IMG/VR virus record: IMGVR_UViG_3300047377_000437
Coordinates: 1-39,572 of that record
Length of the DNA stretch: 39,572 bases
Reading direction: 5' to 3' (one strand)
Origin: a virus
Below the pieces are notes generated by a model. It saw only the letters and a program-made list of their open reading frames with translations, made no database searches and was not told where the DNA came from. The translations under genes and the position numbers were made by a program. Shown here piece by piece: positions 1 through 39,572 of this stretch. Numbering within the stretch: position 1 is the stretch's first letter; the number at the start of each line of letters is the position of its first letter.

Positions 1-1
1 T

Positions 2-235
2 ATGGTAACTTATTGGCAAGTGGTGTTATTTAGTCTAGTGTATTGGGGTTCGTTGATAGGGGCCTTGTTTTTTGTTTGTTTCGGTCCAAACCTAGATGAA
101 AACGATAGGACTCTAGGCGGAGTATGCTACAACGTTTTAGTCCGTCTTTTACTGGCTGCGGTTGCGTTAGTGGTGTGGTATTACGTCTTCACATTTATTT
201 TATTTTTATTCTTTGAAACATTGGGAGCGTTGTAA
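2..235 (+). CDS. Small two-helix membrane protein, function unknown
   Basis: The 77-residue product has two hydrophobic segments, about residues 5-28 and 46-71, separated by a short polar loop (residues 29-42, PNLDENDRT). It is therefore a likely inner-membrane hairpin protein. It sits at the head of the replication block and its stop lies just before the next start codon. Because the ATG is at the second base of the window, the true start may lie upstream and the ribosome binding site cannot be seen. No family is recognised. A holin-like or superinfection-exclusion role would be a guess. Confidence 0.6.
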   Translation: MVTYWQVVLFSLVYWGSLIGALFFVCFGPNLDENDRTLGGVCYNVLVRLLLAAVALVVWYYVFTFILFLFFETLGAL

Positions 236-236
236 G

Positions 237-473
237 ATGAGTGACGATATAAGATCGCATAACATTGGTGCCTCGGACTATTCCAAATATAAAATACAAC
301 CATGGGATATTTGGCTTGAGTACAACCTAAACCCATGGGACGCTGATATTGTTAAACGTGTATTACGCACCAAGAAGGGTGAGCGACGACTGGATTATGA
401 AAAAATTATCCATGTGTGTCAGGAACGGATACGCCAACTGGACGCAAGCGAACCGGATAAAGAAAATGAGTAA
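237..473 (+). CDS. DUF3310-like small phage protein
   Basis: The 78-residue product contains YKIQPWDIWLEYNLNPW followed by VKRVLRTKKG. This matches the pattern of the DUF3310 phage family (aromatic, I-x-P-x-D, then a VI-K-Y-x-x-R helix and a lysine-rich turn). The family is often labelled nucleotide kinase in databases without proof. I chose the ATG at 237 rather than the ATG at 213 because GGGAG at 223-227 is correctly spaced from it. The end overlaps the helicase start (ATGAGTAA), so the two are probably translationally coupled. The family call is from motif memory and is moderate. Confidence 0.6.
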   Translation: MSDDIRSHNIGASDYSKYKIQPWDIWLEYNLNPWDADIVKRVLRTKKGERRLDYEKIIHVCQERIRQLDASEPDKENE

Positions 474-1971
474 ACCAACTTTAACTTATGACCCCATAAC
501 GCAAGAGTATTTTTATGCTTGCAGTCGCGAGGAGAAAGACATACCGAAACAATGCCGGATGAAGTGGTCCGCTGGAAACACAGCTTGGAAAACTAAAGAC
601 TGGGCATTGGCCATGAGAGCCGCAGAGCTTTCAGGCATTGGTACCGAGATGTTTAGAGATAAACTTTTACGGCCACCAGCTCGACTAACCCTCCCAGATT
701 TCTTATACGACTACCAGAAGGAAGGCATCCAAACGATTGTGGCTAATAAGAATTTATTGCTGGCCGACGAGCAAGGGCTAGGCAAAACGGTACAAACTAT
801 TGAGGCCTTGCGGTACCTAGACGCTCGCCGCATTTTAGTATTGTGTCCGGCATCACTAAAGTATATGTGGCAGGAGCAATTTGACCAATGGTCGGATAAC
901 CTACTCACCCAAGTGGTTGCGAATGGCAAGACACAAATTCTATTTACTAACAACGTCGTTATAGCTAACTACGACTTGGTGTCTAAACGGTATATCTATG
1001 AGCAGCTACGCGCATGGGCTCCCGATATGGTGATCTATGATGAAGCGCATTACCTTAAAAACCCCACGTCCAAACGGGCTAAGGCGTCGTTTCTACTTGG
1101 GGCTAAAGCCAAGCGGCGACTGATGCTTACTGGTACCCCAATGCTTAATCGCCCGATAGAGTTGTATAGCATCCTTCGGTTTTTAAAACGAGAAGCGGTT
1201 GAGCCATACGACAATTATAAAAAGTACGGGTATAAGTTTTGTAACGGTAAAGAGGGCCCGTTTGGTTTTGATGTTAAGGGGGCCAGTTGTACCGACGAGT
1301 TAAACTACCGACTCAAACGCACCGTCATGTTGCGGCGACTAAAGGCCGATGTGCTTACCGATTTGCCAAGCAAGACGATGCAGATTATTCCCATGGAGCA
1401 AACCAAGGACACTAAAAAGATAGTCAAGCAAGAGGGATTGTTCGACGTGAATAAAATCTTAGAGAAACCAGACGCCAACCTTATCGGCGAGATGGCTACT
1501 ATCCGTCGAGAGCTTGGAGAAGCTAAGCTGCCACAGAGCATTAGCTACATTAAAGATGTAATGGCGAGTGGCGTTGAAAAGGTTGTGGTGTTTGCGTACC
1601 ACAAGGCCGTATGTGAAGGGTTGTACGAAGCGTTTAAAGAGGAAGGGGCGGTGCTAGTCTATGGCGGTACTGCGTCAACAGATCGCCAACGCTACGTCGA
1701 TCGGTTTCAAAAAGACGCAGACACTAAAGTATTTATTGGCCAGATACAAGCTGCTGGCACTGGACTCACCCTAACCGCAGCCAGTCACGTGGTATTTGTA
1801 GAGAACAGTTGGGTGCCCGGAGAGATGGACCAAGCAGTCGATCGCTGCCACCGCATTGGTCAGAACAATAAAGTAACGGCGCAAGTATTGGTTGTGAAGG
1901 ATAGCATCGACCATGTTATAATGAGATCAATGTTTTTTAAAAAGAGAAAGATTAAGGAGGTTTTAAAATAA
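466..1971 (+). CDS. SNF2/SMARCAL1-type DNA helicase
   Basis: This is a 501-residue superfamily 2 helicase, ATP-dependent on DNA. Motif I is DEQGLGKT (residues 101-108), motif II is DEAH (192-195) and motif III is TGT (222-224). In the C-terminal lobe AAGTGLTL and DQAVDRCHRIGQ are motifs V and VI. The HRIGQ box is diagnostic of SNF2 proteins, and the short form with no accessory domains resembles phage SMARCAL1/HARP-like annealing helicases. Residues 1-70 form a small N-terminal region of the W-x-x-x-x-x-W type. The ATG at 466 overlaps the upstream stop; an upstream in-frame ATG at 349 lies inside the previous gene and is rejected. It probably remodels replication forks or anneals strands with the nuclease, ssDNA-binding protein and polymerase encoded just downstream. 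Confidence 0.93.
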   Translation: MSKPTLTYDPITQEYFYACSREEKDIPKQCRMKWSAGNTAWKTKDWALAMRAAELSGIGTEMFRDKLLRPPARLTLPDFLYDYQKEGIQTIVANKNLLLADEQGLGKTVQTIEALRYLDARRILVLCPASLKYMWQEQFDQWSDNLLTQVVANGKTQILFTNNVVIANYDLVSKRYIYEQLRAWAPDMVIYDEAHYLKNPTSKRAKASFLLGAKAKRRLMLTGTPMLNRPIELYSILRFLKREAVEPYDNYKKYGYKFCNGKEGPFGFDVKGASCTDELNYRLKRTVMLRRLKADVLTDLPSKTMQIIPMEQTKDTKKIVKQEGLFDVNKILEKPDANLIGEMATIRRELGEAKLPQSISYIKDVMASGVEKVVVFAYHKAVCEGLYEAFKEEGAVLVYGGTASTDRQRYVDRFQKDADTKVFIGQIQAAGTGLTLTAASHVVFVENSWVPGEMDQAVDRCHRIGQNNKVTAQVLVVKDSIDHVIMRSMFFKKRKIKEVLK

Positions 1972-2330
1972 TGGAAGTAATTGACCACAGAACGGAGAAA
2001 CTTAGTAAGATTGTTGGGTTAGAAAAGAACCTAGACATGACGGCTCAATACGCGTCTCGACTCGTTAAACGCTTGGGGGTTGGTAGTAAACACGCGTTCC
2101 CGAGCTGTTATAGTTTCGACGCAACGTATGGGTATTTTGTAGCCAAGGACGGCAGCAAGCTCCCGGGCGCACGGGTGCATATACACCACAACCTATTGGA
2201 CTTATCGGTTGTCGAAAACTGGGGGCTGTCCTACGTTGACGAAATACTAGACCCAAAGAACCGAGCATTAGATGATCTGGTTAAGCGCATGGCAAACTCG
2301 TTCAGAGCCGGAGCGACCCGTGTTAGTTGA
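1971..2330 (+). CDS. Hypothetical protein in replication operon
   Basis: This 119-residue protein is of no family I recognise. It has a perfect ribosome binding site (AAGGAGG at 1954-1960), and its ATG overlaps the helicase stop (TAATG). It should therefore be made in step with the helicase. The sequence is mixed alpha/beta with no membrane segment; a basic stretch (RLVKRLGVGSKH) lies near residues 24-37 and the tail is helical. Its 3' end overlaps the start of the HD protein by 11 bases. Confidence 0.75.
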   Translation: MEVIDHRTEKLSKIVGLEKNLDMTAQYASRLVKRLGVGSKHAFPSCYSFDATYGYFVAKDGSKLPGARVHIHHNLLDLSVVENWGLSYVDEILDPKNRALDDLVKRMANSFRAGATRVS

Positions 2331-2817
2331 AAAAGCGAGAAATTTTTCGATTACGTATCATGAAGGGCAGAAGTATAGGGGCTTACCCTACATAGAACAC
2401 TTGCGTCAAGTGGCCACGTTTTTAATACTAGAGCTTGACATTACCGATGTAGACGCTGTTGCGGCTGCCTACCTTCATGACATAGTAGAGGACACTCAAT
2501 GTACTGCGGAACTGCTTGATAGAGAGTTCAATCAGTGTATCAATACGATAGTTAAAGCGGTGACCCGAGACCCGCACGAAACCAGTGAATACTATATTGG
2601 TAAAATTCGCAATGCCGGTCGTTACGCCATGGCAGTAAAAACAGCAGACCGAGTGTGTAATTTAAAAAACTTAATACTAGATGCTGAGGAAGGTGAGCTA
2701 AAACTAAAACTACTAGAGCGATACGAACGCGAGCTCGAACCGATACAAACGTATTTTCCTGCCGAATTCGTAGCGCATATCAAGGGGGCACATGGGCATT
2801 TGAGGAGCGTACTATGA
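2320..2817 (+). CDS. Small (p)ppGpp hydrolase-like HD protein (SpoT/MESH1 type)
   Basis: The 165-residue single-domain HD protein carries the metal ligands and active-site pattern of the RelA/SpoT hydrolase domain (HD_4) and of MESH1. These are YIEHLRQVA (H27), LHDIVEDT (H53, D54, E57, D58) and KTADRVCNL (D110, N114). The 26-residue gap between H27 and H53 equals that between MESH1 H35 and H61. No synthetase or regulatory domain is present, so the expected reaction is removal of the 3' pyrophosphate from (p)ppGpp. Hydrolysis of another pyrophosphorylated nucleotide or NADPH-type substrate is possible. I chose the GTG at 2320, which has GGAG 6-7 bases upstream; the ATG at 2272 lies deep in the previous gene. 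ATGA overlap couples it to the next gene. Confidence 0.82.
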   Translation: MLVEKARNFSITYHEGQKYRGLPYIEHLRQVATFLILELDITDVDAVAAAYLHDIVEDTQCTAELLDREFNQCINTIVKAVTRDPHETSEYYIGKIRNAGRYAMAVKTADRVCNLKNLILDAEEGELKLKLLERYERELEPIQTYFPAEFVAHIKGAHGHLRSVL

Positions 2818-3941
2818 GCGCACATTCACTATTCGGCGCATCAGCCGCACACATTTGGACTAACTGTACGGCGCAGCCATGCTTGGCTTCACAAGCTAAA
2901 ACATTTGAGGAGTCAAGCGATTATGCTAACGAAGGAACCACGGCGCATAATATAGCCGCCGAGATTTTAAAAGACGTGTTACCACTGAAGTCGGTCGGTA
3001 CCTTGCCCGACGAGATGATCGACGCCATTATGATGTACGTGAACTACGTCCTGCGACACGTTAAGAAAACCAGTAAGCTATATGTAGAGCAACGTATCCG
3101 ACTCGACTCCATAGACGGTGGTCACTTTTTTGGCACGGCAGATGCTATTGTTTCGTCCAAGACAACCCTAACGGTTATCGATTTTAAATACGGCCAAGGC
3201 ATTAGTGTGCAACCCGAGAACAACCCCCAACTGCTTTACTATTTGTTGGGCGCAATAGAGCTTGAAGGGCTGGACATTATGTGCGGTAAAAAGTTTTATG
3301 TATCTATCGTTCAGCCACGGATGGACAGCGATCCAATTCGTAAAGTTGAAGTGCCGGCTCGATCGTTGATTGCGTTCCAAGCGTTTCTCGAAGGAAGGTA
3401 CGAGAAGGTAAAAGAAGACCCAGAATACAGCCAAGGCCCATGGTGCCAGTTTTGTAAAGTTAAAGGCGTATGCCCAGAGCTTAAACGCATTAGCAACGTC
3501 ACAACTAAAACTGATATTGAAGGTGATGTTACGTCGTTGCCGGAGGTCGAGCAGTTGAACATGGAAACGATTAGCAAGGTACTAGAAAACGCCAGTGCTA
3601 TAAAGAAGTGGTTGACAGCGGTTGAAGCCTATGGTTATAATCTAGCTTTAGAAGGTTGTGAGATTCCGAGACATAAATTAGTATTAGGTGGCCGAGCCAC
3701 CCGCAAATGGATTAATGAGAGTAAAGTTGCAGAAGAATTACAAAGCAAATACGGCCTCGACATTTTCGATATTAAACTCAAGTCCCCAGCCAAGATGGAA
3801 AAGTTAGTCGATGACAAGGAGGTTGTGCAACAATATGTTATGGTGCCAGAGAAAAAACCAGTACTGGTTTCGGACACCGATAAAAGAGAGCCTTATAATT
3901 TAGGCAACGAGTTAACAAGTTTATTAGATCAAGGAGATTAA
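2814..3941 (+). CDS. DUF2800 Cas4/RecB-like nuclease
   Basis: This 375-residue protein of the PD-(D/E)XK superfamily has the catalytic set FGTADAI (D110) and VIDFKYG (D123, K125). Cysteines at 18 or 23 near the N-terminus and C211, C214 and C220 (WCQFCKVKGVC) make the four-cysteine pattern that binds an iron-sulphur cluster in Cas4 and AddB nucleases. DUF2800 proteins lie beside DUF2815 and family A polymerase genes in many phages, as here. They are thought to process DNA ends during replication or recombination. The start overlaps the previous stop (ATGA), with GAGGAG just upstream. The C-terminal third (after residue 225) is helical and unassigned. Confidence 0.9.
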   Translation: MSAHSLFGASAAHIWTNCTAQPCLASQAKTFEESSDYANEGTTAHNIAAEILKDVLPLKSVGTLPDEMIDAIMMYVNYVLRHVKKTSKLYVEQRIRLDSIDGGHFFGTADAIVSSKTTLTVIDFKYGQGISVQPENNPQLLYYLLGAIELEGLDIMCGKKFYVSIVQPRMDSDPIRKVEVPARSLIAFQAFLEGRYEKVKEDPEYSQGPWCQFCKVKGVCPELKRISNVTTKTDIEGDVTSLPEVEQLNMETISKVLENASAIKKWLTAVEAYGYNLALEGCEIPRHKLVLGGRATRKWINESKVAEELQSKYGLDIFDIKLKSPAKMEKLVDDKEVVQQYVMVPEKKPVLVSDTDKREPYNLGNELTSLLDQGD

Positions 3942-3942
3942 A

Positions 3943-4548
3943 ATGGCAAAACAAAGTTACAAGAACAACGTGGTCACCCCAGTGGGTAAACTATCGTACC
4001 CTTATTTAGTAGATAAACTAAGTACTCAAATCGACGGCCGAGTTATCGAGAAATGGTGTGTCGATTTGTTGTTCGCTAAAGATACCGACCTATCAGCTTT
4101 AAACAAAATCATTAAAGATTTAATCAAAGAACAATGGCCAAAAGCAACACCCGAGTTGGTGAAGAAGATTCGAGTACCCTTTAAAGACGGCAACGCAAAC
4201 CTCGATAAAGAGGGTGAGATCAAGCCCGGGTACGAAGATATGATCTATGTTTCACTTGACACTAAGAATCAAGCACCACTTTTAAAAAACGCTAAGGGCG
4301 AGCTTATGACCCCAGAGGAGGGACGCAATGAGTTGTACGGTGGGTGTTACGGTCGCGCGTTAGTTAACGCCGGAACGTACGATCACCTCGGCAATAAAGG
4401 CGTTAAGTTTTATTTAGCCGCTGTCCAAAAACACCGAGACGGTGAGCCAATGGGCGACGGTAAAACGACGTCATCCCAAGTCGATAAACTTATGGAAGCG
4501 TTTGACGATCAAGAGGTCACAACAGACAACTCAGATTTGTTGAGCTAG
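3943..4548 (+). CDS. DUF2815 single-stranded DNA-binding protein
   Basis: This 201-residue protein belongs to the DUF2815/Enc34-type OB-fold ssDNA-binding family. It opens with a short basic N-terminus, followed by the TPVGKLSYPYL strand. The GG(C)YGRALVNA segment near residues 131-140 and the acidic, disordered tail (EAFDDQEVTTDNSDLLS) are typical of phage SSBs, where the tail recruits partners. AAGGAG at 3931-3936 is a strong binding site. Its place between the nuclease and the polymerase fits coating of replication intermediates. Confidence 0.88.
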   Translation: MAKQSYKNNVVTPVGKLSYPYLVDKLSTQIDGRVIEKWCVDLLFAKDTDLSALNKIIKDLIKEQWPKATPELVKKIRVPFKDGNANLDKEGEIKPGYEDMIYVSLDTKNQAPLLKNAKGELMTPEEGRNELYGGCYGRALVNAGTYDHLGNKGVKFYLAAVQKHRDGEPMGDGKTTSSQVDKLMEAFDDQEVTTDNSDLLS

Positions 4549-4557
4549 GGCGCACTC

Positions 4558-6483
4558 ATGCTATATATCGACTTCGAAACAAGGTCGTATTGCGACCTAA
4601 CAGCCAGTGGTTCGTGGCGATACGCACAAGACCCAACTACAGAGATCTTGTGCATGGCCTACGCTTTCTCAGATACGGAGCCTAACCTAGTAATAGGCTC
4701 CGAGCTGCCAGATATAGTAGCCTTGCACATTGATATGGGTGGGATCGTTGAGGCGCACAATGCCATGTTTGAGCGAGCACTATGGGAATCTATATGCGTA
4801 AAGAAATACGGATGGCCAGAGATAAAGCCAGAGCAATGGCGATGCTCCGCAGCATTGTGCGCCCGATGGGGCGTGCCCCGAGATTTGAAGACAGCCCCCA
4901 TGGCCCTAGGGCTACAAGAAAATAAAGACACCGAAGGCCGGGCTATTATGCTTCAACTGAGTAAACCCCGAAAGACTAAAGACGGGCTTACTTATCTCGA
5001 GGACGATACTAAACTCAAGAAGCTGTACGACTACTGTCTCCAAGACGTTCGTACCGAACGAGCAATCAGCCACAACTTTACCCAAGACTTTGGGTTTGAG
5101 AAAAAAGTGTGGGCATTAGACCAGCGGGTCAATTACCGTGGCGTACCGGTTGACCGGCAAGGCGTAGAGAACGCGCTAGAGCTACTCGCCCTATACGCTG
5201 AACAGCTTGACGCCGAAGCCAAGGCGTTGACTGGGGGGATCGCAGTGAGCCAACGAGATAAATTAATCGAGTGGGCCAACGAGCGCAGTGTCGGTTTGCA
5301 ATCCTTGACTAAAGAAGCCGTGGCCGATTGTCTCAACTGGGTTCAAGATAAAGAAGTAAAACGAGTGTTGGAGATTCGTTCGCAATATAAAACGTCCACG
5401 GCCAAGTACCAACGGCTGTTATCCAGTATGTCAGAAGGCGATCGTATCCGAGATGCGTTTGTTTACTATGGCGCACTAACCGGACGATGGGCTGGCCGCT
5501 TGGTTCAGTTCCAAAATTTACCAAAAGGTTCCGTCGCGTCCGATCAGATCGACGACGTGGTGGATTCTGTGGTTAAAAAGGATATTGCCAAAATAAACGC
5601 ACACGAGGTTGCCCCTATGTTGCAATTATCTAGTTGCATTAGGGGCATGATAGCGTCGCCCAAAGGGAAGTCCCTATATGTGGCGGATTTCGCCGCTATT
5701 GAAGCTCGGGTTGTTTCGTGGCTTGCGAATTGTAATTTAGCGTTAGATCAATTTAAAAAAGGAGATGATTTGTATGTTACCATGGCCGCCAAAATATATA
5801 ACGTTACTGAAACCGAGATTACCAAAGCCCAGAGGCAATTGGGTAAGGCTGCTATTCTCGGTGCTGGTTATGGCATGGGCCATAAAACCTTTCACCGGAC
5901 TTGCGCGTCGTGGGGAATGGAAGTCTCGGAGGAGTTAGCTCAGTCCGCCATTGCCACGTACCGCTCAGTGTATAGTGAGATCCGGGATTTGTGGAGACAC
6001 ACTGAGCTGGCTGCTACCAACGCCATTCGGTATGGTAAGCCGGTGACCGTGGGGAAGGTCACATGGTTTATGCACGAGGGCAATTTACACTGTAAGCTAC
6101 CGAGCGGTCGGAGCTTGACGTATCGTAAAGCTCGACTCAAAGCCAAAGAAACCCCATGGGGTGGCGAGAGCTATGAGATACTATACTATGGTTCCCGAGA
6201 GAAGGGAGCCAAGTGGGTTGAGATAGATACTTACGGTGGGAAGCTGGTGGAGAATATTACACAAGCCATTGCCCGAGACTTGTTAGCCGAAGCTATGTTT
6301 AGGCTAGAGGATGCAGGGTATGATATAGTCATGCACGTACATGACGAGGTAGTCTGTGAGGTTCCCGACAAAGAAAACCGAGCGTTGTCAGAGTATGAAG
6401 CTATCATGGCTCAGGTGCCTGCGTGGGCGGAGGGTATGCCCATTGACGTCGAAGGTTGGGTCGGTAAGAGATTTAAAAAATGA
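4558..6483 (+). CDS. Family A DNA polymerase with proofreading domain
   Basis: This 641-residue replicative polymerase has an N-terminal DEDDy 3'-5' exonuclease: D5 and E7 (IDFETR), H67-N68, and Y159/D163 (YCLQDV). The polymerase motifs are A (VADFAAIEARV; D377, E382, R384), B (RQLGKAAILGAGYG; R426, K430, Y438) and C (HVHDEV; H595, D596, E597). There is no 5'-3' exonuclease domain, as in T7 gp5, although this branch is the one that travels with DUF2800, DUF2815 and VirE-type primases. The binding site before the ATG is weak (AGGGCG), so expression may depend on reading through from the SSB gene. The following gene overlaps its stop by four bases. Confidence 0.96.
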   Translation: MLYIDFETRSYCDLTASGSWRYAQDPTTEILCMAYAFSDTEPNLVIGSELPDIVALHIDMGGIVEAHNAMFERALWESICVKKYGWPEIKPEQWRCSAALCARWGVPRDLKTAPMALGLQENKDTEGRAIMLQLSKPRKTKDGLTYLEDDTKLKKLYDYCLQDVRTERAISHNFTQDFGFEKKVWALDQRVNYRGVPVDRQGVENALELLALYAEQLDAEAKALTGGIAVSQRDKLIEWANERSVGLQSLTKEAVADCLNWVQDKEVKRVLEIRSQYKTSTAKYQRLLSSMSEGDRIRDAFVYYGALTGRWAGRLVQFQNLPKGSVASDQIDDVVDSVVKKDIAKINAHEVAPMLQLSSCIRGMIASPKGKSLYVADFAAIEARVVSWLANCNLALDQFKKGDDLYVTMAAKIYNVTETEITKAQRQLGKAAILGAGYGMGHKTFHRTCASWGMEVSEELAQSAIATYRSVYSEIRDLWRHTELAATNAIRYGKPVTVGKVTWFMHEGNLHCKLPSGRSLTYRKARLKAKETPWGGESYEILYYGSREKGAKWVEIDTYGGKLVENITQAIARDLLAEAMFRLEDAGYDIVMHVHDEVVCEVPDKENRALSEYEAIMAQVPAWAEGMPIDVEGWVGKRFKK

Positions 6484-6863
6484 GGATGCCTAGCCCTATC
6501 CGCAATCTAATGTTTAGGCTTAAAAGCGGTTTTCGATTGCTTAAACAATTGCGTACAACTCTCCCGATTACAGAGACGGTTTCCGTTCGCCAATTAAAAG
6601 CTGGTCGTGAACAGATGTACACGCGATCAGAAAGCTTTTATCCGTACGGCCTTTATAATTCGTTCCGCTTCTTGAAAGTCCCCGGTAATATGTCTTTTTT
6701 AGCTCGCGGGATCGCATTATTTTATTACGGATTCGCAACCGAGTATTACGCACAGTATTACCGCCACTCAGAATTGCATATGTGTAAGGTTGAAGATGCG
6801 ACGCGCGCCCTAAACAAGCTTTTTAATTTAGATCAAAAATTCCGTAAATACTTTAAGAAATAG
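6480..6863 (+). CDS. Basic hypothetical protein after polymerase
   Basis: The 127-residue product starts on the ATGA that ends the polymerase gene. It is strongly basic at both ends (RNLMFRLKSGFRLLKQLR at 8-25; FRKYFKK at the end) and rich in tyrosine and phenylalanine in the middle (residues 78-95), with no clear membrane helix. No family is recognised. Position and coupling suggest a DNA-binding or polymerase accessory factor, but that is inference only. Confidence 0.65.
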   Translation: MRMPSPIRNLMFRLKSGFRLLKQLRTTLPITETVSVRQLKAGREQMYTRSESFYPYGLYNSFRFLKVPGNMSFLARGIALFYYGFATEYYAQYYRHSELHMCKVEDATRALNKLFNLDQKFRKYFKK

Positions 6864-7011
6864 TCAAACTGTGGTATACTATAAGTACGCATTTGATAGC
6901 TATGCTGTCTATGCCTTGATAAAATATACTATCGAATGTGTACCACAGGCCCAATACCATTTAACAAAAAAAATAATTACTTAAACATTTGATTGGGCCT
7001 TACAATTTACT
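6864..7011 (+). promoter_or_regulatory. Structured gene-free leader before the RuvC-like gene
   Basis: This is the only sizeable gap in the otherwise overlapping replication operon. Arms at 6869-6879 and 6938-6948 pair over 11 bases with one U-G wobble and enclose a 58-base loop. Within that loop GATAGC (6895-6900 region) can pair with GCTGTC across a 3-base turn. A second perfect 9-base stem joins 6947-6955 and 6992-7000. It shares two bases with the first stem, and its right arm covers the place where a ribosome binding site should be. TATACT occurs at 6875-6880 and 6925-6930, but neither has a convincing -35. It could be an RNA switch, a small RNA or a protein-binding site. Confidence 0.45.
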
Positions 7012-7491
7012 ATGACAAACAAACACTCTATTATTGCACTGGATCTAGGAACCACTTGCGGGTGGGCAGTTAAACACAATAACCGTACGTACTCCGGCGT
7101 ATTTAAACTGGCCCCCAGTCGGTTCGACTCTTACGACCAACGGTTTATTACGTTTCGTAAAAGCCTACAAGAGCTAATAGCAAAACGGTTTAAAGGGGCG
7201 GATCTCAGTACCGTACAAGTGTTCTATGAAGAAGTGAGGCAGTCCCAAGCCCCCGATGCAGCCCACATGTATGGCGGCTACAAAACCGTGTTAACGTGTT
7301 TTTGTTTAGAGCATGGCCTATCGTATAAGGGCGTAGGCGTAAAGACGATTAAAAAGTTTATTACTGGCACTGGCTCGGCTGGCAAAGATAAAGTCATAGA
7401 CAGTGTACGTAAGCTAGGCCATTACCCAGAAGACGACAACGAAGCCGATGCCATCTCCATCTTGTACTACGGACTAGACTATTTGTCGTAG
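7012..7491 (+). CDS. RuvC-like Holliday junction resolvase
   Basis: This 159-residue RNase H-fold endonuclease has acidic residues where RuvC has its catalytic carboxylates. They are IIALDLGTTCGWAV (D11), VFYEEVRQS (E near 72-73) and DNEADAISIL (D and E near 143-146). RuvC-like phage resolvases cut branched DNA made during replication and packaging. No AGGAG-type site precedes the ATG; the sequence there is part of a stem in the upstream leader, so translation may be regulated. Its last 13 bases overlap the end of the convergent secreted nuclease gene, with no terminator between them. Confidence 0.85.
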   Translation: MTNKHSIIALDLGTTCGWAVKHNNRTYSGVFKLAPSRFDSYDQRFITFRKSLQELIAKRFKGADLSTVQVFYEEVRQSQAPDAAHMYGGYKTVLTCFCLEHGLSYKGVGVKTIKKFITGTGSAGKDKVIDSVRKLGHYPEDDNEADAISILYYGLDYLS

Positions 7492-7889
7492 CGTTTAACT
7501 AGCCCAGTCGCAAGCATGATTTCGCTGAGACTAACATTGTCGATATAGACGTCCGCCACTATTCTAAAATACTTTCCTCGCTGAACGTTTCTTAATTCAA
7601 TACGTTGCGCGTTCTCTAATAGATCTCTTAATTGGTCGCGAGCCGCAATAGCATCCGCCTTATTTGTAGCCCCCCGAAGCTCAATAGCATCGTACCCCGC
7701 TGGACGAATAGAAATGTTTTTACAAAAAATATCGGGGGCACAGTTTAAATTCACTTTAAACGTATCGCCGTCGTACACACTGGTCACGTTAACGACTTGC
7801 AAGGGTGTTGGTTCGGACAGAGCGAAAGGACTAAACCCCAATATCGTAATGACCATAGCAAAAATTAAATAAGCCAAGTCTGTTTTCAT
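7479..7889 (-). CDS. Secreted staphylococcal-nuclease-like protein
   Basis: The 136-residue product begins with a signal peptide (about residues 1-25, ending in ALS). An SNase (thermonuclease) domain follows. YDGDTF (D40, D42), SIRPAGYDAIELRG (R62, D67, E70) and GKYFRIVADVY (R109) correspond to D21, R35, D40, E43 and R87 of staphylococcal nuclease. It should cut DNA or RNA with calcium, outside the cytoplasm. It is the last gene of the lysis cassette; its start overlaps the upstream stop by one base (TAATG). The usual D-T-P-E motif reads D-A-I-E. Roles in destroying released host DNA or DNA injected by rival phages are inference. Confidence 0.88.
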   Translation of the reverse strand: MKTDLAYLIFAMVITILGFSPFALSEPTPLQVVNVTSVYDGDTFKVNLNCAPDIFCKNISIRPAGYDAIELRGATNKADAIAARDQLRDLLENAQRIELRNVQRGKYFRIVADVYIDNVSLSEIMLATGLVKRYDK

Positions 7890-8287
7890 TAGACAACTTC
7901 CAATTTAAAACCAGTCGGATAGGTTGCCAGTAGCCTATTAAGCGTATTGGTGGAATACGACACCGCCAATTGACGGGGGTGCCCCATAAACTCCCATTCT
8001 TTACCAACGAGTATACAACCCTCAGTATCGGTGACGTAATTACCGGCGTGAATAAGTATACCGGATCGCCCCGGTACACTCAACACAACAAAGGCCGATG
8101 GATACTTGACGCTTGTGTAGTCAGTCACAACGTAGTTTCCGCACGGTATACACGAGATGTTTCTCTGGTTCCGGTCCCAAGGTAGCTCCAAAGTCTTACA
8201 CACCTGCTCCCCATCCGAAGTGCGTATCGTTCCGAGTATACCTCGATTACTTTCTATCTCTCGATTAAGAGTTAGCAAAGGGGTCAT
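7889..8287 (-). CDS. DUF5675 protein, probable lysis enzyme
   Basis: This 132-residue protein matches the DUF5675 pattern. It has CKTLELPWDRNQRNISCIP (30-48), then GNYVV, then GILIHAGN (H80, N83) and a TEGCILVG box (C91). The His and Gly-Cys boxes resemble the active site order of L,D-transpeptidase-like folds. The family is common in phage lysis regions, so cell-wall cleavage is plausible but unproved. I chose the ATG at 8287, which has AAGG at good spacing, over the TTG at 8314, which would lengthen the overlap with the upstream gene to 50 bases. It lies between a holin-like gene and the secreted nuclease. Confidence 0.75.
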   Translation of the reverse strand: MTPLLTLNREIESNRGILGTIRTSDGEQVCKTLELPWDRNQRNISCIPCGNYVVTDYTSVKYPSAFVVLSVPGRSGILIHAGNYVTDTEGCILVGKEWEFMGHPRQLAVSYSTNTLNRLLATYPTGFKLEVV

Positions 8288-8513
8288 TTTGCGCCTTGTC
8301 AAAATTACAAGCAACGAGATTAACTAAGCCCATAAGAGTTTTAAAGTTTCTATCTTTAACTGCTGAGGACACCGTGGATGCAATGGCTGCTCCCCCAGTA
8401 ATGGCCAAAGCCAATCCTTGTGGGTCGTCTAGGTAGCTAATGCTAACCCCAAGCGAACCCGCACCCGAGGCGGCGAGTAAAACTTTGTATAGCGTTTTAA
8501 AAAATTTAGTCAT
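8265..8513 (-). CDS. Holin-like small membrane protein
   Basis: The 82-residue product has a basic start (MTKFFKTLYK). Two small-residue-rich hydrophobic segments follow, around 11-28 and 33-51, joined by a short turn (LDDPQG), then a polar tail. Size, topology and its place directly before the DUF5675 gene suggest a class II holin. AAGGAG is correctly spaced before the ATG. The hydrophobicity is moderate, so a structural role cannot be excluded. Confidence 0.65.
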   Translation of the reverse strand: MTKFFKTLYKVLLAASGAGSLGVSISYLDDPQGLALAITGGAAIASTVSSAVKDRNFKTLMGLVNLVACNFDKAQNDPFANS

Positions 8514-8523
8514 AGGTATCTCC

Positions 8524-8745
8524 TTATTTATAATATAATGCGCTTATAAGCGCGCCAATAACGCTCAGTAATCCAGTAATAAAAGTTGCGTTAAGCCGCA
8601 ACATAATGGTTTTAACGTTCTTTCTATGTTCGTCCAGTAGCTGAGTCATGTGTGTCAATTCCCTACTTATCTCCGCAACGCGGACTTCAAGTTTATGCGC
8701 TCGTTCTGATACATCATCCAATTTGCGTTTGTCGTAGGCGTCCAC
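8524..8745 (-). CDS. XhlA-like coiled-coil membrane protein, probable lysis factor
   Basis: The 73-residue product has a charged heptad-patterned helix (residues 5-50) and a single C-terminal membrane helix (53-72, FITGLLSVIGALISALYY). This is the layout of haemolysin XhlA-family and similar phage lysis proteins that assist holins. The apparent start is GTG at 8745 with no good ribosome binding site, and there is no internal methionine start that would keep the coiled coil, so the start is uncertain. About 60 bases separate it from the upstream gene. Confidence 0.65.
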   Translation of the reverse strand: MDAYDKRKLDDVSERAHKLEVRVAEISRELTHMTQLLDEHRKNVKTIMLRLNATFITGLLSVIGALISALYYK

Positions 8746-8806
8746 ACACAGGTATTATGACACGCGTTCGGTAGTTTTGTCCATAGACGAGTGCGTGTTT
8801 TTTTGG

Positions 8807-9040
8807 CTAATTTAATGAATCCAATAGAGTTTGTATCTCTGTTTTTTCACTTTCGTCGGCTACTTCTTCGTAGTGCGGGTTAGATATAAGAAACGTAATC
8901 GCCTTTTTTAAATTTTCTTTTAAGGTAGTTAACTCAGATTTGTGTTTAATTCCGATATTATCTAAGGCATCGCGCACGTTTAGCATATTGTTATAAGCGT
9001 TTAGTAATTCTTGGTTGTCTTTTATGTTTTTAATTGTCAT
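8807..9040 (-). CDS. Small helical hypothetical protein
   Basis: The 77-residue product is almost entirely helix-forming and charged (KDNQELLNAYNNMLNV; ELTTLKENLKKAITFL), with no membrane segment or cysteine. AAGGAG stands about 10 bases before the ATG, and the gene overlaps the end of the fibre gene by 11 bases. Its position between the fibre and the lysis genes suggests a fibre chaperone or lysis accessory, but there is no motif to support either. Confidence 0.65.
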   Translation of the reverse strand: MTIKNIKDNQELLNAYNNMLNVRDALDNIGIKHKSELTTLKENLKKAITFLISNPHYEEVADESEKTEIQTLLDSLN

Positions 9041-11300
9041 TAGTTGTTTGCTCCTTGGTGCTGTTCACCTTATATTCTACACCGTATTTAGTAAATTCGT
9101 CTACTGCTAATTTATCTTTCCGATCGCCAAAGATCAAAATATTGTAGGTACCCGACTGCTCGCATACTATTTTTGCCCGCTTGCCTCCATCGATTACCTC
9201 GCCCCATGCTCGCCCAAAATGCTTAAATGGGTTAGCCCACACTAAACTGTCTTTGTTTAAATGTTCAAAGTAATCGGGCAAGTCTATGTAGTTCTCGCCT
9301 TCACGGCACTCAAGCTGGTACTTGTATATATTACCCCCTGCACTTGGTGTTTCCACAAAGTAATGACGCAACCGGTGTGTGTCGGTTTTTGCTGGGTCTG
9401 GGTGTGCAATGTCAAATGAACCTGAGCCTTTGGACATCGCCCCCGTAACATTTAAACTACCGTAAATGTAGGTGTTCTTTGTACCTCCGCCGTGAATGTT
9501 AAATCGCATGATTAAATCGTCACCATTCCACCCGTGGGGTACGTGAATATCCATTGCCCCATTGACAGTTGAGTATCCGCCCCCGGAGCTTCCATACGCA
9601 TAGCCATAATACCGCATCCAATTATAAGTTCCGGTTCTAAACCCAGAATTTCTACGAACCTTAATGTGCTCATCTAGCACTATATGGCTTAATTCAGAAG
9701 TTCCCCCAGCATCAAGGTATCTTGACGAATTGTTTGAGTCAACAAATCGGGGGCAATGAAAAAAACCGTCATTAAGATCAAACCAACTCCATTCACCACC
9801 CATTTGATCCCACCCACCTGAAAAATCATCGGATTGGTTATTTAGATGGGGTAAAAAATAAGCTCGATTACTATTTACATGAATAGTAAATTCACGATTG
9901 CTGTCCGTATCATTAAAATGAATTGACGGGCTAGTGCCTCGGATATTAATTCCATCGTCACACTCAAAGCTGCCGTCAATTATAAAATCACCATTCTGAC
10001 TCATTCTTGCCATTTGGGAATTATCGTTTCGAAACAGAATGTCACCGTCCCCAAGTGCATTAATAAATGTGTGAGAGTTTGTTCCAAACAAGAATCTATA
10101 ATCATTTTCCCCATTGACCCAAACACCCCCATACCCTGTATACGACGGATGTTGCCCTATACTCACATCAACGTTAGACGTTGTCCCTGCCCTAATATTA
10201 CCCAGCACCTGTAAACGCTCGCTAGGCTGATTTGTACCCACCCCGACTTTTCGAGTATAGGTATTTACAGCAAGGTCAACATTTCCATCGTGGTCTAAAA
10301 ATTGAATTACACCGTCATTCGATTGCTTGATGTTAAAAGTCGATCCCCCTGTTGCGTACATCGTCAAACGATCGGTTGTGTTTGTTCCCTCTTTTGCTCT
10401 AAATCTCAACCCCCCAGCTTCGTTGTTTACGCCTTCAATTACAGCCTTTGTAGCTGGCGCACTATTTCCAATACCGACATTCCCGCCTGTATCTTGTAAT
10501 ATGACTGTACCACTTGAATTTCCAGAGCGTATGTACCAATCAGCGTTAGACCCTGCGTGTATATATGATCCGTTAGGTGTATTTGATTTGGTGGTTTGTA
10601 ACGCCATGGTATTTCCGGAACCACCTATTAGATCAAATTTTGAAGATGGCGCAAATGTTCCTATACCGACATCTCCTGCGTCCGATAGTGTAATTCCTTG
10701 GGTTCCTGAATCGTCTAATATTGATATTCCAGCATTACTTCTGGCACGAATCCCCTCTGTCGCTAAATGCTGCCCGCTGTTTTGGGTAAATGAATCTCTC
10801 GGGTCCACTCCCCCAGCATTAGCGTCTACGTAGTCCTTAATTGCTTTAGCACTAGCTAACGTATCGTCGTTTGCGCTTACGCTTGATAAATCTGTATCTA
10901 ATACCCCCGGTTTTAGATTATCAGCTTCTAAGTTGCTGACCGTTGTATTGTCGGCGTCTACGGTAGGTAGGCGAGATTCCGGTATCGTACCGCTTGTGAG
11001 ATTCGTAGCGTCTTGGCGTTTAGTATCCAATTCGTCAATGGCTGCTTTGACGGTGCCCGATGATAGCGACGAGTCGGCGTTATTGTAAATCACCTTGTTT
11101 GCTTCAATACCGTCCGCAAACACCCACGCCGCGCCATCCCACCGGTAAAGCCCTTTGATTTTTCGGTTAATGCCGATAACGCCTGTGGTTGTCTTTACAG
11201 CAAATAAATCGCCTAACTCACCGGTGGTCGGTAAATCCGCAAACGCGTTAACTTGCCCCTTGATCGGGGAGTCCGCCCCAACAAATAAATCCTCTAGCAC
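9030..11300 (-). CDS. Tail fibre protein with repeated GIGT-type segments
   Basis: This 756-residue fibre has a virion-anchor-like N-terminus containing GLYRWDGAAWVFADG (about 50-64). Fibre spacers follow (TVKAAIDELDTK, GTIPESRLPTVD, DDTLASAKAIKDYVDAN). Repeated units VGIGTFAPSSKFDLIG, VGIGNSAPATKAVIEG and VGVGTNQPSERLQVLG are typical of trimeric phage fibres. The C-terminal 140 residues, from KGSGSFDIAHPDP on, form a separate compact domain with LRHYFVETPSAGGN and HFGRAWGEVIDGG. This could be a capping or receptor-binding domain. The start is GTG at 11300 with GGAGG seven bases upstream. It is the second fibre in this genome and may be the primary adhesin. Confidence 0.88.
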   Translation of the reverse strand: MLEDLFVGADSPIKGQVNAFADLPTTGELGDLFAVKTTTGVIGINRKIKGLYRWDGAAWVFADGIEANKVIYNNADSSLSSGTVKAAIDELDTKRQDATNLTSGTIPESRLPTVDADNTTVSNLEADNLKPGVLDTDLSSVSANDDTLASAKAIKDYVDANAGGVDPRDSFTQNSGQHLATEGIRARSNAGISILDDSGTQGITLSDAGDVGIGTFAPSSKFDLIGGSGNTMALQTTKSNTPNGSYIHAGSNADWYIRSGNSSGTVILQDTGGNVGIGNSAPATKAVIEGVNNEAGGLRFRAKEGTNTTDRLTMYATGGSTFNIKQSNDGVIQFLDHDGNVDLAVNTYTRKVGVGTNQPSERLQVLGNIRAGTTSNVDVSIGQHPSYTGYGGVWVNGENDYRFLFGTNSHTFINALGDGDILFRNDNSQMARMSQNGDFIIDGSFECDDGINIRGTSPSIHFNDTDSNREFTIHVNSNRAYFLPHLNNQSDDFSGGWDQMGGEWSWFDLNDGFFHCPRFVDSNNSSRYLDAGGTSELSHIVLDEHIKVRRNSGFRTGTYNWMRYYGYAYGSSGGGYSTVNGAMDIHVPHGWNGDDLIMRFNIHGGGTKNTYIYGSLNVTGAMSKGSGSFDIAHPDPAKTDTHRLRHYFVETPSAGGNIYKYQLECREGENYIDLPDYFEHLNKDSLVWANPFKHFGRAWGEVIDGGKRAKIVCEQSGTYNILIFGDRKDKLAVDEFTKYGVEYKVNSTKEQTTNDN

Positions 11301-11620
11301 TATACTACCTCCGAAACGCGTACGCTAAACGTTATACTTGTTGACGCATTAGTGACGATGTTAATTCCTAACGCTACCATTGGAGCCGACGTCGCTTTAA
11401 TCCACACGTTTCCAGTGACACCGGCTAACACGTTGGTCGCAATCGTGTCTCGAATTTGTGGGGTCGTTGAAATCAATACCGCTTCCAAGTTTATGTTATC
11501 TGACGACGACCCACCCTCAATACGCACGGTCGCTCGCGCGTTACCTTGCAAGTAAATAAGCGGTTGCTGCCCCGTCTCGGTTGTGTAAGTCTGTATAATG
11601 TCCCGAGAATAGTGCGCCAT
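11300..11620 (-). CDS. Small virion-associated hypothetical protein
   Basis: The 106-residue product is rich in beta-forming Thr, Ser, Val and Ile, with few charges. The profile resembles small fibre-base or decoration domains (ARATVRIEGGSSSDNINLEAVL; SITFSVRVSEVV). The start overlaps the upstream stop (TAATG), and its own stop overlaps the start of the large fibre gene, so the three are coupled. A part in joining the second fibre to the particle is inferred from context alone. Confidence 0.65.
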   Translation of the reverse strand: MAHYSRDIIQTYTTETGQQPLIYLQGNARATVRIEGGSSSDNINLEAVLISTTPQIRDTIATNVLAGVTGNVWIKATSAPMVALGINIVTNASTSITFSVRVSEVV

Positions 11621-12102
11621 TAATCAGCCCAGTGTTTGTCGTCGGCGCAATCAAACGTCTCTAATTGCTTCACCGTATATTTTGCAATTTTTAACTCGAG
11701 CGCGTTTGACTTCACCCGTATGTTTTCAATAAACGTCACCATGTCTCGGTATGCGTCTTGCTCAAACGCTTGAGCGTAAATTAAGTTAAGCTGCTTTGTG
11801 ATCGGGTAAATCGCTGTGATCCGGCGATACGCTTCTTGTTTGATACCTTGACAGTAGTGTTGCCGGACCTCTTCGATAAAAAACTGCTTTTCTAAAACTG
11901 TTGAAAACTCATTAATTGGGTTAAGTGCGTACAACTCTTGTTTTAATTGGTCTGTTAATTCCAAAAGCTCAACAGCGTTATCCCCACCAATATCTTGACT
12001 AGCTGAAACAACGTATTGGTTTTGTATATAAAAATAAGTCTTTTCCCCAGTCGTTGCTGGCTCAATAATGTTTTGTAAATTCAGTATTTTGTAAGCGTAC
12101 AT
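11620..12102 (-). CDS. Hypothetical protein between two fibre genes
   Basis: The 160-residue, mostly helical product starts with MYAYKILNLQNIIEP and ends with a short acidic tail (DCADDKHWAD). It lies right after the propeller fibre and before the second fibre. Small helical proteins here often act as tail-fibre assembly chaperones, and the C-terminal Trp-Ala-Asp would fit a chaperone tail, but I recognise no family. Its ATG is followed closely by the stop of the preceding gene (nine-base gap). Confidence 0.65.
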   Translation of the reverse strand: MYAYKILNLQNIIEPATTGEKTYFYIQNQYVVSASQDIGGDNAVELLELTDQLKQELYALNPINEFSTVLEKQFFIEEVRQHYCQGIKQEAYRRITAIYPITKQLNLIYAQAFEQDAYRDMVTFIENIRVKSNALELKIAKYTVKQLETFDCADDKHWAD

Positions 12103-12111
12103 AGTTATCTC

Positions 12112-14304
12112 CTAGCTAAAATAAAAGGGTTGCATGGTTGACCTGCTTCGATTAGTTCCCTCTCGATAACTCGGTAACTGGTAATTACCCCCATAGCCAG
12201 ATTGATAATACACACCTTCTTCTGTCAACACACCCAGGGAAGCCTCCGTCGAACGACCAACAGAACACAGTTTAACCGGTTTGTGCTTCATAAAACCAAG
12301 AACTGGCTGCAAGCTGGTATTGGTTGCATTATTGGTGCCAATACCATATTGTCCGTAATTATTCCAGCCACAGGCCTGAATGTAGCCATCGTCGTATAAG
12401 ATCACAGTGGATGCGCCGTCGAGTGTCCCTAAAGATTTTAACTGTGTGATAGTACGCCCCGTTCGAAGGCTGTTGGGAATTGTTTGGTGCGTGTTTCTAT
12501 TAGTAGTCGTCCCATCACCTAGTTGGCCGTGATAGTTATACCCACTAGCAACGATGCTCTGATCGTCTTTAATTACATAAGAAACTTCATAGGCTCCACG
12601 TGCCATCAATATGTCTTGATTATCTGTTCCTAACCCACTTAGATGCTGGGGAGTAGTGTATTGAGTAGTGTTCCCCGTTCCTAACCCCCCACTTCCGTTA
12701 TGCCCCCAAGTATAAACAGCACCGGTTGATAACAAACACATGGACGTTCCGTATTCAGTATTGAAAGCAGTGTTCCACCCGTGCGCCCCCGAAAACTTAG
12801 AAACCGCCACACCCCCAAAAGCATTGACTAGTTGAGGCGTTGATTGAGTTGTTGTACTTCCAATTCCTAGTTGCCCGCGGCCGTTCCAGCCCCACGTGTA
12901 TAAATTGCCCGACGTATCAATTCCGGCTGAAAAGCCCCCCCCAGACACGCCCATGGCGTAAATCTTAACCCAATCGCTTTTTGACAACAACTGCGGGGTG
13001 GATTGATTGGTAGTGTTGCCTATGCCTAACTGCCCATTAGCATTATACCCACAAGCATACAGACTTCCGTCATCGGCTAAAAATAAAGTGTGGAATCCAT
13101 TGTAATAATATGCTTTAGATAACTGAACATCTACGATATTTATCCCATTTAAGGCAGTAACCTTTGTTGGTACCAAAACATTAGATGTATTGCCTACGCC
13201 TAGCTCGCCATAAGCATTGCGCCCCCACACCCATACCTCGCCATTATCCATAAGCACGATATTGTCCGCTCCCTGGCGTTCCCATTTAATCGGCGTTCCG
13301 GTTGTGTTTGCTGGAAACGCTGGCTGAATCATAAATGTAGAATCGTGAAGCTGAGTGCCTGCGCCAAGCGAACCATAAGTTCCCTGACCCCAGCATCGCA
13401 ATGTTCCATCATCTAAAAGAACACCGCCAGATCGGTACCCACCATCATGAGCTGCACCATCCGTATTCGGCAGGTCAATCACTCGCCGTTGTGGGTTTTG
13501 CTCCCAACCAACCACTGAGCTTGCTCCAACGCCCAGCATGTCGTATTGATTACCAACCGGTAATCGAGTAACAGATGTGCCGTTGTTGTATAATAGATCC
13601 CCTTTAGCCGAGAGCAAAGTCGCAGAAAGCGCACCCAATGTTATCAACGCAGTAGCAGCATCCGCATCGTCTAAAAGCGTTTTAGCAAACGCGCTAATAC
13701 CCAACGTTGTCAACGCAGTAGCAGCATCGGGATCGTCAATAAGTGCTTGCCCAAATTCTGATACTGCGTAATCGCCGACAGAAGCTCCGGGTCCCGCTTC
13801 GGGAACCCCAGTCGTGTTATTAAAGAACATATACTTGCCCTTTCGCGCGTCAAGCGGTGGGAGCTCAATGGGCGAAGCTCCAGTATCTGACGGCGACTGG
13901 CGAATTGTCCGCTCGCCGTCTCTCTGAACTTGCTGTATAAGCGCAATAATTTTATTTAATGCCAAATTCATAGCATCCGAGTTGAATGCCCCCGACGTCG
14001 TAAAACCAGTGGTTCGCTCCGCCGGTATATCTCGAAAAAGCGTGACGTTGTCGTTTAATGCTAAGCCGGTGCTAAAAACAACTTTACCGCCAGCTAACCC
14101 ATCCGCCAGATCATCCGCAGTGATACTTGACCCGTCGGAGTTTTTAACTGTATAATCGGTAGTCTCCGTTTTAAGCACATCATTAAGATACACTTTTATG
14201 TCGGACGTTTCATAAATCACATATGTAAATACAAAGTCGGTCTGACCTGCTGTAGCCACATATTGGTGAATTGGATTTATATCGTTTACTGGTACATTTG
14301 CCAT
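12112..14304 (-). CDS. T7 gp17-type tail fibre with RCC1-like beta propeller
   Basis: Residues 1-140 of this 730-residue protein match the phage T7 tail fibre N-terminal attachment domain (YVATAGQTDFVFTYVI, VYLNDVLKTETTDYTV, LFRDIPAERTTGF, LNKIIALIQQVQRD). Residues 180-225 hold two fibre repeats of the D-D-x-D-A-A-T-A-L-x-T-L-G kind. From about 290 to the end come RCC1-type blades, each with a W/C-G-x-N-x-x-G-x-L-G-x-G core: CWGQGTYGSLGAG, VWGRNAYGELGVG, ACGYNANGQLGIG, TWGWNGRGQLGIG, TWGHNGSGGLGTG, ASGYNYHGQLGDG, ACGWNNYGQYGIG, and a weaker eighth (QSGYGGNYQL). AGGAG precedes the ATG. The propeller probably replaces the usual receptor-binding tip. Confidence 0.92.
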   Translation of the reverse strand: MANVPVNDINPIHQYVATAGQTDFVFTYVIYETSDIKVYLNDVLKTETTDYTVKNSDGSSITADDLADGLAGGKVVFSTGLALNDNVTLFRDIPAERTTGFTTSGAFNSDAMNLALNKIIALIQQVQRDGERTIRQSPSDTGASPIELPPLDARKGKYMFFNNTTGVPEAGPGASVGDYAVSEFGQALIDDPDAATALTTLGISAFAKTLLDDADAATALITLGALSATLLSAKGDLLYNNGTSVTRLPVGNQYDMLGVGASSVVGWEQNPQRRVIDLPNTDGAAHDGGYRSGGVLLDDGTLRCWGQGTYGSLGAGTQLHDSTFMIQPAFPANTTGTPIKWERQGADNIVLMDNGEVWVWGRNAYGELGVGNTSNVLVPTKVTALNGINIVDVQLSKAYYYNGFHTLFLADDGSLYACGYNANGQLGIGNTTNQSTPQLLSKSDWVKIYAMGVSGGGFSAGIDTSGNLYTWGWNGRGQLGIGSTTTQSTPQLVNAFGGVAVSKFSGAHGWNTAFNTEYGTSMCLLSTGAVYTWGHNGSGGLGTGNTTQYTTPQHLSGLGTDNQDILMARGAYEVSYVIKDDQSIVASGYNYHGQLGDGTTTNRNTHQTIPNSLRTGRTITQLKSLGTLDGASTVILYDDGYIQACGWNNYGQYGIGTNNATNTSLQPVLGFMKHKPVKLCSVGRSTEASLGVLTEEGVYYQSGYGGNYQLPSYREGTNRSRSTMQPFYFS

Positions 14305-14327
14305 GGTCTATCTCCTATAGTATAATA

Positions 14328-17300
14328 TCATTTCTCATTCGGTGCAAACCGAGTTATGGGTGCTTCTTTGCCGTCGATAAAATATTCTTTTTTATCCGAC
14401 ACTGCCCGCGCAGTAATCTCTGGGTATTCAAGTAATAACTGATCCTGTGCTATTTTCAAATCGGTCTGATACAGTTTCCGCAGGGCTCCGCCGCGAGTCG
14501 CCGTTGGTGGCCCAATCTTTTCCAGTTGTTTAGCCGGTATGGCTGGCAACGACTCGTATATGCTTGACTCAGTAAATTTTAACAGTTTGTCATACGTTTT
14601 TAACTCGCCCATCAACTCTAGTAATCGATTGTATTCATCGGGATTTAAACGCGCCTGCCCTATTGGGGTGGGTAGCCGACGACTTGGTTTACTAATAATA
14701 GTGCCGTTGTTTAACTCCTCAATTGCAAGTTTGTCGTTTGCGCCATATTGCGTCAACGATAACGGAAGTATATTGCCCACCGCTGTTGAACGCTTTGGTA
14801 TTGGTCGCCCAAATTTATCAAGTTTGTCCTCGCCTAAATTTAATCGAGCCAGTATACTTTCCCACAACGTATCTGTTTGTTTTTTGTTGTCTTCAAAAAA
14901 GCGAGATGTCCAAGCTACTGCGCCCGGAACAGTCAAACCTGTGACTAAACTCTTACCGACTCGCTTCAATCCATACTCGTCTTGTTCAGTCACAATATTA
15001 AACAAGTCTCCAAGTTGCCCCGTGAAGTTTGAACTCGTAATCTGATCGGCAGTCCCAAGCATACCCGCAGCTATATAATTCATAATATCTTCGGCAAGGT
15101 CGTCTTCAATAGTATCGCCGTCCATGTAGTGAAACAACTCCACCACGTTGGCTGCTCGGATAAAGGGCGCGCTCAATGGGCTAAAATCGTTTAAGCCAAT
15201 AACTGTGTTACCAATACGCATCGAGTTTTCAAACATACCTGCATTGTTTAATGTATTGCGCTGACCCGGATCTTTTATGACCGATCCGCGAGTTAAGCCA
15301 TCATACGCCATCTTAAAGGCCAATACTTCGACTCCGGTGGATACAGCCATTCGGCCGATTGCTAAATCGCGTTCTCGGGCGGATCCGCCAAACAACGCTC
15401 TTTGAGTTGTGGAGTTTCCGCGCACATTTAACAAGCTGAGTGGCGATTTTGCCAACTCGTACTTAGTCAAATTGTAAGTGGTCTTTACAAACGGGAATAG
15501 CAGGAACCCTCCGGGGACTTCATTAACCACGGACTCAAAACCCTTCCCGACGCCTGTGAGGTCTTCCGTTAAGCTGACACGTTTAGCTTCGGCTCGTGCT
15601 TGTCGGCCAGCGGTAACTTGTTGCGCTAATGTTTTATTTTTTAGCGAGCTTAACTTTTTTGTGTCTAAAAAGTCTTTCAAGTTTTCTTGCTCCCAGATAT
15701 CAGTTGTTAGCTCTTTAACCCGATCGTTAAAAGCCGCCCCCTCTAATCCCTCGTTGGTAGCTCGTGATATTGCTCGCGCCTTAAGCTCAGCCCGAAACAC
15801 AATCGCTTGCCCCACGTGATCTTTATTTCGGTAAAAACCCAATACCGGCTCCATCGAAGCGGTTGCATAGTCTAATGCCCGTAAAGCCACGTTGTCCGGT
15901 TTTCCAACTAGATCCGCTATTTTAACCTCCGTTTCTTGAACGTTTAATTTTGTACTAGAATCCAAGCGGACTGATTTTGCTTTTTCCGCCATGTCCTCTA
16001 AAAATCCCTTAACCCCAGTCTTGACTCCGCTAATCTTTCCAGTTTCTGCGGCCGCCTCTTTGGCTTTTTTAGCATTTAATTTTGCAATCTTGCCGGTGCC
16101 AACGATCACCTGTTTCCAATACTCGGCGTATCCGGCCGATAACGCCTTAGCCTCAGTAAATGTAATATCCGTAGGGGCCGTAGCTTGCCTAAACGCACCA
16201 TTCCGATACGCCTCGTCAACAAATCCCGCCCAGCCTTTTTCTTGCTTAATCGTTTTCGCCGCTTTAGCCCCGCGTCGAGCAGCACCTACCGTAGCCGCCG
16301 AAAAACGATCCGCCACTTCCCACGTATGCCGATACATATCCGAAGACACGTCACGGGCCATAGACACTGGCGATGATAGTAGAAAACTTTTAAATCGGCG
16401 AGCAATCAAGTCGTTGACATCTTTAACTTTTGTAAGCGTCTTGTTACTAGGCCCGCCAAGAAAACCTGCAACGTCACCGCCATTTTTTGCCAGTTGAATA
16501 AGTGCTTTCGCATAGTCAATCTCGTCTTCTATAGTAAGTTTCCCATCCGCCACTAGCTCCTGAACGGCATTGAACCACGTCACACTTTCTCTCTTGGCTC
16601 GAAACTGCACCCCCCGAGCGGCCCCTGAGGCTACGTCTCGCGCAGTACGCGCTATCTTCGTAAAGTCTTCCGCCACCCCCGCAACCGTCCTTGCCGCTTG
16701 CACATCACCAGCGTTAACTAAAGACTCTAAATCCGTAAACGCTTTGGTCATCTCTTGGTATTGGTTATCTTGAATAACCGTTACCGCAGCAATCTGCTCG
16801 TCAACCTTTAACTCCTTGGCCGCTTTATATGCGTCTCGCGACTTTAAATCCTCAACAGTAACCCCTAAAAGTTTCGCCGCTTCGTCTAACTCTTTTCGGG
16901 TTTTGGTTTCTTTAGCTGGCTCCTCAACCGCTTTCTTTAACCGCTGTACCGCCTCGGGAGGTTGCGCTGCTTCTTTTATTTTCTGTACTTGTTTCTCGGC
17001 TAAAGATTCCAACTCCTTACGCACTTTTGTCATTTGTGCTTGAACCGGTTTTACAGTTTTTTCAACTACCGTTCGGGCTTGGTTTACCCGAGCCATATTG
17101 CGCACGGACCGAACGCCTTTCAGTACAAAATCGACAGCGAGCCCAGCACCTGCGCCCTCTAACGCATTAATAAAACGTGTCTCAAACGGCGAGTCCTCTG
17201 CGTCTTCTTTTAAATAGGCCGGTAGTTTTTTAGCCAGCTCGGGATCTACAGCCTTAACTAAACTTTCAGTTAATGCCATTCGCTCCTCAAATCCTATAAA

Positions 17301-17873
17301 CTCTGCGGCTGCCCCTTGCGCCGCTGCTTTTATAGCCTTCGGGACTTTAGCCGCCGCTTTAGCAACCCCCGCCGCACGGGATGCCTGACTGATTGGTAAA
17401 AACGCAGTGGCAAACTGCGTAATAGACTCCGCCACGCCCCCCGCTGCTGTTTTAGTCTCTGGAATAATGTCTTTCACGCTTATTTTCTCGCGCATAATAT
17501 CCAACACTTTTGGGTCTATTTTACCGCTCGTATCAGTTGCGGCAACTAAATCAATGCCTAAATTCTTTATAGACTCAACCGTATTTAAAACGCCAGCGAC
17601 CGCCCCTTTCGGTATGTCCATAACCTTGGCCACGACTTCTGGGTCGTCAAACGATTGCGCTAAAGGATCATACGATCCCCCGCCACCAAGGCCCCCCAAC
17701 GCTTCTCTGCGAGACTCAGCGGCTAACTCGCGACGAACCTGCTCGTCTATCCGTTCTCGTGTAGCCCCGCGGGCCGCTTGCGCTTCCGCCCCACTTGCGG
17801 TGTTCTCAATGCTGACGGCAATAGCATCTTGAAAAGTAAGGTCTTGTTGTTCGTCTAGTCTATCGCTCGCCAC
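14328..17873 (-). CDS. Large internal virion protein (ejectosome component)
   Basis: The 1181-residue protein occupies the gp16-like position of T7-type phages. It contains Ala/Lys-rich helical regions, glycine-rich amphipathic stretches (AGGVAESITQFATAFLPISQASRAAGVAKAA region, 145-180) and long coiled-coil-like segments (260-330). A central domain begins RFKSFLLSSPVSMARDVSSDMYRHTWEVADRF. Such proteins leave the capsid during infection and build a channel across the cell envelope. I see no lytic transglycosylase motif, unlike T7 gp16, so wall cleavage may be done by another protein. The start is GTG at 17873 with AAGGAGC; it overlaps the upstream gene by 14 bases. Confidence 0.8.
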   Translation of the reverse strand: MASDRLDEQQDLTFQDAIAVSIENTASGAEAQAARGATRERIDEQVRRELAAESRREALGGLGGGGSYDPLAQSFDDPEVVAKVMDIPKGAVAGVLNTVESIKNLGIDLVAATDTSGKIDPKVLDIMREKISVKDIIPETKTAAGGVAESITQFATAFLPISQASRAAGVAKAAAKVPKAIKAAAQGAAAEFIGFEERMALTESLVKAVDPELAKKLPAYLKEDAEDSPFETRFINALEGAGAGLAVDFVLKGVRSVRNMARVNQARTVVEKTVKPVQAQMTKVRKELESLAEKQVQKIKEAAQPPEAVQRLKKAVEEPAKETKTRKELDEAAKLLGVTVEDLKSRDAYKAAKELKVDEQIAAVTVIQDNQYQEMTKAFTDLESLVNAGDVQAARTVAGVAEDFTKIARTARDVASGAARGVQFRAKRESVTWFNAVQELVADGKLTIEDEIDYAKALIQLAKNGGDVAGFLGGPSNKTLTKVKDVNDLIARRFKSFLLSSPVSMARDVSSDMYRHTWEVADRFSAATVGAARRGAKAAKTIKQEKGWAGFVDEAYRNGAFRQATAPTDITFTEAKALSAGYAEYWKQVIVGTGKIAKLNAKKAKEAAAETGKISGVKTGVKGFLEDMAEKAKSVRLDSSTKLNVQETEVKIADLVGKPDNVALRALDYATASMEPVLGFYRNKDHVGQAIVFRAELKARAISRATNEGLEGAAFNDRVKELTTDIWEQENLKDFLDTKKLSSLKNKTLAQQVTAGRQARAEAKRVSLTEDLTGVGKGFESVVNEVPGGFLLFPFVKTTYNLTKYELAKSPLSLLNVRGNSTTQRALFGGSARERDLAIGRMAVSTGVEVLAFKMAYDGLTRGSVIKDPGQRNTLNNAGMFENSMRIGNTVIGLNDFSPLSAPFIRAANVVELFHYMDGDTIEDDLAEDIMNYIAAGMLGTADQITSSNFTGQLGDLFNIVTEQDEYGLKRVGKSLVTGLTVPGAVAWTSRFFEDNKKQTDTLWESILARLNLGEDKLDKFGRPIPKRSTAVGNILPLSLTQYGANDKLAIEELNNGTIISKPSRRLPTPIGQARLNPDEYNRLLELMGELKTYDKLLKFTESSIYESLPAIPAKQLEKIGPPTATRGGALRKLYQTDLKIAQDQLLLEYPEITARAVSDKKEYFIDGKEAPITRFAPNEK

Positions 17874-19425
17874 TATTTAGCTCCTTTAACGTTGTTTTGT
17901 ATTGCTCTCGTGATATGTCCCCATTCTCAAACGCTTCGGTTAACTCCGCTTGCGTTTTGTACGTTGCGGCCTCCGGCCCCTCCATTGCTTCCCGAAGTGC
18001 CGGATACACGTTTTGCTCAGCGTATTGCTTTAACTCAAGCGTCGTTTTTATCTCGCCACGCTCGTAAGCGTCCGCCATGGCTTCCATTTGGGTAGCAATT
18101 AGCTCATCGGCATTGGCTTCTCTTTCTGTACTTTGCCCTGTTGATGCCGCCGCAAACGCCGCAAACACATCAAGCGGCTTGCCGCCGACAATTGAGTACA
18201 TCCGCTCTTTAATGATATTCATCGCCGGTGACTGAAAAAACTCATTTTCTTGCTGTTTTATTGTATTCATGACATACGTCAAATCGCCCGAGCTCAACCC
18301 AGCGGGATGCTCCCCCCTTAAAATTTCCTCTTTAACAACTTGGCCATCGCCTTGGTAAACCCGAAGCGTCAAGTTTCGTTTAAGTAACGGATCCGTCTCC
18401 GTCGCTTGGTTTTGAAGACTTTGGCTAAACTCTCTTAATTGCTTTCGCTCTTGAAACGTTTTACCAGTAGATACAAACGCTTCTGCTGCTGCATCAAAAT
18501 TAGGATCGCTAGGATCAATACCTATCAACTGCTCGCCACGTACAAGCTGTCGCTCAACGCGTTGCTGTTCTTGTTGCTTCTCCGCATAGCTCTCTGCCTG
18601 TAGTTGTGTGTTAAACGCTTGTTTAACTCTTTCAGCAGCTTTTAGTTTTACGTCGTCGGGTAACGTATCAAACGCCTCATTGCCTGTGTCACCTGTTTGT
18701 ACTGCGGCCATGAAGCCAATCATATCGTCTTGCCCAATGGCATACGTAGTAAGCTGGGACACTTGAATACTCTCAATTTCTGCCGCACGCTCCACTGCAT
18801 ACTTCCGCTCCAATAACTCAACCTGCTCTGGCGTTTGATACCCCTTTTGCAACACCTCACTTTGCAACCGGCGTTCCCGACTGTCTTCAAGCTCCCCCAA
18901 ATAAATTGCAGTTAATTGTTGCCCTTCTGGCGTAGACACGTCGACATTTTTTAAACGTTCAACAAGCTGTTCATGATGGCTTTCATTTGCTTTTTGTTGA
19001 TCTAATTGTAGATTTTTACTAAACGTCTCACGGGATTTAACCAACTGTTGGTTAACAATTGCGTTGCTCATTACAGTTAGCCGGGCTCTATATTGCTCGG
19101 GAGCTTCGCTAACTAGCGCGTCCACATACGCCGTTGCTAAACCTTGGGCCTTATCTGGGTTTGGGTTTTCATCAAAAAGTCGGACAACATTTGTTTGAAC
19201 CTCAGAAGCCGCCGACGTATAATACAGATCGGCAGTGGCTTGTTGGGCAATAAGATTTTGACGCTGAAACGCCACAAGTGTTGAACTAGCCAACCCAAGT
19301 ACACGCTGTTTAGCTTGCTCTGCGCCTGCAATTCCCGCCGGTGTAACCGACGGAGCTTGGACCGGAGCCGACCGCAATGACACGCCTTGCCCCCCATATC
19401 GCGGTGTTCGAGAAGCTAAACTCAC
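17860..19425 (-). CDS. Internal virion protein, gp15-like
   Basis: This 521-residue, alanine-, glutamine- and glutamate-rich helical protein has no membrane segment. The N-terminus is proline-rich and flexible (1-35), and the remainder is nearly all predicted helix. Size and place between the gp14-like and gp16-like genes match T7 gp15, which forms the periplasmic tube of the ejectosome. The assignment rests on synteny more than sequence. The GTG start overlaps the upstream stop (GTGA), and a run of G residues serves as its binding site. Confidence 0.72.
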   Translation of the reverse strand: MSLASRTPRYGGQGVSLRSAPVQAPSVTPAGIAGAEQAKQRVLGLASSTLVAFQRQNLIAQQATADLYYTSAASEVQTNVVRLFDENPNPDKAQGLATAYVDALVSEAPEQYRARLTVMSNAIVNQQLVKSRETFSKNLQLDQQKANESHHEQLVERLKNVDVSTPEGQQLTAIYLGELEDSRERRLQSEVLQKGYQTPEQVELLERKYAVERAAEIESIQVSQLTTYAIGQDDMIGFMAAVQTGDTGNEAFDTLPDDVKLKAAERVKQAFNTQLQAESYAEKQQEQQRVERQLVRGEQLIGIDPSDPNFDAAAEAFVSTGKTFQERKQLREFSQSLQNQATETDPLLKRNLTLRVYQGDGQVVKEEILRGEHPAGLSSGDLTYVMNTIKQQENEFFQSPAMNIIKERMYSIVGGKPLDVFAAFAAASTGQSTEREANADELIATQMEAMADAYERGEIKTTLELKQYAEQNVYPALREAMEGPEAATYKTQAELTEAFENGDISREQYKTTLKELNSGER

Positions 19426-19901
19426 CGGGCCCCCCCTCGCATACCGTAATACGACGTAAGCCCAGCCAACGGTGCCCCCAGTAGCCCACTAGTCCGAGCT
19501 GCGCCTGCCGCATACCCATATTGCTTTGCTTGGGCCCGCTCCTGAGCAATGCTTGTTCGCAACCCAAGCTCTCGCGTAGACGTAAACAGTTTGCCTAATC
19601 GGTCTGCCCGCGCTACTTTACCGACGTCTGCGGTTTGCAACGCCTCAAATGACCGGCCAGATACCCCAGCCGATCCGAACGCCGCTTGTTGTGCCGACAT
19701 AACTTCTCGCAATTGTTGCTGCCGTTGTAGCTCGTCTTCCGCCGCTTGCGTTTTCTCCGCCTGTACTTGTAGTGCCAATTGTTTTGCTTGCAATTCAGAT
19801 TGTCGTTTTTGAAACTGAGCCATGTTTGCTTGCGCTTGCGACTGGCTATACACCGAGTACGCTGATATTGCTGCTATAATTGCTACGAATGGTACTGCCA
19901 T
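19422..19901 (-). CDS. Internal virion protein, gp14-like
   Basis: The 159-residue protein has an N-terminal hydrophobic helix (MAVPFVAIIAAISAYSVYS). A long Gln/Ala-rich coiled coil (20-75), a central FGSAGVSGRSFEAL loop and a glycine-rich C-terminus (AAGAARTSGLLGAPL) follow. This is the usual make-up of T7 gp14-like internal core proteins, which insert in the outer membrane during ejection. It has AGGAGT before the ATG. The order gp12-like, gp14-like, gp15-like, gp16-like is kept as in T7. Confidence 0.8.
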   Translation of the reverse strand: MAVPFVAIIAAISAYSVYSQSQAQANMAQFQKRQSELQAKQLALQVQAEKTQAAEDELQRQQQLREVMSAQQAAFGSAGVSGRSFEALQTADVGKVARADRLGKLFTSTRELGLRTSIAQERAQAKQYGYAAGAARTSGLLGAPLAGLTSYYGMRGGAR

Positions 19902-19909
19902 AATTACTC

Positions 19910-21868
19910 CTATTTTACCTCAACTAGGGTCCCTAATACAATAAACTCCAAAGGTTCAGTTTGGGTAATAGTTATCGTTGGCTCTCGATCGACACCGTTT
20001 AAATACACTTTTTTATACCCAGAAAAAGTTTGAATGGGCGAGTCTAGTAAATCGCCAAACTGTCGAAACGCCGGTAGGTAGGTGTTATTTAAAAATTTTA
20101 CAGATATGTTCCTAGAATTGTGCAACCGAATCTGAGCACTAACTAGCCGCCGGTATTGGCCAGCCATTGAATAGCCGCCAAGATCCACATCAATCGGCAA
20201 CGTCTCAATGCTCGCTGAAAAATTAATACCGGCTTCAATAGCACTAACTTTTTGGGAACTTGTAAAATTACCACTAGCAATCGTGACGTTTTGTAAAATG
20301 TAATCGTCTCCCCGCACCTTAACCGTCTCCCCATCTAAATGCCCGTAGCCGGTCCACGTATCCGTAGGCGAGCCGCTAGTTGAAAGTTTAGACGCGTCCA
20401 TATACGCAGCCTCGTTAAACTTCTCAATGTACCGTACTGTGCCCCCGTTAATGGTACGTTTAACCACGACATAGACAACTTCATTAACGACCGTGACATC
20501 TTCAAATTCACCCTCAGTTGTGAACAAACTCCATGCTGCCAGCCCAACCGAACGCAATGCACTAAATACCGCAATCGTTCCGTCGGTATTTAACAGATAA
20601 ACAAAATCGGCAGGCACCGTACTAGTCGCTTTTCTTACGACCAAACTCCGAGAAGCGTTAATCAAATGCGACGAATATATCGAAACGTTGGCCGCATTAT
20701 AACTTTTTTCAACATCGTTGTATACAAACTCTCGGATAACACGACCATTGTTTTGAACAAAAATCGTTGCGCCATCCACCGACACCGGCGTAACGGCACT
20801 AGCCCCATGGCCAGTCGCCGGTAACACCGATATGTTCTCTGGCGTAATCGGCTCGGTATCTCGGTTCGGTATGTAGTATTCGCCCGCCGTAGTAAAAATT
20901 TGAAACGTCCGCCCCGGGTACACTCGCTGAATCGCATTAAGCTCGTCACTATCCAAAGTCACATCAATCGCGTCGGCAGCATTACTCCCATTAAGATCAA
21001 AGTTGTAAAAATAACTAACCTTAGACCCCCAAAGCGTTTGTGGACGCGATTTGCTTCCACCAAACCACAGCCGCGATTGATAAAATGTTAAACTAACCGG
21101 CCACCCACGACTTGCGCTCCATGCCGGTTCGTACCCCGACTCGTACTCCCACTCGCCCGCGTCAATCGACGTACCCGGAAAATCAACGTGAACATCCCCA
21201 ATAACTTGGGTTGCGCTGACATATTGCGTAATAAACAATATGCCGCCTTTCTTCCCAATTATGTACTGGTTAACGCTGCTTGCGCTAAATACATTGTGCG
21301 TAGAAGTTGCGGTAACGTCTCGCCCGCTAACCGAAGCTAACGTTAAATGATTGGTTGCGGGCTCCGTCACGGTCACGCCAGTAAACGCATACACCGGAAT
21401 GTGCTCAAACGTAATGTAAGCCGCTGTCCATGCTGTATGCGACGTTCGCTGAATTTGAATCGGCGCAACATCCGGGTGCACTAAAATTAAAGTGTCCGCT
21501 GATTGCGTAAAATCCATCTCTCTTATTTGCGATACGGTTAGCGTAGATATTGGCGCGCTGCTAACCGTCGCTTGCAAAACATCATCTTTATACACTTTGA
21601 ACTCGCCAGCCGTAAACACCAACAAATATGTTTGAATGTTGTTAAACTCAAAATTAATTAAACGAGCTTCTTGGTTCGACGTTGTGGCAGCAACATACTC
21701 TAGTCCTTCCCGTCGAAACGCATACCCCTCGGGGCTTACGTACACGTTCCTCAATTGCTTAGCCGAATCCGAATACCGCTCCCGCCGAATATCCATTATT
21801 GACGTAGGGCTAATCTCGCCTCCCACGAACGATCGTTGTGCGGCTATAAGTTTTGTTTTACGAGCCAT
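19910..21868 (-). CDS. Tail tubular protein B (nozzle, gp12-like)
   Basis: The 652-residue protein starts RSFVGGEISPTSIMDIRRERY. This is the characteristic opening of podophage tail nozzle proteins (F-x-G-G-E-I/L-S-P...R-x-D...Y...G...L.N), followed by GYAFRREGLEYVA. Later it contains WPVSLTFYQSRLWFGGSKSRPQTLWGSK (about 260-285), the conserved P-x-x-V-x-F-x-x-x-R-L-x-F-G-G box. The rest is beta-rich. It forms the end of the short tail below the gp11-like adaptor. Its start overlaps the adaptor stop (TAATG) with AGGAGC upstream. Confidence 0.92.
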   Translation of the reverse strand: MARKTKLIAAQRSFVGGEISPTSIMDIRRERYSDSAKQLRNVYVSPEGYAFRREGLEYVAATTSNQEARLINFEFNNIQTYLLVFTAGEFKVYKDDVLQATVSSAPISTLTVSQIREMDFTQSADTLILVHPDVAPIQIQRTSHTAWTAAYITFEHIPVYAFTGVTVTEPATNHLTLASVSGRDVTATSTHNVFSASSVNQYIIGKKGGILFITQYVSATQVIGDVHVDFPGTSIDAGEWEYESGYEPAWSASRGWPVSLTFYQSRLWFGGSKSRPQTLWGSKVSYFYNFDLNGSNAADAIDVTLDSDELNAIQRVYPGRTFQIFTTAGEYYIPNRDTEPITPENISVLPATGHGASAVTPVSVDGATIFVQNNGRVIREFVYNDVEKSYNAANVSIYSSHLINASRSLVVRKATSTVPADFVYLLNTDGTIAVFSALRSVGLAAWSLFTTEGEFEDVTVVNEVVYVVVKRTINGGTVRYIEKFNEAAYMDASKLSTSGSPTDTWTGYGHLDGETVKVRGDDYILQNVTIASGNFTSSQKVSAIEAGINFSASIETLPIDVDLGGYSMAGQYRRLVSAQIRLHNSRNISVKFLNNTYLPAFRQFGDLLDSPIQTFSGYKKVYLNGVDREPTITITQTEPLEFIVLGTLVEVK

Positions 21869-22431
21869 TAGCTCCTAACCGCAAGATAACTTTGCGTTCC
21901 AGGTGACGTTCCCGTGCCCCCTGAGTTTTGGGAATCTATTAACTTAGCGTCAATCAATTGCTGTTTTAATAGATTGCCATAGACCATCGCTTTATCTGAG
22001 TCTTCTTGTAACGCAATCGCCAATAATCGAGCCATAGAAAACTCAAGCGCACGGGCAAAATAGGCCGGGAACTTATTTTCTGGCGGGGAGAACGCATACG
22101 TAATTTTTAATGCCGTAGCGTTACAGTATATTTTATCCTCGTGAATTTCGTAGTCTAACGTAGCTGGGTTCTTCTTAACCAACCGTAAATAGTTAGCTGG
22201 CAATTGAAACGCCGAAGAAAACCCATATAGCGGAGCGGCCGCTAATTTATTAAGCTCAACTTGGTTAATAGCAAACCGCCAAGGATGGCTCTGTAACAAG
22301 CCATCCTTAGTCGTGTCATACAACGCTTTACATAGTTTAGCCTCGCGCGTACTGTCTGAAAACGACGTGATCTCGTCGGCCCCAATTAAGAGTAACGCAG
22401 CGGTGCACAAGCTAACTTTTGTAAGCGTCAT
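21868..22431 (-). CDS. Tail tubular protein A (adaptor, gp11-like)
   Basis: The 187-residue protein has the hallmark order of T7 gp11-like adaptors. It opens with a helix ending in LLLIGADEITSFSD, then REAKLCKALYDTTKDGLLQSHPWRFA and YGFSSAFQLPANYLRLVK. It joins the portal to the nozzle. The binding site (TAGAGC) is weak, and the gap to the upstream small head gene is only five bases. Confidence 0.9.
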   Translation of the reverse strand: MTLTKVSLCTAALLLIGADEITSFSDSTREAKLCKALYDTTKDGLLQSHPWRFAINQVELNKLAAAPLYGFSSAFQLPANYLRLVKKNPATLDYEIHEDKIYCNATALKITYAFSPPENKFPAYFARALEFSMARLLAIALQEDSDKAMVYGNLLKQQLIDAKLIDSQNSGGTGTSPGTQSYLAVRS

Positions 22432-22436
22432 AAGCT

Positions 22437-22712
22437 CTAGTCTGAGTCAGTAGCTGTGATAACAAGCCCATTGGTTACGTCAACGACGCCGCCAGTGTTG
22501 CTGTTAACAACATTAAAACTGTGAACCGGGGTTCCGCCAGTTGAAGACACAACAAGAATTATGTCGTTCACTTTCAAGTTTACGGACCGATCATTAAAAT
22601 ACCCGGCTGCTCGAATTACAGACAACGCATCGGGCGAGCTGTAAATAAACAAATCGGGAGTCTCCTGTCCGTATTGAGTTATTGCTTTAAATGAATTAAT
22701 ATCAAATGCCAT
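22437..22712 (-). CDS. Small structural protein after the capsid gene
   Basis: The 91-residue protein begins MAFDINSFKAITQYG. It has beta-rich sequence with SVIRAAGYFNDRSVNLKVNDIILVVSSTGG, a pattern I associate with small decoration or head-fibre domains encoded next to podophage capsid genes. AAGGAGG gives it a strong binding site. A head-decoration or tail-adaptor role is inferred from position. Confidence 0.7.
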   Translation of the reverse strand: MAFDINSFKAITQYGQETPDLFIYSSPDALSVIRAAGYFNDRSVNLKVNDIILVVSSTGGTPVHSFNVVNSNTGGVVDVTNGLVITATDSD

Positions 22713-22725
22713 TTACCTGTCCTCC

Positions 22726-23571
22726 TTATGACTCGTCAGTAGTAATCTTAACGACACCTAACTGATCGATAACGCCAGCTTCCGCCGAAAAATACATAAC
22801 AATCTCGTCAGATATAATATTTGCATTATATTCTACGCGCATTGTAAAGTCTCGGTTCATTACATAACCTACCGCGCTTTTAGCATACGCAAAGTTTGTT
22901 CGGTCATTAGTAGCCAAAGGCAGCCCGCCTTCCTCTCCGTTATTCCCGATAAATTTAAAATCAAACCCGTAAAAGCTGGCGATACTGCCGTTAACCAAAG
23001 TTTTGACCGCGCTCGTATCAATCGTTTTCACGTCAGTTTCTTGAGTTAAGTGGTGCTTACCTCGCACTCCTGCGACAATGTAGCGAGAATCCTCGTCAGC
23101 CCCGTCCTCGTCAAGCAATAGTGCTGATTGAGCAATCATTGCAACGTTTAAGTTATCATTACTACCAGATATGTTTTTAGCAACAGTTTTTGACGGAGAA
23201 GACGCAACCAAAGCGTCAATGATAATCTGGTCTTCTTTTCGGCGACAAGCTCCGGTAATTGCCGGTTTTAACTCCGAAAGCGCATCGTAGGGAACTTCGC
23301 TTTTTAGAAAATCATCACACTGAACACGACCTGCGTATCGTTTGATTGTGATTGTTACTTTAGTGACCGGAGGGTTACTAACTAAAACTTCCGTAGCAAC
23401 AGCGTGCTCGGTCATTCGCATCGCTCCGTATTTTGTAAACTGATGCGACTCTCCGCCTGTAGTTTTAACCCGTACAGTATCTCTTAATTTCCCACCATTT
23501 TCAATAAATTCGTGATGAACATCCGCTTCAAATGTTTTGAATTGGACTGTGTTTAAAATATTATATGACAT
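22726..23571 (-). CDS. Major capsid protein
   Basis: The 281-residue protein fits short HK97-fold capsid proteins. It has an N-terminal arm (VQFKTFEADVHHEFIENGGKL region), a basic RYAGRVQCDDFL segment, a long spine helix (ELKPAITGACRRKEDQIIIDAL, 97-118) and a C-terminal ISDEIVMYFSAEAGVIDQLGVVKI. Scaffold, portal and terminase genes directly upstream support the call. It has its own consensus promoter and a 135-base leader, so it can be made in excess over its neighbours. GAGGAT is the binding site. Confidence 0.88.
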   Translation of the reverse strand: MSYNILNTVQFKTFEADVHHEFIENGGKLRDTVRVKTTGGESHQFTKYGAMRMTEHAVATEVLVSNPPVTKVTITIKRYAGRVQCDDFLKSEVPYDALSELKPAITGACRRKEDQIIIDALVASSPSKTVAKNISGSNDNLNVAMIAQSALLLDEDGADEDSRYIVAGVRGKHHLTQETDVKTIDTSAVKTLVNGSIASFYGFDFKFIGNNGEEGGLPLATNDRTNFAYAKSAVGYVMNRDFTMRVEYNANIISDEIVMYFSAEAGVIDQLGVVKITTDES

Positions 23572-23743
23572 GATTTATCCTCAATTCTTAACAACTAGTA
23601 CAACAGTCGAATTGGGTTATCGCCACTTAGCGGGCCTCATCTGCCATTTAAAGTTTGGGTCAACTTTAGCTTTTATGGGCTTCGTAAAAAGGTTGCCATA
23701 AAAAAACTACAAATATTATAACTTACTTTTTTTTAATTGTCAA
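23572..23743 (-). promoter_or_regulatory. Consensus sigma70 promoter and leader of the capsid gene
   Basis: Read on the minus strand, TTGACA (23743-23738), a 17-base spacer (23737-23721) and TATAAT (23720-23715) make a perfect match to the sigma70 consensus at ideal spacing. The -35 box lies inside the last codons of the scaffold gene. Transcription should start near 23708, leaving a leader of about 135 bases. The leader includes a perfect 6-base hairpin (AAAGTT/AACTTT, 23650-23667). It is one of the few non-coding gaps in the late block. Confidence 0.85.
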
Positions 23744-24485
23744 GTTTTGCTCCATTCGCAACAAAGTAATTTCGCATCTTACCTAAATACTCTTTTTGCT
23801 TGTCTGGGTACGCCTCAAACAAATGTGCATTTTCTTTATGATACTTTCTAGCTTCTACTAAAAGCTCGTCAGCCGATTGTTTTGGGGCTGCGGCTGCGTT
23901 GCCTGATGGAATAGTTAAATTCTGTTTAACTAGATTTCGGTGTAAAAAATCCAATGCCTCTCCACTCACCGCTATGCTATCCAATATTTTCTGGTCTTCT
24001 TCGCTTAGGCCACTCTTATAGTTATTAAGCTCACCAAGCACTTGCTCTTTTCGATGCCCAAGTTTTAACAGCTCGTCTTCGGGGTTAGCTTTCGCCGCTT
24101 CTATTGACTCTAAATAGCTTCCCAGCACCCCTTCGGCTTGCTCTTTATTTAATCCATTTTTCTTGAAAACCTCTGCAAGATACGGCAAGTCTAAAGTTTC
24201 GCTTAACTCTTTGTACTTCTCTAACTGCCCGCCCTCTTCAAAATTAAAATCGTAATTTTCTGGCGCGGCGTATTTGGACTCCATCTCTTTAACGTTCTTA
24301 CGCAACTCCCCAATGTACTTACTTTGTTCGCTATAAGCAGCCGCTAGATCGCCAGCTGTTTTATACTTACCCCCCAATAAATCCGCTGTTTCCGCCTCCG
24401 CACTAATAGCTTCTACACTTTCTGCTTGCGCGTTTTCTGTTTCTACTGCTTCTGCTGTTTCTGTTGGGGTCTGAAGTAATGACAT
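23733..24485 (-). CDS. Capsid scaffolding protein
   Basis: The 250-residue, acidic, helical protein has an N-terminus rich in Glu, Ala and Thr (TETAEAVETENAQAESVEAI region), a central KYKTAGDLAAAYSEQSKYIGELRKN box (40-65) and a lysine-rich C-terminal helix (RKYHKENAHLFEAYPDKQKEYL). This plan matches podophage scaffolds, whose basic C-terminus binds the capsid subunit. GGAGG stands before the ATG. Its stop codon is embedded in the capsid promoter. Confidence 0.85.
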   Translation of the reverse strand: MSLLQTPTETAEAVETENAQAESVEAISAEAETADLLGGKYKTAGDLAAAYSEQSKYIGELRKNVKEMESKYAAPENYDFNFEEGGQLEKYKELSETLDLPYLAEVFKKNGLNKEQAEGVLGSYLESIEAAKANPEDELLKLGHRKEQVLGELNNYKSGLSEEDQKILDSIAVSGEALDFLHRNLVKQNLTIPSGNAAAAPKQSADELLVEARKYHKENAHLFEAYPDKQKEYLGKMRNYFVANGAKLDN

Positions 24486-24733
24486 TAATTAGCCTCCTTA
24501 GCTTTATTTTTCACTTGCTCTAAAAGTCGTTTAAGTTGTCGTACTACACTGTTTTGTCCTTCTCGTTGTGCTGCTGCCATTAAAGTATTGCCACTATCGG
24601 GGTGCACCATCTGAATAACTGGTTTCCCAATTGTGTTATTTTCCAAAATTTTCAACGCTTGTTGCCCGTCCGGGGTTCTAAGTAGCCGAATTAACACTAG
24701 TTTTTCCTCGTCGCTAAACGGTATTTGTATCAT
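24485..24733 (-). CDS. Small hypothetical protein between portal and scaffold
   Basis: The 82-residue, helical, mostly hydrophilic product contains EEKLVLIRLLRTPDGQQALKILE and ends in a lysine-rich helix. It overlaps the portal stop (ATGA) and its own stop overlaps the scaffold start. No family is recognised; a head assembly role is suggested only by the coupling. Confidence 0.65.
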   Translation of the reverse strand: MIQIPFSDEEKLVLIRLLRTPDGQQALKILENNTIGKPVIQMVHPDSGNTLMAAAQREGQNSVVRQLKRLLEQVKNKAKEAN

Positions 24734-26331
24734 TGCGCTGCCTCTGGCGTTTGTTGACCTAGCTGTTGCTGCGCCATGCCAATAATGTTCTGTTGAATTT
24801 GGGCGGATTGTTCTTCCGTGGGTACAAGTCCCGCCGGTAAACTCAAATGTGTAGCGATTTTACGGGCGTATTCTGCTGTGTTTAACACCGTCTCTAGCAT
24901 TTCAGGCCCTTTAATCTCCATCATGTGCCGCGAATAGCGCATTAGATTAAGTATTTCTTCTTCCTCTTGCAACGTGGCCAACGGGGACAGACTTTGAACG
25001 TCAATCTCGAGCCCATTTACCCGAAACTGCCCAAGCGACACAAGCGGGTTACCCTCTGGGTCGCTTACTTTTTCTAAACATTTTAACGACACGTCAACTG
25101 TTTTTGCCACAAGCTCTCTAAACAGCCGCCCAAACGAGGAGCCCGATCGATTGGCGTACTCCTGCTGGCGAATCGTTTGCTCTGTAGCGGTCTTCACAGG
25201 TGCGTCAATCGGGCCTAGCGGGTCGGTAAATAGCATCTCGTTAATGTTTTTCCGCAAGTCTTCCACAATAATCCGTTGTAAATTAGAATACGGAGGTGGG
25301 TTTAAGTATTGAATTTTTGGCCCCGCCATATCCCAGTACACCGGTATTGCAATACCCGGTTCCAGTTTCATGTTCTCTAAACTCATAACGCCATCATCGC
25401 CAACAAGCAACGGCGGCTGCCCAGTCATTGCTGCTGCGGTTAAGTCAAATTGTATCGACTTGTTAAGCGTTTTAATATCCGGTAGCGCATACAACAACGG
25501 GCCGCGGCCATACCACTCGCCGGCAACCACGGACCATCGAAAAACCACCCAAGGTAAAAAGTCTTCTTCGCGCTCTACAAGTAAGTGCTTGCCTTTGGTC
25601 GCCAAAATACAATACTTAAACCCCATAACCTTCTCAGTTTTTTGCACTCCGTCGATTATATAGGTTGCCGTGATTTCTTCGGGATACATGCCCTCTATCA
25701 GCTCGCACTCGTCCATGGGTTTTTCTGCGTAGGCGTCTTGCATTTCTTTGGGTATTTTTGCATCGGGCCACGTGCTCATAATGTTTCGGTATTGCACTTT
25801 CATTTTCCGAAACACCGTATCTACCGTGTTATCGGCCCCTGTTGCTATGTATAATTTGGCAATCGGGACTGCTTCAACCAATAGCGGCTGCCTAATTGTC
25901 CCCGGGCGGATAAGTAAAGCTCCGGTTCCAGCCGCAACGTCATACAACGCTTCGGACACTGCTTGGTCAAACGCCGACGCATGAATGCACTCAAACAGCC
26001 TTTCCTCCATGGTTTCTAGCTCTTTAAGTGTTTGGGCGTCTTCTTGTCCGTTCTCGCCTTTTAAAAACATACCGGTCTTTAACCGAGCCCATTTTTTCAT
26101 GGGCGGGACTAGCACGTTTTGAATATTAGATACAAATTTTTGAGTACCGTTTACTGCGGTTGAATCAAAAACAACTTGAGCGTTATCTCTCTTTTCGCCA
26201 TGCGTAGTCTCGCTAAATAAATTCCGCTGTGGCATACAATACTCGTACACTTCTTCATACGTCGAGTCCCATTGTTGCTTGCGAGACTCTAGTGTTTTGA
26301 ACGTCGCTAAAAATTTTTCTTTAACGCTCAC
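24730..26331 (-). CDS. Portal / head-to-tail connector protein
   Basis: The 533-residue protein matches the T7 gp8 head-to-tail connector family. Diagnostic stretches are WDSTYEEVYEYCMPQRNLF (21-39), FDSTAVNGTQKFVSNIQNVLVPPMKKWA (55-82 region), GRGPLLYALPDIKTLN, and the late KTATEQTIRQQEYANRSGSSFGRL. The last of these corresponds to the Ala-Thr-Glu clip region. Twelve copies form the ring for DNA entry. The start is GTG at 26331, overlapping the upstream stop (GTGA). The C-terminus is Gln-rich (IQQNIIGMAQQQLGQQ). Confidence 0.93.
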   Translation of the reverse strand: MSVKEKFLATFKTLESRKQQWDSTYEEVYEYCMPQRNLFSETTHGEKRDNAQVVFDSTAVNGTQKFVSNIQNVLVPPMKKWARLKTGMFLKGENGQEDAQTLKELETMEERLFECIHASAFDQAVSEALYDVAAGTGALLIRPGTIRQPLLVEAVPIAKLYIATGADNTVDTVFRKMKVQYRNIMSTWPDAKIPKEMQDAYAEKPMDECELIEGMYPEEITATYIIDGVQKTEKVMGFKYCILATKGKHLLVEREEDFLPWVVFRWSVVAGEWYGRGPLLYALPDIKTLNKSIQFDLTAAAMTGQPPLLVGDDGVMSLENMKLEPGIAIPVYWDMAGPKIQYLNPPPYSNLQRIIVEDLRKNINEMLFTDPLGPIDAPVKTATEQTIRQQEYANRSGSSFGRLFRELVAKTVDVSLKCLEKVSDPEGNPLVSLGQFRVNGLEIDVQSLSPLATLQEEEEILNLMRYSRHMMEIKGPEMLETVLNTAEYARKIATHLSLPAGLVPTEEQSAQIQQNIIGMAQQQLGQQTPEAAQ

Positions 26332-26534
26332 ACAACACCCCGCTCAGACGTGGACAGAAGCGACCGTCGCCCCACGGTTCCGCGCCTTAAAGCCAACAAA
26401 GCCGTAGTATTTTCCAGAGAAATCTGCTCGCGTTGCGCTCGACTTTCTTCTTCTTGCTCTAACAACTGTTCTTGTTGCATCTCTAACTGTTTACGCTGTA
26501 CTGAGTCGTCGTATTTGGGACTGCCGCCACCCAT
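26328..26534 (-). CDS. Small coiled-coil protein before the portal
   Basis: The 68-residue product starts MGGGSPKYDD, has a Gln/Glu-rich coiled coil (13-45), and ends with a basic LRRGTVGRRSLLS segment. Short proteins with an MGGG start and a coiled coil commonly stand directly upstream of podophage portal genes. Their role is unknown; capsid core or packaging is likely. GGAGGT precedes the ATG. The gene overlaps the end of the preceding gene by 52 bases. Confidence 0.7.
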   Translation of the reverse strand: MGGGSPKYDDSVQRKQLEMQQEQLLEQEEESRAQREQISLENTTALLALRRGTVGRRSLLSTSERGVV

Positions 26535-26974
26535 AGTTTACCTCCATGTTGTTTATTTGCCAAACATATCTTGCCGCCATTTAACACCAACCACCGGTAC
26601 AAACTGTACGGCGTAAACGCATAATTAGTTATTCCTAGTGCCATTTTAACTATACTAACACATCCCGGTATTATATTTCCAATATGAAACCCCGATCGAC
26701 AGTCTCGTTCGATCGTTTCATATTCAACAACTAAATACTTCGAGCGGTCAAAATGCCCAGCTAAAACTTCCTCGGCCGTTTGATTCTCGTATAGTTTCGT
26801 GTTTATATTAAACCCCGTGTAATCAACGGCTACCGTGTGCGGGCTAATTGTTCGTAAAGCAAACACGTGTTGGATATTTCGGTCTAACACTTTTTTTAAA
26901 AGCCGCATAGTTGGGTGTTTAGTTGGGGGTATTCTCCTAAACACCACATACCATCTAATCTTTTTCATGCCCAT
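26483..26974 (-). CDS. Conserved phage protein, possible papain-like fold
   Basis: The 163-residue protein has a basic start, then TMRLLKKVLDRNIQHVFALR with a His at 36. Near the C-terminus, IIPGCVSIVKMALGI (C105) is followed by FTPYSLYRWLVLNGG. A His followed by a Cys in a G/N-C-V-S-x-V-K-x-x-L-G box and a T-P-x-x-L-Y helix is a pattern I recall from phage proteins near terminase genes that resemble circularly permuted NlpC/P60 enzymes. Activity is unproved. Neither ATG at 26974 nor the one six bases later has a good binding site. Its 3' end overlaps the next gene by 52 bases in another frame. Confidence 0.7.
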   Translation of the reverse strand: MGMKKIRWYVVFRRIPPTKHPTMRLLKKVLDRNIQHVFALRTISPHTVAVDYTGFNINTKLYENQTAEEVLAGHFDRSKYLVVEYETIERDCRSGFHIGNIIPGCVSIVKMALGITNYAFTPYSLYRWLVLNGGKICLANKQHGGKLWVAAVPNTTTQYSVNS

Positions 26975-26980
26975 AGTATA

Positions 26981-28405
26981 CTAAAATATTTTAAATTTCG
27001 GAAGTACCGTCGGCTTTTGCATTTTCTCGTTTCGACCTAACATTGTTTTATGCTCGCCCCCGCCCAATAACGCATACTGCAACGCATCATGTGGGTGGCT
27101 AAACCGATTTTTCTCCGGCTCCAATTTGTACTTTGCCTCGCCGCCAACGTTCAATCGCTTATAGTGATACCCGCCGTTAAAGCCCCGACGCACCATGGGA
27201 GCTTTCTGTCGGCTTATTACAACCCCCGGTAAGCCATTGCTCGACCGCAACAACGGCGACAATACCGCTTCTCGTCGGACTTCAAACTTATTGGATGGTG
27301 CTGGGCGCACAAACAACTGTTCTTTTTTAAACAGATCAAACGCAGTAATCCCTTGCTGATCTCTAAATCCACCAGACGGATCGCCCCATAACTCAATATT
27401 CGCTTGGCTATACTCTTTCGTTAAATACTTATTAAGATTTCTAGCAAAGTCTTGGAGCGGCCACGTCTCGCCATCGGGCGTTAGAAATTCATCAACTACT
27501 CGCCAACGGCCAAAGGGGTCTCGTTGCGTAATTACCGCCGACGGGGTGAGTCCAAAGTCCACACCCACAATTACTGGCAATACCGGATCATACTTCACAT
27601 CCGAGCTAGAGTGCGTGTTGTCTATGTAGTTTTCGCCATATACCGGTTTGCCTTCCTGTATAAACCCATAATCCCCATGCACGTACACATCAATCCATTC
27701 TTGTGGCTTAGCCGCCATCATATTCGTGTAGTAATTAGGCGGTAAATTTTCCACATTCTCCGCGCTTTCACTGAGCCCAGACGGTTGATCGAAAAACACC
27801 CACCCGTCCGGCTGTTTAACCTCCGCCATGTTGTACCACCAGCTAGAATCATCGGGCGGGTTAGTGTCCGCTATAACGCCAAACCGAGTCGGCCATTGCC
27901 CCTCAAAACCTTCGGGCTTCTCTCTGTGCGACGGATACCGACCTACCCGCCCCGTAGCTGCGTCTAAAATCTCTTTCAAAATATAACGCGCCTCATTAAA
28001 CCATATCATTGTCGCTTCCAACGACAATAATTTCTTAACGTCTTCCGGGCGGTCTAACGCTAAAAAAATAACCTCCGCTTCCACATCGTCAATCTTAATA
28101 TGATGCGAAATCGGCGGTTTTCGGTTTACCTTACCAAACACTTCTTCCGGGAACCAGTCCAGCCAAGTCTTTAACGTCGTCGTCTCAAGCTCCGGTGCCG
28201 TATTCCTAACCACGATATGCCGCGTCCGACGAATCCCGTCTTTTGATTTTTCTTGGGTCTTCATAACCACAAACAACTCAAAACACATACCCACCGACTT
28301 ACCCGAGCCAATCGGCCCTTTCACCCCCCGAAAAAACGCATCCGAGTTATGAAACTTCGAAAGCGTTGGGGATGCCTTATAATTTAATTCAAACTTCACA
28401 CTCAT
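26981..28405 (-). CDS. terL: Terminase large subunit
   Basis: The 474-residue packaging motor has its ATPase domain with Walker A GPIGSGKS (30-37) and an ATMIWFNEAR Walker B/catalytic Glu. The RNase H-like nuclease domain has VIVGVDFGLTPSAV (first Asp), IELWGDPSGG (second Asp) and HPHDALQYALLGG (third Asp). All expected catalytic positions are present. I chose the ATG at 28405, which leaves a 17-base overlap with the upstream gene; the ATG at 28435 would add ten residues with no better binding site. With the small subunit it cuts and packages the concatemer. Confidence 0.94.
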   Translation of the reverse strand: MSVKFELNYKASPTLSKFHNSDAFFRGVKGPIGSGKSVGMCFELFVVMKTQEKSKDGIRRTRHIVVRNTAPELETTTLKTWLDWFPEEVFGKVNRKPPISHHIKIDDVEAEVIFLALDRPEDVKKLLSLEATMIWFNEARYILKEILDAATGRVGRYPSHREKPEGFEGQWPTRFGVIADTNPPDDSSWWYNMAEVKQPDGWVFFDQPSGLSESAENVENLPPNYYTNMMAAKPQEWIDVYVHGDYGFIQEGKPVYGENYIDNTHSSSDVKYDPVLPVIVGVDFGLTPSAVITQRDPFGRWRVVDEFLTPDGETWPLQDFARNLNKYLTKEYSQANIELWGDPSGGFRDQQGITAFDLFKKEQLFVRPAPSNKFEVRREAVLSPLLRSSNGLPGVVISRQKAPMVRRGFNGGYHYKRLNVGGEAKYKLEPEKNRFSHPHDALQYALLGGGEHKTMLGRNEKMQKPTVLPKFKIF

Positions 28406-28916
28406 TCGGGTATGGCCACTCTTCCCATTTCTCATTTATTTTTTCTGGCGGAAAATCTTTAGGGCCTCGTATGCACCCCCAACTGACGTAAAACTCTTTA
28501 AATTTAAGCACCGGGTTTATGTCGCCCTTGGCCGTTCTGGGGTAAATGCGATACTTTAGACTTTGGCAGTCGCCCACCGCCCTCAGAACTAAAAAGTCAT
28601 CACTAGCCGATACCGCCCTGTTCCACAAACCTTCGGGAACCCGAGCGGCTTTTAACCACGCCTTTTTTCTTACTAACTTTTCCAAAAGGTCCCTATCGTA
28701 AGTCTCTTCTAAAAACGCAAACGTCCGCCTCTCTGGGCTTGCGTCTATTTCCTCCTTTGCAACCACCATATCGTACATATACACCGTTACGTGCCACACA
28801 CAGCTAAACGTGTTTAGTTGCGCGCGTACTGAGTAGCCCCCATCCACCACAAACTCAACCACAGCATCCGTCCCCAAGGGCTCATGTTTCTTCTCTTTCT
28901 TAACCCAATTAAGCAC
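28389..28916 (-). CDS. Hypothetical protein in the terminase operon
   Basis: This is a roughly 175-residue protein of no family I recognise. It is beta-rich in the first half (VVEFVVDGGYSVRAQLNTFSCVWHV region) and has a helical middle (RDLLEKLVRKKAWLKAARV). Many Trp, Tyr and Cys residues occur near the end (FYVSWGCIRGPKDFPPEK). The reading frame is open up to an ATG at 28991, but that start would overlap the upstream zinc-ribbon gene by 83 bases. The GTG at 28916, eight bases from the upstream stop, is my preferred start. Neither start has a strong binding site. Confidence 0.6.
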   Translation of the reverse strand: MLNWVKKEKKHEPLGTDAVVEFVVDGGYSVRAQLNTFSCVWHVTVYMYDMVVAKEEIDASPERRTFAFLEETYDRDLLEKLVRKKAWLKAARVPEGLWNRAVSASDDFLVLRAVGDCQSLKYRIYPRTAKGDINPVLKFKEFYVSWGCIRGPKDFPPEKINEKWEEWPYPNECEV

Positions 28917-29151
28917 TTTCAGAATCGACCGCTTTTTTAGCCCGTGTACGCTTTGGCGCGGCAACCTTGGCTTGATACGCTTCCTTATCATGCGGGTTTA
29001 AATTCTCCCACGCCAAAATAGCCGACACAGGCCTCGGCTCACCACAAACATCGCACTCCCTCAAAAACAAATTCGGATTAACAAACCCCTTATTCAACAC
29101 GCCGCCATTCGCTGTCGCACAACCAATACAAATAACCTGAATCTTAGACAT
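28909..29151 (-). CDS. Small zinc-ribbon-like protein
   Basis: The 80-residue product has two CxxC knuckles, CIGC (8-11) and CDVC (33-36), 21 residues apart. This is the pattern of a four-cysteine zinc ribbon. A lysine/arginine-rich tail follows (APKRTRAKKAV). It could bind nucleic acid or bridge proteins in packaging or late transcription. AAGGAG precedes the ATG, and the start overlaps the small terminase stop. Confidence 0.7.
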   Translation of the reverse strand: MSKIQVICIGCATANGGVLNKGFVNPNLFLRECDVCGEPRPVSAILAWENLNPHDKEAYQAKVAAPKRTRAKKAVDSESA

Positions 29152-29686
29152 CTATAACTTCTCCTTTTTCTTGCTTAACCGATCCTAAATCAATGTTTAT
29201 GTTTATCTGAGTCTTACTACCAGTATCCTCCATACCACCATGACCTGTAAACTTCATTTTATTACTAACCATACTTGCCAACGCCCCCGACACCCGAGAG
29301 TCCCCCTCCTCAAATCGCTGCATCAACGACTGCAACACCTCCTCAAACTGCCCCGCCGCAATTTTTGCATCCAACATTACCGCCTTCACATACGTCTTGT
29401 GAACACTCACCACAACCTCTTCAATATGCGGCTTTTTTAACCACGTCGCTGCCACTCGCTTATCAATTCCAGCCGCTTTCGCCGCCTTGTCCGGGTCCAA
29501 CGTCTTCTTATACTCCTCTAAAAAAGCAATTTGGGCCATCGTATACGCATAATGCTCCGGTATTTGTACCGGGTTATTCCGATCCGCTACCAACTCCACC
29601 GGTGGATTATCCTTATCCACATCCTTAAATTTCTTTTTTACACGAGCCATAACGTCCTTATCTATTTTTTTATTAATCTCTTTCAT
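29144..29686 (-). CDS. Terminase small subunit
   Basis: The 180-residue protein has a central helix-turn-helix (LDPDKAAKAAGIDKRVAATWLKKPHI, about 63-88) preceded by an FLEEYKKT helix. This is the arrangement found in small terminases that recognise the packaging site. A helical oligomerisation region follows and the tail is charged. The second ATG at 29650 has AAGGA close upstream, so the first 12 lysine-rich residues may not be made. It is the first confident gene of the late operon and lies next to the large-subunit cluster, as expected. Confidence 0.82.
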   Translation of the reverse strand: MKEINKKIDKDVMARVKKKFKDVDKDNPPVELVADRNNPVQIPEHYAYTMAQIAFLEEYKKTLDPDKAAKAAGIDKRVAATWLKKPHIEEVVVSVHKTYVKAVMLDAKIAAGQFEEVLQSLMQRFEEGDSRVSGALASMVSNKMKFTGHGGMEDTGSKTQININIDLGSVKQEKGEVIDV

Positions 29687-29693
29687 GCATCCG

Positions 29694-29930
29694 TTATGGC
29701 AGCAGTGTGTTGTCGTTTGCTTGGTTTAGTTTGTGAGAGAGAAAAAGAGAGTGAAATGATTTTGTCTCCACCACTACCATAACTCCCCCCAATGTACCAT
29801 ACACTTTAAACTCCGTCAAGCCTTTAGCCACGTTAAGTTCATGCTGAAGCTTTTTAAACTCCGTCAAGCCTTTAGCCACGTTAAGTTCATGCTGAAGCTT
29901 TTTAAACTTTACCCTTTTTGTAAAGCTCAA
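29694..29930 (-). CDS. Doubtful ORF containing a 16-residue duplication
   Basis: The 78-codon frame runs through a 48-bp tandem repeat, so a 16-residue unit (K-K-L-Q-H-E-L-N-V-A-K-G-L-T-E-F) appears twice. It has no ATG before codon 51, only a TTG at its far end, and no ribosome binding site. The unit looks protein-like and the repeat keeps the frame, which is the main reason to list it. It could instead be a non-coding packaging or regulatory sequence in front of the small terminase gene. Confidence 0.25.
   Translation of the reverse strand: MSFTKRVKFKKLQHELNVAKGLTEFKKLQHELNVAKGLTEFKVYGTLGGVMVVVETKSFHSLFLSHKLNQANDNTLLP
29805..29908. repeat. 48-bp tandem direct repeat, two copies
   Basis: The copies 29805-29852 and 29853-29900 are identical by eye, and the first eight bases of a third copy (TTTAAACT) follow at 29901-29908. 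A duplication this exact must be recent or kept by selection. It sits about 120 bases upstream of the small terminase start, where packaging or late control sites are often found. Confidence 0.92.
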
Positions 29931-30120
29931 AAAATACAGAGGCGGTTTAGATAACGTTATGGCGACAAGTCATTTGGCGGGTACCCCCCACGAATTATGA
30001 CCCCCCGGGGGGTATCGTTTTCGCTGTAAACTCAAGCAATTATTGACGTATGTCGCATAACCTACATTATGTAATGTTTTACAAAAAGCCTGTAACTACA
30101 AGGAATATGTATTATGTCCA
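29931..30120. other. Divergent intergenic region with a GC palindrome and a dyad
   Basis: No convincing gene is seen here. CCCCCCGGGGGG at 30001-30012 is a perfect palindrome, flanked by A and T that extend it to 14 bases (30000-30013); another CCCCCC run lies at 29983-29989. ACATTA-TG-TAATGT (30064-30077) is a second dyad with 6-base arms. TTGACG at 30043-30048 is a -35-like box, but nothing at the right distance resembles a good -10. The region separates the minus-strand late genes from the plus-strand early genes and may hold the packaging site and regulator sites. Confidence 0.5.
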
Positions 30121-30273
30121 ATGTTCTATGTGCTCTCTATGAATAACAGCCGCCGAGAGACAAGGGGTAGACGTCTTTACACCACTTTAAACCGCTTAAA
30201 CAGCTACCAAAGCGATAATTTGGCATCATTTTACGCTTTTAGCCAATTGGGGTTTGTGGTTAGTAGCGAATAG
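30121..30273 (+). CDS. Possible small ORF, 50 residues
   Basis: This open frame reads MFYVLSMNNSRRETRG and ends in YAFSQLGFVVSSE. It is Arg- and Ser-rich with no membrane segment. The AAGGA at 30100-30104 is about 16 bases from the first ATG, too far for ideal use; a second ATG at 30139 has no site. It ends seven bases before the next ORF, in operon-like spacing, which is its best support. Confidence 0.35.
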   Translation: MFYVLSMNNSRRETRGRRLYTTLNRLNSYQSDNLASFYAFSQLGFVVSSE

Positions 30274-30281
30274 TATATAAT
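30254..30281 (+). promoter_or_regulatory. Candidate sigma70 promoter
   Basis: TTGTGG (30254-30259), a 16-base spacer and a perfect TATAAT (30276-30281) lie just before the next ORF. The -10 overlaps its ATG. Transcription would begin near 30288-30289, at a GTG codon in the same frame. The weak -35 makes this uncertain. Confidence 0.4.
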
Positions 30282-30564
30282 GTTGCTTGTGAGCGTTAAT
30301 AGATACTTAGTACGTATTAGTTTTAAACGAGAAGTTAAGGCGCAAGTATGGGTTAAGGCCAGAACCACCAATCAGGCACTAGTCAACGCCTTAAACGCTG
30401 TCAAGCATAACCTTAGCCACATAACTAGTGTTTGCATAATAGGCCAACCAATCCCAGTATGCAAACGCAAGCGTAAACAACAACAAGCCGAACCGCTTCC
30501 AGAGCGTGCTGAGCGTTATAAAAAACCAAAGCCACCAAAGCCGCCAAGCGTTTTTGATATTTAA
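30280..30564 (+). CDS. Hypothetical protein with a proline/lysine-rich tail
   Basis: Up to 94 residues long. A compact beta-alpha-beta-like part (RYLVRISFKREVKAQVWVKA, then TTNQALVNALNAVKHNL, then SVCIIGQPI) is followed by a basic, proline-rich tail (CKRKRKQQQ..., KKPKPPKPPSVFDI). The tail suggests nucleic acid or protein binding. The ATG at 30280 lies in a TATAAT box and has no binding site; the in-frame GTG at 30289 falls where a transcript from that promoter would begin, so a leaderless start is possible. No family is recognised. Confidence 0.55.
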   Translation: MLLVSVNRYLVRISFKREVKAQVWVKARTTNQALVNALNAVKHNLSHITSVCIIGQPIPVCKRKRKQQQAEPLPERAERYKKPKPPKPPSVFDI

Positions 30565-30568
30565 TCCC

Positions 30569-30597
30569 TTGCACAAAAAAGCCAGTTGTGTTATACT
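30569..30597 (+). promoter_or_regulatory. Strong early sigma70 promoter with extended -10
   Basis: TTGCAC (30569-30574), a 17-base spacer and TATACT (30592-30597) fit a sigma70 promoter. TG one base before the -10 (TGTTATACT) gives an extended -10. The start should be near 30604, inside the alternating purine/pyrimidine tract. It faces the early accessory genes. Confidence 0.75.
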
Positions 30598-30598
30598 C

Positions 30599-30640
30599 AC
30601 GCGCGCACACACGCGCACACGCGCCCACGCACGCCCACGA
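30599..30640 (+). other. Alternating purine/pyrimidine tract at a transcription start
   Basis: About 42 bases made almost wholly of CG, CA and CC steps (CACGCGCGCACACACGCGCA, then CACGCGCCCACGCACGCCCACG) stand in very AT-rich surroundings. Only three CCC interruptions break the alternation. Such tracts can adopt left-handed Z-DNA under negative supercoiling, which rises behind RNA polymerase and at promoters. It begins two bases after the -10 box. No coding frame is evident. Confidence 0.7.
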
Positions 30641-30807
30641 ACAAAAAAGTGTTAAATATATATTTACCCCATTACCCCTATATTATATAAATATATATTT
30701 TACTACCCAGATACGTTACTGTAGTTTTTTAAAAATGTTTAAATATTTTTTTTTTAGTTTATTTTACAACGATTATTAAAAAAAACAAAAAATTTATAAA
30801 AATCACT
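30641..30807 (+). other. AT-rich unwinding-type region
   Basis: This stretch is dominated by A and T, including TATAAATATATATTTTA-like runs, eight or more T residues near 30748-30758 and A runs near 30778-30792. It has no plausible gene. Lying between a promoter with a GC alternating tract and an iteron-like array, it resembles a DNA unwinding element of an origin, but no initiator protein is recognised. Confidence 0.45.
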
Positions 30808-31032
30808 GTATTACAGCGTTATGCCTAACTTTCGATATACAAAATAAAATGCTGTATTTTAGCCAATTTTGTGCTGTATTTTGTTAGGCGTAGTACTGTA
30901 ATACAGTATTACAACATCAGGCGTGCATTTGTAATACAGTATTACAACGCTAGGCGTAGTTTTGTAATACATAAAACAGGCTAAAATACATCATTTTGTT
31001 TTTGCCGATTTTTGTATTACAACGCTAGGCGT
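30808..31032 (+). repeat. Iteron-like array with GTAATAC/GTATTAC palindromes
   Basis: The core unit is GTATTACAACGCTAGGCGT. Two full copies with a preceding inverted half lie at 30898-30924 and 30931-30957, 33 bases apart (about three helical turns). A single-sided copy lies at 31014-31032. Degenerate copies lie at 30808-30826 and 30876-30891, and a lone GTAATAC half lies at 30964-30970. In the full copies GTAATAC-A-GTATTAC is a perfect 7+1+7 dyad. They could be replication iterons or operators for an early regulator controlling the promoter at 31059. Confidence 0.8.
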
Positions 31033-31058
31033 AAATCCATATATCACGATTTTTCGAT

Positions 31059-31087
31059 TTGACGAGACTGGTCACGGTTGATACTAT
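31059..31087 (+). promoter_or_regulatory. Sigma70 promoter of the early accessory operon
   Basis: TTGACG (31059-31064), exactly 17 bases, and TACTAT (31082-31087) with an extended TG at -14/-15 (TTGATACTAT). The start would be near 31094, about 40 bases before the first ATG and its AGGAG. The last iteron-like repeat ends 27 bases before the -35, a typical place for an activator or repressor site. Confidence 0.72.
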
Positions 31088-31135
31088 TGGTTTTGTCGAA
31101 GTTTTAGTGGTTTTATAGTTTAATAGGAGAGAGAA

Positions 31136-31432
31136 ATGGATACTAAAAAAGAATTATTGGGAAAGTGTCAGCGTATCGCTGATGAAATAGGTACAGGCAC
31201 GTATGACGCGTCGGATTATCTAAACGACGCGCTTGATATTGAGTACACCATTGATAGCAATTTTGAGTACTTGGGGACGAAACTTGTGGTTGCTTGGGGG
31301 CCAAACATATACATAGACACAAGGGGTGCGGTTGTCAAAGGCTATTGGGGTGGTGATAGTGTAGAAGTACCGTATATTGACCAACTAGGGCTTGATGATT
31401 ATTGTTGTGAACTTTACGATACGCCCCGATAA
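31136..31432 (+). CDS. Early hypothetical protein
   Basis: The 98-residue acidic product (KELLGKCQRIADEIGTGTYDASDYLNDALDIEY; YWGGDSVEVPYIDQLGLDDYCCELYD) resembles small conserved phage early proteins of unknown function; I do not recognise a named family. It is the first gene after the promoter at 31059, with AGGAGAGAG as binding site. Its stop overlaps the next start (TAATG). The negative charge is compatible with DNA mimicry, but that is speculation. Confidence 0.75.
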   Translation: MDTKKELLGKCQRIADEIGTGTYDASDYLNDALDIEYTIDSNFEYLGTKLVVAWGPNIYIDTRGAVVKGYWGGDSVEVPYIDQLGLDDYCCELYDTPR

Positions 31433-31563
31433 TGCTAAAAATATCTAAAATCAATGGCCGGGTGTGGCTCAAAGTGTTTAATGAGACTGGCTTAGTGTAT
31501 AGTGATGGCGATTTTGACACTATAAGTGATGCAATGGCTACCGCTGGGTATTATTTAAATTAA
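31432..31563 (+). CDS. Very small protein, 43 residues
   Basis: This short frame encodes MLKISKINGRVWLKVFNETG and ends FDTISDAMATAGYYLN. The start overlaps the stop of the preceding gene (TAATG), and the stop is 17 bases before the next ATG, so it fits the operon exactly. The sequence has a strand-strand-helix pattern. No family is recognised. Confidence 0.6.
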   Translation: MLKISKINGRVWLKVFNETGLVYSDGDFDTISDAMATAGYYLN

Positions 31564-31580
31564 TTAAATGGAGTAAAAAA

Positions 31581-32129
31581 ATGACAAAAAAAGGATATAC
31601 ATTTGAGATTAAGCAATCCGATGACAGCGAATCCCCAAGAGAATGGTGCAATGTTTCAAAATTTGCACTATTTCATAATCGCTACAACTTACCCAATGAA
31701 TCGCACCTGTCAAGGCAAGAGTTTGATTCTCTTGATAGTTGGGATTGCGTTCGGAAGGAATTAATTAAACAACATGACATATACCCATCATGTATTAAAC
31801 CGGTTTATATGTATGACCACAGCGGCACATCACTATCTACTTCTCCGTTCAGCTGTCCATGGGATAGTGGACAAGTAGGCTTTATTTTTGTTGACAAAAA
31901 TATAATCAAAAAAGAAAAAATGACAAGGATTCAAGCTATAAAGTCGCTTGATTCTGAATTTAATGTATATAACCAATACATTCAAGGTGACGTTTGGGAG
32001 TTTATCATAAGGGATGAGACGGGCGAATGTGTTGATTCGCTTTCTGGATGTTATGGCTATGAATATGCCGAGGCGGAAGCACTATCTATAATTGAAGCAT
32101 TGAGTAATACTGAGGGACAGAAGCAATGA
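31581..32129 (+). CDS. Conserved phage hypothetical protein
   Basis: The 182-residue protein has a distinctive centre: PVYMYDHSGTSLSTSPFSCP, followed by WDSGQVGFIFVDK (about 74-105). I recall the same box in early proteins of unrelated phages, where the function is unknown. The C-terminal half has a DVWEFIIRDETGE strand and CYGYEYAEAEALSIIEAL. GGAG precedes the ATG. The end overlaps the first DUF4116 gene by four bases (ATGA). Confidence 0.75.
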   Translation: MTKKGYTFEIKQSDDSESPREWCNVSKFALFHNRYNLPNESHLSRQEFDSLDSWDCVRKELIKQHDIYPSCIKPVYMYDHSGTSLSTSPFSCPWDSGQVGFIFVDKNIIKKEKMTRIQAIKSLDSEFNVYNQYIQGDVWEFIIRDETGECVDSLSGCYGYEYAEAEALSIIEALSNTEGQKQ

Positions 32130-32344
32130 TAACCACAAAGAGTACAAAGGTAGAAGTCTTGGAAGCGGTAAAACAGAATGGGTATGCGTTGAAATATGCT
32201 AGTGAAGAATTGCGGGGCGATAAGGAACTTGTGTTGGAAGCTGTAAAAAATAACCCCCTGGCTTTTGATTTTGCGGGAGAGGAACTCCAAAAAGACATCG
32301 ACGTTATGGCTGAAGTGTTGCGGCATATTATAAAAAGGAATTAA
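32126..32344 (+). CDS. DUF4116 protein, two repeats
   Basis: The 72-residue protein begins MITTKSTKVEVLEAVKQNG. Two DUF4116 units follow (YALKYASEELRGDKELVLEA and LAFDFAGEELQKDIDVM). Each unit of the family is a helical pair with the core L-x-x-A-S-x-E-L-x-x-D-x-x-V-x-x-A-V. It is the smallest member of the set that recurs at the right end of the window and shares the STKxEVLExVK opening with two of those genes. DUF4116 has no established biochemical role. Confidence 0.88.
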   Translation: MITTKSTKVEVLEAVKQNGYALKYASEELRGDKELVLEAVKNNPLAFDFAGEELQKDIDVMAEVLRHIIKRN

Positions 32345-32348
32345 CACA

Positions 32349-32720
32349 ATGACATTAACCTTAAAGATACCTAAACTAAAAAGCCCCGGAGCGTCCGGGG
32401 CTAAAGTAGTACCCGATGCATTAGAAGTACACACAACGCAAGCGGCTTACTTGTATATTGGCCATGAGTTAGTAGCAGTACACCTATTTAATGGCCCCGC
32501 AGTGTTGCCGTTTAAATGGTGTACAGGTGTACGTTCAGTGGACTTGGTGTGTGACTTTTTGGTCCAGTACGGATACAACGTGTCGGAAGGCAAAGCTGCG
32601 ATTGATCAAGCCATTGAATCGGGTACGATTTTGGTGAAAAATGCCCGCCCGGGCGCAACAATTACTTTAGAGTACAGGGGCGACATCGCAAAATTTACAA
32701 ACACGGAGAAAAAACAATGA
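32349..32720 (+). CDS. Hypothetical early protein with a GC hairpin in its 5' coding part
   Basis: The 123-residue protein is of no known family: a basic N-terminus (TLKIPKLKSPGASGAKVV) and beta-rich middle (AYLYIGHELVAVHLFNGPAV), then helix and strand. AAGGA before the ATG supports the start. Codons 12-18 contain a strong perfect stem-loop (32382-32402). The end overlaps the next gene by four bases (ATGA). Confidence 0.7.
   Translation: MTLTLKIPKLKSPGASGAKVVPDALEVHTTQAAYLYIGHELVAVHLFNGPAVLPFKWCTGVRSVDLVCDFLVQYGYNVSEGKAAIDQAIESGTILVKNARPGATITLEYRGDIAKFTNTEKKQ
32378..32402 (-). terminator. Possible antisense (minus-strand) terminator hairpin
   Basis: AGCCCCGGA (32382-32390), loop GCG and TCCGGGGCT (32394-32402) form a perfect 9-base stem with a 3-base loop. 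Read on the minus strand, the stem ends in TTTTT then AGTTTAG, the order of an intrinsic terminator. On the plus strand no U-tract follows. It would stop transcripts running leftward through the early genes, away from the sense transcription. Confidence 0.45.
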
Positions 32721-33202
32721 ATAAACAAGAGATTTATTTGGATGTAGGAAAAACACAGCCAGTGACTGATTTTGAGGTTGACGAGGATGGCCAAGCTATT
32801 ATTCGTGAGGGCAGTTGGTACGTTTTTGGCAAGTCAAAAATTAAAGCGTTTGAGGATGCGGAGGTTTGCGCTTGCGACAATGTGGATGTTACGGCGCACG
32901 ACAATGCGAAGGTTGACGCTTATGACAATGCGGTGGTTGATGCGCGCGGCAAAGTGAGGGTTTATGCGGAAGGGAATTCGCGGGTTTTTGCGTTCGACAA
33001 TGCGAAAGTTTATGCGTTGGGGTATGCTCGGGTTGTGGCGTCTCAAAGTGCGCGGGTTGTGGCGTTCGACGAGGCGGATGTCGCTGCGCACGACAAGGTG
33101 GAGGTGTTTGCGTTCGAAAATGTGGAGGTTTGGGCATACGACGACGCAAGGGTTAATGCGTTCGACAAGGTGGAGGTACAACAATGGATAAACAAAAAAT
33201 GA
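32717..33202 (+). CDS. Octapeptide-repeat solenoid protein
   Basis: The 161-residue protein has a 42-residue N-terminal region. Fourteen unbroken octapeptide repeats (residues 43-154) follow, with consensus x-A-x-D-N-A-x-V, such as TAHDNAKV, DAYDNAVV, FAFDNAKV, VAFDEADV and WAYDDARV. Alternating small and hydrophobic positions (Ala at 2, Val at 8) every eight residues are expected of a parallel beta-helix or similar solenoid with an acidic, aromatic face. I recall similar octad proteins of unknown function in phages. No enzymatic motif is present. It overlaps its neighbours at both ends. Confidence 0.85.
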   Translation: MNKQEIYLDVGKTQPVTDFEVDEDGQAIIREGSWYVFGKSKIKAFEDAEVCACDNVDVTAHDNAKVDAYDNAVVDARGKVRVYAEGNSRVFAFDNAKVYALGYARVVASQSARVVAFDEADVAAHDKVEVFAFENVEVWAYDDARVNAFDKVEVQQWINKK

Positions 33203-33549
33203 TTGAGTTATTAAAAACAGACGTACCGGCATGGAACCAATGGCGGGCGGACAACCCCGATGCGGTTATTGATTTATCGGGGGCGAACCTTAGTGGGTTA
33301 GACTTGAGAAACGCAGACCTTTTTGACGTAAATTTGTTCGAGGTTAACCTTAGCGGCGCAAAACTTAATCGCGCCATCCTTGATTGGGCATACCATTGCG
33401 GCGCAAAACTTACCGGCGCAAACCTGATGTACGTAACCCTTAATTCGGCATATCAGTACCATTCAGACCTTACACGGGCATACCATTACCACGCAAATTG
33501 TGCACGGGCATTCTTTGCCGGAGACAACACAAACACGGAGGCAAAATAA
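33184..33549 (+). CDS. Pentapeptide-repeat protein
   Basis: The 121-residue protein has a helical cap (MDKQKMIELLKTDVPAWNQW). From residue 30 comes a pentapeptide-repeat region with the A(D/N)LxX pattern: LSGANLSGLDLRNADL, then NLSGAKLNRA, GAKLTGANL and weaker His/Tyr-rich coils towards the C-terminus (AYHYHANCARAF). Such proteins fold as a right-handed quadrilateral beta-helix; some mimic DNA and protect or inhibit gyrase. GGAGGT precedes the ATG, which lies inside the end of the octad gene. Confidence 0.88.
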   Translation: MDKQKMIELLKTDVPAWNQWRADNPDAVIDLSGANLSGLDLRNADLFDVNLFEVNLSGAKLNRAILDWAYHCGAKLTGANLMYVTLNSAYQYHSDLTRAYHYHANCARAFFAGDNTNTEAK

Positions 33550-34265
33550 TGAAAGACTGGACAGGATTTTGGGAGAGCGATACCCACGAATTGAAACAAA
33601 TTGCTCAAGAGACGGGCGTGACTAGTGATAAGTTTCAAGACATATACGAAACGATGTACCCAAATATACATAAATGGGCATGGTACCATCAAACGCTCAA
33701 AGATTTAAGAGAGTTACGAGAGCCCAAACCCACCGCGTATGATATAGCGCATGGTTTAAAAACTACCGAGGACTTAGAGCGTTACGACGACTTACAAGCT
33801 GAAATAGACAAACTTCAAGCTGAACTGGACGACTTGTGTCCTCGTTTTGAGTTTTGTACGGGGTATAATACTATAAGTGGCAAGGAGTATATGGGCGGGG
33901 TCCGAGTGTTGAGCGTCGGGATGCCCAACTGGTTAAGAAATGTAACCAGCGTACCCCCTTGGTACATTTGTATTTTACGAGTTTTATGTTCGTTTAACCA
34001 GTATTTGCTAGAGGAAAGTGGATATGGCCCGGGCGTTGCAATCCCAGTGGAGGGGGAGGAATCGCCTAAATGGTGGAAGTTTTGGGACTATAGCGTTGAG
34101 CCGCACGAACCGTGGAGTCCCCCAAACTACGTAAACCGCCTCATAATTGCGTTTAGAACTTATTTAGAGTACCAAGGCATACAGTACCGCCCGTATCTTG
34201 ACGACGCACATGCGCGTCATTTTAGATTACCCCCAAAAGAGTGCGAGTATAAGGCAGACTTTTAA
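33549..34265 (+). CDS. Hypothetical early protein
   Basis: The 238-residue protein has an N-terminal helical half with a coiled coil (DLQAEIDKLQAELDDLCP, about 93-110). Then comes a beta-rich part with many Trp, Pro and Tyr residues (SPKWWKFWDYSVEPHEPWSPPNY). No family is recognised. I chose the ATG at 33549, which overlaps the upstream stop and has GGAGG; the longer frame from 33498 lacks a site. It could bridge to another protein through the coiled coil. Confidence 0.7.
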   Translation: MKDWTGFWESDTHELKQIAQETGVTSDKFQDIYETMYPNIHKWAWYHQTLKDLRELREPKPTAYDIAHGLKTTEDLERYDDLQAEIDKLQAELDDLCPRFEFCTGYNTISGKEYMGGVRVLSVGMPNWLRNVTSVPPWYICILRVLCSFNQYLLEESGYGPGVAIPVEGEESPKWWKFWDYSVEPHEPWSPPNYVNRLIIAFRTYLEYQGIQYRPYLDDAHARHFRLPPKECEYKADF

Positions 34266-34311
34266 TTTACAAGGGCGACATGGCAAAAAGTAAAAACAAG
34301 GAGAAAAAATA

Positions 34312-34590
34312 ATGAATAAACAACACATGGTTACATTTAGAACAGAAGATGTAGTCGCACGACTATTTAAAGCGTATTGTAAAGACAAGGGCGTGACGGT
34401 CACATGGGCGTTGTCGGCGTTCATGGCTATGGCAGTGTCCCAAGTTTATGAAGCCGACACAGAGATTGACACAATTTTAGCGAAAAAGATAGCCGGTTCG
34501 ACTTGTTATCAGCAGGAATTTATGTTACTAATTAGAGACTTGATGGGCGATATGATAACGAAAATGGAGCAAGGGGCCGGGGGCAAGTGA
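34312..34590 (+). CDS. Small protein, possible ribbon-helix-helix fold
   Basis: The 92-residue protein opens MVTFRTEDVVARLFKAYCKDKGVTVTWALSAFM (from residue 6). This gives one strand and two helices, as in ribbon-helix-helix repressors (strand, x-x-x-L-x-x-x-C-x-x-x-G-V-T-x-S/T-x-x-L). The rest is helical. If correct, it could regulate early transcription from the iteron-like sites, but this is inference. AAGGAG precedes the ATG, and the stop overlaps the next start (GTGA). Confidence 0.6.
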   Translation: MNKQHMVTFRTEDVVARLFKAYCKDKGVTVTWALSAFMAMAVSQVYEADTEIDTILAKKIAGSTCYQQEFMLLIRDLMGDMITKMEQGAGGK

Positions 34591-35075
34591 CGCCACGTAT
34601 TGAAACCGCCCAAGTGCGCCAGCCAACGTTTGTTAGGGAAGCTGGCGCGCAAACAAATAAAATGCCGATGGTTGCGATTGAGAACCGCCATTTAGATTGC
34701 GTCCATGGTCCGATTATAGTGAGTCCGTTAGATCTTTTTTCGTCGACTGAAGTCACTGGTCGTGAAGTAATTCCAACAAAAACACAAGCGACTCAAACAG
34801 ATTGTGAAGATTTAAAAAAGCCAGTGGAGTCAAAACAATCCAAGGCGGTGCAAACCGAGTTTACAAGTTTTACGCGTCCGACACATTACCATTTGCCGGA
34901 AAATCATTTCGATAAGTATTTGGTCGTCGATTCTTGCGAAGACTTAGATTCCGAACAAATAGCGCAAAAAGCTAGAGCGTTCAATAGAGACTTTTTTACG
35001 CGCTATGGGTATTTGTTCCCGATGAAATGTATACTGGAGTATTTTTGTTCAACCCGCAGACAGTCAAACTTATAG
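34587..35075 (+). CDS. Hypothetical protein with three QT motifs
   Basis: The 162-residue protein starts with GTG on the GTGA junction. The N-terminal 95 residues look disordered and carry three similar short motifs (GAQTNK, ATQTDC, AVQTEF). The C-terminal part is folded-looking and aromatic (KARAFNRDFFTRYGYLFPMKCILEYF). No family is recognised. Repeated short motifs in a disordered region often serve as docking sites for one partner protein. Confidence 0.6.
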   Translation: MTPRIETAQVRQPTFVREAGAQTNKMPMVAIENRHLDCVHGPIIVSPLDLFSSTEVTGREVIPTKTQATQTDCEDLKKPVESKQSKAVQTEFTSFTRPTHYHLPENHFDKYLVVDSCEDLDSEQIAQKARAFNRDFFTRYGYLFPMKCILEYFCSTRRQSNL

Positions 35076-35086
35076 GAGAAGTATTT

Positions 35087-35392
35087 ATGAAACCAAACAA
35101 CATTAAACCGACGGGCATAGCTAAGTACACAAGTTTAAAGTATAAGTATGAACGGGAGGCACGTACTCAGCCAAACTATGGCCAGCCTACGTTCCCCTAC
35201 ACGTACCGTAAAAACGCTCGGGTGAGTTTTCTTGACCAAGTCCAAGTAATCCCCTACCGAGAGCTGGACCCGCCAACGCCTAGACGGGCCCTACGTCAAG
35301 AAATCACCCCGCCAACGCCTAGACAGGTTCCGATACCCTATAGTTTGTTGAGCGAAATCCAGTTGCTGTGGATTTTAAGCGCGACCCGCTAA
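35087..35392 (+). CDS. Proline- and arginine-rich hypothetical protein
   Basis: This is 101 residues from the ATG at 35087, supported by AGGAG nine bases upstream. It is basic, with many Tyr and Pro residues, and contains two PPTPRR/PPTPRQ motifs from a 17-bp direct repeat (35269-35285 and 35308-35324). Probably mostly unfolded and possibly DNA-binding. No family is recognised. The stop overlaps the next ATG (TAATG). Confidence 0.6.
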   Translation: MKPNNIKPTGIAKYTSLKYKYEREARTQPNYGQPTFPYTYRKNARVSFLDQVQVIPYRELDPPTPRRALRQEITPPTPRQVPIPYSLLSEIQLLWILSATR

Positions 35393-35610
35393 TGTTAAAT
35401 CCACTACCGGCTTACTCAAGCGAACAGAATGCCCAATGGCTGCAGGCGCAATCAAAGTTTACTGCCGCCAACAACGCTGGGCGCGTTGCGGCTAATAACA
35501 GTATGAATTTAAATGCTCAGGACGAGCAAGAAAAGCCATATATTAAAAAGAGCAAGCCTAAAAAGCCATTACTATTTAACTACTATGAAACACTTTACAA
35601 GCGCGACTAA
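35392..35610 (+). CDS. Small hydrophilic hypothetical protein
   Basis: This is 72 residues from the ATG that overlaps the upstream stop. It has an Asn/Gln/Ala-rich helix-prone middle (QAQSKFTAANNAGRVAANNS) and a lysine-rich segment (KKSKPKKPLLFNYYETLY). The binding site is weak and a GTG at 35368 would add eight residues. No family is recognised. Confidence 0.55.
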   Translation: MLNPLPAYSSEQNAQWLQAQSKFTAANNAGRVAANNSMNLNAQDEQEKPYIKKSKPKKPLLFNYYETLYKRD

Positions 35611-35660
35611 GTAGTTTATATTTAGATTACCTTATCAATATCAAATCAGGAGAACAGCCA

Positions 35661-37811
35661 ATGACCCGATTAAAGCCGAGTGCGGCATTACTAAAAACCG
35701 CTAAAGTTTTTTATGACAACGGACTTATAACCATGCCACTTAAGGGCAAGGTACCCACGGTAAAAAACTGGACGCAGTTAGAGCTTCCAGATGCGTTTGA
35801 CGCAAACTACTACACAACAAGCTCAGCGGGCTGGGTGATTCGTGAGCCCTATATGGTTATCGATGTGGACGTGCGGCCAGAGATTAATGGAATGGTTAGC
35901 CTACAACGGTTAGCCGACGACCTTGGGTTTGATTTTATGTCTAACGCAGGCGTTACGGTGAGCACCCCGACTGGGGGCCTGCATTTGTACTACAAGATCT
36001 TCCAAAGCGGCGTTAGCTACAAGAAAAACTTGGCAGCTTACGAAGGGTTGGACTTTTTGCGGGACGGCCACCAAGTATTGATACCCCATAGCGAAACGGA
36101 GGCGGGTACGTACCAACTGGATGGCGGCGAGAACAAATTTTCAAACATTGTCGAGATACCGGAAGGCCTACATTTATTATTGATGCAAAAAGATGCGGAA
36201 GTGTGTGGGGGTACTGGTTATTTTACGGACAATAAAACAGATAAGCTGCTGTTGACAGGCTACATTAAACAGTTCGGTGTGATTGGCGAGGGCGAGCGCA
36301 ACAATGCCTTGTATAAAATGGCTTGTCGAGGCTACGATTTAGGGTTGTCGCCCAAGGTGGTATTAGGTATTGTGGCAGACGCGGATTGTTTCTCGCCACC
36401 ATTAGGTACTAAAGAGCTGGCCACCACGCTTGTGAGCGCATTGAGCGCAAGACAAAACGAGATCGGTTCGCATTCTGTTGAGGAAGCACTGAAAGCCCTA
36501 GGCCCTATAGATTCTGGCTGTTCTCCGGGCCAAGGGCTTAATGACGTGCTTCCCCAAGAGAAAGTGGACGCTCAGTTTGATGAAGTGTGCCCGTGGCACG
36601 ACAAGCTACACAAAACCAAACACGGCACCGTGAGTGCTCAGAATTTTTGTGTCCGAAACTGCGCCATATTTTTAAAGAACATGAAAGAGTTTAAGGGCAA
36701 GTTGGGCTACAATGAGTGGAGTCGTGAGACGGTGTGGCTAGGGCCATGTAGTTGGCACGCATTTGATAAAGCGGACTGTATGCCGAACGGTATTTCAGTG
36801 ACGGACGATGATTTACTATCTATTAAAACATTGTTTAATGACATGGAGTTTGACCCCTTGGTTAACCAGATATACCAAGCCGCTCGGACTGTTGGGTTTG
36901 AGAAAAGTTTTCACCCAGTCAAGAAGTGGTTTAGTGAGTTGCCGGAGTGGGACGGTGTGGAGCGGGTACGTGGGTTGTTTCCGAAATATTGCCATTCAGA
37001 AGACACTGCATTTAATCGTGAGGTCGGTGAGGTGTTGATGTGTGCGATAGTTAAACGGATTTATGAGCCGGGGTGCAAGTATGATCACATGGTGGTGTTG
37101 GTGGGCCCAGAAGAGCAAGGCAAGTCCACCGCCATTAAGGCGTTGTCGGTGTTTAACAGTTGGTTCACGGATTCGCTGGGCGATATTAACAAAACTGGCG
37201 ATGCCATTCAGCAGATCAAAGGTAAGTTGATTATTGAGGACTCAGAGCTTAATGCTTTTATGAGCCGGTCGAATACGGTGGCGAGTGTTAAGGCGTTTAT
37301 ATCTCGCGAGGTTGACCGAGCACGACTGGCGTATGCGAAGTTGACCGAGGACGTTCCGCGCCAGTGTGTGTTTATGGGCACAACAAACGAGAACCAATTT
37401 TTGAATAGCGTTACTGGGAACCGTCGGATATGGCCGGTCGAGGTGTACGACATTGACGTTCCAACGCTTACCGAAGATTTACCGCAGTTGTATGCGGAGG
37501 CGTTGGTCGTTTACAAAAAGCGGTACGCTGGGTTAAAAAATGGACTGGTGTTGCAATCGGCAGAAGCGATGGAGCAAGCCAAGAAAGCTCAGACTAGTCG
37601 CATTGAAGTGGACGAGCTTGAAAGAGTTATCCAAGAGTGGTTGACTAAAGGCGTGAGAGACGGGTTCCAGTTGAGTGATGTTTGGGACGGTTTAGGTCGA
37701 GACATAATACACCTAAGTGTCAAGGAACAAAAGCGTCTGGAGCGTGCGTTGTTGAAGTTGCAGTATAAACGCAGTGATAATGGATTTGTGAAGATTGGAG
37801 GTAAAAAATGA
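35661..37811 (+). CDS. Primase-polymerase fused to VirE-type helicase
   Basis: This 716-residue protein contains two replication enzymes. The N-terminal AEP primase-polymerase domain has the catalytic DVD (68-70) and the STPTGGLHLYYK box with H108. A linker with GEGERNNALYKMACRGYDLG leads to a VirE/D5-like helicase. This has Walker A GPEEQGKST (482-490), Walker B LIIEDSEL (E526, D527), a GTTNENQFLNS sensor segment and the GNRRIWPVEV arginine finger. It likely unwinds the fork and primes for the family A polymerase encoded at the other end of the window. AGGAG stands before the ATG; the following DUF4116 gene overlaps it (ATGA). Confidence 0.93.
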   Translation: MTRLKPSAALLKTAKVFYDNGLITMPLKGKVPTVKNWTQLELPDAFDANYYTTSSAGWVIREPYMVIDVDVRPEINGMVSLQRLADDLGFDFMSNAGVTVSTPTGGLHLYYKIFQSGVSYKKNLAAYEGLDFLRDGHQVLIPHSETEAGTYQLDGGENKFSNIVEIPEGLHLLLMQKDAEVCGGTGYFTDNKTDKLLLTGYIKQFGVIGEGERNNALYKMACRGYDLGLSPKVVLGIVADADCFSPPLGTKELATTLVSALSARQNEIGSHSVEEALKALGPIDSGCSPGQGLNDVLPQEKVDAQFDEVCPWHDKLHKTKHGTVSAQNFCVRNCAIFLKNMKEFKGKLGYNEWSRETVWLGPCSWHAFDKADCMPNGISVTDDDLLSIKTLFNDMEFDPLVNQIYQAARTVGFEKSFHPVKKWFSELPEWDGVERVRGLFPKYCHSEDTAFNREVGEVLMCAIVKRIYEPGCKYDHMVVLVGPEEQGKSTAIKALSVFNSWFTDSLGDINKTGDAIQQIKGKLIIEDSELNAFMSRSNTVASVKAFISREVDRARLAYAKLTEDVPRQCVFMGTTNENQFLNSVTGNRRIWPVEVYDIDVPTLTEDLPQLYAEALVVYKKRYAGLKNGLVLQSAEAMEQAKKAQTSRIEVDELERVIQEWLTKGVRDGFQLSDVWDGLGRDIIHLSVKEQKRLERALLKLQYKRSDNGFVKIGGKK

Positions 37812-38251
37812 TTGATAAACTAAGGGGTTCCTGCTTGAAATTTTGCACAAAAGCAAAGGTATTGGACGTAGTGAGATATGATGGGCGTGCGTTGGAGTAT
37901 GCGAGTTATAAATTAAAAGGTGATCGTGAGGTCGTATTGGAAGCGGTTAAAACGGATGGGTATGCGTTGGTGTATGCGTGGTATGAATTTCGTAATGATC
38001 GGGAAGTGGTGTTGTGGGCTGTGTGGGACGACGGGCATATGTTGGCGTATGCAAGTGAGGAATTGCGGAATGATAAAAAGGTTGTGATGGCAGCGGTGAG
38101 GCAGAAGTGGAGTGCGTTGCGGTATGCATCTGATGAGTTACAGAATGATAAAGATGTGTTACTGGAAGCATTGAAGTGGAATTGTGATGCGTTGGAGTAT
38201 GCAAGTGATGAGTTGAAAAGTGAATTAAAAAAGGAGGTAAAAAATGATTAA
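37808..38251 (+). CDS. DUF4116 protein, five repeats
   Basis: The 147-residue protein has five DUF4116 units (YASYKLKG, YAWYEFRN, YASEELRN, YASDELQN, YASDELKS) at about 25-residue spacing, and a lysine-rich end. Its N-terminus differs from the other members and contains two cysteines. It starts at the ATGA of the primase gene with GGAGG upstream. Each unit is a helix pair, so the chain should form a small right-handed superhelix suited to binding a protein or peptide. Confidence 0.88.
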   Translation: MIDKLRGSCLKFCTKAKVLDVVRYDGRALEYASYKLKGDREVVLEAVKTDGYALVYAWYEFRNDREVVLWAVWDDGHMLAYASEELRNDKKVVMAAVRQKWSALRYASDELQNDKDVLLEALKWNCDALEYASDELKSELKKEVKND

Positions 38252-38615
38252 TGAAAACAGTACAAAAGAAGAAGTGTTGGAAGCAGTGAAACAGGATGGG
38301 TGGGCATTGTGTTATGCCAGTAAGGAATTGAGGGATGATAAAGAAGTCGTGATGGCAGCGGTGAGGCAGAGTGGTCTTGCGTTGCGGTATGCCAGTGATG
38401 CATTGCGATGTGATCGTGAGGTAGTGATGGTAGCGGTTAAGGAAAATGGGAAATCGCTGGCTTATTCGAGTAGGAAATTGCGTAATGATCGTGAGGTTGT
38501 ACTGGCAGCGGTTGAGCAGAATTGGTATGTGGTGGATTATGCAAGTGATGCATTAAGGTTTGAAATGGCAAAGGGTTGGTTAGAGCGTATGAAACAGGAA
38601 ATAAAAAATGATTGA
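38244..38615 (+). CDS. DUF4116 protein, four repeats
   Basis: The 123-residue protein starts with the STKEEVLEAVKQDG opening shared with the gene at 32126. It has four units (YASKELRD, YASDALRC, YSSRKLRN, YASDALRF) and ends MKQEIKND. GGAGG precedes the ATG, eight bases inside the upstream gene. Nucleotide identity with the neighbouring copies is high along the repeat core, consistent with duplication within the array. Confidence 0.88.
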   Translation: MINENSTKEEVLEAVKQDGWALCYASKELRDDKEVVMAAVRQSGLALRYASDALRCDREVVMVAVKENGKSLAYSSRKLRNDREVVLAAVEQNWYVVDYASDALRFEMAKGWLERMKQEIKND

Positions 38616-39572
38616 TGGAAATAGTACAAAGGCAGAGGTTTTAGAAGTTGTTAAACGGTATGGGCTTATGTTGGAGTGTGCGAGTGAGGCATTGCGCGGT
38701 GATAAAGACGTGGTGCTGGCGGCGGTGAGGAATGAAGGGGAGGTGTTGTGGGCTGCTAGTGGGGACTTGAGGGGGGATCGTGATGTGGTGATGGAAGCGG
38801 TGAAGCAGAATGGGCTTGCGTTGGGGTCTGCTAGTGAGGAATTGAAGTGTGATCGTGAGGTGGTGATGGCAGCAGTGAAGAATTATGGGTATTCGTTGTG
38901 TTATGCTAGTGATGACTTGAGGGGGGATCGTGATGTGGTGATGGAAGCGGTGAAGAATTTTGGGTTTGCGTTGCAGTCTGTGAGTGATGAATTTCTGGAT
39001 GATCGTGAGGTGGTTATGGCAGCGGTTAAGCAGGAGGGGACGGTGTTGGTGTTTGCAAGTGAGGAATTAAGTAGTGATCGTGATGTAGTGACGGCAGCGG
39101 TTCAACAGAATGGGAGAGCGTTGGAGCATGCGAGTTCTGAGTTGAAGGGTGATCGTGAGGTGGTGCTGGCAGCAGTGAGGCAGGAGGGGTGGGCGTTACA
39201 GTATGCCAGCGAGGAATTGCGGGGTAATCGTGAAGTAGTGCTGGAAGCGGTGAGGCAGAGTGGGGAGGCATTGAAGGCTGCTGGTGAGGCATTGAAGCGT
39301 GATCGAGATGTCGTCATGGCCGCGGTGGGTAGCAGTGGGCCTGCGTTGTATTATGCAAGTGAGGAATTGCGTGCTGATCGTGAGGTTGTTCTGGCAGCGG
39401 TGGGGAGGAGTGGCTATGCGTTGGAGTATGCAAGTGCTGAATTGCAGGGGGATCGTGAGTTCATCTTGGCAGCGGTTCAACAGAATGGGAGAGCGTTGGA
39501 ATGTGTTAGTGAGGAATTGCGAATTGAAATAGTGCAATGTTGGGCAGCGAGTATGGAGGTCAAAAATGATTG
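38608..39572 (+). CDS. DUF4116 protein, twelve repeats (end of window)
   Basis: The frame opens at the ATG at 38608 and runs 321 codons to the last two bases, TG, which by comparison with the preceding gene junctions should be a TGA. The protein starts MIDGNSTKAEVLEVVKRYG. It contains twelve consecutive 25-residue units, each of the form L-x-x-A-S-x-E-L-x-x-D-R-x-V-V-x-A-A-V-x-x-x-G, and ends MEVKND. It is the largest of the four DUF4116 genes. On the coding strand it is unusually rich in G and poor in C. Confidence 0.85.
   Translation, partial: MIDGNSTKAEVLEVVKRYGLMLECASEALRGDKDVVLAAVRNEGEVLWAASGDLRGDRDVVMEAVKQNGLALGSASEELKCDREVVMAAVKNYGYSLCYASDDLRGDRDVVMEAVKNFGFALQSVSDEFLDDREVVMAAVKQEGTVLVFASEELSSDRDVVTAAVQQNGRALEHASSELKGDREVVLAAVRQEGWALQYASEELRGNREVVLEAVRQSGEALKAAGEALKRDRDVVMAAVGSSGPALYYASEELRADREVVLAAVGRSGYALEYASAELQGDREFILAAVQQNGRALECVSEELRIEIVQCWAASMEVKND

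Follow-up and report, generated by a model that had tools for sequence, protein, structure and literature searches.

A swappable RCC1-type propeller as the likely head of a short-tailed phage's side fibre

The minus-strand gene at positions 12112–14304 of the window, the 39,572-nucleotide stretch of viral DNA analysed here, quite likely encodes the side fibre of a short-tailed phage whose receptor-binding head is a swappable RCC1-type propeller with eight predicted blades, exchanged as a cassette together with half of the downstream partner gene. The gene combines an attachment domain, a stalk and a propeller, variation in its propeller family is restricted to two sets of loops, and the tip is found on the stalks of two different kinds of phage.

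Anatomy of the fibre gene and predicted fold of the propeller

The gene opens with ATG and encodes 730 amino acids, whose parts were delimited with Pfam, PHROG and AlphaFold. Along the minus strand of the window, terminase, portal, capsid, tail proteins, a gp14-like protein and an internal virion protein (phrog_6651; 14328–17873, minus strand) are followed by the fibre gene and then by genes of 160, 106 and 756 amino acids. In T7, gp16 immediately precedes gp17, and the window fibre gene likewise lies directly after the internal virion gene in the gp16 position. An annotated tail fibre also adjoins an internal virion protein in Methylophilales phage MEP301. By portal, MEP301 (34% identity) and Pelagibacter phage Hodr (31%) are the nearest cultured relatives, values too low for a host to be named from them. 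A scan of cellular genomes for the host returned only two distant RCC1 proteins, from a Chloroflexi MAG and from Kutzneria (33–34%), and a near-DNA search of the structural region against phage records gave no match. Elsewhere in the window a SNF2-type helicase (349–1971, plus strand) is encoded near DNA polymerase and exonuclease genes, and no phage RNA polymerase was found among the scanned ORFs.

Residues 6–127 of the fibre (13924–14289, minus strand) match PHROG 1640, 'tail protein' (1.3e-15). Since residues 5–149 of T7 gp17 match the same profile (7.3e-21), the N-terminus of the window fibre is linked to gp17. The Pfam T7-fibre domain PF03906 gave no match to the fibre at E ≤ 0.1, and a direct profile comparison of the N-terminus with gp17 was weak (P 0.012, probability 3.5%). 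The 'T7 gp17-type' label of the preliminary description therefore holds only as a remote profile plus gene order: the fibre is no member of PF03906, and what it has in common with gp17 is the PHROG 1640 profile and the position of its gene. The attachment domain is kept in L001, L002, L005, L007, L008, L009, L016 and L017 of the related contigs described below. Together with the T7-like gene order, this N-terminus argues for a location on the tail and speaks for the earlier proposal that the propeller is a fibre tip.

The attachment domain is followed by a stalk or linker (residues 128–230; 13615–13923, minus strand), which was mostly helical in a low-confidence model of the full-length fibre. 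That model was poor (pLDDT 47.7) and was superseded by one of the propeller alone, made with a wider alignment. A conserved entry linker (residues 231–266; 13507–13614, minus strand), at which the propeller cassette begins on both stalk types, leads into the RCC1-type propeller (12115–13491, minus strand).

The repeat family of the propeller is clear from Pfam, in which the fibre matched WD40_RLD (PF25390) at 4.1e-56, RCC1 (PF00415) at 1.6e-47 and RCC1_2 at 1.1e-27; the first two scored 191.3 and 160.3 bits against curated cut-offs of 150 and 21.7, respectively. AlphaFold modelling of residues 262–730 yielded a propeller with a pLDDT of 87.8 and a pTM of 0.89, from an alignment of 37 sequences comprising 26 of 79 loci picked by eye, L028, L029 and nine family sequences. 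The RCC1-like propeller read from the letters alone was thus borne out, and the unrelated fold that the preliminary description had named as counter-evidence was not what the model gave. Eight A–B hairpins are marked in the sequence, and the strand order in the model corresponds to eight four-stranded blades. The earlier count of seven clear blades and a weak one is correct in number, while the 'weak' eighth is complete in the model. Blades a to g are predicted, all on the minus strand, at residues 292–344 (13273–13431), 347–395 (13120–13266), 405–453 (12946–13092), 456–510 (12775–12939), 517–567 (12604–12756), 574–625 (12430–12585) and 632–682 (12259–12411). Blade h, the 'weak' one, is predicted to have three strands of its own (residues 689–727; 12124–12240, minus strand), and a short strand on the N-terminal side (residues 275–277; 13474–13482, minus strand) most likely pairs with it as the fourth and closes the ring.

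RCC1 domains usually have seven blades. With eight predicted, the window propeller falls outside the seven-bladed subgroup of RCC1, UVR8 and HERC2. Members of the RCC1 family with ten repeats are noted in an excerpt of PMC2716378, and seven blades are therefore not taken to define the whole repeat family. The best solved structural matches to the model were domains of HERC2, UVR8, HERC1 and RPGR (Z 32–36, 332–353 residues aligned, 3.3–4.2 Å), with HERC2, UVR8 and HERC1 leading at Z about 35 over 338–353 residues. In Foldseek, TMq was about 0.63 to UVR8 and HERC2 and 0.78–0.81 to several viral models, including the T7-like fibre of PollyC (0.79) and the 'Tail fiber protein' of Littlefix (0.81). 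Because these viral models score so high, the eight-blade form is probably common to several phage fibres; eight hairpins are marked also in PollyC and SeaP4.

Loop-restricted variation in the propeller family

Variability was determined across ten non-redundant propellers, from which L017 and L047 (near L016) and L048 (near L001) had been dropped as near-duplicates. In this set 343 of 503 columns were invariant. The blades scarcely changed in strands A and B or in the AB loop, and variation was located mainly in the BC and DA loops, with peaks, counted from the glycine ending strand B, at +1, +3, +4, +6 and +14 (BC) and at about −21 to −15 (DA). Columns with at least three different residues amounted to 27/73 in DA and 34/146 in BC, as against 0/40 in A, 0/32 in AB, 1/40 in B and 10/136 in C/CD/D, and, of 467 circular shifts, only the zero shift gave so large a contrast between DA plus BC and the rest. 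The variable loops also differ by indels between propellers. Codons at 24 variable positions differ at all bases. Both observations speak against a target of a diversity-generating retroelement, in which variable codons stem from template adenines and a reverse transcriptase is encoded nearby.

Propeller topology puts the BC and DA loops together on the same side of the ring, opposite the AB and CD loops. Judged by the topology of RCC1, the variable BC and DA loops of the fibre would share one face. In the same register, positions +3 and +14 correspond to UVR8 residues D96 and D107 (in the printed alignment of the mutant chain 6xzl, D96N D107N, with 4dnw), and W285, counted on from that alignment, falls at −16. 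We take these three residues to form the dimer contact of UVR8. The variable loop positions are candidate receptor contacts.

The ratio dN/dS was 0.30 in DA and 0.25 in BC, compared with 0.02 in A, 0.05 in AB, 0.05 in B and 0.13 in C/CD/D (dS 0.53–0.93). Even at the most variable positions it was 0.58 (0.42/0.73), below 1, and the variation in the loops is therefore compatible with relaxed constraint. This would fit a propeller that is a structural or assembly element, such as a knob, a spacer or an attachment point for an adhesin, with loops free to vary and another protein binding the receptor. A candidate for such an adhesin is the 756-amino-acid product of a second fibre-like gene downstream (9030–11300, minus strand). 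Among relatives this gene is conserved at both ends and variable in between, and it possibly encodes a second adhesin; residues 629–756, for instance, are 91% identical in L007 and L016, and the middle is unaligned. A merely structural role would also agree with the propellers of the Pseudomonas phages PollyC and SeaP, in which the one-face pattern is absent: variable columns were spread evenly among PollyC, SeaP2 and SeaP3 (three sequences; A 17/40, AB 8/32, B 10/40, BC 59/144, DA 23/72, C/CD/D 58/148), and between SeaP1 and SeaP4 (two sequences) variation was likewise not limited to one face. We nevertheless consider a structural element unlikely, because the AB loops are loops as well and yet are nearly fixed, and because whole tips alternate, an unrelated one taking the propeller's place and half of the partner gene changing with it, in the manner of receptor-binding cassettes.

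Exchange of tips and partner-gene halves between phage types

A scan of viral contigs for the fibre gave nine loci (L001–L009), to which later scans added L016, L017, L023, L027, L032 and L035–L037; apart from the cultured phages, all contigs are metagenomic. The stalk of the window fibre (stalk A) carries the propeller in six contigs (window, L001, L002, L005, L016 and L017), of which L001, L002 and L005 contain all or some of it. Three others (L007–L009, with one and the same fibre in L008 and L009) combine a stalk A that is 92–98% identical to that of the window with a second, unrelated tip, and their other genes are closely similar to the window's too. A stalk with a different N-terminus (stalk B) bears the propeller in six contigs (L003, L004, L006, L023, L027 and L032, the last about 18 residues in) and the second tip in three (L035–L037). 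Propellers on the two stalks share mostly 79–90% amino acid identity, and the second tip shows 90% identity between L036 (stalk B) and L007 (stalk A). As each tip occurs on each stalk, all four combinations exist, with the breakpoint at about fibre residues 208–231. This recombination of two stalks with two tips across related contigs upholds the modularity that had been proposed for the tip. The preliminary description had counted against its own reading relatives that lack a propeller without a change of host; in L007–L009 the other tip takes the propeller's place, which tells neither for nor against that reading.

Stalk B is encoded downstream of tape-measure, baseplate hub and wedge genes, and a baseplate-J-type gene is 94–98% identical among stalk-B contigs with either tip. 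These contigs derive from contractile-tailed phages, probably of a Mu-like kind. When L003, L004, L006, L023 and L027 were compared with the window proteins, only the propeller matched, plus the partner gene in L023. Sequence comparison suggests that the propeller tip is a cassette traded between unrelated phages. Among further stalk-B loci, L034, L038 and L041 stop within the stalk and L039 just past it, leaving no readable tip; the stalk-B relative L040 (8001–9221) has a third tip, whose propeller is made from another kind of repeat (Reg_prop / DUF6242). A search in phages for the linker peptide as a general recombination site gave no match, which lends no support to the idea that such a linker is widespread in phage fibres.

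The tip replacement bears on the meaning of the RCC1 name as well. PHROG 4219, 7220 and 16766, which match the RCC1 part of the fibre, are categorised as DNA metabolism, 'regulator of chromosome condensation', and the authors of the phAPEC6 study propose, without a test, that RCC1 proteins order DNA (excerpt of PMC7247149). It is very improbable that this part condenses or organises phage DNA and that the tail-like N-terminus is incidental, and for the window fibre gene we reject it: the protein begins with a tail-attachment domain, its gene occupies the fibre position, PHROG 20500 and 11922, which also cover this RCC1 part, carry a tail label, and the close relatives L007–L009 carry a different tip while their remaining genes are closely similar. 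That the stalk–tip combinations are chimeric assemblies is hardly credible either, since, although the contigs are metagenomic throughout, several are short and assemblers err at conserved linkers, each combination is found in separate UViG records (6, 3, 6 and 3 contigs), most of them distinct in sequence, and the 37–40 kb contigs L001, L007 and L016 have syntenic context on both sides.

The exchange extends into the 160-amino-acid gene downstream (11620–12102, minus strand), which is chimeric. Downstream of a propeller, its first ~86 residues (11845–12102, minus strand) all belong to a single type; genes that follow the second tip open with a different ~50 residues. This first half matched the tip type in every contig read, with no exception, and the second half is of two types independent of the tip (one in the window and L007, the other in L002 and L008). 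Because the first half switches with the tip, the cassette starts at about fibre residue 208–231 and ends midway through the downstream gene. Two scans with the partner gene brought only contigs already in the set and L133, which starts inside the gene, and thus provided no independent test of the pairing. The L133 protein (2–406) is 99% identical to that of the window over residues 26–160. In L048 (303–992), the partner gene and the following 106-amino-acid gene form a single reading frame, apparently after a deletion; in L001 they are separate.

The 160-amino-acid protein had no Pfam or PHROG match, and tblastn with the L008 partner found none in phages. By sequence it does not belong to Tfa or another known fibre-assembly family; what it has of such partners is adjacency to the fibre gene and co-transfer of its first half. 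As published fibre–chaperone pairs are alike in this respect (excerpt of PMC10579305), it is likely to be the tip-cognate assembly partner of the fibre, with a putative role as chaperone.

Propeller alleles are themselves mosaic. For seven propellers (the partial L005, L006 and L027 were left out) PHI was 0.322 against 0.377 ± 0.005 (p = 0.001). The window and L001 share an exact run of 191 nt in blades a–b (shuffle maximum 101), despite only 63% identity of their capsid and only 72% of their internal virion proteins. Exact runs also cross the phage types, with 77 nt between L016 and L004, 62 nt between L016 and L003 and 53 nt between L001 and L004 (p 0.002–0.004, uncorrected for the 45 pairs tested, most of which were unremarkable), and the nearest neighbour of 90-nt segments is often of the opposite stalk type. 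The earlier suggestion that the repeated cores support variation by recombination stands as far as allelic mosaicism between viruses is concerned; blade-to-blade recombination within the gene was not seen in the window family. The sole sign of amplification at blade level comes from Pseudomonas phage SeaP1 (L130), in whose fibre gene an exact tandem duplication of 111 nt, from base 1939, lengthens the RCC1 part by 37 residues and shows up in the sequence alignment too.

In the swappable-head reading that we prefer, the first ~130 residues would anchor the fibre to the tail, the helical stalk would follow, and the propeller, presumably trimeric, would sit at the far end and contact a structure of the host surface with its variable BC/DA face. 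Exchange of the tip with the partner half would give a phage a new head on a stalk that still fits its own tail. The cassette would have moved between the podovirus group and the contractile-tailed group, alternating with the second tip on both stalks, and unrelated phages with shared tips plausibly meet in the same hosts. Head exchange probably serves the choice of host bacterium. SeaP1–4 have two propeller versions and a common isolation host, Pf-5, so that a tip version need not equal a host.

More tentatively, and with somewhat less confidence than we would place in an even chance, eight-bladed RCC1 fibre propellers may constitute an evolvable binding scaffold comparable to the face of a lectin or an antibody, in which the BC/DA face diversifies, the other is fixed, alleles are reshuffled by segment and tip-plus-partner cassettes move between short-tailed and contractile-tailed phages sharing hosts. 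On this view, many phage genes labelled 'regulator of chromosome condensation' would be host-recognition heads. If the receptor-binding reading is true, a function would be assigned to a large class of phage genes now categorised as DNA metabolism, and a repeat propeller would join the known phage receptor-binding folds. One head on unrelated phages and two heads on one kind of phage form a natural series for testing head-determined host choice.

Comparison with known systems

The closest counterparts are the fibres of the T7-like Pseudomonas phages PollyC and Ppr_SeaP1-4, which, like the window fibre, join a T7-fibre-like N-terminus to an RCC1 propeller; in PollyC and SeaP4 the match to PF03906 is slightly under the cut-off. 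Their fibre gene also follows an internal virion or lytic transglycosylase gene, and a near-constant stalk is combined with divergent propellers, as in the window group. Their propellers are about 25–30% identical to that of the window, and variation in them is not restricted to one face. PHROG 4219, filed as DNA metabolism, matches the PollyC fibre over its full length, tail N-terminus included. A propeller at the fibre tip is thus less unusual than the preliminary description had made it, since public records already contain T7-like fibres with an RCC1 tip (PollyC and SeaP; compare Littlefix).

In the open-licence PMC literature, which proves no absence elsewhere, we found no description of an RCC1 propeller as the receptor-binding tip of a phage. 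In the excerpts found there, phage proteins of RCC1 type bear a DNA-condensation name or are supposed to have that function (PMC7247149, PMC4909266), and 'RCC1' in the relevant passages of PMC10218006 and PMC5723332 is the name of a gene or strain, not the domain.

Outside phages, UVR8, HERC2 and RCC1 have the same repeat and fold, and the variable positions of the fibre coincide with D96, D107 and W285 of UVR8; those proteins have seven blades, whereas eight are predicted in the window, where the propeller is borne on a phage fibre. BLIP-II (1jtd, 3qi0), a protein-binding RCC1-like propeller from bacteria, matches the window model with Z about 18, but it is smaller (268–273 residues) and, unlike the window fibre, not a phage protein. 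The K1F endosialidase tailspike likewise carries a propeller on a phage tail protein; according to an excerpt of PMC2716378 this is a six-bladed Asp-box enzyme and, in contrast to the window propeller, not of RCC1 type.

For the exchange, the parallel is with Alteromonas phages A5 and V22, in which fibre–chaperone modules are common to morphologically distinct phages (excerpt of PMC10579305), so that a fibre and its cognate partner are exchanged across morphotypes, as proposed here. That paper mentions neither a propeller nor RCC1, and in the window case each of the two genes is broken internally and two tips alternate on two stalks. Both RCC1-tipped T7-like fibres (in records) and fibre-module exchange across morphotypes (PMC10579305) are already known. 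As far as our searches of the literature show, what is new is the prediction of eight blades, the one-face variation in the window family and the exchange, in a two-by-two pattern, with a contractile-tailed phage.
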